Source of the DNA: Victivallaceae bacterium
Lineage (GTDB): Bacteria > Verrucomicrobiota > Lentisphaeria > Victivallales > Victivallaceae
Direction: 5' to 3'
Assembly: GCA_024405735.1 (NCBI GenBank)
Contig: JAKSOF010000001.1
Coordinates: 62,001 to 126,000, forward strand
DNA: 64,000 nucleotides
Numbering within the stretch: position 1 is the stretch's first letter; each line of letters starts with the position of its first letter. The position numbers and the translations under genes were made by a program. Shown here in pieces: positions 1 to 64,000 of this stretch. Below the pieces are notes generated by a model. The model had not been told where the DNA came from. It ran no database searches and saw only the letters and a program-made list of their open reading frames with translations.

Positions 1-79
1 GTTTCGCTGTAATCAGCCTTCTCACTCCCATCTGGTTTATATGATTGTTGCCGAAAACCGGATTTTTTGCCGAAAACAT

Positions 80-108
80 TTGACAAAGCGGGAAAATGCT
101 TTTACATT
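80..108 (+). promoter_or_regulatory. Predicted sigma-70 promoter of the catabolic operon
   Basis: TTGACA at 80-85, a 17-base spacer, and TACATT at 103-108 fit a sigma-70 promoter ending about 40 bases before the IclR start codon. An imperfect AT-rich palindrome (AAATTTCA / GTGAATTT, about 127-146) lies between promoter and start codon and could be an IclR operator. Bases 1-79 show no supported gene. Confidence 0.55.
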
Positions 109-146
109 ATTGCGTATAGTGATATTAAATTTCATATTGTGAATTT

Positions 147-890
147 ATGATCAAAGTCATCGACAAGACCTTGAAGGTGCTGGAAACGATCGTTTCCGCA
201 TCGCCGTGTGCGGTAACGCCGAAAAAACTCGCTCAAACGCTTGATTTGACGGTATCGACGGTATCTCATATTCTGAAAATGCTGTTGGAGTCGGGGTATA
301 TCTTGCAGATTTCGCGGCAGGAGGGTTATGTCGCCGGACCGAAACTTGCGGTTTTGGGCAATATCGCCGATTTCGAGGGCAAACTTCTGGCGGCGGGGAA
401 ACCGCTTGTCGATCATATTGCGGAAAACATTCAGGACACCGTGCTGATCTCGCGCGTCTACGGCAAGTTGCGTTATGTGCTTTACCTTAAAAACGGCAAT
501 CCGGCACGGGAGATACGGGTACAGCGCGCGGGGACGCGCGACCTTTTTTGGACGGCGACCGGGCTTGCGGAAATGGCGTATCGTCCGTGGCAGGAAGTCC
601 TGACATTGTACCGCGCTTACCCGGCAAAAGAATGTCTGCCGGATGCGACAGACGAAGAAGCGTTGCAGAAACTTCTCTCCAGAATACGCAAGGAGGGGTT
701 CTACACGACGCGCAAACGCGATATGGGGATTTTTGCCGTACCGGTTCTGGTCGACGGCAATTTCGTCGCGGCGCTGGGGTGCAACATTCCCGCGAGCCGT
801 TATACGGTGCAACACATCAAAAAAGTATTGAAAATCCTGATCGGGGCGGCGGCGGAATTATCCTCCGCATTGAGTGCCTGCGAGATATGA
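147..890 (+). CDS. IclR-family transcriptional regulator
   Basis: A 247-residue protein with the two-domain IclR layout: an N-terminal winged helix-turn-helix (residues about 5-62, recognition helix around TVSTVSHILKML) and a C-terminal effector-binding domain (about 80-245). IclR proteins bind small aromatic or sugar-derived ligands and usually control adjacent catabolic genes. It is the first gene of a run that continues 12 bases later with a sugar-acid dehydratase, so it probably regulates this operon and itself. Length is typical. The ribosome binding site before ATG 147 is weak, which would fit low expression. The ligand cannot be read from sequence; a hexonate or its keto-deoxy product is plausible from context. 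Confidence 0.93.
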   Translation: MIKVIDKTLKVLETIVSASPCAVTPKKLAQTLDLTVSTVSHILKMLLESGYILQISRQEGYVAGPKLAVLGNIADFEGKLLAAGKPLVDHIAENIQDTVLISRVYGKLRYVLYLKNGNPAREIRVQRAGTRDLFWTATGLAEMAYRPWQEVLTLYRAYPAKECLPDATDEEALQKLLSRIRKEGFYTTRKRDMGIFAVPVLVDGNFVAALGCNIPASRYTVQHIKKVLKILIGAAAELSSALSACEI

Positions 891-902
891 AAAGAGGTCA
901 AA

Positions 903-2084
903 ATGAAAATTACCGATGTCAAAACTTTTGTCTGCAACGCATTCCGCACCAATTTCGTTTTCGTCAAGGTGGAAACGGATTCGGGGCTCTACGGCTGGGG
1001 TGAAGCGACTTTGGAGTACAAGGAATCGACCGTTGTCGCCGCGATCGGCGACCTGAAAGATTGGCTGATCGGCAAAGATCCGCACAATATCGAACTTTTC
1101 CGGCACGACTGTTACCGCGACGCCTACTGGCGCGGCGGTCCCGTATTGATGAGCGCGCTTGCCGGCGTTGAAATGGCGCTTTGGGACATCAAGGGCAAGG
1201 ATTTGAATGTCCCCGTTTATCAACTTCTCGGCGGCAAGGTGCGCGACGAAGTGCCGATCTACGTCAACGGCTGGTTCGCCCCCGCCAAAACGCCGGATGA
1301 ATTTGCCGCCAAGGCGCAGGAGGTGCGCAAAAACAAGTTTCTCGGCTGCAAGTGGGATCCTTTCGGCAAGGCGTGGCAGCAGATCGGCAAAAAGGAATTG
1401 CGTCAGGCGATGGAAAATATCGCCAAGGTCTCGGAAACGGTCGGCGATGATGTGCAACTTCTGATCGAGGGGCACGGACGCTTCGACATCCCGACTGCGG
1501 TCAAGATCGGGCGGATGCTGGAGGATTTCGACATTTTCTGGTTCGAGGAGCCGATCCCGCCGGACGACAAGGAAGGGATGCGCGAAGTCAAGGAGCGCGT
1601 GCGCGTTTCGATCGCGGCGGGCGAAAGACTTTACAACCGCTACGAGTACCGGCAGTTTTTCGATCTCAACTGCGCCGATTACATACAGCCGGACATTTCG
1701 CACGCGGGCGGCATTATGGAAATGCGGATGCTCGGCGCCGAAGCCGAATGCCGCCACATCGGTTTCTGTCCGCACAATCCGTCGGGTCCGGTCGCCAATG
1801 CGGCGACGTTGCAACTTGCGGCGTGCGTGCCGAATTTCGTGATGCTCGAAATGATGATGAGCGACGTGCCGTGGCGTAAGGAGATCTGCGACGAAACGCT
1901 CGTCGTCCGCAACGGCAAAATGGTCATCCCGGAGCGTCCCGGCATCGGCATCGACTTGAATGAAAAGGAGTTGCTGAAGCACCCCTACATCCGCACGAAT
2001 CTGCGCCATTACCGGGGCGATCTCACCGATATCCGTCCGCCGGATGCGGAATTTTACTATCAGATCATCCACGATGAAAAATAG
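903..2084 (+). CDS. Enolase-superfamily sugar-acid dehydratase, galactonate dehydratase-like
   Basis: A 393-residue mandelate racemase/muconate lactonizing enzyme. Aligned by eye to E. coli DgoD the active site is intact with a constant offset: metal ligands E189 (Asp in DgoD), E215 in FEEP and E241 in GERLY; catalytic H191 in EGHGR and H291 in PHNPSGP. Such enzymes remove water from an aldonate to give a 2-keto-3-deoxy acid. GAGGT precedes the start. The neighbours (SDR, mutarotase, MFS porter, GH16) suggest catabolism of a hexose or hexonate released from a polysaccharide. The exact substrate (galactonate, fuconate, anhydrosugar acid) is not determinable here. Confidence 0.9.
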   Translation: MKITDVKTFVCNAFRTNFVFVKVETDSGLYGWGEATLEYKESTVVAAIGDLKDWLIGKDPHNIELFRHDCYRDAYWRGGPVLMSALAGVEMALWDIKGKDLNVPVYQLLGGKVRDEVPIYVNGWFAPAKTPDEFAAKAQEVRKNKFLGCKWDPFGKAWQQIGKKELRQAMENIAKVSETVGDDVQLLIEGHGRFDIPTAVKIGRMLEDFDIFWFEEPIPPDDKEGMREVKERVRVSIAAGERLYNRYEYRQFFDLNCADYIQPDISHAGGIMEMRMLGAEAECRHIGFCPHNPSGPVANAATLQLAACVPNFVMLEMMMSDVPWRKEICDETLVVRNGKMVIPERPGIGIDLNEKELLKHPYIRTNLRHYRGDLTDIRPPDAEFYYQIIHDEK

Positions 2085-2093
2085 GAGGTAGAT

Positions 2094-2876
2094 ATGGGAA
2101 TGTTTGACGGCAAAACCGTTCTCGTCACGGGAGGAAACCGCAATACGGGGCTTCACATCGTCAAAAAGTTTGCCGACGAGGGCGCGCGCGTTTTTATGTG
2201 CGGTTCCACGGCGGGATCGACGCAAAAGGGCGCGGAAACGTTGACTTCGTGGGGTGTGAAAAACTTTTCCGCGATCCCCTGCGACGTCGCAAAAATCGAT
2301 GAGGTGAAACACCTCTTTGACGTCATTGAAAAAGAAGCGGGGCGTCTGGATATTCTCGTCAACAACGCGGCGCATCAGGGGATCGGCAAGCCTTTTGTCG
2401 AAATGGAGCCGGATTATCTGATGGAAGTTCTCGGCGTCAACGTGCGCGGCGGATTTCAGGTGACCCAGCAGGCGGTCAACCGCTTCTTTTTACAGCAGGA
2501 AAGCAAAGGCGTCGTCGTTTTTCTTTCCTCCAACACGGCACAGCGGGCGATCCGCAACCGGACGGCGTACTGTGCGAGCAAAGGCGCGATCAATTCGATG
2601 GTGCGCGCCCTCGCGCTCGACCTCGGTCCGCTCGGCATCCGCGTCAACGCCTGCGCGCCCGGATATATCTATACTGAAAGATGGGATGTCCTTCCCGAAG
2701 AAAAGAAAGCGCGCCGCCGGCTCAACTGTCCGCTCCGCCGCGAGGCCAAAGGCGGCGACATCGCCAACGTTGTCGCGTTTCTCGCGAGCGATTTGAGTTC
2801 CAATATGACGGGTGAGATCATCACCTGCGACGCCGGATGCTCCTGCCAGCATATGCCAATCGACGTCGATTGTTGA
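2094..2876 (+). CDS. Short-chain dehydrogenase/reductase
   Basis: A 260-residue classical SDR. The cofactor-binding TGGNRNTG motif spans residues 12-19, NNA is at 90-92, the catalytic pair is Y159 and K163 (YxxxK), with serines at 145-146. Such enzymes interconvert sugar or sugar-acid alcohols and ketones with NAD(P). AGGAGG stands just before ATG 2094, nine bases after the dehydratase stop, so the two are co-translated. The C-terminal tail (GCSCQHMPIDVDC) lies inside an 87-base direct repeat that is copied 286 bases downstream at the lipoprotein gene; the final residues may therefore be the source or the product of a local duplication. Confidence 0.92.
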   Translation: MGMFDGKTVLVTGGNRNTGLHIVKKFADEGARVFMCGSTAGSTQKGAETLTSWGVKNFSAIPCDVAKIDEVKHLFDVIEKEAGRLDILVNNAAHQGIGKPFVEMEPDYLMEVLGVNVRGGFQVTQQAVNRFFLQQESKGVVVFLSSNTAQRAIRNRTAYCASKGAINSMVRALALDLGPLGIRVNACAPGYIYTERWDVLPEEKKARRRLNCPLRREAKGGDIANVVAFLASDLSSNMTGEIITCDAGCSCQHMPIDVDC

Positions 2877-2916
2877 GGAAAATATGAAAAGCGTTGCGGG
2901 GCATTATTACGATTTC
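2830..2916 (+). repeat. Direct repeat copy 1, SDR 3' end and beyond
   Basis: Bases 2830-2916 match 3116-3202 at 84 of 87 positions (differences at 2862, 2883 and 2898). This copy encodes the end of the SDR, its TGA stop and a start-like ATG at 2884 beginning MKSVAGHYYDF. Confidence 0.95.
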
Positions 2917-3162
2917 GACCGGGAGCCGCGGCTCGACGGTATTGCAGATCAAACAGATACTCTCCGTATTCAGGAAAAATCCAAACGCAGTGAGGATATT
3001 TCCCTTGCGTTTCGCTATCCCGCGCAACTCAAAATCGAAGGGGAAAAAGCAACTGATGAAACATTGTTTTATGGTGGCGGCGGCGGTGATGCTTGCCGCC
3101 GGATGTGCGCCGTCAACGCCGGATGCTCCTGCCAGCATATGCCAATCAACGTCGATTGTTGA
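2884..3162 (+). pseudogene. Short ORF between the repeat copies, probable duplication debris
   Basis: An open frame of 92 codons starts at ATG 2884, 7 bases after the SDR stop with a GAGG-like site overlapping that stop. It begins MKSVAGHYYDF, the same words found inside the lipoprotein at residues encoded from 3170, then diverges and finally runs into the copied SDR tail in the second repeat. It overlaps the lipoprotein start (3056) in another frame. I recognise no family. It is best read as a truncated 5' end left by a duplication or recombination; a real small protein cannot be excluded. Confidence 0.35.
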
Positions 3163-6142
3163 GGAAAAAATGAAAAGCGTTGCAGGGCATTATTACGATT
3201 TCAGTCAGGAACCGCAGATCGGCAACTGGCGTATCGTTTTTCAGGAAGGGACGCGCTTTCGCGCCGAAACGCTCCTTTCGGGGGGCAGCGGATACAAGGT
3301 GATCGCCATTCCGGCGGAACCGATCCTCGGATACCACCGTATCGTACCGCATACGCTTTTTATTAACGGCGAAAAAATCGACCTCAACACACAATCATCG
3401 CCTTATTATTCCTGGGCGAATGCTTCCCGTTTCGGGGTGCGGCATTTTTTTGACGGAAGCGACGTCAAATTGACGTTTGAATTTTCGTCGCCGGAAAGCG
3501 CGCCGCTGGAATTTCTTCACGTCGCGCTGATCGACGATCTTGCTCCCGTGCCGCCGCCGGAAAAAATCAAATTTGACATTTCCGCAAAAATCGACGATTT
3601 TATCCTGCCCGATGCGGAAAAAAACGATGTGACAACTTGGGAGCAGGGGATCGTCAGCGAGGGGAAAGCAGGGCGTTTCGGCTTCGTCAAGGGCGACGGC
3701 TTGCTCGACGTCGCGATGCCTTATCTCGGCGTCGTCGACAAGATGTATCTTTGCGGACTGCCCGAGTATCAAAAACCGTTTCGCTGGAGTTTCCGGATGT
3801 TTCCCGACGGGATGCCGTTGCACGGAGATTTTCCGGTCGCGACGGTCAAAACCAACGATGATAAGCTCGAAGTCAACCGCCTTTCGGTCTTTTGGGAAGC
3901 GCAGACATCCGACGGCATTTTCAGTTGCCGTTATTCGATCGCCTATCCCGGCATCGCCGTACACGACAGCCGCGGCAAAATCACGCTTTCCGACCTGGAA
4001 TACGCCTCCAATTATCAGTATGTCCTGATCCCGAAATCCGGCGGAGCGGAAGTCCGTACACTCGAATCGCTCCGCGATTTGGAAATGGCGGCGAACTATC
4101 TGCTTTTTTTCGGGGCGACGGAATTTCCCGATGTACCGCTTCTCGTTATTTTAACGCGGAAACCGAAATCGCTGGAAGTTTCGCGTGATCCGCGCACAAA
4201 CCGGTTGAAAAAAATCGTTTTCGACGGTGTCGATCGCGCGATCACGGCGACGCCTTTCGGCATCGAAAGTTTCACGCCGGTTTCCCCTTGCGATGAAAAG
4301 TTTATCAAAGAAGCGTTGCGCCGTTGCCGTTTCTGGAGCCGCGCTTTATTGGCAATGCCGATTTCCGTAAGGGAATTTTACCGGATCGACCGTCAAAAGG
4401 GCGAAGTCGCGATCACGGAGAAATTCGATTATCTTCATATCGCCGACGAATGGGGGACGATCCCGCTTGAAATCGCGCCGCTGCCGCCTGTCCTGTCACA
4501 TTGCGGGATTGCCCGTCATCGGGGAAAAGCGGTCGGTTTCCCGACGAAATACGGAGAACTTACGGCGGTTGCCGGAAACGAGGCGACCTATACGCTCCCA
4601 TTGGCGGATTCGATGCGGAGTTTCCCCTTGCGCGAGGCAAAAGACGATGCCGTCGATAAACTGCTTGCGGACGGCTTGAAAGAATATCTTGACTTCACCG
4701 GAAACTTCGGCGACGATATGCAGTCCTATCCTTATGCGGGCGCGTTGCTGGAGCCGTTTGCGATGGCGTCGACGATGCTGAACTTCATGCCGGAAGCGAA
4801 AAAAAGAGAATTGACTGCAAAAATCGCCAATCGGCTGAAACTTGTCAACGACGTCAAGCGCAGTTATGTCTATCCCGCCGTCGACTGGGGCGAGATGATG
4901 CGTTTGATGCCCGATGACGAAAAGGTGCTGAAAATCTACCGCGATCCCGCCTTGCCCCGGAAAAAGTTATGGAATTATTACGAACGCACCGAGCGTTTCA
5001 CGCGGCAGAAGTATTTCATCTGCTATCTCAACCTCTGCTTGTTTACGGTCGAAAAAGTATTGAAAACCGGTACGCCGCAGGAGATTTCCTCCGTCGTTTT
5101 TCCGCTGATCGAAAACGACTGGGGCGCCGGATTGACCTTTTATTATATGTATCTCGCGATGCTTGCGACCGGTTCGACACGGGAAATACGGGATAACTGG
5201 TTGAACATCAAAAAGATGAATTCCTTTTTTGAACTTTTTCACGACTGGGCTTGTATGGCAAGCGGCTATGCGGAAAGCGGCTTGGGCTGGGTCGAGGGTG
5301 CGAATTACGGCGCGTTTACCGTTTTTCCGCATCTCGCGCATGCCGTCGGCGATGTTCAGGCGGAAAACTTCGCCCTTTACCTCGGGGCGAAGCAACTGGC
5401 GTTGCGCGCATCGCGGTTGCGCGCCGGAAGTTGCTATTTTAACCGCTATATGCGCACGGAGCCTTTTTATTTCTGGAAAATGTACCGGAGTGAATCCAAT
5501 CCCGCTTTCGATTTCCAGTCGCTTCCCAAAATGTGGCGGAACCGCGCCGTGGACGATGCGCTCTACAACGGGACGACCGAGGGGCTTTATCCGGAATACT
5601 TCCTCGATATGCAAAAAGTCCTGCCAAATGAATTCGATCAGGCGATCCGGCTCTACCGCGACGCGCTGACGCATTATAATGACAGAAAAAGCTGGACGAT
5701 GATCCAGCAGTTTTCCTCGGTGTTGCTCGCCGGCGCGCTGAATGAAAATGTCCCGGAAGATGTTGTACTGCAAGATCTTGAATTCGCCCGGAAAAACGGG
5801 ATGCTTTTTCACGAATGGCGCGGCATACACGTTTTCAGCCGCCGCCTGCCGAAAAATTATTTTGAATCGCAAATACATGCCCTTTTGCTTTTGCGCAAAC
5901 AGCCGCTCGCTTTGCACAACTGGCTGAATTGCGTCATCAAAGACGCCGTCTGGGATGCCGACAGAAAAATCGCGCGTATCACAGTGGAAAAAGTCGGCGA
6001 CGCTCCCGGCGAAGTAATGCTTTCTCTCAAACGCCCCTGCCAGTCGGTATTGCTTGACAAAACCAATGCCGTTCCGGCGGAAAAAACGGGTAAAATCACG
6101 ATCCCGATTTCAAAATCCACGATTATAGAGGTGCAGTTTTAA
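3056..6142 (+). CDS. Large predicted lipoprotein, family unknown
   Basis: The frame is open from 2894, but I choose ATG 3056 because it gives a clean lipoprotein signal: MKHCF, a hydrophobic stretch, then LAAGC as lipobox (C17). This yields 1028 residues. AAGGGG lies about 12 bases upstream. The N-terminal half looks beta-rich; the C-terminal half (about residues 550-920) is helical and rich in Trp, Tyr and Phe, as in alpha/alpha-barrel polysaccharide lyases or hydrolases, but I see no motif that names a family. Position inside a dehydratase/GH16/MFS operon suggests a surface or periplasmic role in polysaccharide handling. An alternative start is ATG 3170, with a better GAGG site but no signal peptide. 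The N-terminus lies in the duplicated repeat. Confidence 0.75.
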   Translation: MKHCFMVAAAVMLAAGCAPSTPDAPASICQSTSIVEEKMKSVAGHYYDFSQEPQIGNWRIVFQEGTRFRAETLLSGGSGYKVIAIPAEPILGYHRIVPHTLFINGEKIDLNTQSSPYYSWANASRFGVRHFFDGSDVKLTFEFSSPESAPLEFLHVALIDDLAPVPPPEKIKFDISAKIDDFILPDAEKNDVTTWEQGIVSEGKAGRFGFVKGDGLLDVAMPYLGVVDKMYLCGLPEYQKPFRWSFRMFPDGMPLHGDFPVATVKTNDDKLEVNRLSVFWEAQTSDGIFSCRYSIAYPGIAVHDSRGKITLSDLEYASNYQYVLIPKSGGAEVRTLESLRDLEMAANYLLFFGATEFPDVPLLVILTRKPKSLEVSRDPRTNRLKKIVFDGVDRAITATPFGIESFTPVSPCDEKFIKEALRRCRFWSRALLAMPISVREFYRIDRQKGEVAITEKFDYLHIADEWGTIPLEIAPLPPVLSHCGIARHRGKAVGFPTKYGELTAVAGNEATYTLPLADSMRSFPLREAKDDAVDKLLADGLKEYLDFTGNFGDDMQSYPYAGALLEPFAMASTMLNFMPEAKKRELTAKIANRLKLVNDVKRSYVYPAVDWGEMMRLMPDDEKVLKIYRDPALPRKKLWNYYERTERFTRQKYFICYLNLCLFTVEKVLKTGTPQEISSVVFPLIENDWGAGLTFYYMYLAMLATGSTREIRDNWLNIKKMNSFFELFHDWACMASGYAESGLGWVEGANYGAFTVFPHLAHAVGDVQAENFALYLGAKQLALRASRLRAGSCYFNRYMRTEPFYFWKMYRSESNPAFDFQSLPKMWRNRAVDDALYNGTTEGLYPEYFLDMQKVLPNEFDQAIRLYRDALTHYNDRKSWTMIQQFSSVLLAGALNENVPEDVVLQDLEFARKNGMLFHEWRGIHVFSRRLPKNYFESQIHALLLLRKQPLALHNWLNCVIKDAVWDADRKIARITVEKVGDAPGEVMLSLKRPCQSVLLDKTNAVPAEKTGKITIPISKSTIIEVQF
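3116..3202 (+). repeat. Direct repeat copy 2, inside the lipoprotein N-terminus
   Basis: Second copy of the 87-base repeat, 286 bases downstream of the first. Here it is read in another frame and encodes mature N-terminal residues of the lipoprotein. An SDR-frame reading still ends in CSCQHMPINVDC followed by TGA, showing that the segment descends from an SDR tail. Confidence 0.95.
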
Positions 6143-7057
6143 ATGGACGAATTCAAAAAAATCACGCTGGAAACATCTTGCTGGCTCGCCGAATTTTATC
6201 CCTGCCGCGCGGGAAATATGACCCGGCTTTGCCATAAAAAAAGCGGCACGGAAATCGTCCGCACGCCGCCCGACCTTGAAACTTACCTGAAACAGCCGGA
6301 AGTGTGGGGCGTCCCCGTCCTCTTTCCGCCCAACCGCACTCCGTACGGCAAATTCTGTTTCCGCGGCAGAGAGTATCAGATGCCGCTCAACGAAGTTTCG
6401 CGCAACAACAATCTTCACGGCGTCATCATGGATCTGCCGTGGCAATGCGAAATCACGGAAAATCAGGCGGAACTTGTTTTGCATCACCGAAGCCGTGAGA
6501 TCTGGCAGCACGATTTTTCGATGAAACTATCTTATGATTTCGGTGTAAGTGTCGTCAAACAAACGCTTTGCGTTACTAATGAAAGCCGCGCTGATATGCC
6601 GTTTTTCGTCGGATTCCACACGGCGCTGCCGATGCCGCCCGACCGCTCTTTGCGCTTTGCCCACCTCGACTGGTGTTTGTCGTTGCCCAAGCCGTTTCTG
6701 GTGCCGGACGGGACGAAATGCCCCTCAACGCTTCCCGACGGCTTTTTCCCCGGCGGGACAACGCCGGAAGATCTCGACGAACTTCTGCCGATGCTCCCCG
6801 ACGAAACGGGGTTTCGCGGCGTCGAAGTCGATTGCCCGATGCAACATGCGCGTTACCGCTATACGCCGGGGAAAGAGTGGAAGTACTGGATGTGCTGGAA
6901 TGCCAACGGCAAAAAAGATTTTTTCTGCGCGGAGCCGATGTCCGGCATCGTCGATTGCTTTCACCATCAGGAGGAGCCCGATTCCGGATTTGATTTCCTC
7001 AAACCGGGTGAATCGCGCGTGCTGACGGCGGAATTTTCCATTGAAACCGATATTTAA
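6143..7057 (+). CDS. Aldose 1-epimerase (mutarotase)-like protein
   Basis: A 304-residue protein with galactose-mutarotase-fold features: the early GVPVLFPPNR segment, GREYQMPLNE followed by NNNLHG (the histidine in the position of a catalytic mutarotase His), and a late AEPMSGIVD stretch where family members carry the catalytic Glu. Such proteins interconvert sugar anomers or bind hexoses. No signal peptide, so cytoplasmic. ATG 6143 abuts the TAA of the preceding lipoprotein, so translation is probably coupled. The sugar is unknown; the operon suggests the one fed to the dehydratase/SDR route. Confidence 0.8.
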   Translation: MDEFKKITLETSCWLAEFYPCRAGNMTRLCHKKSGTEIVRTPPDLETYLKQPEVWGVPVLFPPNRTPYGKFCFRGREYQMPLNEVSRNNNLHGVIMDLPWQCEITENQAELVLHHRSREIWQHDFSMKLSYDFGVSVVKQTLCVTNESRADMPFFVGFHTALPMPPDRSLRFAHLDWCLSLPKPFLVPDGTKCPSTLPDGFFPGGTTPEDLDELLPMLPDETGFRGVEVDCPMQHARYRYTPGKEWKYWMCWNANGKKDFFCAEPMSGIVDCFHHQEEPDSGFDFLKPGESRVLTAEFSIETDI

Positions 7058-7069
7058 GGGAGGATAAAG

Positions 7070-8329
7070 ATGAAAAACTTCTACAAATGGTTTCTCGTCG
7101 CGATGTTGAGTTTCGCCTTTTTCTTTCATCAGGCGGATCGCGCCCTTTTCGGCTTGCTGACGATCCCGATCCAGAAAGAATTGCTCTTGGCCGATGTCCA
7201 GATCGGCTGGATCAACACCGTGCTGTCGTGGACGATGGCGGTGATGATGGTCGTCGCCGGATTCATCGGCGACCGTTTTTCGCGCAAGTGGATCATCACG
7301 ATCTCATTGATGTTCTGGTCGTTGATGACGATCTGCATGGGATGGGCAAATTCATTTGCGCTTTTCGGCATCCCGGTCGGCACGTTTGCCGTTGTGATGT
7401 TTCTGCGCTCCATTGCGACGGGAAGCGGTGAAAGTTTCTACGCGCCAAGTGCTTATGCGTTGATTGCGGAATACCACAAAGAAAGCCGCTCGGTCGCTTT
7501 TTCCATCCATCAGGCGGCGCTTTACATCGGTTTGATGGTGTCGGGAGTGCTTGTCGCCTGGTGCCTCGCGTATCTGGATTCATGGCGGAACATCTTTTTC
7601 GTTTTCGGCATCGCCGGATTTCTGCTCGGCGTCTTTTTTATTTTCGCATTGAAAAATCCGGTCGGAAAGGAGTTGAGCGCCGCCGCTTCCAAAAGTGCCG
7701 TCGGCGCCGGATTGAAAGCCTTTTTCGCCAATCCCAGCGCGTTGTGCGCATCGGCGGGATTTGTCGCGATCGTCTTTGTCAATAACGCCTATCTCTTTTG
7801 GGCACCGAAATTTGCGGCGCAGAAATTTCTGATTTCCGTCGGCAGTGCGGGGCAGGGGGTGATGCTCTATCATCACCTCTGCGCCTTTGCGGCGATCCTT
7901 TTGGGCGGCGTCATCACCGATCGCTTCACGGCGAAATATCCGCGCTTCCGGCTCGGATTTCAAATCATCGCGCTGCTCGGCGGCGCGCCGATGATCTATC
8001 TGCTCGGTGCGGCAAATGCGTGGCAATCCTTTCTCATTTGCAGTGCGTTTTACGGAATTTTTCGCGGGTGTTTTGAAGTCAACACCCACGCTTCGCTTTT
8101 TGACGTCATCGCGCCTCAATACCGTTCGACCGCCGTCGGACTGCTCAATTTCCTCGGCTTTTTCGTCGGCGGCTTCTCCGGTGTGCTGATGGGGGATCTC
8201 GCGCAGAAATTCGGGACTCGCGGCTTTGAGATCGGTTTCGGTATTATGGCGGGATTCTATCTCGCGGGCGCGCTGTTGATGATGATCTCGTTTTTCTTTA
8301 CTTTCCGGAAAAACCGGGTCATGGAATAA
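7070..8329 (+). CDS. MFS transporter, sugar-acid/anion symporter type
   Basis: A 419-residue polytopic membrane protein with about 12 hydrophobic segments and the MFS loop 2-3 signature GFIGDRFSRK (residues 64-73). The N-terminal HQADRALFG resembles the region of hexuronate/glucarate porters (ACS family). It should import a sugar acid or small oligosaccharide product for the upstream dehydratase. GGGAGG precedes ATG 7070, 12 bases after the mutarotase stop. The substrate assignment is contextual only. Confidence 0.88.
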   Translation: MKNFYKWFLVAMLSFAFFFHQADRALFGLLTIPIQKELLLADVQIGWINTVLSWTMAVMMVVAGFIGDRFSRKWIITISLMFWSLMTICMGWANSFALFGIPVGTFAVVMFLRSIATGSGESFYAPSAYALIAEYHKESRSVAFSIHQAALYIGLMVSGVLVAWCLAYLDSWRNIFFVFGIAGFLLGVFFIFALKNPVGKELSAAASKSAVGAGLKAFFANPSALCASAGFVAIVFVNNAYLFWAPKFAAQKFLISVGSAGQGVMLYHHLCAFAAILLGGVITDRFTAKYPRFRLGFQIIALLGGAPMIYLLGAANAWQSFLICSAFYGIFRGCFEVNTHASLFDVIAPQYRSTAVGLLNFLGFFVGGFSGVLMGDLAQKFGTRGFEIGFGIMAGFYLAGALLMMISFFFTFRKNRVME

Positions 8330-8337
8330 AGGTTAAA

Positions 8338-9360
8338 ATGATGAAAAAAACAATATGGACAATGCTTGTGGCAGGAGGGATCGCGATGACGATCGGAGCA
8401 ACCGACACCGTGGAAACGAAACTGGCGGAGCATGAATCAAGTTTTCTTCCCGCCGGGAAAAAGTGGAAACTTGCGTGGCACGATGAATTCGACGGCAAAG
8501 AACTTGACCGCACCAAATGGGGTTTCCGGCTGAATTTCTGGGGGAAACGCTTCCCCGCTTACACCGATCAGGGGGTCGAACTGAAGGACGGTACGCTCCG
8601 GCTTCATATCGTCAAACTTCCCGACGGCAATTTCTGCTCGGCGCACTTGCAGACGGGAAGCCTTTCCTACGATATTCCCAAAGACACGCCGCCGACGAAA
8701 TTCTGGCCTTTCGGCAAAATGGAAAAACCGCGCTTCATGCACCGCTTCGGATATTACGAGATCCGTTGCCGGATGCCGAAAAACGACGGCTGGCATTGCG
8801 CATTCTGGCTTCAGGCGCCGGGAGTCGGTTCGCATCCCGATCCGCGCTTTTGCGGCGTCGAGGTGGATGTGATGGAAAATTACAGTTTGTACACGCAAAA
8901 CAAGATCGTCGGCGGTCCCATCTGGGGCGGTTACGGCCGCGACAACCGCCGCAGCGGTCACTTCCAGTGGGAACACCATGAAACGCCGGACAAATGGCAT
9001 TATTACGGTGTCGACTGGAAGCCGGACGGGTACGATTTCTATATCGACGGGAAACTCGTCGGCAGAACGACGCCGGATGAAAAACTTGTTTCCCCGGTAT
9101 TGGATAAAAACGGGAAACCGTGCGGAGGTACGCTTTACGGTCCTGTTTCGTGGGTGGATCAATTCATCCTTGTTTCGACGGAGTGCCACGATTACCGCAA
9201 GGCGATGAAACCGGAACCGGCGCTGGTCAACGCGAAACTGCCGGATTACTTTGAAGTGGATTTCGTGCGCGTCTACGATGACGAAAATCTGTCGTCGGAC
9301 GGGATCACGCCGCATTACCGCGAAAAGAGCGACAAAGACGGGAACTTCGATACGTTTTAG
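8338..9360 (+). CDS. Secreted glycoside hydrolase family 16
   Basis: A 340-residue protein beginning with a Sec-type signal peptide (MMKKTIW plus a hydrophobic core; cleavage probably near residues 20-22). The GH16 catalytic signature ExDxxE is present as EVDVME, giving E175 as nucleophile, D177, and E180 as acid/base. WHDEF (residues 47-51) and FGYYEIRCRMP (137-147) are typical strands of the jelly-roll. GH16 enzymes cleave beta-1,3 or beta-1,4 bonds in laminarin, agar, carrageenan, xyloglucan and related glycans; the extra residue in the motif marks the beta-bulge subgroup. It is the last gene of the operon and probably supplies its substrate. Two adjacent ATG codons (8338, 8341) are equivalent starts. 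Confidence 0.93.
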   Translation: MMKKTIWTMLVAGGIAMTIGATDTVETKLAEHESSFLPAGKKWKLAWHDEFDGKELDRTKWGFRLNFWGKRFPAYTDQGVELKDGTLRLHIVKLPDGNFCSAHLQTGSLSYDIPKDTPPTKFWPFGKMEKPRFMHRFGYYEIRCRMPKNDGWHCAFWLQAPGVGSHPDPRFCGVEVDVMENYSLYTQNKIVGGPIWGGYGRDNRRSGHFQWEHHETPDKWHYYGVDWKPDGYDFYIDGKLVGRTTPDEKLVSPVLDKNGKPCGGTLYGPVSWVDQFILVSTECHDYRKAMKPEPALVNAKLPDYFEVDFVRVYDDENLSSDGITPHYREKSDKDGNFDTF

Positions 9361-9370
9361 GAAAATCCCC

Positions 9371-9399
9371 TTGCAAAATCGCCGTTTCCGGCGTATATT
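9371..9399 (+). promoter_or_regulatory. tRNA-Arg promoter
   Basis: TTGCAA (9371-9376), 17-base spacer, TATATT (9394-9399), placed about 17 bases before the tRNA 5' end. A textbook placement for a stable-RNA promoter in this genome. Confidence 0.85.
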
Positions 9400-9415
9400 A
9401 AGCAACAACATTTGG

Positions 9416-9492
9416 GCACCCGTAGCTCAGCTGGATAGAGCGTCTGCCTCCGGAGTAGAAGGTCAACGGTTCGAATCCGTTCGGGTGTACCA
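9416..9492 (+). tRNA. tRNA-Arg (anticodon CCG)
   Basis: A 77-base cloverleaf. Acceptor GCACCCG pairs with CGGGTGT (first pair G-U), D arm GCTC/GAGC, anticodon stem TCTGC/GTAGA with loop CTCCGGA (anticodon CCG, reading CGG), T arm AACGG-TTCGAAT-CCGTT, discriminator A and an encoded CCA end at 9490-9492. Confidence 0.97.
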
Positions 9493-9506
9493 ATTTTTTG
9501 TTTTTT

Positions 9507-9535
9507 GAAGCGGAAAATCTCCGCTTCTTTTTTTT
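9507..9535 (+). terminator. Intrinsic terminator after tRNA-Arg
   Basis: Perfect stem GAAGCGGA / TCCGCTTC (9507-9514, 9520-9527) with a 5-base loop, followed by eight T. Confidence 0.93.
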
Positions 9536-9554
9536 GTCAGTTGCTTCGGCGGGC

Positions 9555-9583
9555 TTGCAAAAACGGTCAAGGCAATGTATATT
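9555..9583 (+). promoter_or_regulatory. Promoter of the sigma factor/kinase pair
   Basis: TTGCAA (9555-9560), 17-base spacer, TATATT (9578-9583). It has the same hexamers and spacing as the tRNA-Arg promoter, so the ECF sigma gene looks driven by the housekeeping sigma factor rather than only by itself. Confidence 0.8.
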
Positions 9584-9620
9584 TCAGCCGAAATGCAGAA
9601 AAACCGCAGGGGTTTGAATT

Positions 9621-10244
9621 ATGGCACTCCAATATCCGTCGACATCACGGACTTTATTAGATAAGATCGCTTCCGGGGACGAGATCACCTGGCAGGAGTT
9701 CTTTTTGCGTTACAATCCGGTCGTGCTTGCCGTCGCGCGCTACAAGGGGCTCTCGGATGAGGAAGCGCAGGATGTCGCCCAACAGGTGATGCTCACCTTT
9801 TTTCAGCAGAGCAAAACATTTCATTTCGATCCGGACATCGCCCGTTTCCGCACTTATTTCGGCAGGATCGTCGATGCGAAAATCGCCGATTGCTACCGGG
9901 AGAAATATCAGTTCAAAAAGGTGGATAAACCTGTCGAGGAGCAGATGGATGCAAGTTTTTCCGATCCGGGGCTTGATGCGATTTTTCTCGAAGAATTCCG
10001 CAAGTGCACCATGGAAGATGCTTACCATCTGCTGAAACAGCAGGTTTCCGCCGCCACCTGGCAGGCTTTTGAACTTTACGCCTTGCAGAATCGTCCGGTC
10101 GAAAAGGTCGCGGAATATCTCGGATGCTCCGTCAACCGGGTCTATCAGGCGAAAAAACGCTGTCTCGGCATTTTGCGCGGCATCATCGGCGAATGGAATC
10201 GCCGCGATCCGAAACTGAAACTGGAAATGCTCGGCGATGAATGA
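9621..10244 (+). CDS. RNA polymerase ECF-type sigma factor
   Basis: A 207-residue sigma-70 family protein. Region 2 lies around residues 25-95 (core-binding EEAQDVAQQVMLTFFQ, then RFRTYFGRIVDAKIADCYR) and region 4 around 130-185 with a helix-turn-helix (EKVAEYLGCSVNRVYQAKKRC). No anti-sigma gene is adjacent. Instead a membrane Ser/Thr kinase starts 8 bases before its stop codon, so the pair is translationally coupled. This is the layout expected of kinase-controlled ECF sigma factors common in PVC bacteria. It may direct RNA polymerase to promoters in the downstream gene array, although the one promoter I can read there is housekeeping-like. Confidence 0.9.
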   Translation: MALQYPSTSRTLLDKIASGDEITWQEFFLRYNPVVLAVARYKGLSDEEAQDVAQQVMLTFFQQSKTFHFDPDIARFRTYFGRIVDAKIADCYREKYQFKKVDKPVEEQMDASFSDPGLDAIFLEEFRKCTMEDAYHLLKQQVSAATWQAFELYALQNRPVEKVAEYLGCSVNRVYQAKKRCLGILRGIIGEWNRRDPKLKLEMLGDE

Positions 10245-12471
10245 TTTCCGTCCTGGGGACCGCCTTTGCCATTGTACATTGATCGACCGGTGCGGCGCCG
10301 GTTCCTACGGCGAGGTTTATCTTGCCGAAGACGAGATCGGCGCGCGCGTGGCAATCAAAATCGTCCCCAACGGCGGCCGTTATTCTGAACGCGAGATTGC
10401 GGGGTTGCGCCATTACCGCGACTGCAATCACCCCAATCTGTTGAAGATCCGCCATATCGAGATCACGCCGGAATATGTGATCTATACGATGGATGCCGCC
10501 GACGATCTGCATCGCGGACAAGGGAAATATCTGCCCGACACGCTTGCCAATCGGTTGCGGCTTCGCAAGCGGCTTGACGGCACGGAAATCGAAACGATGC
10601 TTGCAGGCATTTTGCCGGGCTTGGAAGAATTGCACGGCAAAAATCTGGTACATCGCGACATCAAGCCGGACAATATTTTGTACGTCAACGGCCGTCCGAC
10701 GCTTGCCGATGCGGGGTTGATCGTACCGGCGGGGCAGGGAAGTCTCGTCGGCACGCCGGGATTTTTGTCGCCGCGACTGCTTGCGGGAAAGGCGCGCGCC
10801 GAAACGCAGGACGATTTTTACGCGCTCGGCAAAGTGATCTATTGTGCGCTGACTGGAAATCCGGTCGAGGAATATCCCTCTTTGCCGCGGGATATGACGC
10901 TCAGCGGCAACGCCGACTGGGGAAAAATCTTCCGCACGATGTGCGAAGGCACGATCGCATCGGCGGCGGAATTCCGCGATTTTCTGCAAAGCGTCCGCTT
11001 GGGAACGGTATCCTTCCACCGGAAACGACGTATCGTCAAATGGCTCATTGCCGCCACGGCGGTGCTTTTGACGATGGCGGCAGTTGCTTTTTTTGTGTTT
11101 CGACGGGAAGAAACAGCGGCGGGAAGCATTCCCGTGTCAAAGTTACCTGGCAATGGTCCTGTCATTCGCCGGATCGACCGAACTCCTCCCGAAACGGAAA
11201 AGAAATGGAATGACGGCGCATTTTCCGTTTTGCAGGCGTTGCGCGAAGGGGGATTCTACGATACGGACAAATCCCGTCAGCTGGATCTTACCCGTCCGAT
11301 ATCGAAAGATGAATTTTTTAAACGGCTTTTAAGGTGCTCCGAAACGCCTCGTATGAGACTGTTGGTTTGCCTGCCGAGTCTTGCCGAGGAGAAAAAACCG
11401 TCGGCGCTTGAGCGTGAACTGGCGGAAATCTGCCGGGATTACCAAGCGGAAGCCCCATCGTTTGATGATGCGCGGCGGCAGAGCGCTCCCGATTTGCTTT
11501 TGTGGGGGAATCAACTTGCCATTCAGCGGATGAAACTTGCCGAAAACGAAGCGATGCAATGTCTCGCCTTGGACAGTATGATCCGTGAAAAAATCGACGA
11601 GATATTGGTCGCGGGCAAAATCAGCGAAAAGGAAAAGGAAGATTTAAAAACGTGGATCGCATTGCGAAACACATTGATCGATAAAAAGAGCGGGGGGAAA
11701 ACGATTCCCGCGAAGCGCGTCGCCCCTCCGGAATCACTGCAAAGAGTTCCGCTGCCCGCAGTGCCGGAAAAACCTGCCGAAAGTATTCAAAAACGGGGGG
11801 ATACGTTCCCCCGTCCCGTCGGAAAGAGGGAAGATATCCCCAAAAAAGATATTCCTCCCGTGTCGGATGTCTTGCATGATGCCGGATATTTTGATACGGA
11901 TAAAATGCGGGATCTGCTTTCGCTTCGCTCGTTGACCAACAAGAATTTCATTTCTCGCCTTTTGTTTGAGGAGGGAATTCCCAGGATGGTACACGGCTCG
12001 AAAAAGATTTTTCGGCACGGAAAAGTGCCGTCTTCCCTGGAAAGGGAAATTGCAGATGCGTGCCGTGATTACCGCGAAGGGGAAATGGGGATAAAAAGTT
12101 CCCGTCAGTATGATTGGGCTACGGAAGGAGGCAATCCTTTGGAAGTTCAGAGGAAAATGCTGTCCGAAGATACGGTGATGCAAGGGATCGCGCTGGATCT
12201 TCTGATCCGTGAAAAGATCGACGGGATACTGATTTCCGGCAAGATCAGTGAAAAGGAAAAGGAAGATTTAAAAACGTGGATCGCATTGCGAAACACCTTG
12301 ATCGATAAAAAAACGAAAAAAATTCAAATCCGGCGACAAAAAGTGAATCAGACGGCGAATAATGAAAACGGACTCCGGTTACGACCGGAGCGGTTGTTTT
12401 CAAACTTCGCCGATTTTTCCGTACGGACGGAAAAGGATTTGCTTTGCGCCGGAAACGATGTTATATTGTGA
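10237..12471 (+). CDS. Transmembrane Ser/Thr protein kinase with tandem extracytoplasmic repeats
   Basis: A 744-codon frame. Residues 1-260 form a Hanks-type kinase: glycine loop CGAGSYGEV (G20, G22, G25), K41 in AIKI, catalytic HRDIKPDN (D141, K143, N146), DAG in place of DFG (D158), and GTPGFLSP. One membrane helix (about 268-288) follows. The rest should lie outside the cytoplasm and contains two homologous repeats (about 329-484 and 542-692), each ending in near-identical GKISEKEKEDLKTW segments; they look like a sensor domain of unknown family. Coupled to the sigma gene. The last 40 or so codons overlie a terminator-like hairpin and a promoter, so the true C-terminus may be near residue 707. 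Confidence 0.9.
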   Translation: MNDFRPGDRLCHCTLIDRCGAGSYGEVYLAEDEIGARVAIKIVPNGGRYSEREIAGLRHYRDCNHPNLLKIRHIEITPEYVIYTMDAADDLHRGQGKYLPDTLANRLRLRKRLDGTEIETMLAGILPGLEELHGKNLVHRDIKPDNILYVNGRPTLADAGLIVPAGQGSLVGTPGFLSPRLLAGKARAETQDDFYALGKVIYCALTGNPVEEYPSLPRDMTLSGNADWGKIFRTMCEGTIASAAEFRDFLQSVRLGTVSFHRKRRIVKWLIAATAVLLTMAAVAFFVFRREETAAGSIPVSKLPGNGPVIRRIDRTPPETEKKWNDGAFSVLQALREGGFYDTDKSRQLDLTRPISKDEFFKRLLRCSETPRMRLLVCLPSLAEEKKPSALERELAEICRDYQAEAPSFDDARRQSAPDLLLWGNQLAIQRMKLAENEAMQCLALDSMIREKIDEILVAGKISEKEKEDLKTWIALRNTLIDKKSGGKTIPAKRVAPPESLQRVPLPAVPEKPAESIQKRGDTFPRPVGKREDIPKKDIPPVSDVLHDAGYFDTDKMRDLLSLRSLTNKNFISRLLFEEGIPRMVHGSKKIFRHGKVPSSLEREIADACRDYREGEMGIKSSRQYDWATEGGNPLEVQRKMLSEDTVMQGIALDLLIREKIDGILISGKISEKEKEDLKTWIALRNTLIDKKTKKIQIRRQKVNQTANNENGLRLRPERLFSNFADFSVRTEKDLLCAGNDVIL
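11581..11688 (+). repeat. Intragenic repeat A in the kinase gene
   Basis: 108-base segment matching 12205-12312, including 47 consecutive identical bases. It encodes the end of sensor repeat 1. Confidence 0.9.
12205..12312 (+). repeat. Intragenic repeat B in the kinase gene
   Basis: Second copy of the 108-base segment, exactly 624 bases (208 codons) downstream of the first, in the same frame. The long identical run suggests recent duplication or gene conversion. Confidence 0.9.
12373..12401 (+). terminator. Terminator-like hairpin inside the kinase 3' end
   Basis: CTCCGG (12373-12378) pairs with CCGGAG (12385-12390), followed by a GTTGTTTT stretch. Flanking AAAAC / GTTGTTTT can extend the stem. 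The T tract is interrupted, so efficiency is uncertain. Confidence 0.45.
12439..12467 (+). promoter_or_regulatory. Promoter of the AAA+ gene array
   Basis: TTGCTT (12439-12444), 17-base spacer, TATATT (12462-12467). It lies inside the last codons of the kinase frame and would start a leader RNA of about 240 bases before the next start codon. Confidence 0.75.
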
Positions 12472-12549
12472 AAGTATCTCAAAAGGAGGGCTTTTATCAC
12501 ATAAATATCTGATCCGACAAAATAAAATCGCTTTTTGACAAGCTTAGTT

Positions 12550-12689
12550 TTATCCGGGAAACGCCAAATTCACGATAAAGACCGCATTGCTTGCGAATAT
12601 GCTCTATATTGGAGCGTATTCCGTCCGCACGGTCTTTATGGTATTGGCGTACCACCGGATAAGTGCAACACGGAGTACGCTCTTTTTTT
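12550..12689 (+). promoter_or_regulatory. Leader RNA with two competing hairpins, candidate attenuator
   Basis: Structure 1 is a long hairpin at 12550-12662 made of four collinear helices: TTATCCGG/CCGGATAA, ACGCCAA/TTGGCGT, ATAAAGACCG/CGGTCTTTAT and GAATATGCTC/GAGCGTATTC (one G-U), about 35 pairs in all. Structure 2 pairs 12612-12623 with 12671-12682 (12 pairs, one G-U) directly before TTTTTTT (12683-12689), which is a terminator. Both use bases 12612-12621, so they exclude each other. This is the logic of a riboswitch or protein-controlled attenuator upstream of the gene at 12718. No known riboswitch core is recognised. Confidence 0.6.
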
Positions 12690-12717
12690 ACGCAAGCAAA
12701 TAACAAAAGGGATGAAG

Positions 12718-13161
12718 ATGGACGAAACAAAATTTCAGCTGGTTATGGAAGAATTGCTTGCCGAATATGAAAAATCCGGCAAGAGCATGGATGATTTCAT
12801 TCAGGAAAAATTGACTGCGGCGGGACGGAAAGACGCGGAGGAATACGCAAAAGAAATTTCCGCGACGCTCGAAACGATCGATCAGAAATTTACCGGGTTG
12901 CAAAAATACAAAGCCGAAGGCGGCAATCGTGAAGAATGGCTGCGCCGGGAAGTCGATCGCGCCGCCGCAGATTTTTCTCCCGACGAGGTGGGAAAAGTGT
13001 TGTCTTCGACGGTTAAAGTCATGCAGGGCGACGAAGCGGCTCTGCCGGATGAAAACGCTTCGTACAGCGCATTGGATGCGGCGTTTCTGATCCGCGATCT
13101 CGACGATGCATTGGTGAGCAACGTTTGTGCAAACTTGGGCGGAAAAGAGGAGGAAAAATAA
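12718..13161 (+). CDS. Hypothetical acidic helical protein
   Basis: 147 residues, no recognised family. I start at ATG 12718 (AAAAGGG seven bases upstream) rather than ATG 12712 or the longer frame, which would overlap the leader hairpins. The sequence is highly charged and predicted helical (MDETKFQLVMEELLAEYEK at the N-terminus; many Glu, Lys and Asp), without signal peptide or membrane segment. First gene after the predicted attenuator; the next gene begins 2 bases after its stop with a GAGGAGG site inside this gene's 3' end, so the two are co-translated and may interact. Confidence 0.75.
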   Translation: MDETKFQLVMEELLAEYEKSGKSMDDFIQEKLTAAGRKDAEEYAKEISATLETIDQKFTGLQKYKAEGGNREEWLRREVDRAAADFSPDEVGKVLSSTVKVMQGDEAALPDENASYSALDAAFLIRDLDDALVSNVCANLGGKEEEK

Positions 13162-13163
13162 TT

Positions 13164-13670
13164 ATGGCGGAATTGGCGGATAAAGCGATCAGCGAAGGGA
13201 TCAAAGGGGAGTCTTTTACGAATTTCCGGAAACTTACGGCATGCGGCATCGCATTGGTGGCGGGCGTGCCGGCGGCGGTGGCGGCAACGACTTCCGATAA
13301 AAGTGTTTTCCAAAAAAGCGTGGAGTACGCCGTCGGCAAAGGCGAAATGGCCGCCGACGAAGCCGTCGAGTCGTTGATCGATCGCGGAGCGTCGCACTTC
13401 GGCACGGTCATTCATCAGACGATCAGCCATGCGGTGACGGTCGGCTGTTGTGCGGTTGGGTCTTTTGTCGGTGGAATTTTCGGTCCGGCTGGCGCCGCCG
13501 CCGGAAAGGTGATCGGAACAAAAATCGCCGGGTTTTTAAACACAAATTTATCGCCTTATATCCACAAAGGCATCGAAAAAGTCAAAGGTTTCGCGAAAAA
13601 CGTTTATCAGAAGGGGAAATCACTTTTGAAAAGCGTGGGGCGGAAAATCGCAAACTTTTTTGGATTTTAA
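13164..13670 (+). CDS. Small glycine-zipper membrane-active protein
   Basis: 168 residues, no named family recognised. A hydrophobic segment at about 25-41 and a glycine-zipper-like segment at about 93-121 (GSFVGGIFGPAGAAAGKVIG) suggest membrane insertion or oligomerisation. The C-terminal 40 residues are strongly basic and amphipathic (KVKGFAKNVYQKGKSLLK). Glycine-zipper segments occur in pore formers, envelope-stress proteins and colicin-like toxins, so a membrane-perturbing or envelope-anchoring role is possible. ATG 13164 is chosen over an upstream in-frame start for its GAGGAGG site. Lies between two acidic proteins of the array. Confidence 0.72.
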   Translation: MAELADKAISEGIKGESFTNFRKLTACGIALVAGVPAAVAATTSDKSVFQKSVEYAVGKGEMAADEAVESLIDRGASHFGTVIHQTISHAVTVGCCAVGSFVGGIFGPAGAAAGKVIGTKIAGFLNTNLSPYIHKGIEKVKGFAKNVYQKGKSLLKSVGRKIANFFGF

Positions 13671-13688
13671 ACGGGAGAGAAGCATAAA

Positions 13689-13978
13689 ATGGCACGGATC
13701 TTTTTTGCACTGAGTGGAAAGCAGATCAAATCTTTAGATGATTTGAAAGCGAATTTCAACGCAAAGCAAGTTCTCGGTTTTTACAAGGTGAAGCGTTTGC
13801 AGGCATGGCTGGAGGAGCAAGGGTTGACCGAGATCCTCGAGAACATCAATTCTTTTGAGGAAGGTCTCAACGATGAAACCTTGCTTTCCATGCTGATGGC
13901 GGTCTTTGAACTCGACGATGCCAAAATCGCCGAAGTCGAGGAGCAGTTCAAAGAACAAGAGACGGCGGAAAAAGCCAT
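13689..13978 (+). repeat. Duplicated 5' module, copy 1
   Basis: The first 290 bases of this gene are nearly identical to 14871-15160, offset 1182 bases, including a run of more than 80 identical bases (from about 13738). Confidence 0.93.
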
Positions 13979-14825
13979 CGAAACGGAAAAATCGATACAG
14001 ACGGTCGTCGAGGAGGAAAAACCCGTTGCCGTTGCATCTCCCGCATTGGAAACGTTTCGCGATGAATTGAATATTGAATGGAGCGTTTATGTGCTTCCCC
14101 CCGCAGGGAAAGACGAGGATTTTTCCGCAGAGCAGATCGGATGGAATGAAAAAAAGACAAAAAAACAACTGGAAAAACATTTGGATTACCGTCGTTTCTT
14201 TTCTTTTGACGGATATTTTTGGTGTATCGCTTCTTCCTGCGGTAAATTTTCCTGCGGGGGAATGGAAGCGGACGCATGGACGATTCTGTGGAGCGATGAT
14301 GCCGTCCATTGGAAACGGTTGCCGCCGACGCAAATATATAAGCATTATTGGGAAGAAGGTATTTATCATTATCAAGTACCTTGCTGCTGTTATCAAAATG
14401 ATGTTTATGGCGCGCTTGAAACCGGTTACTGCGGATTGGTGTTTTATACATTGAACGGTGAAAAAACGGCAAATGTCGGACCGTTCACAAGTCGGCAGGG
14501 ACGGGATTTCTGCACCCTTTGGGGGAAAAATAATGTGCGTTTATTTACGCCCGGCGATAAAAATGCAGTCTGTTTTTCAAAAGACGGAAGTCCTTGGCAG
14601 GTGATCCAGTTGCCGAATGGTAAAGCTGCCAATGGCGATGTTTTGATTTGCGACGATTTTTATTTTGCATACGGTAATTGTTGGTATTATTCGCGTGATC
14701 TCGTAAATTGGAAAAAATACGAGATGAAAAAGAAACTTGCCGACAACGCCGTCTGTATTCGAGATACGATCATTATGACCGATGAAAATAGTTATTCTTA
14801 CTATGTCGGAAAAATTCGGTCGTAA
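13689..14825 (+). CDS. Repeat-domain protein with conserved N-terminal module and Asp-box-like C-terminus
   Basis: 378 residues. Residues 1-97 form a small helical module (GKQIKSLDDLKANFN, then FYKVKRLQAWLEEQG) that is nearly identical to the N-terminus of the gene at 14871. It recalls a widespread short bacterial domain of the form SL-x-DL-x-x-NF, whose role I cannot name. An acidic coiled linker (about 80-125) follows. The C-terminal domain carries three spaced S-x-D-x-x-x-W motifs (WSDDAVHW 201-208, FSKDGSPW 296-303, YSRDLVNW 334-341), like the Asp-box turns of beta-propellers, plus many Cys. No signal peptide. GGGAGAG precedes the start. Confidence 0.78.
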   Translation: MARIFFALSGKQIKSLDDLKANFNAKQVLGFYKVKRLQAWLEEQGLTEILENINSFEEGLNDETLLSMLMAVFELDDAKIAEVEEQFKEQETAEKAIETEKSIQTVVEEEKPVAVASPALETFRDELNIEWSVYVLPPAGKDEDFSAEQIGWNEKKTKKQLEKHLDYRRFFSFDGYFWCIASSCGKFSCGGMEADAWTILWSDDAVHWKRLPPTQIYKHYWEEGIYHYQVPCCCYQNDVYGALETGYCGLVFYTLNGEKTANVGPFTSRQGRDFCTLWGKNNVRLFTPGDKNAVCFSKDGSPWQVIQLPNGKAANGDVLICDDFYFAYGNCWYYSRDLVNWKKYEMKKKLADNAVCIRDTIIMTDENSYSYYVGKIRS

Positions 14826-14870
14826 GGTGATTTCGTCCGCCAACGATTTCAAAAAAAGGAAAAAAAGAAA

Positions 14871-15160
14871 ATGGCACGGATTTTTTTAGCGCTGAATGGA
14901 AAACAGATCAAATCATTGGATGATTTGAAAGCGAATTTCAACGCAAAGCAAGTTCTCGGTTTTTACAAGGTGAAGCGTTTGCAGGCATGGCTGGAGGAGC
15001 AAGGCTTGACCGAGATCCTCGAAAACATCCATTCTTTTGAGGAAGGTCTTGACGATGAAACCTTGTTATCCATGCTGATGGCGGTCTTTGAACTCGACGA
15101 CGCCAAAATTGCCGAAGTCGAGGAGCAGATCAAAGAACAAGAGGCGGCGGAAAAAGCCGC
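14871..15160 (+). repeat. Duplicated 5' module, copy 2
   Basis: Second copy of the 290-base module found at 13689-13978. Most differences are at third codon positions or near the ends. Confidence 0.93.
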
Positions 15161-15350
15161 CGCGGAAGAAAAAGAAAAACAAATACAGACGACCGCCGTT
15201 CTGGAAGAATCTTCGTCGGTTGACGAAAACGCTTCTTCCTCGCATGGACAGCATTCGGACTTTAATGAAAAAAACGATGAAGACGACAGCATTGACGAGT
15301 TCTCACCTGTGAAGCGTATAGCTGAGACCATTGTTTCGTTGTTAAAATGA
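14871..15350 (+). CDS. Paralogue sharing the N-terminal module, short variable tail
   Basis: 159 residues. Residues 1-97 repeat the N-terminal module of the product of 13689-14825 almost exactly; the tail is unrelated, acidic and Ser-rich (ESSSVDENASSSHGQ), predicted disordered, ending in a short hydrophobic helix (AETIVSLLK). AAGGAAAAAAAG precedes the start. It looks like a truncated or alternative-tail paralogue made by local duplication: a constant adaptor with exchangeable C-termini. The 215 bases after it hold possible remnants of further coding sequence. Confidence 0.75.
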   Translation: MARIFLALNGKQIKSLDDLKANFNAKQVLGFYKVKRLQAWLEEQGLTEILENIHSFEEGLDDETLLSMLMAVFELDDAKIAEVEEQIKEQEAAEKAAAEEKEKQIQTTAVLEESSSVDENASSSHGQHSDFNEKNDEDDSIDEFSPVKRIAETIVSLLK

Positions 15351-15565
15351 AGATGCGGATATGCTGAATAAGAGGTTCGGATGGAAGATCAAAGTAAAAA
15401 AGATGAGTAAGATCAATAACCGTTTGATGTCCGACATTGAACAAGGTCAGTGAAATGAATGCTGCATGTCAGGAAATGCAGGAATCGCAACAACGTGCCG
15501 ACTCAATTCTTGAACAAGTTATGCGCAATATAAAAAATAGGAAATTTGAATAACGGGACAAACTT
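15351..15565 (+). other. Gap with two tiny ORFs, possible gene remnant
   Basis: Two back-to-back frames fill most of this gap: 15362-15453 (MLNKRFGWKIKVKKMSK..., 30 codons) and 15455-15553 (MNAACQEMQESQQRADS..., 32 codons). Neither has a convincing ribosome binding site. The second looks like an amphipathic helix. They may be a frameshifted tail of a third module-containing gene, or leader peptides of the AAA+ gene. Weak evidence. Confidence 0.3.
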
Positions 15566-17128
15566 ATGCAAAAACAAACTCCACAGGAAAAATTGCGGAT
15601 GTATCTGAACGCGCGGCGTCCGATCATCTATATCCGGAACTTTGACTTTCAGGCGGTCGATTCGTTGATTGCCGAGGTCTGCGGCGAAGATTATGTCATC
15701 GATGAATATTCCGAAGCCGGTGGGCGCATCGACTTCAAGACCAAAAGCCCGAAAACGAAAAACCCGATATCGCTCGCGGAATATCTCAGCATTTTCAATT
15801 CTTCTTCTTTCAACAACGATAAACATCAATATCTTGTGGTGCTGAAAGAAGTCCACGCGCAACTGGACGACCCTAAGGTCTATTCCATTTTACAGACGAT
15901 CGCCCAGCGTGTCAAGATGTCCGATGAAGACGTCACGCATCAAAATAAATACGACGTCACGGTTGTCATCGCCGACAGCAAAATGGTGATCCCGCAGGAG
16001 CTGGAGAAACTCATCACGCTCGTGGATATGAAACTTCCGGATGACGACGATATCCGCCGGATCGTCGAGGAAATGGCGAAAACCAACAAGGCGTATATAG
16101 AGGACGGATTTATGCCGGACTTGATCATGGCGCTCAAGGGACTTTCCGAATTTGAGATCCGGCAGATCGTCAATCTCGCCATCGCCGACGACGGATGCCT
16201 TGATCAGAACGACCTTGAACTCATCAACAACGAAAAACGCCAGGCGATCCAGAAATCCGGTTTGATCGAAATGATCGAAGTCGGCAACGTGCAGACCGCC
16301 GGATTGAAAAAACTGCTTAACTACATCAAGCTCAATGGACCGATCTTCAAAAATCCCGGCCGCGCTCAAGAGTACGGCGTGGGACTCCCTGCCGGAGTGA
16401 TGATCGTCGGGATGCCCGGATGCGGCAAATCGCTGACTTCCAAGTGCATCGCAAAAGAGTTCGAGGTGCCGCTTCTGAAACTTGATGTCGGCAGACTTAT
16501 GGGCAAATACGTCGGCGAAAGCGAAGAAAACATGCGGCGTGCGATCGCCGTCGCCGAATCCGCCGCTCCGTGCATTTTGTGGATCGACGAGATCGAAAAG
16601 GCATTCGCCGGGATCGGCGAATCGGGCGGCGGCAGTGTTACGACCCGTATGTTCGGCTATTTTTTGACGTGGATGCAGGAAAAGAAAAGTTGCATCTACG
16701 TCGTTGCCACGGCGAACGATATTTCCAATCTGCCGCCGGAATTTTTGCGCCGCGGTCGTTTCGACGAAATCTTTCAGGTAAAATTCCCGACGAAAGAGGA
16801 ACGCAAGGAAATTTTTGCGCTCCATTTGAAAAAACGCAACAAAGGCGTTCTTCCTCAAGGCATTGATCCGGAAAAACTTGCCGGATTGTTGCGGGACGAT
16901 GAAAATTATTCCGGCGCCGACATCGAAAGTATGGTCAAAGAGGGAATGAAACAGCTTTTTGTGCGCAACATCACTTCCGGGCTCGACCCGAAATTATGGA
17001 AAACGCTGTCGCAAAGCGATATGGAAAAAATCATTCGCGAAACGCCGTCGAGTTACCATTCGCAAAAAGCGAAACTCGACAAAATGCTTCAAAAATTGAA
17101 AGAACTCGATGTCAAGTCGGCAACATAG
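15566..17128 (+). CDS. AAA+ ATPase of the Ycf46 type
   Basis: 520 residues. The N-terminal half (about 1-240) matches the Ycf46-type pattern: an early LNARRPIIYIRNFD segment and a degenerate nucleotide-fold region (QYLVVLKEVHAQL). The C-terminal AAA domain is canonical: Walker A GMPGCGKS (282-289), Walker B ILWIDE (D341, E342), sensor-1 N384 in ATAND, and arginine fingers in FLRRGRFD (R395, R396, R398). The string LDVGRLMGKYVGESEEN is characteristic. Ycf46 proteins are widespread but poorly understood; AAA+ proteins of this clade remodel or unfold partner proteins. It should be the energy-consuming core of this array, cytoplasmic, with the module proteins as candidate adaptors. Confidence 0.92.
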   Translation: MQKQTPQEKLRMYLNARRPIIYIRNFDFQAVDSLIAEVCGEDYVIDEYSEAGGRIDFKTKSPKTKNPISLAEYLSIFNSSSFNNDKHQYLVVLKEVHAQLDDPKVYSILQTIAQRVKMSDEDVTHQNKYDVTVVIADSKMVIPQELEKLITLVDMKLPDDDDIRRIVEEMAKTNKAYIEDGFMPDLIMALKGLSEFEIRQIVNLAIADDGCLDQNDLELINNEKRQAIQKSGLIEMIEVGNVQTAGLKKLLNYIKLNGPIFKNPGRAQEYGVGLPAGVMIVGMPGCGKSLTSKCIAKEFEVPLLKLDVGRLMGKYVGESEENMRRAIAVAESAAPCILWIDEIEKAFAGIGESGGGSVTTRMFGYFLTWMQEKKSCIYVVATANDISNLPPEFLRRGRFDEIFQVKFPTKEERKEIFALHLKKRNKGVLPQGIDPEKLAGLLRDDENYSGADIESMVKEGMKQLFVRNITSGLDPKLWKTLSQSDMEKIIRETPSSYHSQKAKLDKMLQKLKELDVKSAT

Positions 17129-17136
17129 GAGCAAAA

Positions 17137-17556
17137 ATGAATCAGCAACAACAGGATGTCAACCGGCGGTTTGCGGAGGGAACTTCCTCCGTCAATGCCG
17201 AAGATGTTGACAAAGTCATCGGCAAGGAAAGCAAAGTTTTTGCCCTCTTTCAAAAACTCGGCAGTCACGCTCAGGATTTCAAATTGTTGTGGGATCTGCT
17301 CAAAGATTACAAAAACGGAGAATATTCCGCCGTGCCGTGGAAACTCATCGCCGCGATCGTTTTCGCGTTTCTCTATCTCGTGTCGCCGATCGATGCGATC
17401 CCCGATTTTATTCCGGTACTCGGGCTGACCGACGATATTTCCGTTTTCGGACTTGTCCTTGCCGGATTCGGTGCGGAAATCGAAGCGTACAAGACATGGC
17501 GTGATTCCAGAAACGCTCTGCTTTGTGAAAGCGTCGGAGGAGAGGAGGAAAAATGA
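17137..17556 (+). CDS. YkvA-like DUF1232 membrane protein
   Basis: 139 residues. The DUF1232 signature SPIDAIPDFIPVLGLTDD sits at about residues 86-103 within a hydrophobic region (about 70-125) that should form one or two membrane helices; residues 1-65 are a soluble, charged N-terminal extension. DUF1232 proteins have no established function and recur in envelope-related contexts. ATG 17137 has TAGGAG eight bases upstream and lies 8 bases after the AAA+ stop. The next gene overlaps its stop as ATGA. Confidence 0.9.
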   Translation: MNQQQQDVNRRFAEGTSSVNAEDVDKVIGKESKVFALFQKLGSHAQDFKLLWDLLKDYKNGEYSAVPWKLIAAIVFAFLYLVSPIDAIPDFIPVLGLTDDISVFGLVLAGFGAEIEAYKTWRDSRNALLCESVGGEEEK

Positions 17557-17708
17557 TTTATCTGGTACTGATTGCCGGTTGGCTGCTGATCATCGGCATG
17601 CTTTGCGTAAAATTCGGGTTCCGCAAAGTGTGGTCGGTCTGTCTCGTGCTTACGATCGTCAACATCGTGTTGAGCTGGCTTATCGTCGGTTTGAAAAATA
17701 TAAAGTGA
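17553..17708 (+). CDS. Small membrane protein, 51 residues
   Basis: MIYLVLIAGW at the start and KFGFRKVWSVCLVLT after residue 19: two short hydrophobic segments separated by a basic turn. ATG overlaps the preceding TGA (ATGA) with a very strong GGAGGAGAGGAGG upstream, which strongly supports translation. It resembles the other tiny membrane protein at 19072-19230 (shared KFGF-x-K-x-W), so the two are probably paralogues. No named family. Confidence 0.8.
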   Translation: MIYLVLIAGWLLIIGMLCVKFGFRKVWSVCLVLTIVNIVLSWLIVGLKNIK

Positions 17709-17721
17709 CAAGGAGAAAAAA

Positions 17722-17895
17722 ATGAAATTCAACGTGCATTACAATTACTGGACGAAAAACAGTTCTTATCCGACGCGCTGTTCGCGCTTCGTCGAACTGC
17801 CCCGCTGGAGCATGACTGAAGCGAAAAATCAACTCAAAGCCGCACACGGCAATCAACTCGTCAAAGTCGAAATCTTTGACCACAAAGCAATGTGA
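17722..17895 (+). CDS. Hypothetical protein, 57 residues
   Basis: Small soluble protein (MKFNVHYNYWTKNSSYPTR...) ending in HKAM. AAGGAG stands 7 bases before ATG 17722. Aromatic N-terminus and a helical middle (WSMTEAKNQLKAAHGNQ) suggest a compact alpha/beta fold. I recognise no family. Lies between a small membrane protein and a secreted protein gene, with short gaps, so it is probably in the same transcript. Confidence 0.72.
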   Translation: MKFNVHYNYWTKNSSYPTRCSRFVELPRWSMTEAKNQLKAAHGNQLVKVEIFDHKAM

Positions 17896-17924
17896 TTTAA
17901 CCCGAAAGGGCAGGGCGCGCGAAA

Positions 17925-18308
17925 ATGAAAAATTTATTTTTGATGTGCGCCGCATTTTATTGCGGTGCGGCGTTGGCGGCGGAAACCGTCACCATCCATC
18001 AGGACGGATTGCTGACAAGCACCGTCAAGGCGGTCGGCGCTGTCGGTACCGGACTTTGCGAATTCGGAAAAGGACTTGTCTTCGGCAGCGACACCGTCGT
18101 CGTGATGCCGAACTCCGCCGTCCCCGCATCCGCTCCGGTCGTGGTCACGCCCGTCGCGCCTTGTCCCGTCATCGTTGCACCGGGCTATGTACAAACGCCC
18201 GTCATCGTGCCGCCGACGCCGCTCGTCGTCCGCGCGCCTTATTCCTACGGAAGAGTTTACCGGGATTATTATTACGGTCCCCGTTATTATTATCCACGAC
18301 GCTGGTGA
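17925..18308 (+). CDS. Secreted Val/Pro/Tyr-rich protein A
   Basis: 127 residues with a signal peptide (MKNLFLMCAAFYCGAALAAE, cleavage near 19). The mature part starts with a short segment (ETVTIHQDGLLTS), then a Val/Pro/Ala-rich stretch with three or four PVIV/PVVV repeats, and ends in an Arg/Tyr-rich tail (SYGRVYRDYYYG). Low-complexity proteins of this kind are often surface or matrix proteins. It is a paralogue of the product of 19232-19633. No enzyme motif. The start has a weak AAAGGG site. Confidence 0.8.
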   Translation: MKNLFLMCAAFYCGAALAAETVTIHQDGLLTSTVKAVGAVGTGLCEFGKGLVFGSDTVVVMPNSAVPASAPVVVTPVAPCPVIVAPGYVQTPVIVPPTPLVVRAPYSYGRVYRDYYYGPRYYYPRRW

Positions 18309-18324
18309 ATTTTTTTCTTTTCCG

Positions 18325-18348
18325 GTGACAAAAAAACGTTTTTTTCAC
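18325..18348 (+). promoter_or_regulatory. 24-base near-palindrome, possible operator
   Basis: GTGA-C-AAAAAAA-CG-TTTTTTT-CAC, a 16-base perfect palindrome flanked by GTGA and TCAC arms offset by one base, located between a secreted-protein gene and the next start. It could be a regulator site or a weak bidirectional terminator. Confidence 0.3.
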
Positions 18349-18414
18349 GAATATAAGATTGGAAGACCGCAAGTCAATGCGATCACGGCAATCTTAAAAA
18401 AAGGAGAAAAACAA

Positions 18415-18825
18415 ATGGCCGAAGAAGAAAAAATCACACTGACGAAAGAGGAGTTGCAGAAAATGCTCGCCAAGGCGGCGCAAAACGGCGCCGCCTTGGA
18501 TGACGAGGATGCCGCCGTCCTGAAACTCATCGCGACTTTTCCGCCGCGCGAAGAAGAAAAAACGGTTACGGCGGAAGATTACATCAACGATTGCGTTTCC
18601 CGTATTACGAAAAAATTCGACGAAAGAAAAAAACGCATGGCGGAATATGTCGAATTCGAGAAAATTCTGCGCTCCTACGCCGAATATTCCGAAGACCCCG
18701 AAGATGTCGCGGAAGACCTTTCCGACGAGGAAATGAAACGCTACGTCAAAAAACATCGCATCTATCAGAAACTTTATGATGAAAAGATCCGGCGTTTCGG
18801 CTATCTGCCGCCGATTTTCGGCTGA
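18415..18825 (+). CDS. Hypothetical acidic helical protein
   Basis: 136 residues, very rich in Glu, Lys and Asp, predicted almost entirely helical (EEEKITLTKEELQKMLAKAA at the N-terminus; KKFDERKKRMAEYVEFEK in the middle), with no signal peptide or membrane helix. AAAGGAG precedes ATG 18415. Composition resembles the product of 12718-13161 at the head of the array. No family recognised; a coiled-coil partner or scaffold is a reasonable guess. Confidence 0.75.
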   Translation: MAEEEKITLTKEELQKMLAKAAQNGAALDDEDAAVLKLIATFPPREEEKTVTAEDYINDCVSRITKKFDERKKRMAEYVEFEKILRSYAEYSEDPEDVAEDLSDEEMKRYVKKHRIYQKLYDEKIRRFGYLPPIFG

Positions 18826-18845
18826 TCAAATCAGGGAGGTGTATC

Positions 18846-19064
18846 ATGTCATGGCTTACTCAAAACATCGAAAAGGAATGTTGCCTTACCTGTCAGCATT
18901 TCAAGGTCGGGCGTCGTCTTAAAGTGATGGGACGCAATCTTTTCATCGAATACGATTCCGTCCTCGGCGCCTGTAAACTTTTCAACAACTTCCCGAAAGG
19001 GATCGAATGCCGCCCGATGACGGGCAGTTTCTGCCGCTACAAAAAATGGGTCGAATTACCGTAG
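18846..19064 (+). CDS. Cys-rich small protein, possible metal-binding
   Basis: 72 residues with six cysteines: C12, C13 and C16 (CCxxC), C43, C55 and C63. The spacing would suit a zinc knuckle or an iron-sulphur cluster. No signal peptide, so it is probably cytoplasmic and the cysteines are available for metal. GGGAGG lies seven bases before ATG 18846. No named family recognised. Confidence 0.78.
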   Translation: MSWLTQNIEKECCLTCQHFKVGRRLKVMGRNLFIEYDSVLGACKLFNNFPKGIECRPMTGSFCRYKKWVELP

Positions 19065-19071
19065 GTGCATT

Positions 19072-19230
19072 ATGGGTGTCATTATATTACTTGCCATCGG
19101 CATTTTCATATCGTATAAACTTTATAAAAAATTCGGTTTTGTCAAGGGATGGACGGTCGGCGTATCGACGTTCGTCGGTTTGATCGTCGCTTTTGTGCTG
19201 TTGGCGTTTTTTATGCAGGCGTGCAATTAA
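19072..19230 (+). CDS. Small membrane protein, 52 residues
   Basis: Two hydrophobic segments (MGVIILLAIGIFISY and TVGVSTFVGLIVAFVLLAFF) around a basic loop KLYKKFGFVKGW, ending in CN. Shares size and the KFGF-x-K-x-W loop with the product of 17553-17708. ATG 19072 follows the previous stop by 7 bases with a TAGGTG site. The following gene starts 1 base after its TAA. Confidence 0.75.
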   Translation: MGVIILLAIGIFISYKLYKKFGFVKGWTVGVSTFVGLIVAFVLLAFFMQACN

Positions 19231-19231
19231 A

Positions 19232-19633
19232 ATGTGTAAAAAATTTGTAATTGCAGTCACATTGATGATGGCGGGGATCGCGTCTGCCGATACGGTAATC
19301 GTCCGTCAGCCGGGGCTGTTTGAAGCCGTCGGCGGCATCGTCCGCGGCGCGGCGGAAGTCGTTACGGGAAGCACAACGACGATTTCTTATCCGTCGGTGC
19401 GTACTTGTACGCCCGGCGTCGTCTGTACGCCTTCCGTCGTAGTGCCGTCACCGGTCGTCGTCGCTCCTGCCGTTGTCCCGGCTCCGGTCGTGACGACGCC
19501 GCTGGTCGTTCCCGTCCGCAACGGATACTATTACGGCACTTACCCGCAATACGCTTATCCTGCGCATTATTACCGGTGGGGCAATCCGCATTACGGCATC
19601 GGCGTGCACCATTACATCCACTACGGTTTCTGA
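19232..19633 (+). CDS. Secreted Val/Pro/Tyr-rich protein B
   Basis: 133 residues with signal peptide (MCKKFVIAVTLMMAGIASA, cleavage near 19). The mature N-terminus DTVIVRQPGLFEAVGGIV resembles the same region of secreted protein A (ETVTIHQDGLLTSTVKAVG), then come Val/Pro repeats and a Tyr/His/Gly-rich tail (YYYGTYPQYAYPAHYY). Start ATG 19232 is chosen for the signal peptide; a longer frame exists from 19193. Last gene of the array. Confidence 0.8.
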   Translation: MCKKFVIAVTLMMAGIASADTVIVRQPGLFEAVGGIVRGAAEVVTGSTTTISYPSVRTCTPGVVCTPSVVVPSPVVVAPAVVPAPVVTTPLVVPVRNGYYYGTYPQYAYPAHYYRWGNPHYGIGVHHYIHYGF

Positions 19634-19931
19634 TACAAAAGAGCAAGACAAGCATCAGCGTGGTGAGGTGTCGCGGCAGTCGGGCGGGCGGCTTGTCACG
19701 GCGTAGCCCGTAGGGCGAAGACGGAAGCATTAGCCCGCGTGGGACGCTCGTCCTCTTTGCAGTAACAAACAGACGAGCCCGCGGAGATTTGCGGAGATAT
19801 TCGTCAAGAGTACGATAAAAGCGTCAGTCCGCAAATATCTGCGGCAACTACAAAGTCCAGCCCGCACCTGGTTGAGGGTGTTAAGAGGGGCGAAATCAGC
19901 CCCTCTTGCTCCAATTGCGTCAAAAAATTGA
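19634..19931 (+). other. Structured noncoding interval between convergent genes
   Basis: About 300 bases without a credible ORF. CCGC-N4-ATTTGCGGA (19779-19795) pairs with TCCGCAAAT-N4-GCGG (19828-19844), a 13-pair stem with a symmetric 4x4 internal loop and a 32-base apical loop. A perfect 9-pair hairpin AAGAGGGGC/GCCCCTCTT (19883-19907) lies nearer prfA. Several GC-rich short hairpins lie at 19680-19740. It could be a structured RNA or a repeated intergenic element; I match it to no known RNA class. Confidence 0.5.
19883..19907 (+). terminator. Strong hairpin, possible bidirectional terminator
   Basis: Stem AAGAGGGGC/GCCCCTCTT, 7-base loop, between two convergent transcription units (secreted protein B and prfA). 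No T tract on the plus strand, so the terminator call rests on position and stability. Confidence 0.45.
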
Positions 19932-21014
19932 TTATTTCAACGCTTCCAGTTGGCGCGCGCAGACGATCTTGAGGATCTGATTAAGGATCAGATCGAGGTC
20001 GCCTTGCATCAGTTTCGGCAGGTCGAATGTCGAAACGTTGAAACGGTGATCGGTCACCCGGTTCTGCGGGAAGTTGTAGGTGCGGATGCGTTCGCTGCGG
20101 TCGCCCGTACCGACTTGGGAACGCTTGTCCGCCGCCTGTTTGGCGGCTTCCTCATTTTGCATATGCTCAAGCAGACGGGCATAGAGAATGCGCAACGCGA
20201 TCTCCTTGTTGCGGTGCTGGGATTTTTCCTGCTGACTGGCGACGGCAAGTCCCGTCGGGATATGGGTGACGCGCACCGCGCTGTCGGTCGTGTTGACGCA
20301 TTGTCCGCCGGGACCGCTGGAGCGGAAAACGTCGAAGCGCAGATCTTCCGGCTTGATATTCAGCTCGACTTCCTCGGCTTCCGGCATCACTGAAACGGTG
20401 ACGGTCGACGTGTGGACGCGGCCGCCGGACTCGGTTTCGGGGATGCGCTGGACGCGGTGGACGCCCGATTCGTATTTCATCAGACTGTAAACGTCGCCGC
20501 CGGAAAAGGCGCACGAGGCGTTTTTGATGCCGCCCAAGTCCGTGTCGGACTGGTCGAGGACTTCCACTTTCCACCCCTGTTTTTCCGCGAAATACAAATA
20601 AGCGCGCAGTAATTCCGCCGCAAACAGCGCGGCTTCGTCGCCGCCCGCCGCCGGTTTGATCTCGACGATGATGTTTTTGGAATCGTTGGGGTCGGGCGGG
20701 AGCAAGGAGATCTGGATCTTGTCTTCCAATTCGGCGGCGCGTTTTTCCGCATCCTCGATGTCGGAAGCGGCAAGTTCACGCATTTCCGGATCGGTTTCCT
20801 GCGTCAGCAGTTCGTGCGTGGATTCGATGTCCTGCAAAGTCTTGACCCAGGTGTCGAAGTCCTGAAAGAGGGTTTCCAGTTTGCTGTGCTCCCGCGTAAC
20901 GCGGCGGCAGTCGTCCGCCTTGGCGTAAATCGCGGGATCGGCGAGTTGCTTTTCCAATTCGGCGGCGCGAACGTGCAATTTTTCGACGTAAGAACGGATA
21001 TCGTCGGGCACCAT
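19932..21014 (-). CDS. prfA: Peptide chain release factor 1
   Basis: 360 residues, normal length. The peptidyl-tRNA hydrolysis motif GGQ is at 236-238 in SGPGGQCVN, and the codon-recognition tripeptide is PET (192-194) in RIPETESGGRVHTS, which places it with RF1 (P-x-T, reading UAA and UAG) rather than RF2 (SPF). GAGG lies eight bases before the start. Transcribed from the rpmE promoter through a terminator hairpin that separates the two genes. Confidence 0.97.
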   Translation of the reverse strand: MVPDDIRSYVEKLHVRAAELEKQLADPAIYAKADDCRRVTREHSKLETLFQDFDTWVKTLQDIESTHELLTQETDPEMRELAASDIEDAEKRAAELEDKIQISLLPPDPNDSKNIIVEIKPAAGGDEAALFAAELLRAYLYFAEKQGWKVEVLDQSDTDLGGIKNASCAFSGGDVYSLMKYESGVHRVQRIPETESGGRVHTSTVTVSVMPEAEEVELNIKPEDLRFDVFRSSGPGGQCVNTTDSAVRVTHIPTGLAVASQQEKSQHRNKEIALRILYARLLEHMQNEEAAKQAADKRSQVGTGDRSERIRTYNFPQNRVTDHRFNVSTFDLPKLMQGDLDLILNQILKIVCARQLEALK

Positions 21015-21028
21015 GATGAAAACCTCGT

Positions 21029-21058
21029 AAAAAAAAGGGCTTGCCGAAAAGCAAGCCC
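21029..21058 (-). terminator. Intrinsic terminator between rpmE and prfA
   Basis: On the minus strand GGGCTTGC, 6-base loop, GCAAGCCC, then eight T. The hairpin is perfect. It sits after rpmE and only about 15 bases before prfA, so prfA probably depends on read-through. Confidence 0.88.
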
Positions 21059-21072
21059 GGAAGTCGGAAAAA

Positions 21073-21279
21073 TCAGTTGGCGGCTTTCTTGTAGCGGCGG
21101 TTGAATTTATCGATACGGCCCGCCGTATCGACGAATTTCTGTTTGCCGGTAAAGAAGGGGTGGCACTTGGCGCAGATACCGACCTTGTATTCAGGACGGG
21201 TGGATTTGATGTGCCAGACTTCGCCGCAGGCGCAGGTGACGATCGCGTCGCCGTAAGCCGGATGGATATCTTTTTTCAT
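21073..21279 (-). CDS. rpmE: 50S ribosomal protein L31
   Basis: 68 residues from ATG 21279; a longer frame would need a TTG codon that overlaps the GGAG ribosome binding site. The zinc-binding cysteines of the C+ type are present as CAC near residues 16-18 and CAKC near 35-38. It is the first gene after the promoter at 21334-21361. Confidence 0.96.
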
Positions 21280-21333
21280 CGTTTCATTCTCCAAAAACTA
21301 AAGGTTGAATTTTTATCGGATTGTCAAAGCATA

Positions 21334-21361
21334 AATATAGCATCAAAAATCAAAAAAGCAA
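21334..21361 (-). promoter_or_regulatory. rpmE promoter
   Basis: Minus-strand TTGCTT (21361-21356), 16-base spacer, TATATT (21339-21334), giving a leader of about 45 bases to rpmE. Confidence 0.7.
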
Positions 21362-21390
21362 GCGCGCAACCGTAAAAATTGCCGCAAAAA

Positions 21391-22050
21391 TCACAAATTC
21401 CTTTCCCAACGCCACGGAGCGAGAAATTTTTCCGCCTGCGAAAAAGGCGCGCTGCCGAAAAAGCCCCGGTGCGCGGAAAGCGGGGAGGGGTGCGGTGCCG
21501 TCAATACGAGATGCTCCTTGTTTTGGGGGATCAGCGATTTTTTGGCGATGGCGAAATTACCCCAGAGCAGAAAAACTTTGCGCGTTTCTTTACACGCGAC
21601 GGCGCGGACGATCGCGTCGGTAAAAAGTTCCCAATTCAATTTGCGGTGACTGCCCGGCGCGTTTTGGCGGACGGTGAGGACGCTGTTAAGCAGCAACACG
21701 CCGTTTTTCGCCCAGCAAGTAAGGTCGGTGGAAACGGGACAATGGACATTGAGATCGCGGGAAAATTCCTTGAAAATATTGCGGAGCGACGGCGGTGTTT
21801 TGACGCCGTCGGGCACGGAAAAGGCAAGTCCCTGCGCTTCGCCGGGGTTGTGATAGGGATCCTGACCGATCAGGACGACGCGGACATTTTCCGGCGGCGT
21901 CAATTCCAGCGCGCGGAAAACGGCGCCGCGCGGCGGATAGACTTCGACGCTTGTCCTTTCGAGTTCGACGGCGGACAAAATACGGCCCAGCAAATCGAAG
22001 TCGGCGAAATCCGATAAATAATTCCGCCAGACTTCGGGAAAAACTTCCAT
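21391..22050 (-). CDS. ung: Uracil-DNA glycosylase, family 1
   Basis: 219 residues. The water-activating motif GQDPYH is at 62-67 (D64), and the DNA-intercalation motif HPSPLS is near the C-terminus with its His. Removes uracil from DNA to begin base excision repair. Last gene of a six-gene minus-strand operon; ATG 22050 directly abuts the stop of the DUF4432 gene, so it is co-translated with an unrelated metabolic gene. Confidence 0.97.
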   Translation of the reverse strand: MEVFPEVWRNYLSDFADFDLLGRILSAVELERTSVEVYPPRGAVFRALELTPPENVRVVLIGQDPYHNPGEAQGLAFSVPDGVKTPPSLRNIFKEFSRDLNVHCPVSTDLTCWAKNGVLLLNSVLTVRQNAPGSHRKLNWELFTDAIVRAVACKETRKVFLLWGNFAIAKKSLIPQNKEHLVLTAPHPSPLSAHRGFFGSAPFSQAEKFLAPWRWERNL

Positions 22051-23061
22051 TTAAAGTTCCTCTATCGAAACGCGCACGACGCTCGTCGCGCTTTCTCCCG
22101 GCGCAAGCGTCTGCAAGGTCTTGCGTGCGGCGTTGGCGTTTTGCCCTTCGGGGAGGCAGTTCGCCGGTTCCAGACCGAGGACGTATTCTCCCTGTCCCAT
22201 CATTTTCCACTCGACGAGATAGGGGAGTTCTTTGGTGCGGTAGGCGACGCGCAGTTTCCGGCGGCTGTCGTGATTGACAAGTTCGATCGCGGCGAAGCCG
22301 TCGGCGCCGGAGGGCAGTTTGTGGTAAAAAACCTGCTCGGTGAAGCCCTTTTGCGGCTCCTCCATATATTGCCACGCTTTCAATCCCGCCTGCGCGACGG
22401 CATTCTGCGGGATGACTTCGTGCTTCGGCGCTTCGAGATACGCCCCGAAAGAAACGAGCGGCCAGCCGAAATTCATGTGCATCAAAAGCATATAGGGCGC
22501 GTCGCGGAAACCGTCGTTGGTGACGCAATTTTCGATCTCGATCGTGTTTTCACCGTAAAACGTCGTGATCTTGCGGCGCAACAGCAGATTTTCACCGAAA
22601 ACGCGCGCGTGCCGCGCTTCGCCGGAAACGGTCAACTGATAGCGGCCGTTTTCCCATCGGGCGTCGGTGCTCAAATGCGTGACGGGCGTATGGGAGATGC
22701 GTCCGTGAAGTCCGTGATTTTCGCCGCCGGCTTCTCCGGGACCGCCGACATTGAGAAAGCCGCAGGTCGTCATCATTCCGCCGCCCCAGGTGCGGAGCCA
22801 TTCAAAGCCCTGCGCATCGTAAAAAGCGGGGGCGGATGCGCCGTCGTTGGGCAGCCAGACGAAATTTTCCCCGCGGAAACTTGCTTCGCCGATATCCAGC
22901 GCACGGTCGGGGTAGACCGAGAAACGCAATCCGCTGCCGTTGTCGATTTCGACCAGACGCATCCCGCGCCCGGGCCCTTCGGCGATTTGCAGATTGCGGA
23001 TCGCGGCAAGTTGCCGCATCGAACCGAGGCAGGGACGGTCGTTTTCGCTGTAAAGACTCAT
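22051..23061 (-). CDS. DUF4432 / mutarotase-fold sugar-binding protein
   Basis: 336 residues. The pattern of GGGMMTTCGFLNVGGPG, then ENHGLHGRISHTP and ENCVTNDGFRDAPYMLLMHMNFGWP matches DUF4432-type members of the galactose-mutarotase superfamily. They are probably epimerases or isomerases acting on phosphorylated or free hexoses, but no reaction is firmly established for most. No signal peptide. The start codon overlaps the end of the chorismate mutase gene by 4 bases. Adjacent nagA and a sugar-hydrolase-like gene point to amino-sugar or hexose metabolism. Confidence 0.85.
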   Translation of the reverse strand: MSLYSENDRPCLGSMRQLAAIRNLQIAEGPGRGMRLVEIDNGSGLRFSVYPDRALDIGEASFRGENFVWLPNDGASAPAFYDAQGFEWLRTWGGGMMTTCGFLNVGGPGEAGGENHGLHGRISHTPVTHLSTDARWENGRYQLTVSGEARHARVFGENLLLRRKITTFYGENTIEIENCVTNDGFRDAPYMLLMHMNFGWPLVSFGAYLEAPKHEVIPQNAVAQAGLKAWQYMEEPQKGFTEQVFYHKLPSGADGFAAIELVNHDSRRKLRVAYRTKELPYLVEWKMMGQGEYVLGLEPANCLPEGQNANAARKTLQTLAPGESATSVVRVSIEEL

Positions 23062-23321
23062 AGATCCTCCTGAATTTTGCGGGATTGCGTTAAAATGGAC
23101 TGATAGATCTGAAGCAATGCGTTTTCGGAAATGCCGCCCGTGTTGAGCTGACGAAGTTTTTCGAGCAATGCCGTTTCGCGGGAAGCGTCGAAAACGGGCA
23201 GGTTTTCCGCTTTTTTATAAAGACCGATCTTTCGGACGATCCTGCCGCGTTCGTTGAGTGCGGCGACCAGAGTGCGGTCGATGCGGTCGATCTCGGCGCG
23301 CAGTTGCGTTAATTCGTCCAT
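23058..23321 (-). CDS. Chorismate mutase, AroQ type
   Basis: 87 residues from ATG 23321, chosen because it overlaps the upstream stop as TGATG; the longer frame would run into the methyltransferase gene. The helical AroQ pattern is visible: LRAEIDRIDRTLVAALNERGR, then VRKIGLYKK and a later SRETALLEKLRQL, with the expected Arg and Lys residues for chorismate binding. Converts chorismate to prephenate. Monofunctional and small; not next to other aromatic pathway genes. Confidence 0.88.
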   Translation of the reverse strand: MDELTQLRAEIDRIDRTLVAALNERGRIVRKIGLYKKAENLPVFDASRETALLEKLRQLNTGGISENALLQIYQSILTQSRKIQEDL

Positions 23322-24154
23322 CAGATGCGCCCTTTCCAAGTAAGACAAATTCCGGCGGGAAGTTCGCGTCCCGTGCTTTCCGGAATGGTCATTTCTCGCG
23401 AATCAAATTCGCCTTTGTTGCCGAAAACCTGCGCGACGAGCCGCTCCAGGACGAGAATGGAAAATCCGGGCGAGTGGGAACTCAACACCAGCGTAAAGGG
23501 GCGTCCGGGACGGTGCAACGCTTTGCACATTTCCAGAAGCGGCAGCAAGTCCGCTTCGATTTTCCACAATTCCCCTTTGTTGCCGCGCCCGAAAGTCGGC
23601 GGGTCGAGCGCGATCAGGTCGTATTGCGAATTCCGGCGCAATTCGCGCTTGACGAATTTGTTGACGTCGTCGGCGATCCAGCGGATCGTGTTGGGTACAT
23701 CGGGATTGAGTTGCTGGATCTCGCGTCCCCACTCGATCATGCCCTGCGCGGCGTCGAGATGGCAGACCTTGGCGCCGGAGCGTGCCATCGCCATACTGCC
23801 CAAGCCGGAATAGCCGAAAAGATTGAGCATATTCCGCCCCTCTCCGTTGATTTCGGCGAAACGCCCCCAGTTGACGTACTGTTCGGCGAAAAAGCCGAGA
23901 TGACCGAAATTCGTCGGCTTGACCTTGATCTTGAATCCGGCGTAGGTGATGATCCACGCTTCGGGAAGTTTTTTCGACCAGCCGCCCGAACCGTCGTTTT
24001 TCCGGCAAAAGACGGAATCGGCGCGATCCCATTCGCTTTGCGGCAACGCCGGAGCCCAAAAGGCGTTGAGGGCGGGGCGGACGATCCGGTACTGCCCGAC
24101 TTGCTCGAGTTTGCGCAAGTTGCCGCTGTCAAGAAGTTGGTAAAGATCATTCAT
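23321..24154 (-). CDS. Class I SAM-dependent methyltransferase, RlmI/PF10672-like
   Basis: 277 residues. The SAM-binding glycine motif is LNLFGYSGLGSMA (about 112-124), the acidic residue follows in CHLDAAQGM, and the post-II motif is LDPPTFGRG, as in rRNA m5C-type methyltransferases of the RlmI family. It lacks the N-terminal PUA domain of RlmI. Probable substrate is rRNA, but this is by family only. Overlaps nagA by 8 bases. Confidence 0.87.
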   Translation of the reverse strand: MNDLYQLLDSGNLRKLEQVGQYRIVRPALNAFWAPALPQSEWDRADSVFCRKNDGSGGWSKKLPEAWIITYAGFKIKVKPTNFGHLGFFAEQYVNWGRFAEINGEGRNMLNLFGYSGLGSMAMARSGAKVCHLDAAQGMIEWGREIQQLNPDVPNTIRWIADDVNKFVKRELRRNSQYDLIALDPPTFGRGNKGELWKIEADLLPLLEMCKALHRPGRPFTLVLSSHSPGFSILVLERLVAQVFGNKGEFDSREMTIPESTGRELPAGICLTWKGRI

Positions 24155-25337
24155 TTTGATAGACCACCTCTCCGCGCCGCACCGTCATCAGCAAGCGGTT
24201 GCTTTCCTTTTCAAAAACGGCGAGATCGGCGCGGCGTCCCGGCAACAGCACCCCCCGGTCGAGGAAGCCGAAATTGGTCGCAGGATTTGAAGTAACAGCT
24301 TGCGCCGCACGGGTTTCCGTCAGGTGTCCGGAACTCATCAAACTGTGCCATCCGGTGTCGAGCATCGTCGTCGTTCCGGCAAACGTGCCGTCCTCCGTCT
24401 GCGAAAAGCCGTTGATGACCTTGATGCTGGAGGGACCGATCCGGTAGTGACCGTCCGGCATATTGTACGCCATCGTGCCGTCGCTGATGCCGATGATGCG
24501 GTTCGCCCGCTTGCAACGGCAGGCGAGATCGACCATCCGCGGATGGACGTGACGCCCGTCGATGATCATTTCGGCGGTGACGCGCGTGTCGGTCAGGACG
24601 ATGCCGGCAAGGCTGATCTCGCGCTGATGCAGCGGCAGCATCCCGTTGAAAAGGTGTGTGCAGTGATTGGCTCCGGCGTCGATCGCCCGCAAGGTTTCCT
24701 CGCCGTCGGCAAGACTGTGCCCCATCGACGGTTTGACGTTGACACTGCGGAGATATTCGATCAACTTTTCCGCATTCTTCAATTCGGGGGCAAAGGTCAT
24801 CATCCGGATCAACCCTTTGCCCGCCGCGATCAATTCCCGGGTAAGCTCGAGATCGATCGGCAAAATCGCGCTTTCCGGCTGCGAACCGCGCCGGAAAGGA
24901 CTTAAAAAGGGTCCTTCCAGATGAATGGCAAGAGGTTCCGCGCCCGGCATCGGTTTTTTCATCTCTTCGGCGAGATACGCTAAATTGGCGAGCATTTTTT
25001 CCGGTTCGTCGGCGACGACGCTCGGAAAAAATCCGGTGACGCCGCACCGGCTCAACACCCGGCTCATTTCCGTCAGCGAAGCGGGGGAGGTCGCGATCGA
25101 CGAGCAGTCGCAACCGCCCGCGCCGTGGATGTGCGTGTCGATGAATCCCGGCGTGATGTAGGCGTTGTCGAACTTTTTGATTTCAAACGTGTCGTCCATC
25201 GCGAAGCCGGAAAGCCCGCCGACGGCGAGGATTTTACCGTTTTCGACCAGCACCGCCGCATTGTCGATGGTGCGGTCGGGCGTGATCATGTAGTCCGCGA
25301 GATAGAGGATGCGATGTTTCTTTTTTTCGTTCATCAT
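24147..25337 (-). CDS. nagA: N-acetylglucosamine-6-phosphate deacetylase
   Basis: 396 residues of the amidohydrolase superfamily. Metal and substrate motifs: DTHIHGAGG, HLEGPFLS, MGHSLADGEE, NHCTHLFNGM and the catalytic Asp in ISDGTMAYNMPDG. Deacetylates GlcNAc-6-P to GlcN-6-P. Second gene of the operon behind a TIM-barrel-like protein; a second, divergent nagA-like gene is at 62937. No nagB is seen in the window. Confidence 0.93.
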   Translation of the reverse strand: MMNEKKKHRILYLADYMITPDRTIDNAAVLVENGKILAVGGLSGFAMDDTFEIKKFDNAYITPGFIDTHIHGAGGCDCSSIATSPASLTEMSRVLSRCGVTGFFPSVVADEPEKMLANLAYLAEEMKKPMPGAEPLAIHLEGPFLSPFRRGSQPESAILPIDLELTRELIAAGKGLIRMMTFAPELKNAEKLIEYLRSVNVKPSMGHSLADGEETLRAIDAGANHCTHLFNGMLPLHQREISLAGIVLTDTRVTAEMIIDGRHVHPRMVDLACRCKRANRIIGISDGTMAYNMPDGHYRIGPSSIKVINGFSQTEDGTFAGTTTMLDTGWHSLMSSGHLTETRAAQAVTSNPATNFGFLDRGVLLPGRRADLAVFEKESNRLLMTVRRGEVVYQNE

Positions 25338-25352
25338 ATCGTCAAATGTATT

Positions 25353-27548
25353 TCAGAAAAAAAGTTTTTTGCGCAGATAACGGCAGGAAATGATCTTTTC
25401 ACGCAGTTCGTTTTCGCCGTAGAAATAGTGATTCGCCGCCTCGAAACCGATACGGGAATCCGCCTTGACGACTTGAAGCAGACGTTGTGCGAGGCTCTCC
25501 TCTTCGTCGATGAGGGCGCGCGTCGCATCGAGTTTGCCCGCATCGCGCAAGCGGATGAAAGCAATCTGGCAGTAGGTACTGCGCAGACAGCAGTAAGTCC
25601 CCTCGGCGCGGCTCCACAATTCGTTGAAGTTGTCGCGGTATTGCGGCTCAAGTTTCGCGCCGATTTTGCGCAAAGTTTCCAACGCCGCGCCCCATTGGAG
25701 CGAAACGGCATTGAAGGCTTTTTCCATCACTTCGTAAGAATAATGGCCGTTGCCGGACCAGAGTTCGATGTCGTCATAGGGAATGCCGCAGACCATGCCG
25801 CCCGCAAGTCCGGTTTTTTTGTCGTAGAGCAGATTCGCCGGTCCGACGTTTTGCGGCGAGTAGTAGATCTGATAGGCATCGTGGAAGGGAATGCCGCGGA
25901 AGGCTTCGCCGAAAGCGCGCCAGACGGCATAAACCTCCTTGCCGGATTTCCCGAATTGGAGATCGGCAAGTTCCGCCGCGCGGTACTTGAGCAACTCAAG
26001 ATTGCCGCCGGGATAACCGCCGAGCGTCCAGCTGAGCATAATGTCCTCGACGCCGATCTTGCGCAGATTGTCGAGATGCTCCTCGACGAGCGTCGGTACG
26101 GGAATCGACGGGATGCCGCCCATTTCCCAACTTGTGTTCGCCTGGATCTTGGCGACGGTCGGGTGGCCCGTTTCCTTCGCCATTTGCCACATGCGCTGTG
26201 CCTGCTTTCCCGGACCGACCTTGGAGATCGAATAGTCGCGGACTTTGCCCTTGACGCCGCCGATGAAACTCTCGACGCCGGTTTCGCTGACGCTCATGAT
26301 CTCGACGTTTTTGGGGAGACTTTCCAGTAACTGGCGATCCCATTCCGGACACCACGACCAGGTGTAAGCGATCAACCGCATCTTGACGCCGGAACGCTTC
26401 ATGCCGTCGTCGATCGCTTTCATCACGGCGGCGATGTTTTCCGCCTTGGAGTGCTGATGACAGGCGGGGCAGGGCGTTTCCATTTCCGACGGAAGCGGCG
26501 GATCGTCGGGATCGACGGGATCGAGATCGCGGGCGAGACAGTGGGTGATGTTTTCGCTCTGGGTGATCGTGTAAATGCCGCCGAGTTCCGGCACGGCGCG
26601 GCAGAGCGCTTCAATACCGGAGGAAAGATTTTCGAGCATTCCCGGCGCCCACGGACAGAAAGAACGGCTTCCGGTCGAGGCGTGGACGGGACCGCGCCAT
26701 TCCTCGTGCTCAATCTTGATGCGCGCGGGGATGCCGCGCGGCTCGTTGAAGTAGAGGAAAAGCGAGATGCCGTACTTGCGGCAACGCCGGGCAATGGCGC
26801 GCAGTTTTTCCAAACGCTCGTCGCACCTTGCCGAAAGCGGCATATCCTTGCCGAGATAGGGGATCAGTTGATAGAGGATGCCCGGCATCCAGACCGCATT
26901 GACGCCGCACGCGGCATAATCGCGCAAAATGGTATCGGGGAAGGGATCGGGGGCTTCGGGAAGCAACGCGTCGCCGTAAACCGCCGAATAGGAAAAGATC
27001 ATCCGGAGTTTTTCCGCGTCGGGATTGCCGGTAAAAGGCTTTTTGCCCAGTTTGGCGATGAAGTCAAACGGCGCTTCGCTTTCCGCCGGAAGCGTGGCAT
27101 CGACTTCTTTCATTGCGGAAGCGATCTCCGCCGCCGCCGCGTGTTCGGCGGGAGTAAGTTCGCGGTAGACGACCTTGTCGCATTGCGGCTTGAAGAAACT
27201 CAACTTGACAAAAAGGAAATCGTCTTCCAGAAGCGTGTATTCCATCTTTTCCGGTGTCCAGTCGAGCAACTTCAAAAGCTGTTCGTAATTGAGCAACTGC
27301 CAGTTGTAGCGGATGAGCGTCTGGAATCCGCGCTCCATATATTTGTCGAGCGCGCGGTCGTCGCGGACAAGTCCCATTTCCGCCGCGGCGGAAAGGATGT
27401 TTTCCTCGGTCGTTTCGAGGACTTCGGCAAGTTTTCGGGGGGCAACACGGTTCCAGTTGCGCCAGATGACGCCGAGGTGCGGCGCGGGGAAATGCGGATA
27501 ATCCAGTGCTTTTGGGGCACTGCCGACGGGAAGTTCCTGAATCGTCAT
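25353..27548 (-). CDS. Large cytoplasmic protein, TIM-barrel glycosidase-like, unassigned
   Basis: 731 residues, no signal peptide. The central region (about 195-560) reads like a beta/alpha barrel: YAACGVNAVWMPG, then CRKYGISLFLYFNEPRG, LGGIYTITQSENITHC, MRLIAYTWSWCPEWD and VEDIMLSWTLGGYPGGN. This order (FNEPRG, then TQSEN) resembles hexosaminidase-type GH20/GH163-like barrels, where paired acidic or Gln-Asn residues act in catalysis. A paired CPAC motif lies between. The N-terminal part (about 15-100) is helical. First gene of an operon with nagA, so a role in amino-sugar glycan processing is plausible. AAAGGAG precedes ATG. Confidence 0.7.
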   Translation of the reverse strand: MTIQELPVGSAPKALDYPHFPAPHLGVIWRNWNRVAPRKLAEVLETTEENILSAAAEMGLVRDDRALDKYMERGFQTLIRYNWQLLNYEQLLKLLDWTPEKMEYTLLEDDFLFVKLSFFKPQCDKVVYRELTPAEHAAAAEIASAMKEVDATLPAESEAPFDFIAKLGKKPFTGNPDAEKLRMIFSYSAVYGDALLPEAPDPFPDTILRDYAACGVNAVWMPGILYQLIPYLGKDMPLSARCDERLEKLRAIARRCRKYGISLFLYFNEPRGIPARIKIEHEEWRGPVHASTGSRSFCPWAPGMLENLSSGIEALCRAVPELGGIYTITQSENITHCLARDLDPVDPDDPPLPSEMETPCPACHQHSKAENIAAVMKAIDDGMKRSGVKMRLIAYTWSWCPEWDRQLLESLPKNVEIMSVSETGVESFIGGVKGKVRDYSISKVGPGKQAQRMWQMAKETGHPTVAKIQANTSWEMGGIPSIPVPTLVEEHLDNLRKIGVEDIMLSWTLGGYPGGNLELLKYRAAELADLQFGKSGKEVYAVWRAFGEAFRGIPFHDAYQIYYSPQNVGPANLLYDKKTGLAGGMVCGIPYDDIELWSGNGHYSYEVMEKAFNAVSLQWGAALETLRKIGAKLEPQYRDNFNELWSRAEGTYCCLRSTYCQIAFIRLRDAGKLDATRALIDEEESLAQRLLQVVKADSRIGFEAANHYFYGENELREKIISCRYLRKKLFF

Positions 27549-27593
27549 AAAATCAAATCTCCTTTATATGAGTGTTTTCCGGGTATTCAGTTA

Positions 27594-27621
27594 AATATAA
27601 CGTATAAAATGCGTTTTGCAA
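27594..27621 (-). promoter_or_regulatory. Promoter of the nagA operon
   Basis: Minus-strand TTGCAA (27621-27616), 16-base spacer, TATATT (27599-27594); leader of about 40 bases. Confidence 0.75.
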
Positions 27622-27636
27622 GCAAAAAAGTGGTAA

Positions 27637-27890
27637 TTTGAGTTATAAGTTATAAGTTTAAAGTTTACAGTACTCGGCAGGGAGCTTTTCGGCTCCCTGA
27701 CCCTCCGACAGCGCCCAAGCATCGCTTGGGCTTAAAAAGCAAACGGCAGTACGCATTGACCAAACAATTCGCGTACTGCCGTTTTGTGTCGCTCTTTAAG
27801 CCGATGCGATGCATCGGCGCATTCAGGGGCGCGGGGGTAGACCCCCCGACCAAGCACTGTAAACTAAAAACTTATAACTTATAACTCAAA
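27637..27890. mobile_element. MITE-like element with 38-base inverted ends and five hairpins
   Basis: The ends 27637-27674 and 27853-27890 are inverted copies with about three mismatches (TTTGAGTTATAAGTTATAAG at each outer end). Inside, in order: CAGGGAGC/GCTCCCTG (27678-27699), GCCCAAGC/GCTTGGGC (27713-27731), a perfect 14-pair stem (27741-27754 with 27771-27784) at the exact centre, GCCGATGC/GCATCGGC (27800-27818) and GGGGG/CCCCC (27833-27846). No ORF. The whole 254 bases can fold as one stem with a multi-branched head. No clear target-site duplication. Confidence 0.75.
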
Positions 27891-27905
27891 AAAATCTTTT
27901 TTTGT

Positions 27906-27934
27906 TTGATTCCTTCCTCAAGGTGTGATATCTT
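27906..27934 (+). promoter_or_regulatory. Promoter of the FKBP gene
   Basis: TTGATT (27906-27911), 17-base spacer, TATCTT (27929-27934). Leader about 30 bases to ATG 27971, with AAAGGAG before the start. Confidence 0.65.
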
Positions 27935-27970
27935 AACGTCTGTCAATCACCCATCAAAGGAGATTTCAAG

Positions 27971-28579
27971 ATGAACGATATGGAAAAAATGAGCTACGCG
28001 CTCGGGATGAATGTCTACGGCAATCTCGCGGAAATGCCGTTGAAAATCGATTTCGCGCTTTTCCGCAAAGCGATCGATGACGCGCTGGCGGGCAAACCGG
28101 AATTGCCGCAGGAGGAATACGCCAAGGCGATGCGCGCGTTTCAGAGCGCCGTCCAGCAGGCGGGACAGCAGGCGTTGAACAAGGCGGCGCAAGTCAACCG
28201 CGAAGCCGGTAAAAAGTTCCTCGCCGAAAACGGCAAAAAAGCGTCGGTCAAAACGACGGCGAGCGGTTTGCAGTATGAAGTGCTCGCCGAAGGCAATGGC
28301 AGACAGCCCGCAAAAACCGATACGGTGCGGGTGCATTATACAGGAAAACTGCTCGATGGCAAGGTTTTCGACAGTTCCGTCGCGCGCAACGAACCGGCGG
28401 AATTCGGTCTCAATCAGGTGATCGCCGGCTGGACGGAGGGCGTCGCTTTGATGAAAGAGGGGGCGAAATACCGCTTTTACATCCCCGATGACCTCGCTTA
28501 CGGCGAACGCGGGGCAGGGGCGGCGATCCCGCCGGGTGCGACGCTGATTTTCGACGTCGAATTGCTCAAAGTCCTTTAA
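27971..28579 (+). CDS. FKBP-type peptidyl-prolyl isomerase, FklB/Mip-like
   Basis: 202 residues: an N-terminal helical dimerisation part (about 1-85) and a C-terminal FKBP domain (about 95-202) with [27 protein letters not shown], Tyr/Phe pocket residues and AYGERGAG. There is no signal peptide, so it is a cytoplasmic FklB-type foldase rather than the periplasmic FkpA. Followed by GH3 after 17 bases, probably on the same transcript. Confidence 0.95.
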
Positions 28580-28596
28580 CGATGCAAGGTGCGCCG

Positions 28597-31098
28597 ATGA
28601 TCCCGGATGAAAAAGCGTTGCGTGAGATATTGAAGCAACTCACGATCGACGAAAAGATCACGATGCTTTACGGCGACGGCAAAGTCAGCACGCATCCCGT
28701 GGCGCGTCTCAAGATCGGCAGCGTGATGATGAATGACGGTCCGCGCGGCATCCGTCTGGAGGACGGACGCACTTCGACCGCATTGCCCTGCGGGATTGCG
28801 CTCGCGAGCACTTTCAGTTGCGAGGCGGCGTATGAGTACGGCAAAGTCCTCGGCGAAGAAACGAAGTCCGCCGGGTATCAGGCGATCCTCGGTCCGGGGT
28901 TGAATCTGATGCGGACTCCCTTGTGCGGACGCAATTTCGAGTATTCCGGCGAAGACCCCGTGCTCGCCGGAAAAATCTGCGCTTCCTATATTGAGGGGGT
29001 GCAGTCGACCGGGGTCGCCGCCTGTCCGAAACATCTCGCGCTCAACAATCAGGAAACCTGCCGACGAGTGTCGAGTTCCAACATCGACGAACGCACCTTG
29101 CGCGAACTTTACCTGCGCGGATTTGAAATTCTCGTTAAGGGATCCCGTCCGTGGATGCTGATGTCCAGTTACAACCGCATCAACCAGATCTACGCTTCCG
29201 AGCACCGTCATATCCAGCAGGAGATCCTCAAGGACGAGTGGGGCTTTGACGGCGTCGCCGTTTCCGACTGGGGCGCGACGCACAGCAGTTACCGCGCCGC
29301 CGTCGGCGGGCTCGACCTTGAAATGGCGGGCGGCGAGGGGGCGCATTTCAATAAAAATCTGCGGAAACTGGTGCAAAAGGGACTTGTTTCAGAGGAAGTT
29401 ATCGACGACAAGGTGATGCGGTTGTTGCGTCTTGCGGCGCGCACGGGAAAACTTCCCGACGCGGCGGCTCCCGTCGATGCCGTCATCAGTACGCCGGAGC
29501 ACCGCATCGCGGCGAAAAAACTTGCCGAGGAGTCCATGGTGCTCCTCAAAAACAACGGCATTTTACCGCTTGACAAAAAGAAGATCAGGCGTCTTGCCGT
29601 CGTCGGTCCGAGCGCGGATTACCGTCACGACATCGGGATGCTCTTTATGTGCGGCGGCTCCGGCGCCGTCCATCCGGAGTACGAGATCACGCCGCTTGCC
29701 GGATTGAAAGAATATCTGGGGAACGATGTTGAAATCGACTATTTCCCCGGCGATCAATTCACGTTGACCCGCATCATCCCCGGCAAACTGCTTCAAAGCG
29801 CGGACGGGAAACCGGGATTGCGCGCGGATTACTTCGCCACACACACCGAATTGGACGATCCCGGTGCCAAGCCGATCTGGAGCAACCAAATCGAAAACTT
29901 CGATATGCTCTGGGGCAATATGTCCAACTGGGTCGCGCTCGAGGTGGAAAATACCCCCATCGATCACGTCGCTTTCGGCGGCAGACTGAGCGGCTTTCTC
30001 GTCCCGGAAAAGGACGGCAAAGGCGAACTTGCCCTCTTTCAGGGCGGCGCGGCGCACACCCGGCTTTACCTTGACGGCAAATTGCTGATCGACAATCTCG
30101 CTTCCGGTTTCAGCAACGGCAAATCGACTTTTGCCTTTGAGGGCAAAAAAGGCGTGCCGATCCCGATCGAATTGCGCGTCGAAAAAAGCTGGCCTGATTC
30201 GCAGTTGAGCATCCGCTTGCTCTATTTTCAGGACGAACCGCTCGACGAGGAAGCGATCCGCCGCGCGGACGCCGTGCTTTACTTCGGCGGCACCAATCAC
30301 ACTTACGACAAGGAAGCGGTCGGCTGCGTCGATCTTTCGGCGATGGCGGACATTCCCGATCTCGAATTGCCCGGCAGACAAAACGAAGTCATCCGGAAAC
30401 TTGCCACGCTCAATCCCAACGTCGTCGTTTCGCTGATCGGCGGCTCGGTGATGAATGTCGAGCCGTGGGTCGATCAGGTCTCCGCCGTACTGGATGCGTG
30501 GTATCCCGGGATGGAATCGGGGCGCGCCTTTGCCGAAGTCCTTTTCGGCGACGCCGAACCTGCCGGGCGGCTCAGTTGCACCTGGGCGAAAAAACTGGAT
30601 GATTACCTTTGTCACCAGTTGGAGCTTGTCCCCGGCTTGACCGACCCTTACGGCGCAGCGACCGATTATCTCGACGGCATTTTTATCGGCTACCGCCATT
30701 TCGACCGCGCGGGGATCGAGCCGCGCTTTCCTTTCGGCTTCGGCTTGAGTTACACGAGTTTTGATTACAAACTCAAATCGCTCGATGTCAGGGAAAGAAA
30801 CGTTACGGCGCAAGTCGAAGTCGTCAATACCGGGAAACGCCGGGGCAGTGCGGTCGTCCAGCTTTACGTCGCCGATCCCGTTTCCTCCGTGGAGCGTCCG
30901 ATGCAGGAACTCGGCGATTTCGCCAAAGCGTCGCTTGCTCCCGGTGAAAGCGCGACGCTGACCTTGCGCCTTGCGGAACGCGATTTCGCTTTCTTTTCGG
31001 AAAAGGAAAACCGTTTTGTCGTCGAGCCCGGCAAATTCGTTTTGCGCTTCGGCACGTCGTCCCGCTCATTTTTTGAGGAAAAAGAGATCGAATTGTAA
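28597..31098 (+). CDS. Glycoside hydrolase family 3 with inserted PA14 domain
   Basis: 833 residues from ATG 28597 (AAGGTG eight bases upstream; ATG 28582 has no site). Family-3 order: N-terminal barrel with KHLALNNQE, nucleophile D224 in VSDWGA, then the second alpha/beta domain (VLLKNNGILPLD, about 305-380), a PA14-like beta insertion (about 395-545) as in BglB-type enzymes, and a C-terminal fibronectin-like domain (about 710-825). No signal peptide. Likely a beta-glucosidase or related exo-enzyme acting on imported oligosaccharides; linkage specificity is not readable. Confidence 0.94.
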   Translation: MIPDEKALREILKQLTIDEKITMLYGDGKVSTHPVARLKIGSVMMNDGPRGIRLEDGRTSTALPCGIALASTFSCEAAYEYGKVLGEETKSAGYQAILGPGLNLMRTPLCGRNFEYSGEDPVLAGKICASYIEGVQSTGVAACPKHLALNNQETCRRVSSSNIDERTLRELYLRGFEILVKGSRPWMLMSSYNRINQIYASEHRHIQQEILKDEWGFDGVAVSDWGATHSSYRAAVGGLDLEMAGGEGAHFNKNLRKLVQKGLVSEEVIDDKVMRLLRLAARTGKLPDAAAPVDAVISTPEHRIAAKKLAEESMVLLKNNGILPLDKKKIRRLAVVGPSADYRHDIGMLFMCGGSGAVHPEYEITPLAGLKEYLGNDVEIDYFPGDQFTLTRIIPGKLLQSADGKPGLRADYFATHTELDDPGAKPIWSNQIENFDMLWGNMSNWVALEVENTPIDHVAFGGRLSGFLVPEKDGKGELALFQGGAAHTRLYLDGKLLIDNLASGFSNGKSTFAFEGKKGVPIPIELRVEKSWPDSQLSIRLLYFQDEPLDEEAIRRADAVLYFGGTNHTYDKEAVGCVDLSAMADIPDLELPGRQNEVIRKLATLNPNVVVSLIGGSVMNVEPWVDQVSAVLDAWYPGMESGRAFAEVLFGDAEPAGRLSCTWAKKLDDYLCHQLELVPGLTDPYGAATDYLDGIFIGYRHFDRAGIEPRFPFGFGLSYTSFDYKLKSLDVRERNVTAQVEVVNTGKRRGSAVVQLYVADPVSSVERPMQELGDFAKASLAPGESATLTLRLAERDFAFFSEKENRFVVEPGKFVLRFGTSSRSFFEEKEIEL

Positions 31099-31157
31099 GA
31101 AAGCGGGAATGAAGCCGTGTTTTTGTAAAAAAATCCGCAAGATAGCGGAAAATCGGA

Positions 31158-31185
31158 TTGCAAAAACAAAAATTTCTGCTATATT
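31158..31185 (+). promoter_or_regulatory. tRNA-Thr promoter
   Basis: TTGCAA (31158-31163), 16-base spacer, TATATT (31180-31185), about 15 bases before the tRNA. Confidence 0.8.
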
Positions 31186-31199
31186 AAGGTTTATGCGAT

Positions 31200-31275
31200 G
31201 CCAATGTAGCTCAGTCGGTAGAGCAATTCACTCGTAATGAATAGGTCTTCGGTTCGATTCCGAACATTGGCTCCA
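31200..31275 (+). tRNA. tRNA-Thr (anticodon CGT)
   Basis: 76 bases with encoded CCA. Acceptor GCCAATG/CATTGGC, D arm GCTC/GAGC, anticodon stem ATTCA/TGAAT with loop CTCGTAA (anticodon CGT, reading ACG), T arm TTCGATT loop. Discriminator T. Confidence 0.97.
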
Positions 31276-31327
31276 TTTTTGACGGTTGAATGGTTCATTC
31301 ATTTCAAGTAACAAAGAGTGTGTTCAA

Positions 31328-31417
31328 ATGGGTAGTCTGAAGAAAAAACGGCGGGCGAAAATCGCCAAGCATAAGCGCAAGAAGCAACTCAAGGCTTTGC
31401 GGCATAAGAAGAAGTAA
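31328..31417 (+). CDS. AURKAIP1/COX24-type mini ribosomal protein
   Basis: 29 residues, MGSLKKKRRAKIAKHKRKKQ..., almost entirely Lys, Arg and His. This is the signature of the AURKAIP1/COX24 domain family (homologues of mitochondrial small-subunit protein mS38), found as a tiny gene in Bacteroidota, PVC and related groups. Presumably binds the small ribosomal subunit. Lies 52 bases after tRNA-Thr and is probably transcribed with it; a terminator-like Y-shaped hairpin follows. Confidence 0.88.
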   Translation: MGSLKKKRRAKIAKHKRKKQLKALRHKKK

Positions 31418-31446
31418 GTCCCGCAGTTTTTGCGAGAGACTCAAAA

Positions 31447-31507
31447 GCGTCCGCTTCTACGGATCCGTTTAGGCGGATTTTCATCTGGAGGCGGACGCCT
31501 TCTTTTT
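31447..31507 (+). terminator. Terminator after tRNA-Thr and the mini ribosomal protein
   Basis: GCGTCCGC (31447-31454) pairs with GCGGACGC (31491-31498), enclosing an inner ATCCG/CGGAT hairpin (31463-31478), followed by TTCTTTTT. Confidence 0.7.
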
Positions 31508-31521
31508 ACCGATCAAAATTT

Positions 31522-32574
31522 ATGAACGAAACCGGAAAACCCTTTCTTGCCGGGGCTTCTCACGAGGAGCTGACGGCGTTTTGCGCGGCAAAGCAGCTCC
31601 CTGCTTTCCGTGCGCGGCAGATTGCCCGGTGGCTTTACGGGAAATGGACCGTCGAGCCGGAAAAAATGAGCAATCTCCCCGATCCTTTGCGCCGCGATCT
31701 CGCCGATTTTTTTCGCGCGCCCGCGTCGCGCGTGGCGGACAAGGTGGTCGCTCCCGACGGCACGGCAAAACTCCGGATCGAATTATACGACCGCGAATCC
31801 ATCGAAACCGTCCTGATTCCGACGCCGGAAAGGCTGACGTTTTGTCTCAGTACGCAGGTCGGGTGTCCCGTGGGATGCCGTTTCTGTGCAAGCGGGGAGC
31901 ACGGGCTTATCCGCAATCTGACGACCGGCGAGATCCTCGAGGAACTTCTGCTTTCCTCGCGTGAAGCGGGACAAAAGCCGGACAACATCGTTTTTATGGG
32001 GATCGGGGAGGGGTTGCTCAACTTTGCCGAATTTTCCCGCGCGCTGGAAATGCTTTCTTCTCCCGATTATTTCGGTTTCGCGCCGCGGCGGATCACGGTT
32101 TCCTCCAGCGGTTACGTCCCCGGCATCCGCAAACTGGCGGAAATGAAAAAGGAATTCAATCTCGCGATCAGCTTGCACGCCGTCGACGATGAAATGCGCG
32201 CAAAACTGATCCCCGATGCGTTGCGTTATCCGATCGCCGAAATTCTCGATGCGGCGGATTTTTACTGCGAGACCGCCGGAAGGCAGTATACGCTCGAATA
32301 TACGATGATCGCGGGGGTCAACGATTCCGTCGAAACGGCGAAAAAACTTGCCGCGATCGCCAGAAAGCATCACGCCAAGATCAATCTGATCCCGCTCAAT
32401 CAGGCGGCAGGTGATTTCCGCCGCCCCGACCGCAAAACGATCGAGGCGTTTGAAACGGAAATTTCCTCCGCCGGGGCGCGCGTGACCCGACGCGTGGAAC
32501 GGGGATTCAAGCGCGGCGCCGCTTGCGGTCAGTTGCGCAGTGAAAGTTTAAAGAAAGAGGAAAAAGATGTTTAA
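31522..32574 (+). CDS. rlmN: Dual-specificity 23S rRNA A2503/tRNA A37 methyltransferase
   Basis: 350 residues. Radical SAM cluster motif CPVGCRFC (C115, C119, C122), SAM-binding GIGEGLLN, and a late Cys in GAACGQL (C335), the methyl-carrying catalytic position of RlmN. Methylates C2 of A2503 in 23S rRNA. The ribosome binding site is weak. The next gene starts 8 bases before its stop. Confidence 0.96.
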   Translation: MNETGKPFLAGASHEELTAFCAAKQLPAFRARQIARWLYGKWTVEPEKMSNLPDPLRRDLADFFRAPASRVADKVVAPDGTAKLRIELYDRESIETVLIPTPERLTFCLSTQVGCPVGCRFCASGEHGLIRNLTTGEILEELLLSSREAGQKPDNIVFMGIGEGLLNFAEFSRALEMLSSPDYFGFAPRRITVSSSGYVPGIRKLAEMKKEFNLAISLHAVDDEMRAKLIPDALRYPIAEILDAADFYCETAGRQYTLEYTMIAGVNDSVETAKKLAAIARKHHAKINLIPLNQAAGDFRRPDRKTIEAFETEISSAGARVTRRVERGFKRGAACGQLRSESLKKEEKDV

Positions 32575-32920
32575 AAGCCGTGTTGCCTTGCCGCTTGCCG
32601 CATTGGTGCTTTTTTGCGCCGGATGCGAAACGACCGATTTGCCGAAAGAGCCTGCCCAAAAAGAGCAGAAACCCAAAATGAGCAAAGCGGAAAAAAAGCG
32701 CAAGGCATTGCGCGACCCCATTTCCGATATGCTTAAGATCGAACGCAAGGAGAGCAAGCCCTTTATCGCGGAGTCCGGAGACCTTTCCGACCGTGAAAAG
32801 GAGGCTTTTTCCGCCAGTTGGTCGAGCCAGCACAAGGAATCGGAGGAGATCCACCAAAAAGTGCGCAGACAGCACGACAAGGAAAAAAAGGAAAAGACCA
32901 ATTGGGTCTTTTTTGATTAA
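32567..32920 (+). CDS. Small Lys/Glu-rich lipoprotein
   Basis: 117 residues with a lipoprotein signal (MFKSRVALPLAALVLFCAGCE; lipobox CAGC, C20). The mature part is highly charged and helical (Lys and Glu rich) with no recognised domain. Overlaps rlmN by 8 bases and precedes the LolCD-type transporter genes by about 20 bases, which hints at a role in the envelope or as a client of that transporter. Confidence 0.85.
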   Translation: MFKSRVALPLAALVLFCAGCETTDLPKEPAQKEQKPKMSKAEKKRKALRDPISDMLKIERKESKPFIAESGDLSDREKEAFSASWSSQHKESEEIHQKVRRQHDKEKKEKTNWVFFD

Positions 32921-32942
32921 AGAAAAGGTTTTTCGTCAAGTT

Positions 32943-34253
32943 ATGTTGACCGAATTTTTTATCGCCGGGCGTTATCTGAAAGTCAGACACAGCGCCGTTT
33001 CGTGGATCACCGTGACGAGCATCGTCGGGGTGACGCTCGGCGTCGCCGTGCTGCTGATCGTCCTCGCCGTGATGACGGGCTTCACCGATCTGATGAAAGC
33101 AAAACTCGTCGAAACGCAGGCGCATTTTCAGGTGCGCTCCGCATTCGGCGTCATTTCCGACCGCGACGCGGTGGCAAAGCAAATGGAAAGCGTCCGCCCC
33201 GGCGAAGTCCTGGCGGCGCCCGTCATCAGTTCCCCCGTTTTGGTCCGCTACGACGAACGCCGCATCGATCCCTATGCGATGGTGCTCGCTTTTGATTTCC
33301 AGAAAGATTTGCCGCGGCTGAAACAAAGCGGCCGTTTCGATTTTGAAAATATGTTGCTCGGCCGCGCGGAATATCTGCCGCAACTTCCCGGACGGCGCGG
33401 CGTCATCATCAGCGCGGATATGGCGCGGCGGTGGCACGTGCGCATCGGCGACAAGATTTTTCTCCACTCGACGGGGAAACTCACACAGCTCATCAAAGTC
33501 GATGAAAAAAGCGGGCAGATTTCGGTGGATGCCGCATCGACCGCCTATTATCCGACGCAATTTGTGGTGACCGGAATTTATTCCGCCGGAAAATATGATT
33601 TCGACCGGCTTTGCCTTTTTGTCGACATCGACGATGCCGCCGACCTTTTTGACCTCGGCTATGAAGATGCGACGGCGGTTTTCGGTTGGGGCAAAGATGC
33701 CTTTCATCAGACGGCATTGTTGGAAAAAATGCGGAAAAATCTGCCTTCCGCCCTGGAAGTCCGCGGCTGGGAAGAAACCAATCAGCAACTGCTCAGCGTG
33801 CTTGCCGTCGAAAAACGGATGATGTTTTTCCTTTTGATTTTCATCGTGCTCGTCGCGGCATTCAGTATCGCCAACACGTTGATCACATCGGTCTACCAGA
33901 AAACCCGCGAGATCGGCGTTTTGAAAGCGCTGGGCGCTTCCGATGCGATGGTGCGCCGCGTCTTTTTGCTGCAGGGATTTCTGATCGGTCTTTTCGGCAG
34001 TCTGTGCGGCGTCGCGCTCGGGGCGACGGTGATTTATTTCCGCAACGACATCCTGCATCTGGTCTCTCATCTGACGGGAAGCGAACTTTTCCCCAAAGAA
34101 TTTTATTATTTCAACGAATTGCCGGCGAAGATCCTGCTTTCGGACGTGAGTTTCATCGTTATTGCGAGCATCGTCCTCTGCACGGTCGGCGCGCTGATCC
34201 CCGCTGTGCGGGCGGCGCATCTTGATCCGGCGAAAGCGTTGCGTTACGAGTGA
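32943..34253 (+). CDS. lolC: Lipoprotein-releasing ABC transporter permease, LolC/E type
   Basis: 436 residues from ATG 32943 (CAAGTT upstream is weak; the longer frame overlaps the lipoprotein gene). N-terminal membrane helix (SWITVTSIVGVTLGVAVLLIV region, about 20-45), large periplasmic domain (about 50-285), then an FtsX-like block of three helices (about 295-425) with TREIGVLKALGAS. Extracts lipoproteins from the inner membrane with LolD. A single permease suggests a homodimeric LolF-like complex. Confidence 0.9.
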   Translation: MLTEFFIAGRYLKVRHSAVSWITVTSIVGVTLGVAVLLIVLAVMTGFTDLMKAKLVETQAHFQVRSAFGVISDRDAVAKQMESVRPGEVLAAPVISSPVLVRYDERRIDPYAMVLAFDFQKDLPRLKQSGRFDFENMLLGRAEYLPQLPGRRGVIISADMARRWHVRIGDKIFLHSTGKLTQLIKVDEKSGQISVDAASTAYYPTQFVVTGIYSAGKYDFDRLCLFVDIDDAADLFDLGYEDATAVFGWGKDAFHQTALLEKMRKNLPSALEVRGWEETNQQLLSVLAVEKRMMFFLLIFIVLVAAFSIANTLITSVYQKTREIGVLKALGASDAMVRRVFLLQGFLIGLFGSLCGVALGATVIYFRNDILHLVSHLTGSELFPKEFYYFNELPAKILLSDVSFIVIASIVLCTVGALIPAVRAAHLDPAKALRYE

Positions 34254-34263
34254 GGAGTTCCCG

Positions 34264-34974
34264 ATGGAAAATGAAAATATGATTTATCTGCGCGATGTAG
34301 AACGCACCTACCGCACCGGAGAAGTCGCGCTGACGGTCTTACAGCATCTTGATTTCGCCTTGCCGCGCGGTCAGTGGTGTTGTGTTTTCGGCGCATCGGG
34401 GAGCGGCAAAACGACATTGCTCAACGTGATGGGGACGCTCGAAGCGCCGGACGCGGGGAGTGTGGTCATCGACGGATGTGACGTTTCCCGTTTCAGTCGG
34501 CAGGAAGCCGCGCGTTTCCGCCGCGAAAAACTCGGTTTTGTCTTTCAGGCGTACCATTTGCTGCCGGAATTCACCGTGCTGGAAAACGTCGCGCTCGCGG
34601 GGAAACTTGCCGGAATGCCGCATCGCGCGGCAGTGACGCGCGCCAAAGAGCTTTTGGCGCAAATGCAGTTGGTCGAGCGCATCGATCACCGTCCGTCGGA
34701 ACTTTCCGGCGGCGAGCAGCAGCGCACGGCGATCGCGCGCGCATTGATGAATCGTCCCAAAATTCTGCTTGCCGACGAGCCGACCGGCAATCTCGATGAA
34801 AAAACAGGACTTGCGATTTTGCAGTTGCTCGTTGATTTGCGCAAAAGAGAGCCGGATATGAGTATCGTGATGATCACGCACAACCGCGACCTCGCTTGTT
34901 TTGCCGATCGCGTCGTAACGCTTTCCGGCGGAAAACTGGTCGAAGAAAAGGAGAAATCTCCCGATGGATTATGA
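34264..34974 (+). CDS. lolD: Lipoprotein-releasing ABC transporter ATPase, LolD type
   Basis: 236 residues from ATG 34264 (GAGGAG site eight bases upstream). Walker A GASGSGKT, Q-loop FVFQAYHLLPEFT, signature LSGGEQQRTAIARAL, Walker B ILLADEPTGNLD, switch His in MITHNRD. It belongs to the MacB/LolD/FtsE clade. Directly follows the permease, so this is its energy subunit. The next gene overlaps it by 11 bases. Confidence 0.93.
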   Translation: MENENMIYLRDVERTYRTGEVALTVLQHLDFALPRGQWCCVFGASGSGKTTLLNVMGTLEAPDAGSVVIDGCDVSRFSRQEAARFRREKLGFVFQAYHLLPEFTVLENVALAGKLAGMPHRAAVTRAKELLAQMQLVERIDHRPSELSGGEQQRTAIARALMNRPKILLADEPTGNLDEKTGLAILQLLVDLRKREPDMSIVMITHNRDLACFADRVVTLSGGKLVEEKEKSPDGL

Positions 34975-35959
34975 ATTTGACCGTATGCCGAAAGTGAAAA
35001 GGAACAATTCTTCCGGTCGGCGGATTCTGATTTTTATGATCGTTCTGGCGATAACGTCCGGCATCGTCTACTGGATCGTGCCGCATAAAAAAACACTCCC
35101 GCCGGAAAGAACCGCGCAAATAGCCTCGGATAAAGAGGTTGCAAAAAATGATCCGGCAACTTCAGAGCCGGGATCCGCCGAAAAGACCGCAAGTGCGATC
35201 CCCGAAGAAACGGTAACGCAGGAAAATGCGGAAACTGCAGAAAAAACAGCCAAAGTGCCGACGCAAAAGCCGGTAAAAGGCGTCGCGTGGCAGGGCGACC
35301 CCGCCGTTGATCTGCCGGAAAAACCGATCCCGGATGAAACGGCAAAAGCGGAAGCGCAACGCTCCGCCGACAACTGGGAGCAAGTGCAAAAAGGCACCGG
35401 CGTCTGGTGCATCAAACACGCGATTTCGCGCGGCGACAATCTGGAAAAACTCGCCAAAAACTATCACACGACCGTCGCCCTCATCAAGGAATTGAACCAC
35501 CTGAAAGGCAATACGATTTTTCTCGGGCGCAAGTTGGTCATCGTGCCGGGCCCGTGGCAAATCGAAATTTCCAAGTCCTCGCGGCGGCTTCAGCTTTTCA
35601 ACCTCGCAAAGGAAAAAACGCTGTTTGCCGCTTACGACGTCGGCGTCGGTCGCGCGGACAGCACTCCGGCGGAAAAATTCGTCATTTCGATCCGCGTTTA
35701 CCACCCCGACTATTACGCGCCGAATGGCGCGATCTATGCTTACGGCGACCCCGAAAATCCGATGGGCGATTACTTTTTGAAGTTGGCAAAAATGGAGCAG
35801 CAGAGCCGTCCGCTTGCCGGATACGGGATCCACGGTTCTCCCGATGATGCAGGGGTAGGGCGGTCGCTCAGTCACGGCTGTGTGCGGATGCGCAATTTTG
35901 AAGTGCGTCAACTTTACTTGCTCTGTCCGGTCGGGACGCCCGTTTCGATCACGGAATAA
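34964..35959 (+). CDS. LysM L,D-transpeptidase (YkuD)
   Basis: 331 residues. N-terminal membrane anchor (ILIFMIVLAITSGIVYWIV, about 21-39), a Lys/Glu/Ala-rich linker, a LysM peptidoglycan-binding domain (about 147-195: AISRGDNLEKLAKNYH), and a C-terminal YkuD domain with the catalytic His-Cys pair in HGSPDDAG and SHGCVRM. It probably makes 3-3 cross-links or attaches proteins to peptidoglycan. Overlaps lolD, linking envelope lipoprotein sorting and wall modification in one operon. Confidence 0.93.
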   Translation: MDYEFDRMPKVKRNNSSGRRILIFMIVLAITSGIVYWIVPHKKTLPPERTAQIASDKEVAKNDPATSEPGSAEKTASAIPEETVTQENAETAEKTAKVPTQKPVKGVAWQGDPAVDLPEKPIPDETAKAEAQRSADNWEQVQKGTGVWCIKHAISRGDNLEKLAKNYHTTVALIKELNHLKGNTIFLGRKLVIVPGPWQIEISKSSRRLQLFNLAKEKTLFAAYDVGVGRADSTPAEKFVISIRVYHPDYYAPNGAIYAYGDPENPMGDYFLKLAKMEQQSRPLAGYGIHGSPDDAGVGRSLSHGCVRMRNFEVRQLYLLCPVGTPVSITE

Positions 35960-35973
35960 AAGGATGGTGTGAT

Positions 35974-36975
35974 ATGGCGAAAACAGTAAAAAAAGATCCG
36001 GTGGAAGCGTTGCGCGACAAGATCGTCGAATTGCGGGCTTTGTCACAGGAAAACAACATTGATATGAGCGAGGCGATCGCCAAACTCAAAGAGGAGTTGG
36101 AAACGGCGTTACGTAAAAAGGCGCGGGCGCTGACGGCGTGGCAGCACGTTAAACTGGCGCGCGACCCGCGGCGGCCTTATATGCTTGATTACATCGGTTT
36201 GCTCTTTACCGATTTCGTCGAACTTGCGGGCGACCGCCGCTTTTCCGACGACAAGGCGATCGTGGGCGGCTTTGCGAAGTTCCGCGGCGAAAACGTGATG
36301 GTCATCGGGACTCAAAAAGGGCGCGACACCCGCAGTAATCTTATCCGCAATTTCGGCTGGCCCGGCGCGGACGGCTACCGCAAGGCGCTGCGTCTGATGA
36401 AACTTGCCGACAAGGCGGGGGTGCCGATCATCACTTTTATCGACACGCCGGGAGCTTACCCCGGGATCGCCAGTGAAGAACGTCACGTCGGCGAGGCGAT
36501 CGCGGTCAATTTGCGGGAGATGTTCGCGCTCCGCGTGCCGGTGATCGCCATCGTGATCGGCGAGGGCGGTTCCGGCGGCGCGCTCGGTCTGGGCGTCGGC
36601 AACCGGATATTGATGATGGAAAACGCCTATTATTCCGTAATCACTCCGGAAGGTTGCGCCGCGATCCTCTGGAAAGACCGCAAATTCGCCCCGCAGGCGG
36701 CGGATGCCTTGCATTTGACCAGCGATTGTCTGCTGGAACTCGGCGTCGCCGATGAGGTGATCCTCGAACCCGCCGGAGGCGCGCAATGCGATTATGAACT
36801 CGCGGCGGCGGCGGTCGGAGAGGCGATCGAGCGCAATCTCAAAAGTCTGCATAAGATGTTCATCGCCAAACTGATCGACCAGCGTTACGAGAAATTCCGC
36901 AAAATCGGAGTCTTTACGGAATGCGCGGAAAAAGTGGCAGAAGATGCCGGAAAAGGGAAATCCGATGCCGAGTAA
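35974..36975 (+). CDS. accA: Acetyl-CoA carboxylase carboxyltransferase alpha subunit
   Basis: 333 residues, standard length. N-terminal helical region, then ARDPRRPYMLDYI, PGADGYRKALRLM, DTPGAYPGIASEERHVGEAIA and GEGGSGGALGLGVGNR, all hallmarks of AccA. Transfers carboxyl from biotin to acetyl-CoA for fatty acid synthesis, with AccD (not in this window). Overlapped by the next gene by 11 bases. Confidence 0.96.
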   Translation: MAKTVKKDPVEALRDKIVELRALSQENNIDMSEAIAKLKEELETALRKKARALTAWQHVKLARDPRRPYMLDYIGLLFTDFVELAGDRRFSDDKAIVGGFAKFRGENVMVIGTQKGRDTRSNLIRNFGWPGADGYRKALRLMKLADKAGVPIITFIDTPGAYPGIASEERHVGEAIAVNLREMFALRVPVIAIVIGEGGSGGALGLGVGNRILMMENAYYSVITPEGCAAILWKDRKFAPQAADALHLTSDCLLELGVADEVILEPAGGAQCDYELAAAAVGEAIERNLKSLHKMFIAKLIDQRYEKFRKIGVFTECAEKVAEDAGKGKSDAE

Positions 36976-37438
36976 CATCACGCTCCGGCAGGCGGCAAAT
37001 ACCGATGTTTCCGCCATCGCCGCCCTTTTGAAACCCTATGCGGACGAGGGGATTGTCCTGCCGCGCGACGAGGAAAATATCCGCTTTTATCTGCAGAATT
37101 TCCGGGTCGCCGTCGCCGGAAACGCCATTGTCGGGTGTGTCGCCGTCCGCGATTTCGGCAATCGGCTTTTTGAAGTCCGCAGTCTGGTCGTTGCACGCGA
37201 TTTGCACGGCACGGGGATCGGTCGTATGCTCGTCGAAAACGAGATCGGTCGTTTGCGGTCGCGCTTTGACGAATGGAAACTTTTTACCTTGACGCGCACG
37301 CCGGAATTTTTCATCCGCCTCGGTTTTCAGACGGTCGACCGCACATTGTTTCCGGAAAAGATCTGGAGCGACTGCGCAAGTTGCTCTAAAAACCGTTGCT
37401 GTGACGAGACCGCATTGCTTATTTCCAGCCGGAAATAA
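36965..37438 (+). CDS. GNAT acetyltransferase, ArgA-like N-acetylglutamate synthase
   Basis: 157 residues from ATG 36965. GNAT fold with RSLVVARDLHGTGIGRMLV as the acetyl-CoA loop, then TRTPEFFIRLGFQTVDR and the C-terminal FPEKIWSDCASCSKNRCCDE segment typical of short stand-alone N-acetylglutamate synthases. It would start arginine synthesis. No other arg genes are nearby, so the substrate is inferred from the C-terminal motif only. Converges on uvrC with a 15-base gap. Confidence 0.82.
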   Translation: MPSNITLRQAANTDVSAIAALLKPYADEGIVLPRDEENIRFYLQNFRVAVAGNAIVGCVAVRDFGNRLFEVRSLVVARDLHGTGIGRMLVENEIGRLRSRFDEWKLFTLTRTPEFFIRLGFQTVDRTLFPEKIWSDCASCSKNRCCDETALLISSRK

Positions 37439-37453
37439 CGCCCCCTTGCCATT

Positions 37454-38920
37454 TTATTTTTGTCGGATGTGGTCAAGCAGTTTCTGCGCGGTTTCTTCCC
37501 CGATGCCCCGTACCTTTTGCGCGATTTCTCCGGCGGAGGCTTTTTTTAAGGCGCGCAAACTGCCGAAAGCGCGCAGGATCTCCATTTTCCGCTTTTTCCC
37601 GATGCCGGGGACTTCTTCGATCACCGAGTGCTCGATCGCCTTGCGGCGCAGTTCGCGGTGATAGGTGATCGCGAAACGGTGCGCCTCATCGCGCAAAGCC
37701 TGAAGCAGACGGATCGCCGGATCGTGGCGGTCGATGATGACCGGCTCCGAACGCCCGGGAAGAAAAATTTCCTCATTGCGCTTTGCCAGTCCCAAAATCG
37801 GAAAAGGCGGACAATGGATTTCGACCAAGGCGTCGAGCGCGGCGGAAAGCTGTCCTTTGCCGCCGTCGACGAGCAACACGCCGGGCAACGGTCGCTTTTC
37901 TTCAAGCAATCGGGAGAAATGCCGCGTGATCGCTTCGTGCATCATCGCGAAATCGTCGCTTTGATGGACGGTTTTGATGCGGAAGCGGCGGTAATGGTCG
38001 CGATCGGGGCGGCCGTCGGTGAAGCAGACCAAACTGGCGACGGCAAGCGTACCGAGGATATTGGAAATGTCAAAGCCGATGATGGGGCCCTTGATCTTTT
38101 CGATGCCGAGGTGCTTTGCAAGCGATTCGACCGCCGCTTTGCCGGGGGTGATCTCCGGAAGTTCCGGACGGGCGAAGATCCGGCTTTTTCTGCCGAAAAC
38201 CGCCTCTAAATTGGCGGAAATATCGCGCAGACGCGCGGCGGCTTCAAAGCGGGTGTTCAAACTTGCCTCGGTCATTTCTTCGCGCAGTTTTTCCTGCAAC
38301 GGGGTGATGTCGCCGTTGAGAACTTTCAACGCTTCGTCGAGTCGCGCTTTGTATTCCTCCTGCGTTACGTTGCCGATGCAGGGGGCGCAGCAATCTTTGA
38401 TCGTCCGCTTGAGACAGTGACGGCGCGTCTCCTCATTCGGGTGGGAATCGCGGCAGGCGCGCAAACCGAAATGACGCAGCAGAAATTCCAGTGTCGACCG
38501 CAGTGCGCTCCCGTTGGGGAAAGGGCCGAAATACTGGAAATTCCCCGGCTTTTTGACCCGGGCGAGCGCGAGCGTCGGGAAATCCTCGCTCCAGTCGATC
38601 TTGAGCAGTAAATAGCGTTTGTCGTCGCGCATCAAAATATTGTAGTGCGGCGCGTAAGTTTTGATCAGACGAGCTTCGAGCAAAAGCGCTTCCGCTTCGC
38701 TGTGGACGACTTCAAAACTCCAACTGGCGATCGAGTGGATGAGCGAACGCAGTTTGGGATCGGCGGCATTGCGGCGCGAAAGTTGAAAATAGGAAGACAT
38801 CCGCCGCCGGAGATTGCTCGCCTTGCCGACGTAGATCACCCGGTCGAAACGGTCGCGGTAGATGTAAACGCCCGGTTTCGCCGGGATCTCCGAGGGGTGA
38901 AATTCTGCGGCGCTGCGCAT
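37454..38920 (-). CDS. uvrC: Excinuclease ABC subunit C
   Basis: 488 residues. N-terminal GIY-YIG nuclease (GVYIYRDRFDRVIYVGKASNLRRR, about 17-40), a UVR/UvrB-binding helical pair (about 205-240), the RNase H-like second nuclease (FDISNILGT, then GVLLVDGGKGQLSAA), and a C-terminal HhH pair (EEVPGIGKKRKMEILR, VRGIGEETAQKL). It is roughly 100 residues shorter than E. coli UvrC, with all domains recognisable. Last gene of a fmt-rng-uvrC unit. Confidence 0.95.
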   Translation of the reverse strand: MRSAAEFHPSEIPAKPGVYIYRDRFDRVIYVGKASNLRRRMSSYFQLSRRNAADPKLRSLIHSIASWSFEVVHSEAEALLLEARLIKTYAPHYNILMRDDKRYLLLKIDWSEDFPTLALARVKKPGNFQYFGPFPNGSALRSTLEFLLRHFGLRACRDSHPNEETRRHCLKRTIKDCCAPCIGNVTQEEYKARLDEALKVLNGDITPLQEKLREEMTEASLNTRFEAAARLRDISANLEAVFGRKSRIFARPELPEITPGKAAVESLAKHLGIEKIKGPIIGFDISNILGTLAVASLVCFTDGRPDRDHYRRFRIKTVHQSDDFAMMHEAITRHFSRLLEEKRPLPGVLLVDGGKGQLSAALDALVEIHCPPFPILGLAKRNEEIFLPGRSEPVIIDRHDPAIRLLQALRDEAHRFAITYHRELRRKAIEHSVIEEVPGIGKKRKMEILRAFGSLRALKKASAGEIAQKVRGIGEETAQKLLDHIRQK

Positions 38921-38928
38921 AATAAAAG

Positions 38929-40533
38929 TTACTTCAGTTCGGCGTCGGTTTCGGGGTCGACCAGCCGAAAGTTTTCCTGATGGAGCGAAGCGTCGGCGCG
39001 GAAACTCAATTCGTGATGATATTTCGTTTCCAACTCATCCAGAAATCCGGAATCCGAGTTGCGCAGTTGCGCAAGCACTTCGGGGTGCATATAAATGCGG
39101 ATCGGGATCCCCTTGTACTTGCGGTCGCGCAAAACGGCGGTGAGTCGGCGCTGGATCTCCGCACTCATCGTCACGACCGATTTGACCAATCCCGTGCCGG
39201 AGCAGTAAGGGCAGGGGGTGTAGACCTGATCCTGAATGCTTTCGTGCTCGCGCTGACGGGTCATTTCCATCAGCCCCAAACGGCTCAGCGGCAGAACTTT
39301 GGTCTTGGCTCGGTCGTCTTTGACCAGTTTTTTCATCACCCGGTACAATTCGTCGCGGTCTTTGCTCGAACGCATATCGATAAAGTCGAGGACGACAAGC
39401 CCTCCGACGTTGCGCAAACGCAGTTGACGGGCGATCTCCTCCGCCGCTTCGAGGTTGGTGTTCAAAATGAAATCGGGCTGATCGGTACCGTTTTTACCGC
39501 GCCCGGAGTTGACGTCGATCGCGATCAGAGCTTCGGTTTCGTCGATAACGATCGCGCCGCCGCCCGGCAGTTTGACTTCCCGCTGAAAAACCGTTTTCAA
39601 CTGCTCGTTGATATGGTAGTAATCGTAGATCGGCTCGCTTTTGTCGTAGAATTCGACTTTGGACGCGAGTTTTTTCGCACCGCACCGCTTCAAGGTTTCG
39701 ACGATGCGTTTTTTGGCGTCTTTGTCATCGACGACGATGCCGCCGTCGATCTCATCGGTCATGAAATCGCGGATGGTGCGTTCGATAAGGGTCGGTTCGG
39801 TCAAAAGCAAGTGCGGCGCGCTGAAATTATCCATGTCGCGCTCGATATTCGACCACGAATCAAGCAGAAGTTCAAGGTCGTTTTTGAAAAACGCCGCTTT
39901 TTGCCCCTCTCCGGCGGTACGGCAGATCATCCCCATGCCCTCCGGTATCTCCAGTTGGGAAAGCACTTTGCGCAGTCTTTCGCGCTCCGGTGCGCTTTCG
40001 ATCCGGTTGGAAAGACCGATGTGATCGTTGTACGGCATCAATACGAGATAACGGCCGGGGATCGAAATATCGGTCGTCACCCGCGCGCCCTTGGTGCTGA
40101 TCGGCGCTTTGACCACCTGAACGAGGATCTCCATCCCCGGCTTGAAAATGTTGGGGATGTCCGCCGCCGTGATCTTGCCGGAGCGGCGGAGCGTTTCGGC
40201 GCTGCCTTTGCTGTCGGGGCGTTTGGCGTTGCGCTTGCGGCGTTTGGCGGCGATCTTTTCCGCCTCCTGCTGATATTGCTCGGCGAGATCGCTGTATCCG
40301 GGGAGCATTTCCTGAAAGTGCAAAAAAGCGTTTTTCTGGGCGCCGATGTCGACAAACGCCGCCTGCAACAGCATATCCAGATTGACGATACGCCCGAGAA
40401 AAATGTCTCCGACTTTTGGCGTGTTGTCGTCGCGCTCGATCTGATATTCCTCGAGCCTGCCTCCGTGCAGCAAAGCGAAACGCCTTTCGACGCGATCGCA
40501 GTTGAGCACGATGGTTTTTTTTGATTTTTCCAT
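38929..40533 (-). CDS. rng: Ribonuclease G/E
   Basis: 534 residues. S1 RNA-binding domain (about 37-130: GDIFLGRIVNLDMLLQAAFVDIG), RNase H-like and DNase I-like regions with the metal site in AIDVNSGRG and FIDMRSSKDR, and the zinc-link CPYCSGTG. Length matches RNase G rather than RNase E, with no long C-terminal scaffold. Processes rRNA and mRNA. Its S1 domain has a charged insertion (KIAAKRRKRNAKRPDSK). Confidence 0.95.
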   Translation of the reverse strand: MEKSKKTIVLNCDRVERRFALLHGGRLEEYQIERDDNTPKVGDIFLGRIVNLDMLLQAAFVDIGAQKNAFLHFQEMLPGYSDLAEQYQQEAEKIAAKRRKRNAKRPDSKGSAETLRRSGKITAADIPNIFKPGMEILVQVVKAPISTKGARVTTDISIPGRYLVLMPYNDHIGLSNRIESAPERERLRKVLSQLEIPEGMGMICRTAGEGQKAAFFKNDLELLLDSWSNIERDMDNFSAPHLLLTEPTLIERTIRDFMTDEIDGGIVVDDKDAKKRIVETLKRCGAKKLASKVEFYDKSEPIYDYYHINEQLKTVFQREVKLPGGGAIVIDETEALIAIDVNSGRGKNGTDQPDFILNTNLEAAEEIARQLRLRNVGGLVVLDFIDMRSSKDRDELYRVMKKLVKDDRAKTKVLPLSRLGLMEMTRQREHESIQDQVYTPCPYCSGTGLVKSVVTMSAEIQRRLTAVLRDRKYKGIPIRIYMHPEVLAQLRNSDSGFLDELETKYHHELSFRADASLHQENFRLVDPETDAELK

Positions 40534-40554
40534 GATAAATTCCTGATAAAATGG

Positions 40555-41523
40555 TTATTCACAGCCGGGAAGTTCACTTCCCGGGGAAAAGCTGACTTCG
40601 CCGCGCCTTCCGTTGCGGAAAGCCGCGCCCGTCATCGGTTTGCCGCCGGACGGGATCACTTCGTCAAGTTGCAAGGCACCGCTTCCGCAACCGATGCAAA
40701 GCTGATTTTTCGGCATATTCGGGATCATTTTGCCGGGTTCACCCGCAAGATCTTCCCGCAACGTGACACGGGAAACGGCGACGCGCGCCATCGTTGCCGT
40801 TTCCACGGCGAAGGCTCCCGGCCACGCGTGATAAGCGCGGACTTTGGCGGCGATGCTCCGGGCATCGTCACTCCAGTTGATCGCCGCGTCGCTTTTGGCG
40901 ATCTTGCCGCAGACGACGACGTTTCCTGTTTGCGGTACGCCGGGAAATTCGCCCGACAAAATCCCCGTCAGCGTTTCGTCAAGGTGCCGCGCCGCCGTTT
41001 CGGCGAGTTCCGCTTCCAATTCGTCGGCGTATTCCGAGCCGTCGAGTTTCCGGCGGAAAACCCGGTAGATGTTTCCGGCATCCAGAGCCGGAGCGACCTG
41101 CATGTAGCAGACGCCCGTTTCACCGTCCTGATTCAAGACCGCCTGAACGACGGGGGAGGCGCCCCGGTAGCGCGGCAACAGCGAGGGGTGGACGTTGACA
41201 CATCCTGATTTCGGCAAAGCAAGGATGTCGCGGCGCAGTATCTGTCCGAAAGAAACGACGAGAATCATATCCGGCGCAAGCGCTTTGACGCGTTCAAGAT
41301 AAGCGGGATCATTGACGTCGGGCACTTCCTCCAGCTCGATGCCGAGCGTTCCGGCAAAACTTTTCGCGGCGGTCGGCAACAATTTTTTGCCCCGCTTCCC
41401 GGGTTTGGAAACCCCCGTCGCGCCGCCGACGAAATGCAACGTCTGCGATCGATAAAGCGCCGTGAGAAACGGGATGGCGAGTTTTCCCGATCCGAGCAGA
41501 TAGATTTTCGGTTTGCCGTTCAA
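40555..41523 (-). CDS. fmt: Methionyl-tRNA formyltransferase, TTG start
   Basis: 322 residues. I start at TTG 41523 (minus strand AAGGTG, seven bases, TTGAACGGC) because homology begins there (NGKPKIYLLGSGKLAIPFL) and the upstream frame is AT-rich promoter DNA. Catalytic and folate motifs are SFGQILRRDIL, NVHPSLLPRYRGASPVVQAVL and TGVCYMQ. Formylates initiator Met-tRNA. The C-terminal anticodon-like domain is present (about 205-310). Confidence 0.93.
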   Translation of the reverse strand: MNGKPKIYLLGSGKLAIPFLTALYRSQTLHFVGGATGVSKPGKRGKKLLPTAAKSFAGTLGIELEEVPDVNDPAYLERVKALAPDMILVVSFGQILRRDILALPKSGCVNVHPSLLPRYRGASPVVQAVLNQDGETGVCYMQVAPALDAGNIYRVFRRKLDGSEYADELEAELAETAARHLDETLTGILSGEFPGVPQTGNVVVCGKIAKSDAAINWSDDARSIAAKVRAYHAWPGAFAVETATMARVAVSRVTLREDLAGEPGKMIPNMPKNQLCIGCGSGALQLDEVIPSGGKPMTGAAFRNGRRGEVSFSPGSELPGCE

Positions 41524-41532
41524 AAGGACACC

Positions 41533-41561
41533 TTGTAAAATGATTTGAAAATGGTTATATT
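41533..41561 (+). promoter_or_regulatory. folK promoter overlapping the fmt leader
   Basis: TTGTAA (41533-41538), 17-base spacer, TATATT (41556-41561); a TATAAT also lies at 41563-41568. It is transcribed away from fmt. Confidence 0.6.
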
Positions 41562-41600
41562 TTATAATATACTTTAAAAAGCTGAATTTGCGAGAAAATT

Positions 41601-42068
41601 GTGACGGTTTTTCATAAAATTGCATTGTCGCTCGGCGGCGACCTCGGCGATACGGAAAAATACTTTGACTTCGCCTGTTGCAAATTGGCGGAAGCAGGAG
41701 TTTCCGCTCTTGTGCGCAGTTCGCTTTACCGGACAAAGCCGGTCGGTTGCGAACCCGGGACGCCGGATTTTCTCAATTGCGCCGTCACCGGGTTATGGCA
41801 AGGCTCCGCGCTTGAGTTGCTTCGCGTCACCCAGGAGATCGAGCGCGATGCCGGACGACCGGAAATTCATTCGAGCCGTCAGGCGCGCACGCTTGACTGC
41901 GACTTGATCCTCTTTGATGAAACAACGCTTGATCTGCCGGATCTGAAGATCCCTCATCCCCGCGCGAAATTGCGGCGTTTTGTCCTGGAACCGCTTGCGG
42001 AGATCGCGCCTTTTTGGCGTTTCCCCGACGGGGAAAGCGTGGCGGACGCATTGAAAAAAGTCTTATAA
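41601..42068 (+). CDS. folK: HPPK, 2-amino-4-hydroxy-6-hydroxymethyldihydropteridine diphosphokinase
   Basis: 155 residues from GTG 41601 (GAGA upstream). HPPK motifs: ALSLGGDLGD at the N-terminus, SSLYRTKPVG, DFLNCAV, the ATP/Mg motif ARTLDCDLILFD (two Asp), and IPHPRAKLRRFVLEPLAEIAP. Transfers pyrophosphate to the pterin in folate synthesis. Its 3' end overlaps the convergent HNH gene by 6 bases. Confidence 0.95.
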   Translation: MTVFHKIALSLGGDLGDTEKYFDFACCKLAEAGVSALVRSSLYRTKPVGCEPGTPDFLNCAVTGLWQGSALELLRVTQEIERDAGRPEIHSSRQARTLDCDLILFDETTLDLPDLKIPHPRAKLRRFVLEPLAEIAPFWRFPDGESVADALKKVL

Positions 42069-42365
42069 CTCGCCGGATTTTTCCAATTCATCGAGCAACT
42101 GCTCCGCCGGAGTCAGACAGCTTTTCGTCCGGTTGCAGTTGCAACAGGAAACGACAAGATTGCCTTTCGTACTGCGCCCGCCGCGGGCGACGGGAATGAT
42201 GTGATCGAGCGTCAGCTCCTCCGCCGGAAAGCGTTTTCCGCAATAATGACAGATGCCCTGTTGCAGCAGATTGCGGAAATAAGGCGTCTTGCGCAATTCC
42301 CGCGCCTTGGCGCGTTCACGCTTGATGTGCGCCTCGCTGGCGGTGGCGGCGACGAAATCGTCCAT
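42063..42365 (-). CDS. HNH endonuclease family protein
   Basis: 100 residues. CHYCGKRF, then LTLDHIIPVARGG and SCCNCNRTK give the HNH/zinc-finger arrangement (two Cys pairs and the DH catalytic site). Small stand-alone HNH proteins of this kind are common and of uncertain role: DNA repair, or remnants of restriction or mobile elements. Its start overlaps the stop of the kinase upstream (TGATG), so it is the last gene of that operon. Confidence 0.87.
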   Translation of the reverse strand: MDDFVAATASEAHIKRERAKARELRKTPYFRNLLQQGICHYCGKRFPAEELTLDHIIPVARGGRSTKGNLVVSCCNCNRTKSCLTPAEQLLDELEKSGEL

Positions 42366-43462
42366 CAGATCAGCGATTTCATTTTTTCCATCTGCGACTC
42401 GATCGACGCGACCATTTTGAACTGATTGCGGGCGCGGTCGAGATTCTGGTCGGGGCGCTGGATCTTGAAATAGGTGTCGCCGTTGAGATAATCGGCGAGG
42501 AAACGGCAGCCGATCTCCAAGGTGATGAGTTTTCCGGCAAAAGGAAGCATCTCCTTTTCGGCGGCGGTCAAAAGATCGCCGGCGCCCTGAAGATAGCCTT
42601 TCACCAGCGCTTCGTACATATCAAAGCGCATCTCCACCTTACTCAAATCGACTTCGTCTTCGTCGGCGGGATTGGTGGCGCTGCGCACCATATCGCCGAA
42701 ATCGTAGAGCGACAGCCCCGGCATCACGGTGTCGAGGTCGAGTACGCAGAGCGCGTTGCCGGAAAGGTCGTCGATCAGGATGTTGTTGGCTTTGGTGTCA
42801 TTGTGGGTGATCCGTTCCGGGATGGAGCCTTCCTTATGAAGTTTCAGCAGAAGTCCCGCTTCGTCGCGGCGGCTCATCACAAAATCGATCTCTTTGGCGA
42901 CGCTTTTGGCGCGTCCCTTGACGTCGGCTTTGATGGCGGCTTCCAGTTGTCCGATCCGTTTCGGCGTATCGTGAAAGTCGGGAATGGTCTCAAAGAGCCG
43001 TCCGCCCGGCAAGTCGATCAGTTGCTTTTGAAATTCGCCGAAGCCTTCGGCAACGTGGAAAGCCTGTTCGGTGTTTTCCAGCACTTCGTAAGCGCGGGCG
43101 TGTTCCACAAAAACATAAGCGCGCCAACAGTCGCCGTTACCGTCGAAAACATAAGGCTTGTTGTCCGGGGTGCGAAGCAGTCGAAGCGTCCGCTTGCGGG
43201 TTTCGATATGGGCTTCGCGGATCTTGTGCAAAATGTGCGCCGTGACCCGGTCGACATTGTCCATCACCTTGACCGGTTCGGTAAAAACGTTTTTGTTGAT
43301 TTTCTGCAACGTGTAGTGCAGACGGACCCCCCCCTGGTCGAATGTCAGCTGAAACGTATCGTTGACGTGACCGCAACCGAAGGGGACCGCGACCAGAAAA
43401 TCTCCGTAGACGATGAATTGATTGATGATCGAAGCGATCTCTTTTTGCGAACGGTTCGGCAT
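42365..43462 (-). CDS. Phosphotransferase, N-acetylhexosamine 1-kinase (NahK)-like
   Basis: 365 residues from ATG 43462 (AAGGAG eight bases upstream; the annotated longer GTG start overlaps that site). APH-fold kinase: YTLQKINKNVF region for ATP, ITHNDTKANNILID as the catalytic loop, and VLDLDTVMPGLSLYDFGD as the metal site. This combination matches NahK/LNB-pathway anomeric kinases. It would make a hexosamine-1-phosphate that the adjacent nucleotidyltransferase can activate. Confidence 0.87.
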   Translation of the reverse strand: MPNRSQKEIASIINQFIVYGDFLVAVPFGCGHVNDTFQLTFDQGGVRLHYTLQKINKNVFTEPVKVMDNVDRVTAHILHKIREAHIETRKRTLRLLRTPDNKPYVFDGNGDCWRAYVFVEHARAYEVLENTEQAFHVAEGFGEFQKQLIDLPGGRLFETIPDFHDTPKRIGQLEAAIKADVKGRAKSVAKEIDFVMSRRDEAGLLLKLHKEGSIPERITHNDTKANNILIDDLSGNALCVLDLDTVMPGLSLYDFGDMVRSATNPADEDEVDLSKVEMRFDMYEALVKGYLQGAGDLLTAAEKEMLPFAGKLITLEIGCRFLADYLNGDTYFKIQRPDQNLDRARNQFKMVASIESQMEKMKSLI

Positions 43463-43479
43463 CGGGCGCACTCCTTGTT

Positions 43480-44403
43480 TTAGGCGAAAAGCGATTTGGG
43501 GTATTTGCCGCTGTCGACCAAGTTCTGCAACGCCGCCTGAACGAGCGGACGGTCTTCGCGGTAGGTGACGCCGAACCAGCTGTCGCGACTGGTACGCATT
43601 TCGATCTCGGCTCTGCCGGAAGTTATCAGCGTATCGACGAGCGCGGGCAGATAAAATTCACTTTTCATCTCGGTGCCGCGCCGGCGCAGAAATTCCTCGA
43701 AATTCGCTTCGATCTCGCCGACGATCTCGGGCATGAAGCCCCAGGAATTCATTGAAACGAGTTCGTTGCCGGAGAAAATGACTTCGGTGCCGTCTTCCTG
43801 TTCGCTGATGACTTTGCCGTCGCGGCGGAAAATTTTGGTGTTTTCCACCACTTTGGCAAGTTTCCCGTCTTTCGACGTGCAAATGCCGCGCGAAACGGAG
43901 CCGTTTTCACTCAATGTGTTGCTGAGGATGAAAGCCGCGATACAGCCGCGGATCTTTTCCGTTTGAGGAGCGTTGGCAAGATAATCCGCCAACTGGCGGT
44001 AACTGTCGGCGCCGTAGAAATCATCGGCGTTGATAACGGCAAACGGCGTGGAAAGCAGTTTGCGCGCGGCGTAAACTGCGTGCCCCGTGCCCCAGGGTTT
44101 CTGCCGCCCTTCGGGGACGGTGAAATTTCCCGGCAGGTCGTCGAGGCTCTGGAAAGCGTATTCCACGTTGACGTGATCGGCGTAACGCGCGCCGATCTGC
44201 CGTTTGAAATCCTCCTCAAAATCCTTGCGGATGATGAAAACCACCCGGTTGAATCCGGCGCGCAAAGCGTCGAAAACGGAGTAATCCATAATGGTTTCAC
44301 CGGAAGGCCCGAGGGGATCCAGTTGTTTCAACCCTCCGTAACGGCTTCCCATTCCGGCGGCGAGGACGAGCAAAGTCAAATCTTTTTTCATCGAAAAATC
44401 CAT
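43480..44403 (-). CDS. Sugar-1-phosphate nucleotidyltransferase
   Basis: 307 residues. N-terminal LVLAAGMGSRYGGLKQLDPLG is the NTP-transferase signature; VINADDFYGAD carries the metal-binding Asp. The C-terminal extension has no hexapeptide repeats, so it is not GlmU. Paired with the NahK-like kinase 17 bases downstream, it probably produces a UDP-linked N-acetylhexosamine for salvage. Start could also be ATG 44391 (MKKDLTLL); neither site is strong. Confidence 0.87.
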   Translation of the reverse strand: MDFSMKKDLTLLVLAAGMGSRYGGLKQLDPLGPSGETIMDYSVFDALRAGFNRVVFIIRKDFEEDFKRQIGARYADHVNVEYAFQSLDDLPGNFTVPEGRQKPWGTGHAVYAARKLLSTPFAVINADDFYGADSYRQLADYLANAPQTEKIRGCIAAFILSNTLSENGSVSRGICTSKDGKLAKVVENTKIFRRDGKVISEQEDGTEVIFSGNELVSMNSWGFMPEIVGEIEANFEEFLRRRGTEMKSEFYLPALVDTLITSGRAEIEMRTSRDSWFGVTYREDRPLVQAALQNLVDSGKYPKSLFA

Positions 44404-44437
44404 TTCTTTTGTTAAAAAATCCAGTTTAACTCCCTAT

Positions 44438-44466
44438 AATATACTGTAACAGTACATCCTTTGCAA
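44438..44466 (-). promoter_or_regulatory. Promoter of the nucleotidyltransferase/kinase operon
   Basis: Minus-strand TTGCAA (44466-44461), 17-base spacer, TATATT (44443-44438); leader about 28 bases. Confidence 0.8.
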
Positions 44467-44474
44467 ATAAAACT

Positions 44475-45167
44475 TTATTTTTTAGCCGCGACGTCGCCGA
44501 AACGGCGGTTGCGGTTTTCAAAAGCGTCGAGCGCTTTTTTGAGTTCCGCTTCGTCAAACGCGGGCCAGTGAACCGGAGAAACGTAAAGTTCCGAGTAGGA
44601 AAGTTCCCACAAAAGGAAATTGCTCAAGCGCATTTCGCCGCTCGTGCGGATCATCAGATCGGGATCGGGGATGTCCGGCGCGTAAAGGTAACGGCTGAAC
44701 GTCGCCTCGTCGATCTTTTCCGGGCGGTCGGGAGCTTGGAGCAGAGCGTTGACCGCATCGACGATCTCGGCGCGTCCGCCGTAACTGAGCGCGAGGTTGA
44801 GCGTCAGTTTGTCGTTGTCTTTGGTCTTGTCGATCGCCTCCAGCAACGCCTTGCGGGCAAAAAGAGGCAGATCGCCGGTTCGCCCGACCGTGCGGAGCCG
44901 GATGCCGTTTTTGACCATCGCCGCAATGCGGCTTTTGCAGAAAACGGGGATCAACTTCATCAAAAAATTCACTTCCGGTGCCGGACGTTTCCAGTTTTCG
45001 GTACTGAATGCGTAAAGCGTCAGATAACGGACGCCGTATTTCATCGCGGCTTCCGCGATTTTGCCGATGTTTTCCGCTCCGGCGCGGTGTCCCTCGCTGC
45101 GGGAAAGACCGCGCTGTTGCGCCCAGCGTCCGTTGCCGTCCATGATGATGGCAAGATGATTGACCAT
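44475..45167 (-). CDS. uppS: Isoprenyl (undecaprenyl) diphosphate synthase
   Basis: 230 residues. HLAIIMDGNGRWAQQRG carries the catalytic Asp; TLYAFSTENWKRP and LMIRTSGEMRLSNFLLWE complete the cis-prenyltransferase pattern. Makes the C55 lipid carrier for peptidoglycan. Lies 3 bases after dxs, so the isoprenoid precursor pathway and the carrier synthase are in one operon. Confidence 0.97.
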   Translation of the reverse strand: MVNHLAIIMDGNGRWAQQRGLSRSEGHRAGAENIGKIAEAAMKYGVRYLTLYAFSTENWKRPAPEVNFLMKLIPVFCKSRIAAMVKNGIRLRTVGRTGDLPLFARKALLEAIDKTKDNDKLTLNLALSYGGRAEIVDAVNALLQAPDRPEKIDEATFSRYLYAPDIPDPDLMIRTSGEMRLSNFLLWELSYSELYVSPVHWPAFDEAELKKALDAFENRNRRFGDVAAKK

Positions 45168-45170
45168 TTT

Positions 45171-47009
45171 CTACTCCGGGATCGTGGTTAAAAAGGTTTT
45201 TGCCCGCGCCGCGACAGAAGCGGCATCAAGCTGATACTGTTTTTTGACGGCGTCGGTGTCTCCGTGCGGGATCGGCGCGTTTTCGCTCCATCCGCACCGC
45301 AAAACGGGGGCGTGAACAATTCCGCCGAGGCTCTCTTCCAGCGCGGCGCCGAGACCGCCCGATGTGTGGTGATCTTCGAGCGTCAGCATCGGGGTCGCGG
45401 CGAAACGCTTTGCAAGTTCATCGTCAAATGGTTTGATGAAACGCGTGTTGATGACGGTCGATTGAATGCCCGACGCGGCAAGGATCTCCGCGCTTTCGAG
45501 CGCCGTCTGCGTCATTGTGCCGAGCGCCCAGATGACCAGATCTTTTCCCTCGCGCAAAAGCTCCGCCCTGCCGCGCACGATCGGGGAGGGGACGCGGTCG
45601 CAATGGGAACTTCCCCGGGGATAACGGATCACCGCCGGAAGTTTGACCGTCATCAGATAGTCGAGCATCGCTTTCAATTCCAGCTCCGTTGCGGGCGAAA
45701 GGATCTCCATATCCGGCATTTCCCGCAGGAAACCGAGATCGTAGATGCCGTGATGCGTCGGACCGTCGGCGACGATCCCCGCGCGGTCGAGCGCGAAAAT
45801 GACGGGGAGTTTCGCCAACGCGACGTCGTGATAGATATTGTCCAATGCGCGTTGCGCAAAAGTCGAGTAGAGCGCGACGACGACGCGGCGGTGCGCCATT
45901 GCCAGTCCCGCCGCGTAAGCGACGGCGTGCTCCTCCTCGATGCCGACGTCGTGACAGCGTTCGGGATAAGCCTTTTGAAAGGGCGTAAGCCCCGTGCCGT
46001 CGAGCATGGAAGCGCTGATGGCTTCCAGTTCCGGATGCGTTTTGCCGAGTTCGGTCAGTTTTTCTCCGAAAGCCTTGCTGAAATTCGTCGCCGAAGATTT
46101 TTTCATCGCTCCGGTAACGGGGTCGCAACCGCTGATCCCGTGATAGATTTCCGGGGATCTTTCGGCGAAATCGCACCCTTTGCCTTTGGTGGTGACGACG
46201 TGAATGAGGACGGGCGCGTGGATATTGTCGCGCACCTGACGGAAAATCGGGATCAACTCGGCGAGATCGTGCCCATGCACCGGACCGATGTAACGGATGC
46301 CGAGTTCCTGAAAAATGGTGCTCGGCGGCATCAGCGCCGATTTGAGGAAATCGTCGATTTTGCTGGCGGCGCGGTAAAGCGTCTTATGCGTTTGCAAAAA
46401 AATCCGGACTTTTTCTTTCAGTTGATTGTAGCGCGCACCGGAAATGATGTGATTGAGATAACGGGCGAGCGCGCCGACGTTTTTGGCAATCGCCATATTG
46501 TTGTCGTTGAGGATGATGACAAGATTTTTCCGTCCGGCGGCGGAGTTCAACCCCTCCCACGAAATGCCGCAGGTCATCGCGCCGTCGCCGAGCAGTGCGA
46601 TGACTTTGCCGGGAGTGGCATTGGCGGCGCGGCCGTCGGCAAGCCCGATCGCCTGCGAAATGGCGACGCCGGCGTGACCGCTGATACCGGTGTCGGCGCC
46701 GGACTCCGCAGGGCAGGGGAATCCGGAAATCCCTCCCGCCTGACGCAAGGTGGCGAATTTTCCGGCGCGTCCGGTGAGCAGTTTGTGCGCCAGCGCCTGA
46801 TGCCCGACGTCGAAAATCAGCGGTTCCGCCGGGATGTCAAAGACGTAATGCAATGCCGTGATCAATTCGACGCATCCCAGACTGGAGGAAAGATGTCCAC
46901 CGTTGGCGGCGACCGTCTGAATGATCTCCTGCCGCATATCGGCGCACAATTTTTCCAACTGCGCGACATCACAGCGTTTCAAGTCGGCTTTTTCGGGGAT
47001 CGCGATCAT
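45171..47009 (-). CDS. dxs: 1-deoxy-D-xylulose-5-phosphate synthase
   Basis: 612 residues from ATG 47009, which overlaps the ispH stop as ATGA; the longer frame runs through ispH. Thiamine diphosphate motif GDGAMTCGISWEGLN, N-terminal GHLSSSLG, DVGHQALAHKLLTGR, and transketolase-type middle and C-terminal domains. First step of the MEP isoprenoid pathway. Confidence 0.97.
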   Translation of the reverse strand: MIAIPEKADLKRCDVAQLEKLCADMRQEIIQTVAANGGHLSSSLGCVELITALHYVFDIPAEPLIFDVGHQALAHKLLTGRAGKFATLRQAGGISGFPCPAESGADTGISGHAGVAISQAIGLADGRAANATPGKVIALLGDGAMTCGISWEGLNSAAGRKNLVIILNDNNMAIAKNVGALARYLNHIISGARYNQLKEKVRIFLQTHKTLYRAASKIDDFLKSALMPPSTIFQELGIRYIGPVHGHDLAELIPIFRQVRDNIHAPVLIHVVTTKGKGCDFAERSPEIYHGISGCDPVTGAMKKSSATNFSKAFGEKLTELGKTHPELEAISASMLDGTGLTPFQKAYPERCHDVGIEEEHAVAYAAGLAMAHRRVVVALYSTFAQRALDNIYHDVALAKLPVIFALDRAGIVADGPTHHGIYDLGFLREMPDMEILSPATELELKAMLDYLMTVKLPAVIRYPRGSSHCDRVPSPIVRGRAELLREGKDLVIWALGTMTQTALESAEILAASGIQSTVINTRFIKPFDDELAKRFAATPMLTLEDHHTSGGLGAALEESLGGIVHAPVLRCGWSENAPIPHGDTDAVKKQYQLDAASVAARAKTFLTTIPE

Positions 47010-47878
47010 CGTGTTTCCTCCGGGGGCAAAAAGCCCAAAGGCAACAACGCATCGATGATTTGCCGGACTGACTCCTCCGGGGTGCTGGCTCCGGAAGAAA
47101 TGCCGACACAACTTGCCGACTGCAATTCCTCAAGCGGCAGATCACCGGTGTTTTCGACAAGATAACTTTTTGCGCCGCAGGATGATGCGATCTCCTTGAG
47201 ACGCAATGCGTTGGAACTGTGAGGCGACCCCGCGATCAAAACGATGCCGCAATGCTCCGCCAGTTCCCTGACCGCCTGCTGTCGCGCCATCACGGCATTG
47301 CAGACACCGGAATGGTCTTCCAGTTGCGGAAAAATTTCTTTTAATCTGGCGGCAACGGCGCGGATCTCTTTTTCATTGCGCGTCGTCTGGCTCAAAAGAA
47401 GCGGACAATTCAGTTTTTTATCGATGGCTTCGGCATCTTCCAAACGGGAAACAAAATGGATTTTGCGGGTCCCCGCCGAAGCGGCGACGCCTTTCATTTC
47501 GGGGTGCGACGGGTCGCCGAAAAGGATGAGATCGCGCTCCGGAAGAACCGCCGCCGCGGCTTTTTGCAACTGACGGACAAGCGGGCAGGTCGCGTCGACA
47601 AAATGAATGTGACGGCTTTCGGCAGTCGAGATCGTTTCCGGCGGCACACCGTGCGCGCCGAAAAGCAACGTGGCGTTGTCCGGCACCCGGTCGAGCGAAT
47701 CGACAAAAACGGCACCGCGCGCTTTCATATTTTCCGTCACGGCGCGGTTGTGCACCAATTCGTCAAGCACGTAGAGCGGCGCGCCGGATTTCCGGAGCGT
47801 TTCATCGAAACGCGACAATGCGCCGCGCACTCCGGCGCAGAAACCGCGCTCTCTGCCAAGCTGGATCGTTTTTTTCAT
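47006..47878 (-). CDS. ispH: 4-hydroxy-3-methylbut-2-enyl diphosphate reductase
   Basis: 290 residues. Iron-sulphur cysteines in RGFCAGVRGAL, DATCPLVRQ and GVCNAVMARQ; substrate motifs HPEMKG and TQTTRNEKE-like sequence follow. Last step of the MEP pathway. Overlaps miaB and dxs by 4 bases each. Confidence 0.97.
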   Translation of the reverse strand: MKKTIQLGRERGFCAGVRGALSRFDETLRKSGAPLYVLDELVHNRAVTENMKARGAVFVDSLDRVPDNATLLFGAHGVPPETISTAESRHIHFVDATCPLVRQLQKAAAAVLPERDLILFGDPSHPEMKGVAASAGTRKIHFVSRLEDAEAIDKKLNCPLLLSQTTRNEKEIRAVAARLKEIFPQLEDHSGVCNAVMARQQAVRELAEHCGIVLIAGSPHSSNALRLKEIASSCGAKSYLVENTGDLPLEELQSASCVGISSGASTPEESVRQIIDALLPLGFLPPEETR

Positions 47879-49206
47879 TCTTCAACAATGCTTCCGAAAA
47901 GCGAAACTCCGCCCGCCCGAGAGATTTTGACTTTTTTCAACACACCGGACTGTAAATTCGGCGTCGGTTCAAAATGAACGACGAAATTGGTGCCGGTGCG
48001 CCCCGTCCACCGCGCTTCGTTGCGGTGGCTGACGCCCTCCGTAAGCACTTCGACGGTGTCGCCCACTTGCCGGAGCAACATTTTTTCGACGCGCGCCGAA
48101 AGGTCGCCGAGCAGGATCTGATTGCGTTCCTCCTTGACGGTTTCCGGCACGGAGTCGGGACGCTCCGCCGATTTCGCACCGGGACGCGGAGAGTATTTGA
48201 AAATAAAAGACTGTGAAAATCCCACTTCATTCATCAGATCGCGGGTCATCTTGAAATCTTCATCGCTCTCGTCGGGAAATCCGACGATGACATCGGTCGA
48301 AAACGTGACGTCGGGGATCGCGGCGCGCAATTTTTCGACGTAGCGCAGATAATCGGATGCCGTGTACTGCCGGTTCATCGCCTTGAGGATGCGGTCGGAG
48401 CCGGACTGCAACGGCAAATGGATGTTGTGACACACTTTGTCACAGTTTTTCAATGCCGAAATCAGCCGGTCGGAAAAGTATGTGACATAAGGCGAAGTGT
48501 AACGGATGCGCGCAAGTCCCCTGATCTCATTGAGACTTTCCAGCAACTCTCCGAAAGGGGAAACATCGTTTGCCGGAGGACGCGTGTTGCCGTTCAAACC
48601 GTAGGCGGCGACATTTTGTCCAAGAAGCAGGATTTCCCGTACTCCGTGATCGACCATCTCGCGGGCTTCCGTCAAAATATCCCCTTTGTCGCGGCTGATC
48701 TCGCGCCCGCGCACGTAGGGAACGATACAGTAAGTGCAAAAGCGGTTGCATCCGCGCGTGATCGCGATCTGTCCGAAAGCGCCGTGATCCTGATGTTCGC
48801 CCATTCCCGTCAGTACGTCGGCGGATTCGGCGGTAAATACCTGACGCTGACGTTTTTTTGCAAAATCTTCGACGATGGAAACGATTTTGTGCAACTGCCC
48901 CGTGCCGACGACGAAATCAAGGTGCGGCAATTCTTCAAGCAACTGATTTCCAAGCCGTTGCGCCATGCATCCGACGGCGCCGATAAGGATGTCGGGACGG
49001 CGGTCTTTGAGTTTTTTGAGGTAGCCGATCTTGCCTTTTGCTTTGCGCTCGGCGGCATCGCGCACACTGCAGGTGTTGAAAAGCAGCACATCGGCGTCGT
49101 TTTCGTCGCAACTGAGCGTATGCCCCGCGCCGATAAGTTGCGCCCCGATCGCCTCGGAGTCACGTTCATTCATCTGACAGCCGTAGGTTTTGAGATAGAT
49201 TTTCAT
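47875..49206 (-). CDS. miaB: tRNA-2-methylthio-N6-dimethylallyladenosine synthase
   Basis: 443 residues. N-terminal UPF0004 domain (TYGCQMNERDSE, NTCSVRDAAERKA, GCMAQRLG), radical SAM core with CNRFCTYCIVPYVRGRE, and a C-terminal TRAM domain (about 375-440). Methylthiolates i6A37 of tRNA; its place beside isoprenoid genes fits the use of a prenylated substrate. Confidence 0.96.
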   Translation of the reverse strand: MKIYLKTYGCQMNERDSEAIGAQLIGAGHTLSCDENDADVLLFNTCSVRDAAERKAKGKIGYLKKLKDRRPDILIGAVGCMAQRLGNQLLEELPHLDFVVGTGQLHKIVSIVEDFAKKRQRQVFTAESADVLTGMGEHQDHGAFGQIAITRGCNRFCTYCIVPYVRGREISRDKGDILTEAREMVDHGVREILLLGQNVAAYGLNGNTRPPANDVSPFGELLESLNEIRGLARIRYTSPYVTYFSDRLISALKNCDKVCHNIHLPLQSGSDRILKAMNRQYTASDYLRYVEKLRAAIPDVTFSTDVIVGFPDESDEDFKMTRDLMNEVGFSQSFIFKYSPRPGAKSAERPDSVPETVKEERNQILLGDLSARVEKMLLRQVGDTVEVLTEGVSHRNEARWTGRTGTNFVVHFEPTPNLQSGVLKKVKISRAGGVSLFGSIVEE

Positions 49207-49211
49207 TTTCT

Positions 49212-50327
49212 CTACACCAAAGTCAAATGATCGCGGTGAATGACTTCATCATCAACGTCGGAGCCGAGGATCTGGTGAAGTTCCGAAGATTTCTTGCCGA
49301 CTATTTTGAGGCACTCCGCCGCCGAAAAGTTGACGAGTCCGCGGGCAAAAACTTTGCCGTCGCACCCCGCCACCTCGACTGCGTCGCCGCGACGGAAATC
49401 GCCTTCGACCGCCTTGATGCCGGAGGGGAGCAGACTTTTGCCGGAATTTTGAAGCGCCTTTGCCGCACCGTCATCGATGGTGATCTTGCCGCTGGTGCGG
49501 CTGAAAAAAGTAAGCCACCGTTTTTTGCCGGGAATTTTGTTCCGCCCCGGCAGAAAGAGCGTACCGATGTCGTCGCCCGAAATGACGTGCGGGATCGCTT
49601 CGCCGTCGTTGCCGTCGACGATCCACATCGCCGCGCCGGAACGCGTGACGATCTCCGCGGCGTTGAGTTTGGAACGCATTCCGCCGATGGAAAATTTACT
49701 GTCGTTGGTATCTCCGGCAAGCGCTTTGATCTCGTCGCTGATCTTTTCCACAACGGGGATGCGGTCGCCGAGCGAACCGTCTTCATTGCGGTCGCGCAAA
49801 CCGTTTTCACTGGTCAAGATCAAGGTCAATTCCGCTCCGGTCAGCGCGGCGAGCATCGCGGCGAGGGTGTCGTTGTCGCCGAATTTCAACTCGTCGACCG
49901 AAACGGAGTCGTTTTCGTTGACGATCGGCAAAACATCGTGCTCCCAGAGCGAATTGATGCAGTTCATCACGTTGAGATAACGCTCGCGGTTGCGCAGATC
50001 GGCGGCGGTCAGCAACAACTGCGCGGAAATGAACCCGTGCTTGCGGCATTCCGCCGAGTAAAGCGCCATCAATTCCCGCTGTCCGATGGCGGCAAGCGCC
50101 TGGACATCGGCAAGTTTGCGGGGACGGCGCGTCAGATTGAGCGCTTCCATCCCGCGCCCGACGGCGCCGGAAGTGACGAGCAGAACCTTTTTGCCGGTAC
50201 TGCGGAGCACGGCGATGCCGGAAACCAGCGCGGCGATCGATTTGCGGTCGATCAGCAACCGGGTGCCCGCTTTGACGATCACCTGACGGCTTGCGGAAAA
50301 AAGTTCCTTGCGGATATTTCGAGACAT
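49212..50327 (-). CDS. proB: Glutamate 5-kinase with PUA domain
   Basis: 371 residues. Amino-acid kinase domain (VIVKAGTRLLID, LVTSGAVGRGMEAL, NENDSVSVDELKFGDND, SIGGMRSKLNAAEI) and C-terminal PUA domain (about 280-365). First step of proline synthesis. First gene of the proB-miaB-ispH-dxs-uppS operon. Confidence 0.96.
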   Translation of the reverse strand: MSRNIRKELFSASRQVIVKAGTRLLIDRKSIAALVSGIAVLRSTGKKVLLVTSGAVGRGMEALNLTRRPRKLADVQALAAIGQRELMALYSAECRKHGFISAQLLLTAADLRNRERYLNVMNCINSLWEHDVLPIVNENDSVSVDELKFGDNDTLAAMLAALTGAELTLILTSENGLRDRNEDGSLGDRIPVVEKISDEIKALAGDTNDSKFSIGGMRSKLNAAEIVTRSGAAMWIVDGNDGEAIPHVISGDDIGTLFLPGRNKIPGKKRWLTFFSRTSGKITIDDGAAKALQNSGKSLLPSGIKAVEGDFRRGDAVEVAGCDGKVFARGLVNFSAAECLKIVGKKSSELHQILGSDVDDEVIHRDHLTLV

Positions 50328-50367
50328 AAAAAAACTCCAAAGAGAAAAAGCGTATGATTTCTGCTAT

Positions 50368-50396
50368 AATATAGTATCTTTCAGGGATTTTTGCAA
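50368..50396 (-). promoter_or_regulatory. proB operon promoter
   Basis: Minus-strand TTGCAA (50396-50391), 17-base spacer, TATATT (50373-50368). Confidence 0.8.
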
Positions 50397-50405
50397 CCGT
50401 AAGAC

Positions 50406-50434
50406 TTGCTTTTTCGGCATATATGGAGTATATT
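50406..50434 (+). promoter_or_regulatory. Promoter of the CBM48 gene
   Basis: TTGCTT (50406-50411), 17-base spacer, TATATT (50429-50434), back to back with the proB promoter. Confidence 0.75.
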
Positions 50435-50491
50435 AAATGACCGCTTCGGAGAAAAAGGTCGTTTCCGGGCGGCAGAGAAACAAGGTGGTCG

Positions 50492-50773
50492 ATGTTTACA
50501 ATCAGCAGAAAAAGCGAAGCAGAGGGATTCAAAGTCGAATTCCTTTATGCTCTGGAAAAAGGACATCAGGTGATGCTTGCCGGTTCTTTCAATGACTGGG
50601 AGCAGATACCGATGCTTTTTTCGGACGGTGCGTACCGCGTGACCGTCGAACTTTCCTCCGGCGACCACGAATACCGTTTTGTCGTCGACGACACCTGGCA
50701 GACCGACGAAACCAATCCGAATTTCACCGCCAACGATTTCGGCACGCTCAACAGCGTGTTGCATATCGACTGA
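50492..50773 (+). CDS. Stand-alone CBM48/AMPK-type glycogen-binding domain protein
   Basis: 93 residues consisting of one domain: VEFLYALEKGHQVMLAGSFNDWEQIPM followed by GDHEYRFVVDDTWQTDE, the strands and Trp residues that contact alpha-glucan in AMPK-beta and isoamylase N-terminal domains. No catalytic domain is attached and no glycogen genes are adjacent. It could target a partner to glycogen or act as a sensor. AAGGTGG precedes ATG 50492. Confidence 0.88.
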   Translation: MFTISRKSEAEGFKVEFLYALEKGHQVMLAGSFNDWEQIPMLFSDGAYRVTVELSSGDHEYRFVVDDTWQTDETNPNFTANDFGTLNSVLHID

Positions 50774-50783
50774 CGCAAAACGT

Positions 50784-53700
50784 CTATTGCTGAACTTCCG
50801 TTTCCTTGGGACGCCAGGTCCGCCGCGGCGTTGCAACGAATTCCTTTGCCTTGATCCGGTAGTGACCTTTGCCTAAAAGCGCGTCGATTTCCGCAAGAAG
50901 CGGCATCGAGATCTCCACACAGAGAGTACGGCATTCCAGAAAGACCACCGAATCGTCGCTCTCGTCGAGCATACAGAGTTTGACCGTGACATCGCCCGGA
51001 TGCCGACGCAGGATTTCAGATAGTTTTTTCTGCGTTTCCAAGCCGGTTTTCCCGCGAATAAGATGCAAATAAAGTTCGCTGCTCAATTTCTGCGGCGCAT
51101 CGGTAAGCGGCATCGCCATATCGAGCATCACGCGCGCCGGTTCCGATTCATCCCGTTTGCTGATGGTGACTTCAAAGACGCAGGGATTGCCCGGTTCGAG
51201 GACGATCCCGGCTTCCCGGAGTTTGGTGAGCGTTTTCTCGTAGACCATGCACTCGCAGTTCGCATCCATATCCTCAATGTGCATAACGCCGAACTGCTTG
51301 CCGCTGGTTTTGCTGAATTTGTAGGTGATATCGGAAATCATTCCCGTAAGACGCGCCATATCGCCGTCCTGTTTTTCCGTGACGTTGCGTATCGGCTCGC
51401 CGTAAGCGTTGACCAGTTCCCGCAAAGGATCGAGCGGATGCCCGGAAATGTAGAATCCGAGCAACTGCTTTTCGCTTTTGAGGATCTCGTCCCAGCTGAA
51501 TTCGGGAAGATCGGGGATCGGAACGGAAACCGCTTCCTCCTTGCCTCCGTCATCGAGCATGTCAAAAAGCGAGCCCTGTCCGGCGGCGCGGTCTTTTGCC
51601 TGACTGGCGGCGAGGGCGATCATCGGTTCGGCGATGGCGAGGATCTGCGAACGTTTGAGTTGCAGACTGTCGAATGCGCCCGCCCGGGTGAGACATTCCA
51701 GCATCCGCGAGTTGACGGCACTGCCGCAACGTTCGCAGAAATCGAGAAAATTCTTGAATTTACCGTCGATTTTGCGGCTGTTGATGATCGCTCCGGCGGC
51801 GGCTTCGCCGACGCCCTTGATCGCGCCGAGGCCGAAGCGGATGGCGCCGTTGTCGCAGGAAAAACTGATGCCGCTTGAATTGACGTCCGGCGGCAGGATG
51901 TTGATGCCCATATCGCGGCAGGCACGGATCAGAAATGCCAGTTTGTCGGCGTTTTCGATTTCCCCCGTGAGCACCGCCGCCATGAATTCGACCGGATAAT
52001 TCGCCTTGAGATAGGCGGTCTGATAGGAAACGATGCCGTAGGCGGCGGAGTGCGATTTGTTGAAACCGTATCCGGCGAAAATCTTGATCTTTTCCCAGAT
52101 CTGATCTGCGAGTTCCGGTGAAATCCCGCTTGTTTCAGCGCATCCCCTGATGAATTTTTCCCGTTGCTCCGCCATCACGTCGATTTTCTTTTTGCCGATC
52201 GCGCGGCGGAGGATGTCGGCGCCGCCGAGCGAGAAACCGGCAAGCGCCTGAACGACTTGCATGATCTGCTCCTGATAGACCATGATGCCGTAGGTTTCCT
52301 TGAGGATCGGCTCCATTTTGGGATGGTCGTAAACGGTCGTTTCCTGACCTTTTTTACGGGCGATGTACTGCGGGATGAACTGCATCGGACCGGGGCGGTA
52401 GAGCGCGACCAGCGCGATGATGTGCTCGATCGTTTCAACACCGAGGTTGCGGCAGAGGCTTTGCATACCGCCGGATTCCAACTGAAACACCGCGATCGTG
52501 TCGCCGCGGCGGAGCATATCGAATGTCTTGGGATCGTCGAGCGGGATCTTGATCGGGTCGATGTCGATGCCGTGATCTTCCTTTATCATATCGAGCGCAT
52601 TGCGGATGATCGTCAGCGTGCGCAAACCGAGGAAGTCCATCTTGAGCAAACCGAGGTGTTCGCAGGGTTCCTTGGGGTATTGCACGACCATATCGCCCTG
52701 CGCGCTGCGCGAAAGCGGCACGAGGTTGTCGAGCCTCTGGTCGCCGATGATGACTCCGGCGGCGTGGATCCCCGTCTGACGGTTCAACCCCTCCAGAACG
52801 CGGGCGTACTTGAAAACCTCCTGGACTCTTTCATCGGTTTCGATGAGTTTTTTCAAGTCGGGATTGCGCTCGATCGCCTTGTCGATGGTGATCTTGAGAT
52901 CGTCGTCGGGGATGAGTTTCGTCAGTTTGTTGCCCTCGTCGAAACTGAAACCGAGGACGCGGGCGACGTCTTTCACCACCGCTTTGGGCTTCAACTGACC
53001 GTAAGTGCAGATCTGGGCGACGCTGTCGTAGCCGTAACGCTGACGGACGTACTCGATCACTTCGCCGCGCCGTTTTTCGCAGAAGTCGATGTCGAAGTCG
53101 GGCGGGCTGACGCGTTCCGGGTTGAGGAAGCGTTCAAAAAGAAGATTGTAACGCAACGGGTCGATGTCGGTGATGCGCATCAGATAGGCGACGAGACTGC
53201 CCGCGCCGGAACCGCGTCCGGGGCCGACCGGGACGCCGTGATCCTTGCCGTGGCGGATGAAGTCCGCGACGACCATAAAGTAACTGCAGAACCCCGTGCG
53301 CTCGATGATGCCGAGTTCATACTCCATGCGCTCCAATACCGCCTTGCGCTCCGGCGTCGTGCAATCGTCCTTGCGCGGGTCGAAATCGTAACGGTACATC
53401 ATATTGTCGAAGCAGATCTCGCGCAAAGTTTCCTTGGTCGGCACCGACTTGTCGGGGAGATAAAACACGGGGTAGTGGTTCGCTTTGTAGTCAAAGTGGA
53501 TCTCGCACCGTTCGGCGATTTTGCGGGTGTTGACGAGCGCGTCGGGCAGTTCGCGGAAAAGTTCCTTCATTTCCTCCGGCGACTTGAAATAATAATCGGG
53601 GCCCGACATCCGCATCCGGTGCTCGTCGCTCAATTTCATCCCGGTCTGGATGCAAAGCATCACGTCGTGCGCGGCGGCATCTTCCTTTTTCATATAATGA

Positions 53701-54326
53701 ACGTCGTTGGTCGCCACCATGCCGAGATCGTACTTTTTCGCCATTTCGACCAAAAAGCGGTTTGCGTTGCGTTCTTCGGGGATGCCGTGATCCATCACTT
53801 CGAGGAAATAACGCTCCTTGCCGAAAAGGTCGCGGTAGAATTGAAGCGCTTCCTCCGCCGCGCGCGGATTGGAGTCGAGGTAACGCCGTGAAACTTCCCC
53901 CTGGATACAGGCGGAAAGCGCGATCAGCCCTTCGTTGTACTGCGTGAGCAATTCATGGTCGATGCGCGGCTTGTAATACAATCCGTTGCGGTAGGCTTCG
54001 GAGATCAGTTTGCACAAGTTGTGGTAGCCCGTGTCGTTTTCGCAGAGCAGAACCAGATGAAAGCCCTTGTAATGATCGAGGGCAGGGGTCTTGTCGAAAC
54101 GGCTTCCGGGGGCGACGTAGGCTTCGCATCCGATGACGGGACGCAGTCCCGCCTCGTTGAAAACGCGGTGATACTCCTCCGCGCCGCCGACGTAGCCGTG
54201 GTCGGTGATCGCCGCGCCGATCATATCCATCGACTGGGCGAGTTTGACGATGCCCTTGGCGGTACAGGCGCCGTCGAGCATACTGTAATGGGTGTGCAAA
54301 TGCAAATGAACAAAATCAGCCGGCAT
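50784..54326 (-). CDS. dnaE: DNA polymerase III alpha subunit
   Basis: 1180 residues. N-terminal PHP domain (HLHLHTHYSMLDG), polymerase palm with catalytic aspartates in PPDFDIDF and a preceding GRGSGAGSL, helix-hairpin-helix and tau-binding regions, and a C-terminal OB domain (ARLTGMISDITYKF). DnaE1 type, not PolC. The stop lies 11 bases from the convergent CBM48 gene with no terminator visible. Confidence 0.97.
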   Translation of the reverse strand: MPADFVHLHLHTHYSMLDGACTAKGIVKLAQSMDMIGAAITDHGYVGGAEEYHRVFNEAGLRPVIGCEAYVAPGSRFDKTPALDHYKGFHLVLLCENDTGYHNLCKLISEAYRNGLYYKPRIDHELLTQYNEGLIALSACIQGEVSRRYLDSNPRAAEEALQFYRDLFGKERYFLEVMDHGIPEERNANRFLVEMAKKYDLGMVATNDVHYMKKEDAAAHDVMLCIQTGMKLSDEHRMRMSGPDYYFKSPEEMKELFRELPDALVNTRKIAERCEIHFDYKANHYPVFYLPDKSVPTKETLREICFDNMMYRYDFDPRKDDCTTPERKAVLERMEYELGIIERTGFCSYFMVVADFIRHGKDHGVPVGPGRGSGAGSLVAYLMRITDIDPLRYNLLFERFLNPERVSPPDFDIDFCEKRRGEVIEYVRQRYGYDSVAQICTYGQLKPKAVVKDVARVLGFSFDEGNKLTKLIPDDDLKITIDKAIERNPDLKKLIETDERVQEVFKYARVLEGLNRQTGIHAAGVIIGDQRLDNLVPLSRSAQGDMVVQYPKEPCEHLGLLKMDFLGLRTLTIIRNALDMIKEDHGIDIDPIKIPLDDPKTFDMLRRGDTIAVFQLESGGMQSLCRNLGVETIEHIIALVALYRPGPMQFIPQYIARKKGQETTVYDHPKMEPILKETYGIMVYQEQIMQVVQALAGFSLGGADILRRAIGKKKIDVMAEQREKFIRGCAETSGISPELADQIWEKIKIFAGYGFNKSHSAAYGIVSYQTAYLKANYPVEFMAAVLTGEIENADKLAFLIRACRDMGINILPPDVNSSGISFSCDNGAIRFGLGAIKGVGEAAAGAIINSRKIDGKFKNFLDFCERCGSAVNSRMLECLTRAGAFDSLQLKRSQILAIAEPMIALAASQAKDRAAGQGSLFDMLDDGGKEEAVSVPIPDLPEFSWDEILKSEKQLLGFYISGHPLDPLRELVNAYGEPIRNVTEKQDGDMARLTGMISDITYKFSKTSGKQFGVMHIEDMDANCECMVYEKTLTKLREAGIVLEPGNPCVFEVTISKRDESEPARVMLDMAMPLTDAPQKLSSELYLHLIRGKTGLETQKKLSEILRRHPGDVTVKLCMLDESDDSVVFLECRTLCVEISMPLLAEIDALLGKGHYRIKAKEFVATPRRTWRPKETEVQQ

Positions 54327-54373
54327 ATCCTGAAAATCCCTGAGTCAAAGTAAAATCGTTGTTTCAGAGGTCT

Positions 54374-54402
54374 ACTATACCATTTTTTCATTGCTTTTGC
54401 AA
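54374..54402 (-). promoter_or_regulatory. dnaE promoter
   Basis: Minus-strand TTGCAA (54402-54397), 17-base spacer, TATAGT (54379-54374). Confidence 0.75.
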
Positions 54403-54462
54403 GGGGACGGCTTGTTTTTTCGGTCAAAATATGATAATTTATAAAAACTTCACTGGAGAAAA

Positions 54463-55185
54463 ATGATGCCGCAATCCGTTGTCCGCCGGGCTTTCGTCGC
54501 CTCGCTGCCCGTTCTGATGGGATATTTGTCGATGGGAATGGCGTGGGGCGTTTTGTTTACGACGCAAGTGCCGCAGGCAGGTCCCGTCGCGGCGGGCGTC
54601 GTCAGCGCGGCGACGATTTCCGGCAGTATGCAGTTCGCCGCGGTCGAAATCGTCAAAAACGCCGCGAATTATTCTTTGGGACTGATCGCGCTTCTGGCGA
54701 TCCTCATCAACATCCGCTACTGCGCCTACGGGTTGCCCTTTATCGAAGAATTCAAACGCTATCCGTGGTATTTGCGCTGGTATCTTGTCTGCGCGCTGAC
54801 CGACGAAACTTATGCGCTGCAAGTGCAGTGTCCTTACTCCGGCGGGGGACGCAGCCGCTATCTTTTTTGCATCGCTTTCTTTGATGAATGCTACTGGATC
54901 GCCGGAACCGTCATCGGCGCGGCGGCGGGGAAACTCATCACCTTTGACACGACGGGCATCGATTTCTCGATGGCGGCGCTTTTCATCGTCATCCTCGTCG
55001 ACCAGTGCCGCGAAAAAAGCAACCGGATCCCCGCAATAACGGGCGGCGTCATCACCGCTGCCGTTTGGGGATTCTTTTTCCTCTTTTTGCCCGGACATGT
55101 CAACAAAATGCTTTTCCCCGCGATGGCGCTTATCGTATCATCGCTTCTTTTTATGCGTAAAAAACTGGAGGCGGCGGCATCATGA
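54463..55185 (+). CDS. azlC: AzlC-family branched-chain amino acid exporter, large subunit
   Basis: 240 residues, five to six hydrophobic segments. Typical AzlC features: SLPVLMGYLSMGMAWGVLF at the N-terminus, an AATISGSMQFAAVEI helix, and NIRYCAYGLPF. With AzlD it exports branched-chain or related amino acids. GGAG precedes the start; the stop overlaps azlD as ATGA. Confidence 0.92.
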   Translation: MMPQSVVRRAFVASLPVLMGYLSMGMAWGVLFTTQVPQAGPVAAGVVSAATISGSMQFAAVEIVKNAANYSLGLIALLAILINIRYCAYGLPFIEEFKRYPWYLRWYLVCALTDETYALQVQCPYSGGGRSRYLFCIAFFDECYWIAGTVIGAAAGKLITFDTTGIDFSMAALFIVILVDQCREKSNRIPAITGGVITAAVWGFFFLFLPGHVNKMLFPAMALIVSSLLFMRKKLEAAAS

Positions 55186-55526
55186 CGAATCATCAGATAC
55201 TGGCGTTGACCGTGATGTCGGCAGTCGTGCTGGCGCTCCGCGCGTTGCCGTTTGCTGTTTTCCGCCACCGGAAACCCTCTTCGCTCTTTCTTTATCTCGG
55301 CAAAACGATTTCAGCGGCGGCGATCGCGATGCTCGTCGTCTACAGCCTGTCAACGGTTTCGGGAGCAGGGGCAGTTCCCGCCGGAACGATCGGACTTTTT
55401 TCCGCCTCGGCGGTCGTCGTGCTGTTGCAGATTTTTTTCAAAAATCCGTTGCTTTCGATCGCCGCGGGCACGGTCATATATATGCTGTCGGTGCAAGGCG
55501 TTTTGGGAAAGTTGCTTTTTTTCTGA
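55182..55526 (+). CDS. azlD: AzlD-family transporter small subunit
   Basis: 114 residues with about four hydrophobic helices; RALPFAVFRHRKPSSLFLYLGK is the conserved AzlD segment. Partner of the overlapping azlC. Confidence 0.92.
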   Translation: MTNHQILALTVMSAVVLALRALPFAVFRHRKPSSLFLYLGKTISAAAIAMLVVYSLSTVSGAGAVPAGTIGLFSASAVVVLLQIFFKNPLLSIAAGTVIYMLSVQGVLGKLLFF

Positions 55527-55535
55527 AAAAAGCGA

Positions 55536-55564
55536 TTGCCAAGCGGTGCTCCCGGCGTTATATT
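55536..55564 (+). promoter_or_regulatory. pyr operon promoter
   Basis: TTGCCA (55536-55541), 17-base spacer, TATATT (55559-55564). Leader only about 25 bases, too short for a PyrR attenuator. Confidence 0.75.
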
Positions 55565-55595
55565 TATATAGTTTAAAGAAAAGCCGGAGGGGGCA

Positions 55596-56147
55596 ATGCA
55601 AAAACTTTTGATGAGCGCGACCAAAATGCCGGAAGTGATCCGGCAGATCGCGCGGAAAATCGTCGACGCCGGATTTCCCGGCGGCTACGCATTGGTCGGC
55701 ATCCACGAAGAAGGGGTTCCGCTTTCCGAAAAGATCGCCGATGAGATCGGAAAAATGAGCGGTTGCCGTCCGCCGCTGGCGAAACTCGACATTTCGATGT
55801 ACCGCGACGACATCGGCAAGACCAAACACTTGCCCCGCATCCGCGAGACCGACATCCCGTTTGACATCAACGACCGCACGCTGATCCTCGTCGACGACGT
55901 GCTTTCAAGCGGGCGCACGATCCGCGCCGCGCTCGATGCCATCAACGATTACGGGCGCCCCGCGCTGATCCGGCTCGCCGTGCTGATCGACCGCGGCAAC
56001 CCCGAATATCCGATCCGCGCCGATTACGTCGGCAAAAAAATCGAACTGCCTCCCGATCACCGCATAACGGTCCGTTTCGAGGGGGAGGGCGACCCCGGCG
56101 TTTTCGATGAATTATGGCTCGACAAACACCCTTCAGTCAAGGAGTAA
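55596..56147 (+). CDS. pyrR: PyrR-like phosphoribosyltransferase
   Basis: 183 residues. PRPP-binding motif [19 protein letters not shown] (about 90-108) as in PyrR/UPRTase. N- and C-termini match bifunctional PyrR. In many bacteria PyrR attenuates pyr mRNA; here the short leader lacks an attenuator, so it may act mainly as a uracil phosphoribosyltransferase. GGAGG precedes ATG; pyrB follows after 8 bases. Confidence 0.92.
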
Positions 56148-56155
56148 CATATTCT

Positions 56156-57082
56156 ATGCAATGGAATCGAAAAGATCTGCTCGAACTTTACGATCTCACG
56201 CCGGAGGAGATCGAGTTGATCCTCGACACCGCGGCGGAGTTCAAAAAAGTTTCCCAGCGGCGCGTAAAAAAAGTTCCGGCTCTGCGCGGAAAAACCGTCG
56301 TAAACTTTTTCGTCGAACCCAGTACCCGCACGCGGGTCTCCTTTGAACTTGCCGAGCAGCGTCTGAGCGCCGACATCGTCAACGTTCAGGCGTCGGCGAG
56401 CAGTCTGCTCAAGGGCGAGTCGTTGCTCGACACGATCAAAAATATCGAATCGCTTCAGGTGGATCTGGTCGTGATGCGCCATTCCGCCCCCGGCGCGCAG
56501 GCGTTTATCGCGCGCCACCTCAACTGCGGCGTCATCAACGCGGGCGACGGCGCCCACGGACATCCGACGCAGGCGTTGCTCGATATTTTCACCATCCGCG
56601 AAAAACTCGGGCGCATCAAAGGTCTCAACGTGACGATCGTCGGCGACATTCTGCACAGCCGCGTCGCCCGCAGCAATATGTGGGGGCTGTTGAAACTGGG
56701 GGCAAATGTCACCTTTGCCGGGCCTTCGACGCTCGTGCCGCGCGAATTCGAGGAAGTCGGCGTGCGCGTCTGCCACAACCTTGAGGAAGCGCTCGCCGAT
56801 GCGGACGTGGTCAATATGCTCCGCATCCAGCACGAACGCCAGACGCTCGGATTTTTCCCGAGCACCGGAGAATACTCGCGTTTCTACGGGCTCAAGGAAG
56901 ACACGCTCAAAAAGATGAAAAAGGACGTTCTCGTGATGCATCCGGGACCGATCAACCGCGATGTCGAACTTGCCAGTTCCGTCGCCGACGGGGAAAATTC
57001 GGTCATTCTGGAACAGGTCACCAACGGGCTTGCCGTGCGCATGGCGGTACTCTATTTAGTTGCGGGGTGTGTGAAAAAATGA
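56156..57082 (+). CDS. pyrB: Aspartate carbamoyltransferase catalytic subunit
   Basis: 308 residues from ATG 56156 (AAGGAG 11 bases upstream; a longer frame overlaps pyrR). Carbamoyl-phosphate motif [17 protein letters not shown], then [14 protein letters not shown] and [11 protein letters not shown]. Commits carbamoyl phosphate to pyrimidine synthesis. No pyrI gene is seen. Stop overlaps pyrC as ATGA. Confidence 0.96.
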
Positions 57083-58350
57083 AAGAATATCTCTTGAAAA
57101 ACGCGCGGATCGTCGATCCGCTGCAGAAAACGGATTCCACGGGCGATCTCGGCATCGCCGACGGCAAGATTTCCGATCCCGGAAAATTGAGCGACCCGGA
57201 AGTGCTCGATCTCAAGGGGATGGTCGTTGCTCCCGGATTTATCGATATTCACGTCCACTTGCGTCAGCCGGGCAATACCAACGCCGAAACGGTCAAGACA
57301 GGCTGTATGGCGGCGGCGGCGGGCGGTTTCACTTCGATCGTCGCGATGCCCAATACCAAACCGGCGGCGGACAACGCCGGAGCGATCGAATTGCTCCGCG
57401 CGACGGCGGCGCGCGACGGTGTCGTCCGCGTCCTTCCCTGCGGCTGTATGACCAACGCTCAAAAAGGCGAGGAAATGGCGCCGATCGGCTCCTTGAAATC
57501 GGCGGGGGTCGTCGCATTGAGCGACGACGGCCGCTGTATTCAGGATCACGCGCTGATGCGTCACGTCGTCGAATACGCGAAATATTTCCAGTTGCCGATC
57601 CTCGACCATTGCGAAGACGTCGCTCTGGCGGCGGGCGGTGTGATGCATGAGGGCAAATGGTCGGTGTTGCTCGGGATGAACGGCATTTCGAGCGCGTCCG
57701 AGGAATTGATGATCGCCCGCAACATTTTGCTGGCGCGGCAGATCCGGTGGAAGATCCACATGCAGCACGTTTCCACCAAGGGAAGCGTCGAACTTCTCCG
57801 CGAAGCGCGCAAGCGCGGCATCATGGTTTCCGGCGAAGCGACGCCGCACCATATGACGCTGACCGATGAATGCGTGAAGCACTTTGACACCAACTACAAA
57901 ATGAATCCGCCTCTGCGCAGCGAGGAAGACCGTCTGGCGGTGATCGACGCCGTCGTCGACGGGACGATTTCCGTGATCGCGACCGATCACGCCCCGCATA
58001 CGAAGACGGCGAAATTAGTGGAATTCGATAATGCGCCTTTCGGCATTATCGGACTGGAAACCGCCTTTTCTCTCTGCCACACGGAATTGGTCGCAAGCGG
58101 CAGAATGCCGCTGATCGACCTTATTTCCCGGATGACGACGGGACCGGCGGAGGTGCTCGGCATCCAAAATTATTCCCTTGCCGAAGGCAATGACGCGGAT
58201 ATCGTCGTCCTCGACGTCGATCAGAAATACGCGATCGACCCCGATCGATTCCGATCCAAAGCGCGCAATACTCCATTCGGCGGCAGAGAGGTCGTCGGGC
58301 GCGTCGCGATGACGTTTGTCGGGGGCAAACCGGTCTATGACGGGCGGTAA
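57079..58350 (+). CDS. pyrC: Dihydroorotase
   Basis: 423 residues from ATG 57079; an upstream GTG is possible. Class I dihydroorotase motifs: [16 protein letters not shown] (zinc His pair), later [35 protein letters not shown] and ATDHAPH with the catalytic Asp. Cyclises carbamoyl aspartate. Overlaps pyrB by 4 bases and the next gene by 14. Confidence 0.95.
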
Positions 58351-59473
58351 TGACAAAGTTTTGTCGCTGAAAGACTTCCGCCACTCCTTGCATCGGCATC
58401 CGGAAATTGCGGGGCGCGAAGTTGAAACGCAACGCCTGATCCGTTCGCAACTTGCGGCTCTGCCGCTGGAAGTGCTTCCGCCTTTGATCGGCACGGATAC
58501 CGTCGCCGTGCTCCGCGGGAAGCGTCCCGGAATTACCGTCGCATTGCGCGCCGACATCGACGCGCTCCCCGTTGAGGAAAAAAACGGCATCGACTGGAAA
58601 TCGGAGATTCCCGGGATGATGCACGCATGCGGACACGATGTTCACACGGCGATCCTCCTCGGCGCGGCGCGGCTTTTATGTCAGGAGGAGTTTGCCGGAA
58701 ACATCCGTTTCATCTGGCAACCGGGCGAAGAAAAAAGGGCGATGGCAAAACACTTGGTCGGGGCGGGAGTCCTTGAGCCGATGCCGGACTGGATCTTTGC
58801 GCTTCACGTCGCGCCCAGACTTCCTTTCGGGCAGATCGCCTGCCGCGCCGGTACGGTCGCGGCATCAAGTCTGCATTTCGCCATCGAAGTAAAAGGGCAG
58901 GGGGGACACGGCAGTATGCCGCACCGCGCCCGCACCCCCATCGTCCCCGCCGCTGAAATCATTCTCGAACTGGAAAAGTTGCGGCAAAGGGAAAAAGGTG
59001 TTACATTCAGCATCGGCGTTCTGCAAAGTGGCGCCGTCGACAACGTCATTCCCGACACCGCCCGTTTCGGCGGTACGCTCCGCACCTTTTCCCAGGCGGA
59101 TTGCGAAAAAATGCAAGAAACTTTTATCGCGATTTGCGCCGCTGCGGCGAAAAAATATCAAATCGAAGTGAATTTTCTCCCGTCCCCCGATTTTTATCCG
59201 CCGGCGGTCAACGATGCCGAAGCCGTCGAAATCGTCCGGCAGGTCGCGGGCAAGGATTATCTTGCGGCGCCGAAACCCTCGATGTCCTCCGAAGATTTCG
59301 CCTATTATTTGCAAAAGTGCCGCGGCGCGATTTTCGCACTCGGCATCGGGCGGCATCTGCCGCCGTTGCACAATGCCGGACTTCTGGTGCCGGACGAAAT
59401 CATAGATAAAGGGTCGGATCTGCTTCGTCGTCTGGCATTAACAGCTCTTCGTCGGCACGTTTCGGCGCGTTGA
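58337..59473 (+). CDS. M20-family amidohydrolase (peptidase M20D type)
   Basis: 378 residues from ATG 58337, overlapping pyrC by 14 bases. Metal-binding motifs: LRADIDALP and MHACGHDVHTA, a WQPGEE segment with the general base Glu, and a dimerisation domain (about 165-275). M20D members deacylate N-acyl amino acids such as hippurate, indole-acetyl amino acids or diaminopimelate precursors. The 3' end overlaps the convergent mrdA gene by 74 bases, so the last 24 residues share DNA with the PBP2 C-terminus. Confidence 0.9.
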   Translation: MTGGNDKVLSLKDFRHSLHRHPEIAGREVETQRLIRSQLAALPLEVLPPLIGTDTVAVLRGKRPGITVALRADIDALPVEEKNGIDWKSEIPGMMHACGHDVHTAILLGAARLLCQEEFAGNIRFIWQPGEEKRAMAKHLVGAGVLEPMPDWIFALHVAPRLPFGQIACRAGTVAASSLHFAIEVKGQGGHGSMPHRARTPIVPAAEIILELEKLRQREKGVTFSIGVLQSGAVDNVIPDTARFGGTLRTFSQADCEKMQETFIAICAAAAKKYQIEVNFLPSPDFYPPAVNDAEAVEIVRQVAGKDYLAAPKPSMSSEDFAYYLQKCRGAIFALGIGRHLPPLHNAGLLVPDEIIDKGSDLLRRLALTALRRHVSAR

Positions 59474-61301
59474 GCAGATACTGGCGGAAAAACTCACTGG
59501 CAAGCGGCGCACAGCTTGAACCTCCCGAACGGGCGTTTTCCTGCAAGACCGCAATGCTGTAAGTCCTTTTTTTGTAAGTCGTAAAGGCGATGAACCAGGC
59601 GTTGATGCGCAAATTGGGCTTTCTGCCGATTTCCGCACTGCCGGTCTTGCCGTAAATTTTCAATCCGTCCAAAGCCGCCCGTCTGCCGGAACCTCCCGGC
59701 GCATTGACGACCTGATCCATCCCGTCCTGAATGACCTTGAGCATTTCCGGTGTACCGTTGAGGGAATCGACGGCGACGACTGGACGGGTGAATAATATAT
59801 TGCCGTAGGGATCGATTGCGTTTTTGATGAGGTGAGGTTGCCATACGGTGCCGCCGTTGGCGATCGCCGCCGCAAAAAGCGCCGCCTGAAGCGGAGTGAC
59901 TTCAATAATTCCCTGACCGATGGAAAGCAGCGCGCTGTCGTAGGCATTCCATCGCGTCCGGAAGCGGCGCATTTTGATTTCATCCGACGGAAAAATCCCG
60001 GCGCTTTCGCCGATCTCGACCCCGGTTTTGCGTCCGATCCCCGCGTGGCGCATCGTTTCGCAGACATTTTTTTTGCCGATCGCCAGCATATTTTGGATCA
60101 TAAAACTGTTGCACGAATGCTTGATCGCGTCCCTCATATCCATTTCCCCGTGTCCGCCGCGGCGATAAGCGGCACAGCGGACGACCGCATTGCCGATCTC
60201 GTTGAATCCGTCGCAAAACACCTTTTCGTACGAAGAAAGTCCCGCCGTCTGGTAGCCGAGGCAAACCAGCGGCTTGACAATGGAGCCGGGGGTGAAACTT
60301 CCCTGAAACGCCCGGTGGATCAACGGTCGCTCCGGATCTTTTTGCAACGCGTCATAATAGGTGCGGGGCAATGCGGGAACGAATTTCGCCAGATCGTACC
60401 CCGGAGAAGATGCCGCCGCGAGGATGTCCCCGTTGGCGGCGTCGAGGACGACGATCGCGCCCCGCGAACCTTCGAGCAAATTTTCCGCAATGCGCTGAGC
60501 GCGGCTGTCAAGCGTCAGAATGATGTGGTTCCCGTCGACGGGGTCGCTTTTTTCAACCGGTTCATTGTGGGCGAAACCGAGATGATCGACCCGGATCAGC
60601 GATGAACCGGGGGCGCCCCGCAAACCGCGGATCTGCGTGCCGGGGACTACAAGGTCGGCGACTTGCTCCACTCCGTTGCGGCCGACGATGTCGGGGATGT
60701 AGTAGAAAAAATCTTCCTTATCTTTCGGTTTTTCGGCAAGGTCGACCCCGGTGTAGCCGATAAGGTGACACGCCAACCGTCCGCCGGGATAGCAACGGCT
60801 GGCTTCCGACTCGAGATCGACGCCGCGCCAATTGCCGATCTCCTCATAAAGCCGGGCGGCTTCCTGCGGCGACAGCCGTGAAAAAAGCACAAGCGGCAAT
60901 CCCGGTTTGGTATTCAAGTGAAGCACGATGCGTTCGCGTGTCAATGGGGAATCTTTGCCGATGGCTCGCGAAAGAGTTTCCGCCGCACGAAGCATATAAT
61001 CAATCGTTTTCCGACGGCGGTTGAACCGCATTTCCCCGGGATAAAACAAAAGCGAAAACCCCGGTTCGTTATCCGCGAGGATCACCTGATCGGCGGAAAG
61101 GATCCGCCCGCGCCGGGCAGGGATGCGGATCCGGCGCAGCGTCTGCCGCTCCTGGATTTTCAACGCCTTGCCGCTGTTTTCGATTTGCAGCGTGTATGCC
61201 CGGAAAATCAGCACCAGTACGCCGAGAAACATCAGACTGCCCAGAAGCAGGACCCGGTGATGCTGACTGTAAAGCGAGAAACGCAGATAATCCCGCCTCA
61301 T
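59400..61301 (-). CDS. mrdA: Penicillin-binding protein 2, peptidoglycan transpeptidase
   Basis: 633 residues. Single N-terminal membrane helix (about 17-38), non-catalytic dimerisation domain, then the transpeptidase domain with SxxK at S340-IV-K343, SxN at S396-C-N398, and KTG at 552-554. Partner of RodA in lateral-wall synthesis. Third gene of mreC-mreD-mrdA, overlapping mreD by 4 bases. No rodA follows within the window. Confidence 0.96.
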   Translation of the reverse strand: MRRDYLRFSLYSQHHRVLLLGSLMFLGVLVLIFRAYTLQIENSGKALKIQERQTLRRIRIPARRGRILSADQVILADNEPGFSLLFYPGEMRFNRRRKTIDYMLRAAETLSRAIGKDSPLTRERIVLHLNTKPGLPLVLFSRLSPQEAARLYEEIGNWRGVDLESEASRCYPGGRLACHLIGYTGVDLAEKPKDKEDFFYYIPDIVGRNGVEQVADLVVPGTQIRGLRGAPGSSLIRVDHLGFAHNEPVEKSDPVDGNHIILTLDSRAQRIAENLLEGSRGAIVVLDAANGDILAAASSPGYDLAKFVPALPRTYYDALQKDPERPLIHRAFQGSFTPGSIVKPLVCLGYQTAGLSSYEKVFCDGFNEIGNAVVRCAAYRRGGHGEMDMRDAIKHSCNSFMIQNMLAIGKKNVCETMRHAGIGRKTGVEIGESAGIFPSDEIKMRRFRTRWNAYDSALLSIGQGIIEVTPLQAALFAAAIANGGTVWQPHLIKNAIDPYGNILFTRPVVAVDSLNGTPEMLKVIQDGMDQVVNAPGGSGRRAALDGLKIYGKTGSAEIGRKPNLRINAWFIAFTTYKKRTYSIAVLQENARSGGSSCAPLASEFFRQYLLNAPKRADEELLMPDDEADPTLYL

Positions 61302-61861
61302 CGGACACCTCTTTCGTGAGTCACCGTTTTTTGCGACACTTTGCGTCCGCCGTGATAAAGTGTCGCATTTTCATCAAGTTCGGCGCAATAAGGCAATGTC
61401 CCGATACGGCGGGCGATCGCGTCGAATCCGAAAATCAAAAGGCAAAAAAGAAAAGTCCATACCGCGACGATGATCGGGAGTCCCCATATTTCCTGCCAGA
61501 TCGCCGCGTTCTTTCCGACAAAAAAAATCGAGGAAAACGCCAGCAAAAACGCATAAAGCGCCCCGCAGACGAGCGCGGATAAAACGCCGCTGTTTTTTAT
61601 TGTTTCCGGCATGAATCTGCGGTTGAAAAGCAATGCCGCCGGAAGCAGACAACTTTCCAGCGGCAGACTCCGCGCGTAAATCCCGTCGAGCGCAAGCCCG
61701 ATGACAATGGAAAGCAGCAAAGCGTTTTTCCAGGAAGTCGTCGTCGCGAAATAAAGGATGGATGCTCCGGCAAGCGGAACAAAAAAACCGCAGTTTCCGA
61801 AAATGAGTTCCAGAATCATCATCGCGATGGTTGCGCACCAACTGAAAAGCAGGGCAATCAT
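61298..61861 (-). CDS. mreD: Rod shape-determining protein MreD
   Basis: 187 residues with about five hydrophobic helices. Sequence similarity within MreD is low; the call rests on size, topology and position between mreC and mrdA, overlapping both by 4 bases. Confidence 0.88.
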   Translation of the reverse strand: MIALLFSWCATIAMMILELIFGNCGFFVPLAGASILYFATTTSWKNALLLSIVIGLALDGIYARSLPLESCLLPAALLFNRRFMPETIKNSGVLSALVCGALYAFLLAFSSIFFVGKNAAIWQEIWGLPIIVAVWTFLFCLLIFGFDAIARRIGTLPYCAELDENATLYHGGRKVSQKTVTHERGVR

Positions 61862-62715
61862 AGATTTGTGCCTTCATTGCGGGAAAGAATGAGGACAAAA
61901 TGGATCTCGTCGATCGCGGCGGCGGGCATCGCGTTTCCGGAATGGCGTTTTTCGACCGAATAAAGCGGATCGACTGTGTTGAGCGCGCGGATCGTCCCGA
62001 TCGTGATGTTCGGCGGAATGCGGTATTCAAAACCGCTTGTCACCATTTCTTCGCCCGTAGCGATATTATCTGCACCGGAAAGATACTCGATGCCGATCAG
62101 CCCCGCGCCCGGATCGCGGTTCGCCGTATTGGCGAAGCCGATGCCGCCGGAATTTTTCAAACGGAAAGAAAAACGGAAATTCCCGTTGTAAAGCGTGTAG
62201 ACCAAGGCGCTGTGACGGTCGACCGTGTGGACGACGCCGACAAGAAGCAGAGTGCCGTCGTCCCGTACCGTGACGACGACGTCGCCGCAGGAAATGCCGT
62301 CCTCGCTTCCCCGGTCAACGGTGAACTGAGTCCGCCAGAAAAGCGGATCGCGCAAAATGATTTCTGCGGAAACGCTCCGCCATTGCAAAGACTCCCGCAA
62401 TTTCCAGAGTTTGCGCAGTTTCCGGTTTTCCGCATCCGCATTGCCGGCAAAAAAGGCGCGGACGGCAAGTTCCTGGTTGCGCTCCTGCAATGCCGTGATC
62501 TTTTGAGCAAGTTCCTCGCGGGAAAAAAGCAGTAACGACTGATCGGCGATCCGGTCGCCGGTGAACTTTTCCAACGCGAGGTAAGGGTAGAAAAAACGCC
62601 CGGCGATCCTGCCGCTTTTACCGCTGATCAACGAAAATGCGGCAAAAAGAAGCAGAAATCCGAAAAAGATCCCCAACGCCCACAAGAGCCGGTTGCTGTT
62701 TTGCGTCTGTTTCAT
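61858..62715 (-). CDS. mreC: Rod shape-determining protein MreC
   Basis: 285 residues: a membrane anchor (LLWALGIFFGFLLLFAAF, about 9-26), a coiled coil (about 63-105: LAQKITALQERNQELAVRA), and the two beta domains of MreC with VTVRDDGTLLLVGVV and IGTIRALNTVDPLYSVE. Scaffold of the elongasome. First gene of the operon; no mreB upstream in the window. Confidence 0.92.
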   Translation of the reverse strand: MKQTQNSNRLLWALGIFFGFLLLFAAFSLISGKSGRIAGRFFYPYLALEKFTGDRIADQSLLLFSREELAQKITALQERNQELAVRAFFAGNADAENRKLRKLWKLRESLQWRSVSAEIILRDPLFWRTQFTVDRGSEDGISCGDVVVTVRDDGTLLLVGVVHTVDRHSALVYTLYNGNFRFSFRLKNSGGIGFANTANRDPGAGLIGIEYLSGADNIATGEEMVTSGFEYRIPPNITIGTIRALNTVDPLYSVEKRHSGNAMPAAAIDEIHFVLILSRNEGTNL

Positions 62716-62742
62716 AGGATATATAGTACCTTATATTTATAT

Positions 62743-62771
62743 AAGATAATGGCGAAACGGCATTTTTTCAA
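62743..62771 (-). promoter_or_regulatory. mreC operon promoter
   Basis: Minus-strand TTGAAA (62771-62766), 17-base spacer, TATCTT (62748-62743). The remaining divergent gap to 62936 shows no clear promoter for the plus-strand gene; TTGCGT-N16-TATATG (62788-62815) is a weak candidate. Confidence 0.6.
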
Positions 62772-62936
62772 CAAAAGGGGAGGGGCCTTGCGTCGGAAAA
62801 GCGGGAAAATATATGGATATTTCACGCTTTCTTTTGCCGGAATAAAGATTTTGTTGCATTTTATGTGGAAAAAAACGGTTTGAAAGAGTAGATTTTATGG
62901 TGTTGCACTTTCATTCATCAAAAGAGAGGTGAAAAA

Positions 62937-64000
62937 ATGGCTTTGACAATGATCAAAAATGCCCGTTTGGTCAGCGCGGGGATCGAATTCGACGGTGTGC
63001 TGATGATCGACGGCAACAAAATCGATGCGCTTTTGGAGAAGGAACCGGAAAATTTCTCCGGCAAGGTGATCGACGCCAAGGGCGATTATGTGATGCCCGG
63101 CTTTATTGACTTGCACTGTCACGGCCGCAACAACTGCGACTTTTCCGACGGCGATGCCGAAAAGACGCGCACGATCCTCGATCACAAACTGGAGGAGGGG
63201 GTCACGACGATGCTCCCGACGACGCTGACGCTGCCGGAAAAAGATCTCGCGGCGACTTTAAAAAGCGTCGCAAGTTACGATCAGAAAACAGGTTGCAAGG
63301 TTCCCGGAGTCCACTTGGAGGGGCCTTTCATCAATCCGAAATGCCTCGGCGCGCAAAATCCCGATTTCGTCCGCGCCGCCGATATTGAGGAAATAAAACG
63401 GCTCAACGCGATCTTTCCGGTCAAAAAAGTGACTTATGCCGTCGAAATGCCCGGCGGGGCCGCCTTTGCCGGCAAGTTGCAGAAACTCGGCATCACGCCG
63501 AGTTGCACCCACAGTGCCGCGAAATACGATGATTTCGTCGCCGCTTACCGCTCGGGATTACGCAATCTGTCGCATTTCTGCAATCAGATGACCGCCTTGC
63601 ATCACCGCGACATCGGACTTGTCGGGGCAGGGCTGTTGCATCACGATGTTTTCACCGAATTCATCTGCGACAAACTGCATATCAGCGTACCGATGATCCA
63701 ACTGGTCTTTCAGATCAAGAAATGCGATCACGTCATCCTGATTTCCGATGCGATGCGCGCCGCCGGGATGCCCGACGGCGACTATACCCTCGGCGGGTTG
63801 CCGGTCGTAGTCAAAGAAGGCGCCGCCCGTTTGAGGGAAGGGGGCGCACTCGCCGGAAGCACGTTGCTGATCTCGACCGCGCTCAAAAACATCTATGAGA
63901 TCACCGGCTTGCCGCTTTCGGAAGTCATCAAATCGGCGACATCGACGCCCGCCGCTTCGATCGGCTTAAGCGGAGTCGGTAAATTACAAGCCGGATTCGC
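62937..64000 (+). CDS. N-acetylglucosamine-6-phosphate deacetylase-like protein, cut by window edge
   Basis: At least 354 residues from ATG 62937 (GAGAGGTG upstream); the frame runs off the right edge. Amidohydrolase motifs: IDLHCHGRNNCD (HxH metal pair variant), HLEGPFINPKCLG, PSCTHSAAKYDD, LSHFCNQMTAL and ISDAMRAAGMPDG with the catalytic Asp. It is clearly divergent from nagA at 24147 in the second and fourth motifs. Members of this branch include NagA and deacetylases of other N-acetyl hexosamine phosphates, so substrate should be left open. Confidence 0.9.
   Translation, partial: MALTMIKNARLVSAGIEFDGVLMIDGNKIDALLEKEPENFSGKVIDAKGDYVMPGFIDLHCHGRNNCDFSDGDAEKTRTILDHKLEEGVTTMLPTTLTLPEKDLAATLKSVASYDQKTGCKVPGVHLEGPFINPKCLGAQNPDFVRAADIEEIKRLNAIFPVKKVTYAVEMPGGAAFAGKLQKLGITPSCTHSAAKYDDFVAAYRSGLRNLSHFCNQMTALHHRDIGLVGAGLLHHDVFTEFICDKLHISVPMIQLVFQIKKCDHVILISDAMRAAGMPDGDYTLGGLPVVVKEGAARLREGGALAGSTLLISTALKNIYEITGLPLSEVIKSATSTPAASIGLSGVGKLQAGF

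Follow-up and report, generated by a model that had tools for sequence, protein, structure and literature searches.

A putative transcription attenuator leader RNA preceding a gene array of a gut bacterium from the class Lentisphaeria

The stretch of DNA analysed here, referred to as the window, comprises 64,000 nucleotides of the genome of a gut bacterium of the Lentisphaeria (Victivallaceae; contig JAKSOF010000001.1, positions 62,001 to 126,000). On its forward strand, where all window features described below are located, it carries the gene for an ECF-like sigma factor (Sigma70_r2, r4; 9621–10244), the gene of its partner, a Ser/Thr protein kinase (10237–12471), the proposed attenuator leader RNA (12472–12717) and the gene array that follows it. 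As the open frame of the kinase gene runs into the leader promoter, the true stop may be located upstream of position 12471. The promoter (12439–12467) is read from the sequence as TTGCTT (12439–12444) and TATATT (12462–12467) with a 17 bp spacer, and its position predicts, without transcript data, a transcript start at about 12474. Over the homologous leaders the promoter consensus is TTGAC, 17 bp, TGnTATATT, and thus housekeeping-like, with a promoter score of at least 12 in 88/101 copies compared with 8% of shuffled sequences; consensus hexamers had been claimed by the initial annotation of this DNA. The first gene of the array (12718–13161) encodes a protein of 147 aa without Pfam match, and its ATG at 12718 lies, as annotated, 29 nt past the T-run that terminates the leader.

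The leader folds at −74.8 kcal/mol versus −51.2 ± 4.1 kcal/mol for dinucleotide shuffles (z −5.7) and is more stable than all 200 of them. Two folds compete for the same sequence. The big hairpin (12550–12662) is composed, as had been claimed, of four helices, namely P1 (12550–12557 with 12655–12662), P2 (CGCCAA, 12562–12567, with 12644–12649), P3 (12575–12584 with 12630–12639) and, at the tip, P4, in which the antiterminator strand A (12595–12604) pairs with strand B (12611–12624). In the terminator, strand B pairs instead with strand C (12670–12683), followed by seven T (12683–12689); position and T-run of this hairpin had been annotated correctly, while its stem has 14 pairs and not 12. The prior statement that both hairpins need one and the same strand holds with B as the common strand. 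Two features expected of an attenuator are consequently present, the mutually exclusive helices A:B and B:C sharing strand B, and an intrinsic terminator with its U-run ahead of the first gene.

Relatives of the leader were first found by DNA search, and a covariance model derived from 11 copies (R1) finds it in 63/137 genomes of the order and, at phylum scale, almost only in that order. A second model built from 102 copies (R2) finds the leader in 86/198 genomes of the class, with more than 150 copies overall. The E-values of both models are rough, the models being derived from the very sequences described, and, as many genomes are draft assemblies, absence of the leader is weak evidence. The source genome harbours about seven copies according to R2, two of which are weak (E 1.4e-4). 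Between the window and a second copy on contig C15 (L004) the strands A, B and C change together; behind L004 lies a second array (1714–5148), with genes for a Cys-rich 'CLTCQHFK' protein and for a small secreted one, which by eye resemble proteins of the window array. Weaker copies are located on contigs C10, C13 and C20 of the same genome (L172, L173 and L174). As the P2 sequence of L172 and L173 is wholly different and still pairs, more distant members have probably been missed by these sequence searches.

Public matches that carry a name come from gut genomes of Lentisphaeria and Victivallis; in addition, one contig assigned to Clostridia has a strong leader copy (L151; E 2.9e-23), which reflects either transfer or mis-binning of that contig. 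Around the leaders L088 and L089, two genomes of the genus are 100% identical over 3.3 kb, for which recent transfer, close relatedness and contamination all come into question. At another locus (L065), identical leaders at 6801–6933 and 7933–8065 are separated by 1.1 kb, each before a different gene. A scan of viral contigs with one exact pattern only gave no leader match. A MITE or multi-copy transposon was considered and rejected, as a given subtype mostly occurs only once in a genome.

Conservation of the alternative pairings was assessed in 102 aligned copies. For P1–P4, 94% of the cells are paired and both sides change at 30/30 counted pairs (P1, 99.4% of cells and 7/7 pairs; P2, 99.5% and 6/6; P3, 89–96% and all counted pairs), with a covariation score of 0.71 compared with 0.22 for shuffles and 0.05–0.08 for slid versions of the structure. 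As the alignment was fitted to P1–P4, it leans towards these helices. The terminator stem B:C and a small hairpin P2b, which are absent from the fitted model, are together 91.6% paired and reach a covariation score of 0.42 versus 0.27 for shuffles, above every shuffle. Furthermore, as an independent check, in 61 non-redundant copies the own B:C pairing amounts to −19.8 kcal/mol versus −12.7 kcal/mol with swapped strands, and the own A:B pairing to −17.7 versus −11.3 kcal/mol, each with 0/10,000 permutations, whereby relatedness was handled only by dropping copies more than 75% alike. A T-run of at least five is present in 96/102 copies. Because the helices covary, strand B co-evolves with both A and C and the T-runs are kept, the element is a conserved terminator/antiterminator leader. 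This supports the reading of the initial annotation, which had suggested a covariance search for homologues and would have been refuted had these not conserved both pairings; homologues were found, covariation extends to every helix of the big hairpin, and A:B and B:C both co-evolve.

The folded domain contains additional elements. A long-range pseudoknot connects the stretch before P1 (CAAGC, 12539–12543) with the joint before strand A (GCTTG, 12589–12593), supported by the own-versus-swapped comparison (0/10000) with three negative controls. P2b (GGTA-TTGGCG-TACC, 12640–12653) can form by pairing of 12640–12643 with 12650–12653 (GGYA/TRCC across copies), presents the 3′ strand of P2 as its loop and shows at one pair a joint change from UA to CG in 32 sequences. 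At the joint of P1 and P2, GAAA or AAAA is kept in 99/102 copies. A conserved folded domain with covariation and a pseudoknot is what is demanded of a new riboswitch, whereby binding of a small molecule, likewise demanded, is only a possibility here, without a suggested ligand. The pseudoknot had been missed by the initial annotation, as had the sigma/kinase linkage, the multi-copy nature of the leader and the hypervariability of the downstream genes.

Building on the observed co-evolving alternative pairings, the conserved T-run and the gene order, we consider it likely that the leader is a cis-acting transcription attenuator, with regulated read-through being inferred in the absence of transcript or bench data. 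Transcription would start at about 12474, and the nascent RNA would fold into a pseudoknotted domain consisting of P1–P3, P2b and the long-range pseudoknot, capped by A:B, upon which RNA polymerase would continue into the array (ON). If this domain is absent or does not hold, C would displace A from B, beginning at the unpaired linker that follows B, and the B:C stem with its seven U would stop transcription before the first gene (OFF). It is thereby inferred that strands exchange during transcription, that the ON state is the bound one and that the trigger is either a small molecule or a protein. As the linker is unpaired in the hairpin and in several copies extends the terminator stem (by eye), it could be the starting point of strand exchange, inferred by analogy with the ZTP riboswitch as far as the accessible part of the source describes it (PMC10085676). 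With respect to computed stability, the antiterminator of the window (−60.2 kcal/mol) has a lead of 12 kcal/mol at equilibrium over the terminator (−47.8 kcal/mol), and over 96 copies it is favoured by a median of 16.9 kcal/mol, never reversed. The antiterminator is thus the predicted stable fold and would also be the first to form, so that termination would require strand exchange during transcription or a factor. Two other possibilities are not excluded, an RNA that acts in trans and a structured 5′ leader with constant read-through.

The leader is specifically linked with the sigma factor gene. It is found within 10 kb of 41/58 genes for sigma factors similar to that of the window at E ≤ 1e-35, here called close, as compared with 2/45 more distant ones, and leader and close sigma factor co-occur across genomes (31/35 versus 55/163; p 1.7e-9, uncorrected for relatedness). 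As in the window, a Ser/Thr kinase gene lies in most cases directly behind the linked sigma gene. The pair is located upstream of the leader in most of the first 20 loci inspected and in 7 of the second 20, which represent other subtypes, while about 15 of the 40 loci, read further upstream, are without sigma or kinase match. In two genomes for which no leader was found (G114:C31 and G131:C90), the match to the close sigma gene is interrupted by a stop codon. Most likely, leader and sigma/kinase pair form one regulatory system, the shared step of which is unidentified. That the linked sigma factor reads the leader promoter is not supported, because the promoter consensus is housekeeping-like.

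The genes downstream of the leader are highly diverse. First genes fall into 58 groups among 100, with zinc ribbon proteins as the commonest products, followed by OB-fold-like, Sel1, dynamin and DUF1232 proteins, a mixture too broad to suggest a ligand. A gene in the same direction follows nearly all copies, and with gene starts picked by a simple score it begins at most 40 nt from the T-run in 33/95 scored genes and at most 60 nt in 45/95; the former figure leaves little room for another promoter. As PADLOC matches are few among 88 first genes (LeoA, LeoBC, JukA and single others), a defence-gene array is not claimed as the general reading. Closely related leaders share long upstream stretches, and their homology stops 0–5 nt past the T-run, as seen for the pairs L052/L053, L080/L083, L130/L131 and window/L077, behind which the genes are unrelated. 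The leaders L080 and L083 agree at 98% over 312 nt, and neither flank of the one is related to that of the other.

In 37/101 copies (p ≤ 0.01), the 3′ half of the copy itself recurs in inverted form directly upstream of the promoter, and at the family level none of 20000 permutations gives as much. The inverted copy of L079 covers 53 bp at approximately −183 to −130 from P1 and includes the P1 sequence of L079 itself. In the window, a remnant of 14 bp, CCGTACGGACGGAA (12419–12432), is the reverse complement of leader positions 12619–12632 with one mismatch and not significant alone (p 0.06). Inspection of L079 by eye led to the rejection of two candidate functions, a divergent small RNA, as the inverted arm has no terminator, and a symmetric invertible leader, as inversion of the segment would not rebuild the leader. 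A convincing reason for the upstream inverted copy or for the break of homology at the T-run is lacking, and both are unexplained. Conceivably, the 300-bp unit is RNA switch and DNA junction in one, a sigma/kinase-linked control module to which new cargo is joined precisely at the T-run, with the upstream inverted copy as the other end of a recombination unit, a combination of claims that taken together we regard as speculative and rather improbable. If true, each newly acquired gene would come under one common RNA checkpoint.

These features need to be weighed against other explanations. The break of homology at the T-run, the inverted 3′ half that a third of the copies carry ahead of the promoter and the unrelated flanks of L080 and L083 could be taken to indicate that the sequence serves primarily as a DNA device such as a mobile cassette, an invertible promoter or a recombination site, with the RNA hairpins as a by-product. 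Such a device is unlikely, as the subtypes are mostly single-copy per genome, the one exact pattern found no viral contig, inversion in L079 would not restore a leader (by eye), and no use at the DNA level is evident for strand C, the pseudoknot or the T-run. Equally unlikely in our view is an independent gene for a small RNA that ends at a terminator of its own and acts in trans, the gene behind being served by a different promoter; promoter and terminator of its own, compactness, the pseudoknot and several copies per genome would fit such a gene, but the gene in the same direction behind nearly all copies is often too close for a separate promoter, and competition of A for B would be needless.

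Attenuation itself can be conceived with different triggers. The least probable is that a leader peptide is translated, or a ribosome binds, close to the 5′ end: a Shine-Dalgarno-like stretch 40–115 nt before P1 in 85/102 copies, counted without shuffle control and located at about 12484–12490 in the window, points in this direction, but the 102 upstream regions, inspected by eye and not quantified, show neither a conserved start codon nor a conserved peptide behind it, and the region up to P1 is A/T-rich and variable. Somewhat better founded, yet still doubtful, is that the switch is set not by a small molecule but by a protein encoded nearby (kinase, sigma factor or a product of the array) that binds to the leader, which is a variant of the attenuation explanation and not an alternative to it. 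The tight and specific linkage to one sigma subfamily, usually with its kinase, argues for such a protein, while the lack of a recognised RNA-binding domain in Pfam in both sigma factor and kinase and the approximately 15 of 40 loci without either match upstream argue against it. Cis-acting attenuation remains the preferred reading, and it comes with a built-in test, as read-through is predicted to change in opposite directions when A, B and C are mutated.

The leader looks like a new, undescribed family of RNA switch, with switching inferred without bench data. That it matches no riboswitch known to the initial annotation is borne out by the search with Rfam covariance models, which gave no match for the leader at gathering scores for the window or at E ≤ 5 for eight loci. 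A large and strongly covarying regulatory RNA family absent from Rfam is hence encountered in a little-studied class of gut bacteria. The tie to a sigma/kinase pair combined with changing cargo suggests that genes which are exchanged rapidly are controlled from one common point, and allows the question of the ligand or protein partner to be answered directly.

Among known systems, a literature search for described RNAs of Lentisphaerae or Victivallales retrieved only Acido-Lenti-1 (RF01687), a table entry of another kind, which like the leader is a structured RNA from Lentisphaerae, but is listed as not cis-regulatory (PMC2864571) and is not matched by the leader. A fixed promoter side with changing cargo behind a structured element is reminiscent of integron and cassette junctions, which is a resemblance only; judged by eye, the leader copies do not possess one common recombination site. 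An ECF-like sigma factor gene beside a Ser/Thr kinase gene, as in the window, is also known for EcfP and EcfK/PknS, where the sigma gene adjoins a Hanks-type kinase gene (PMC13147305; PMC8999054); in the available parts of these sources no leader RNA is mentioned, whereas here a leader is linked with the pair. Comparable in structure are the ZTP (pfl) and fluoride (crcB) riboswitches, the terminators of which overlap the motif (PMC2864571) and in which, according to the accessible portions of the respective reports, strand displacement decides the outcome (PMC10085676; PMC11077080). Within the same limits, the leader shares with them the architecture of a compact pseudoknotted 5′ leader, the last strand of which doubles as part of an intrinsic terminator, and differs from them in having no sequence or covariance match in Rfam, different helices and no shared gene context.
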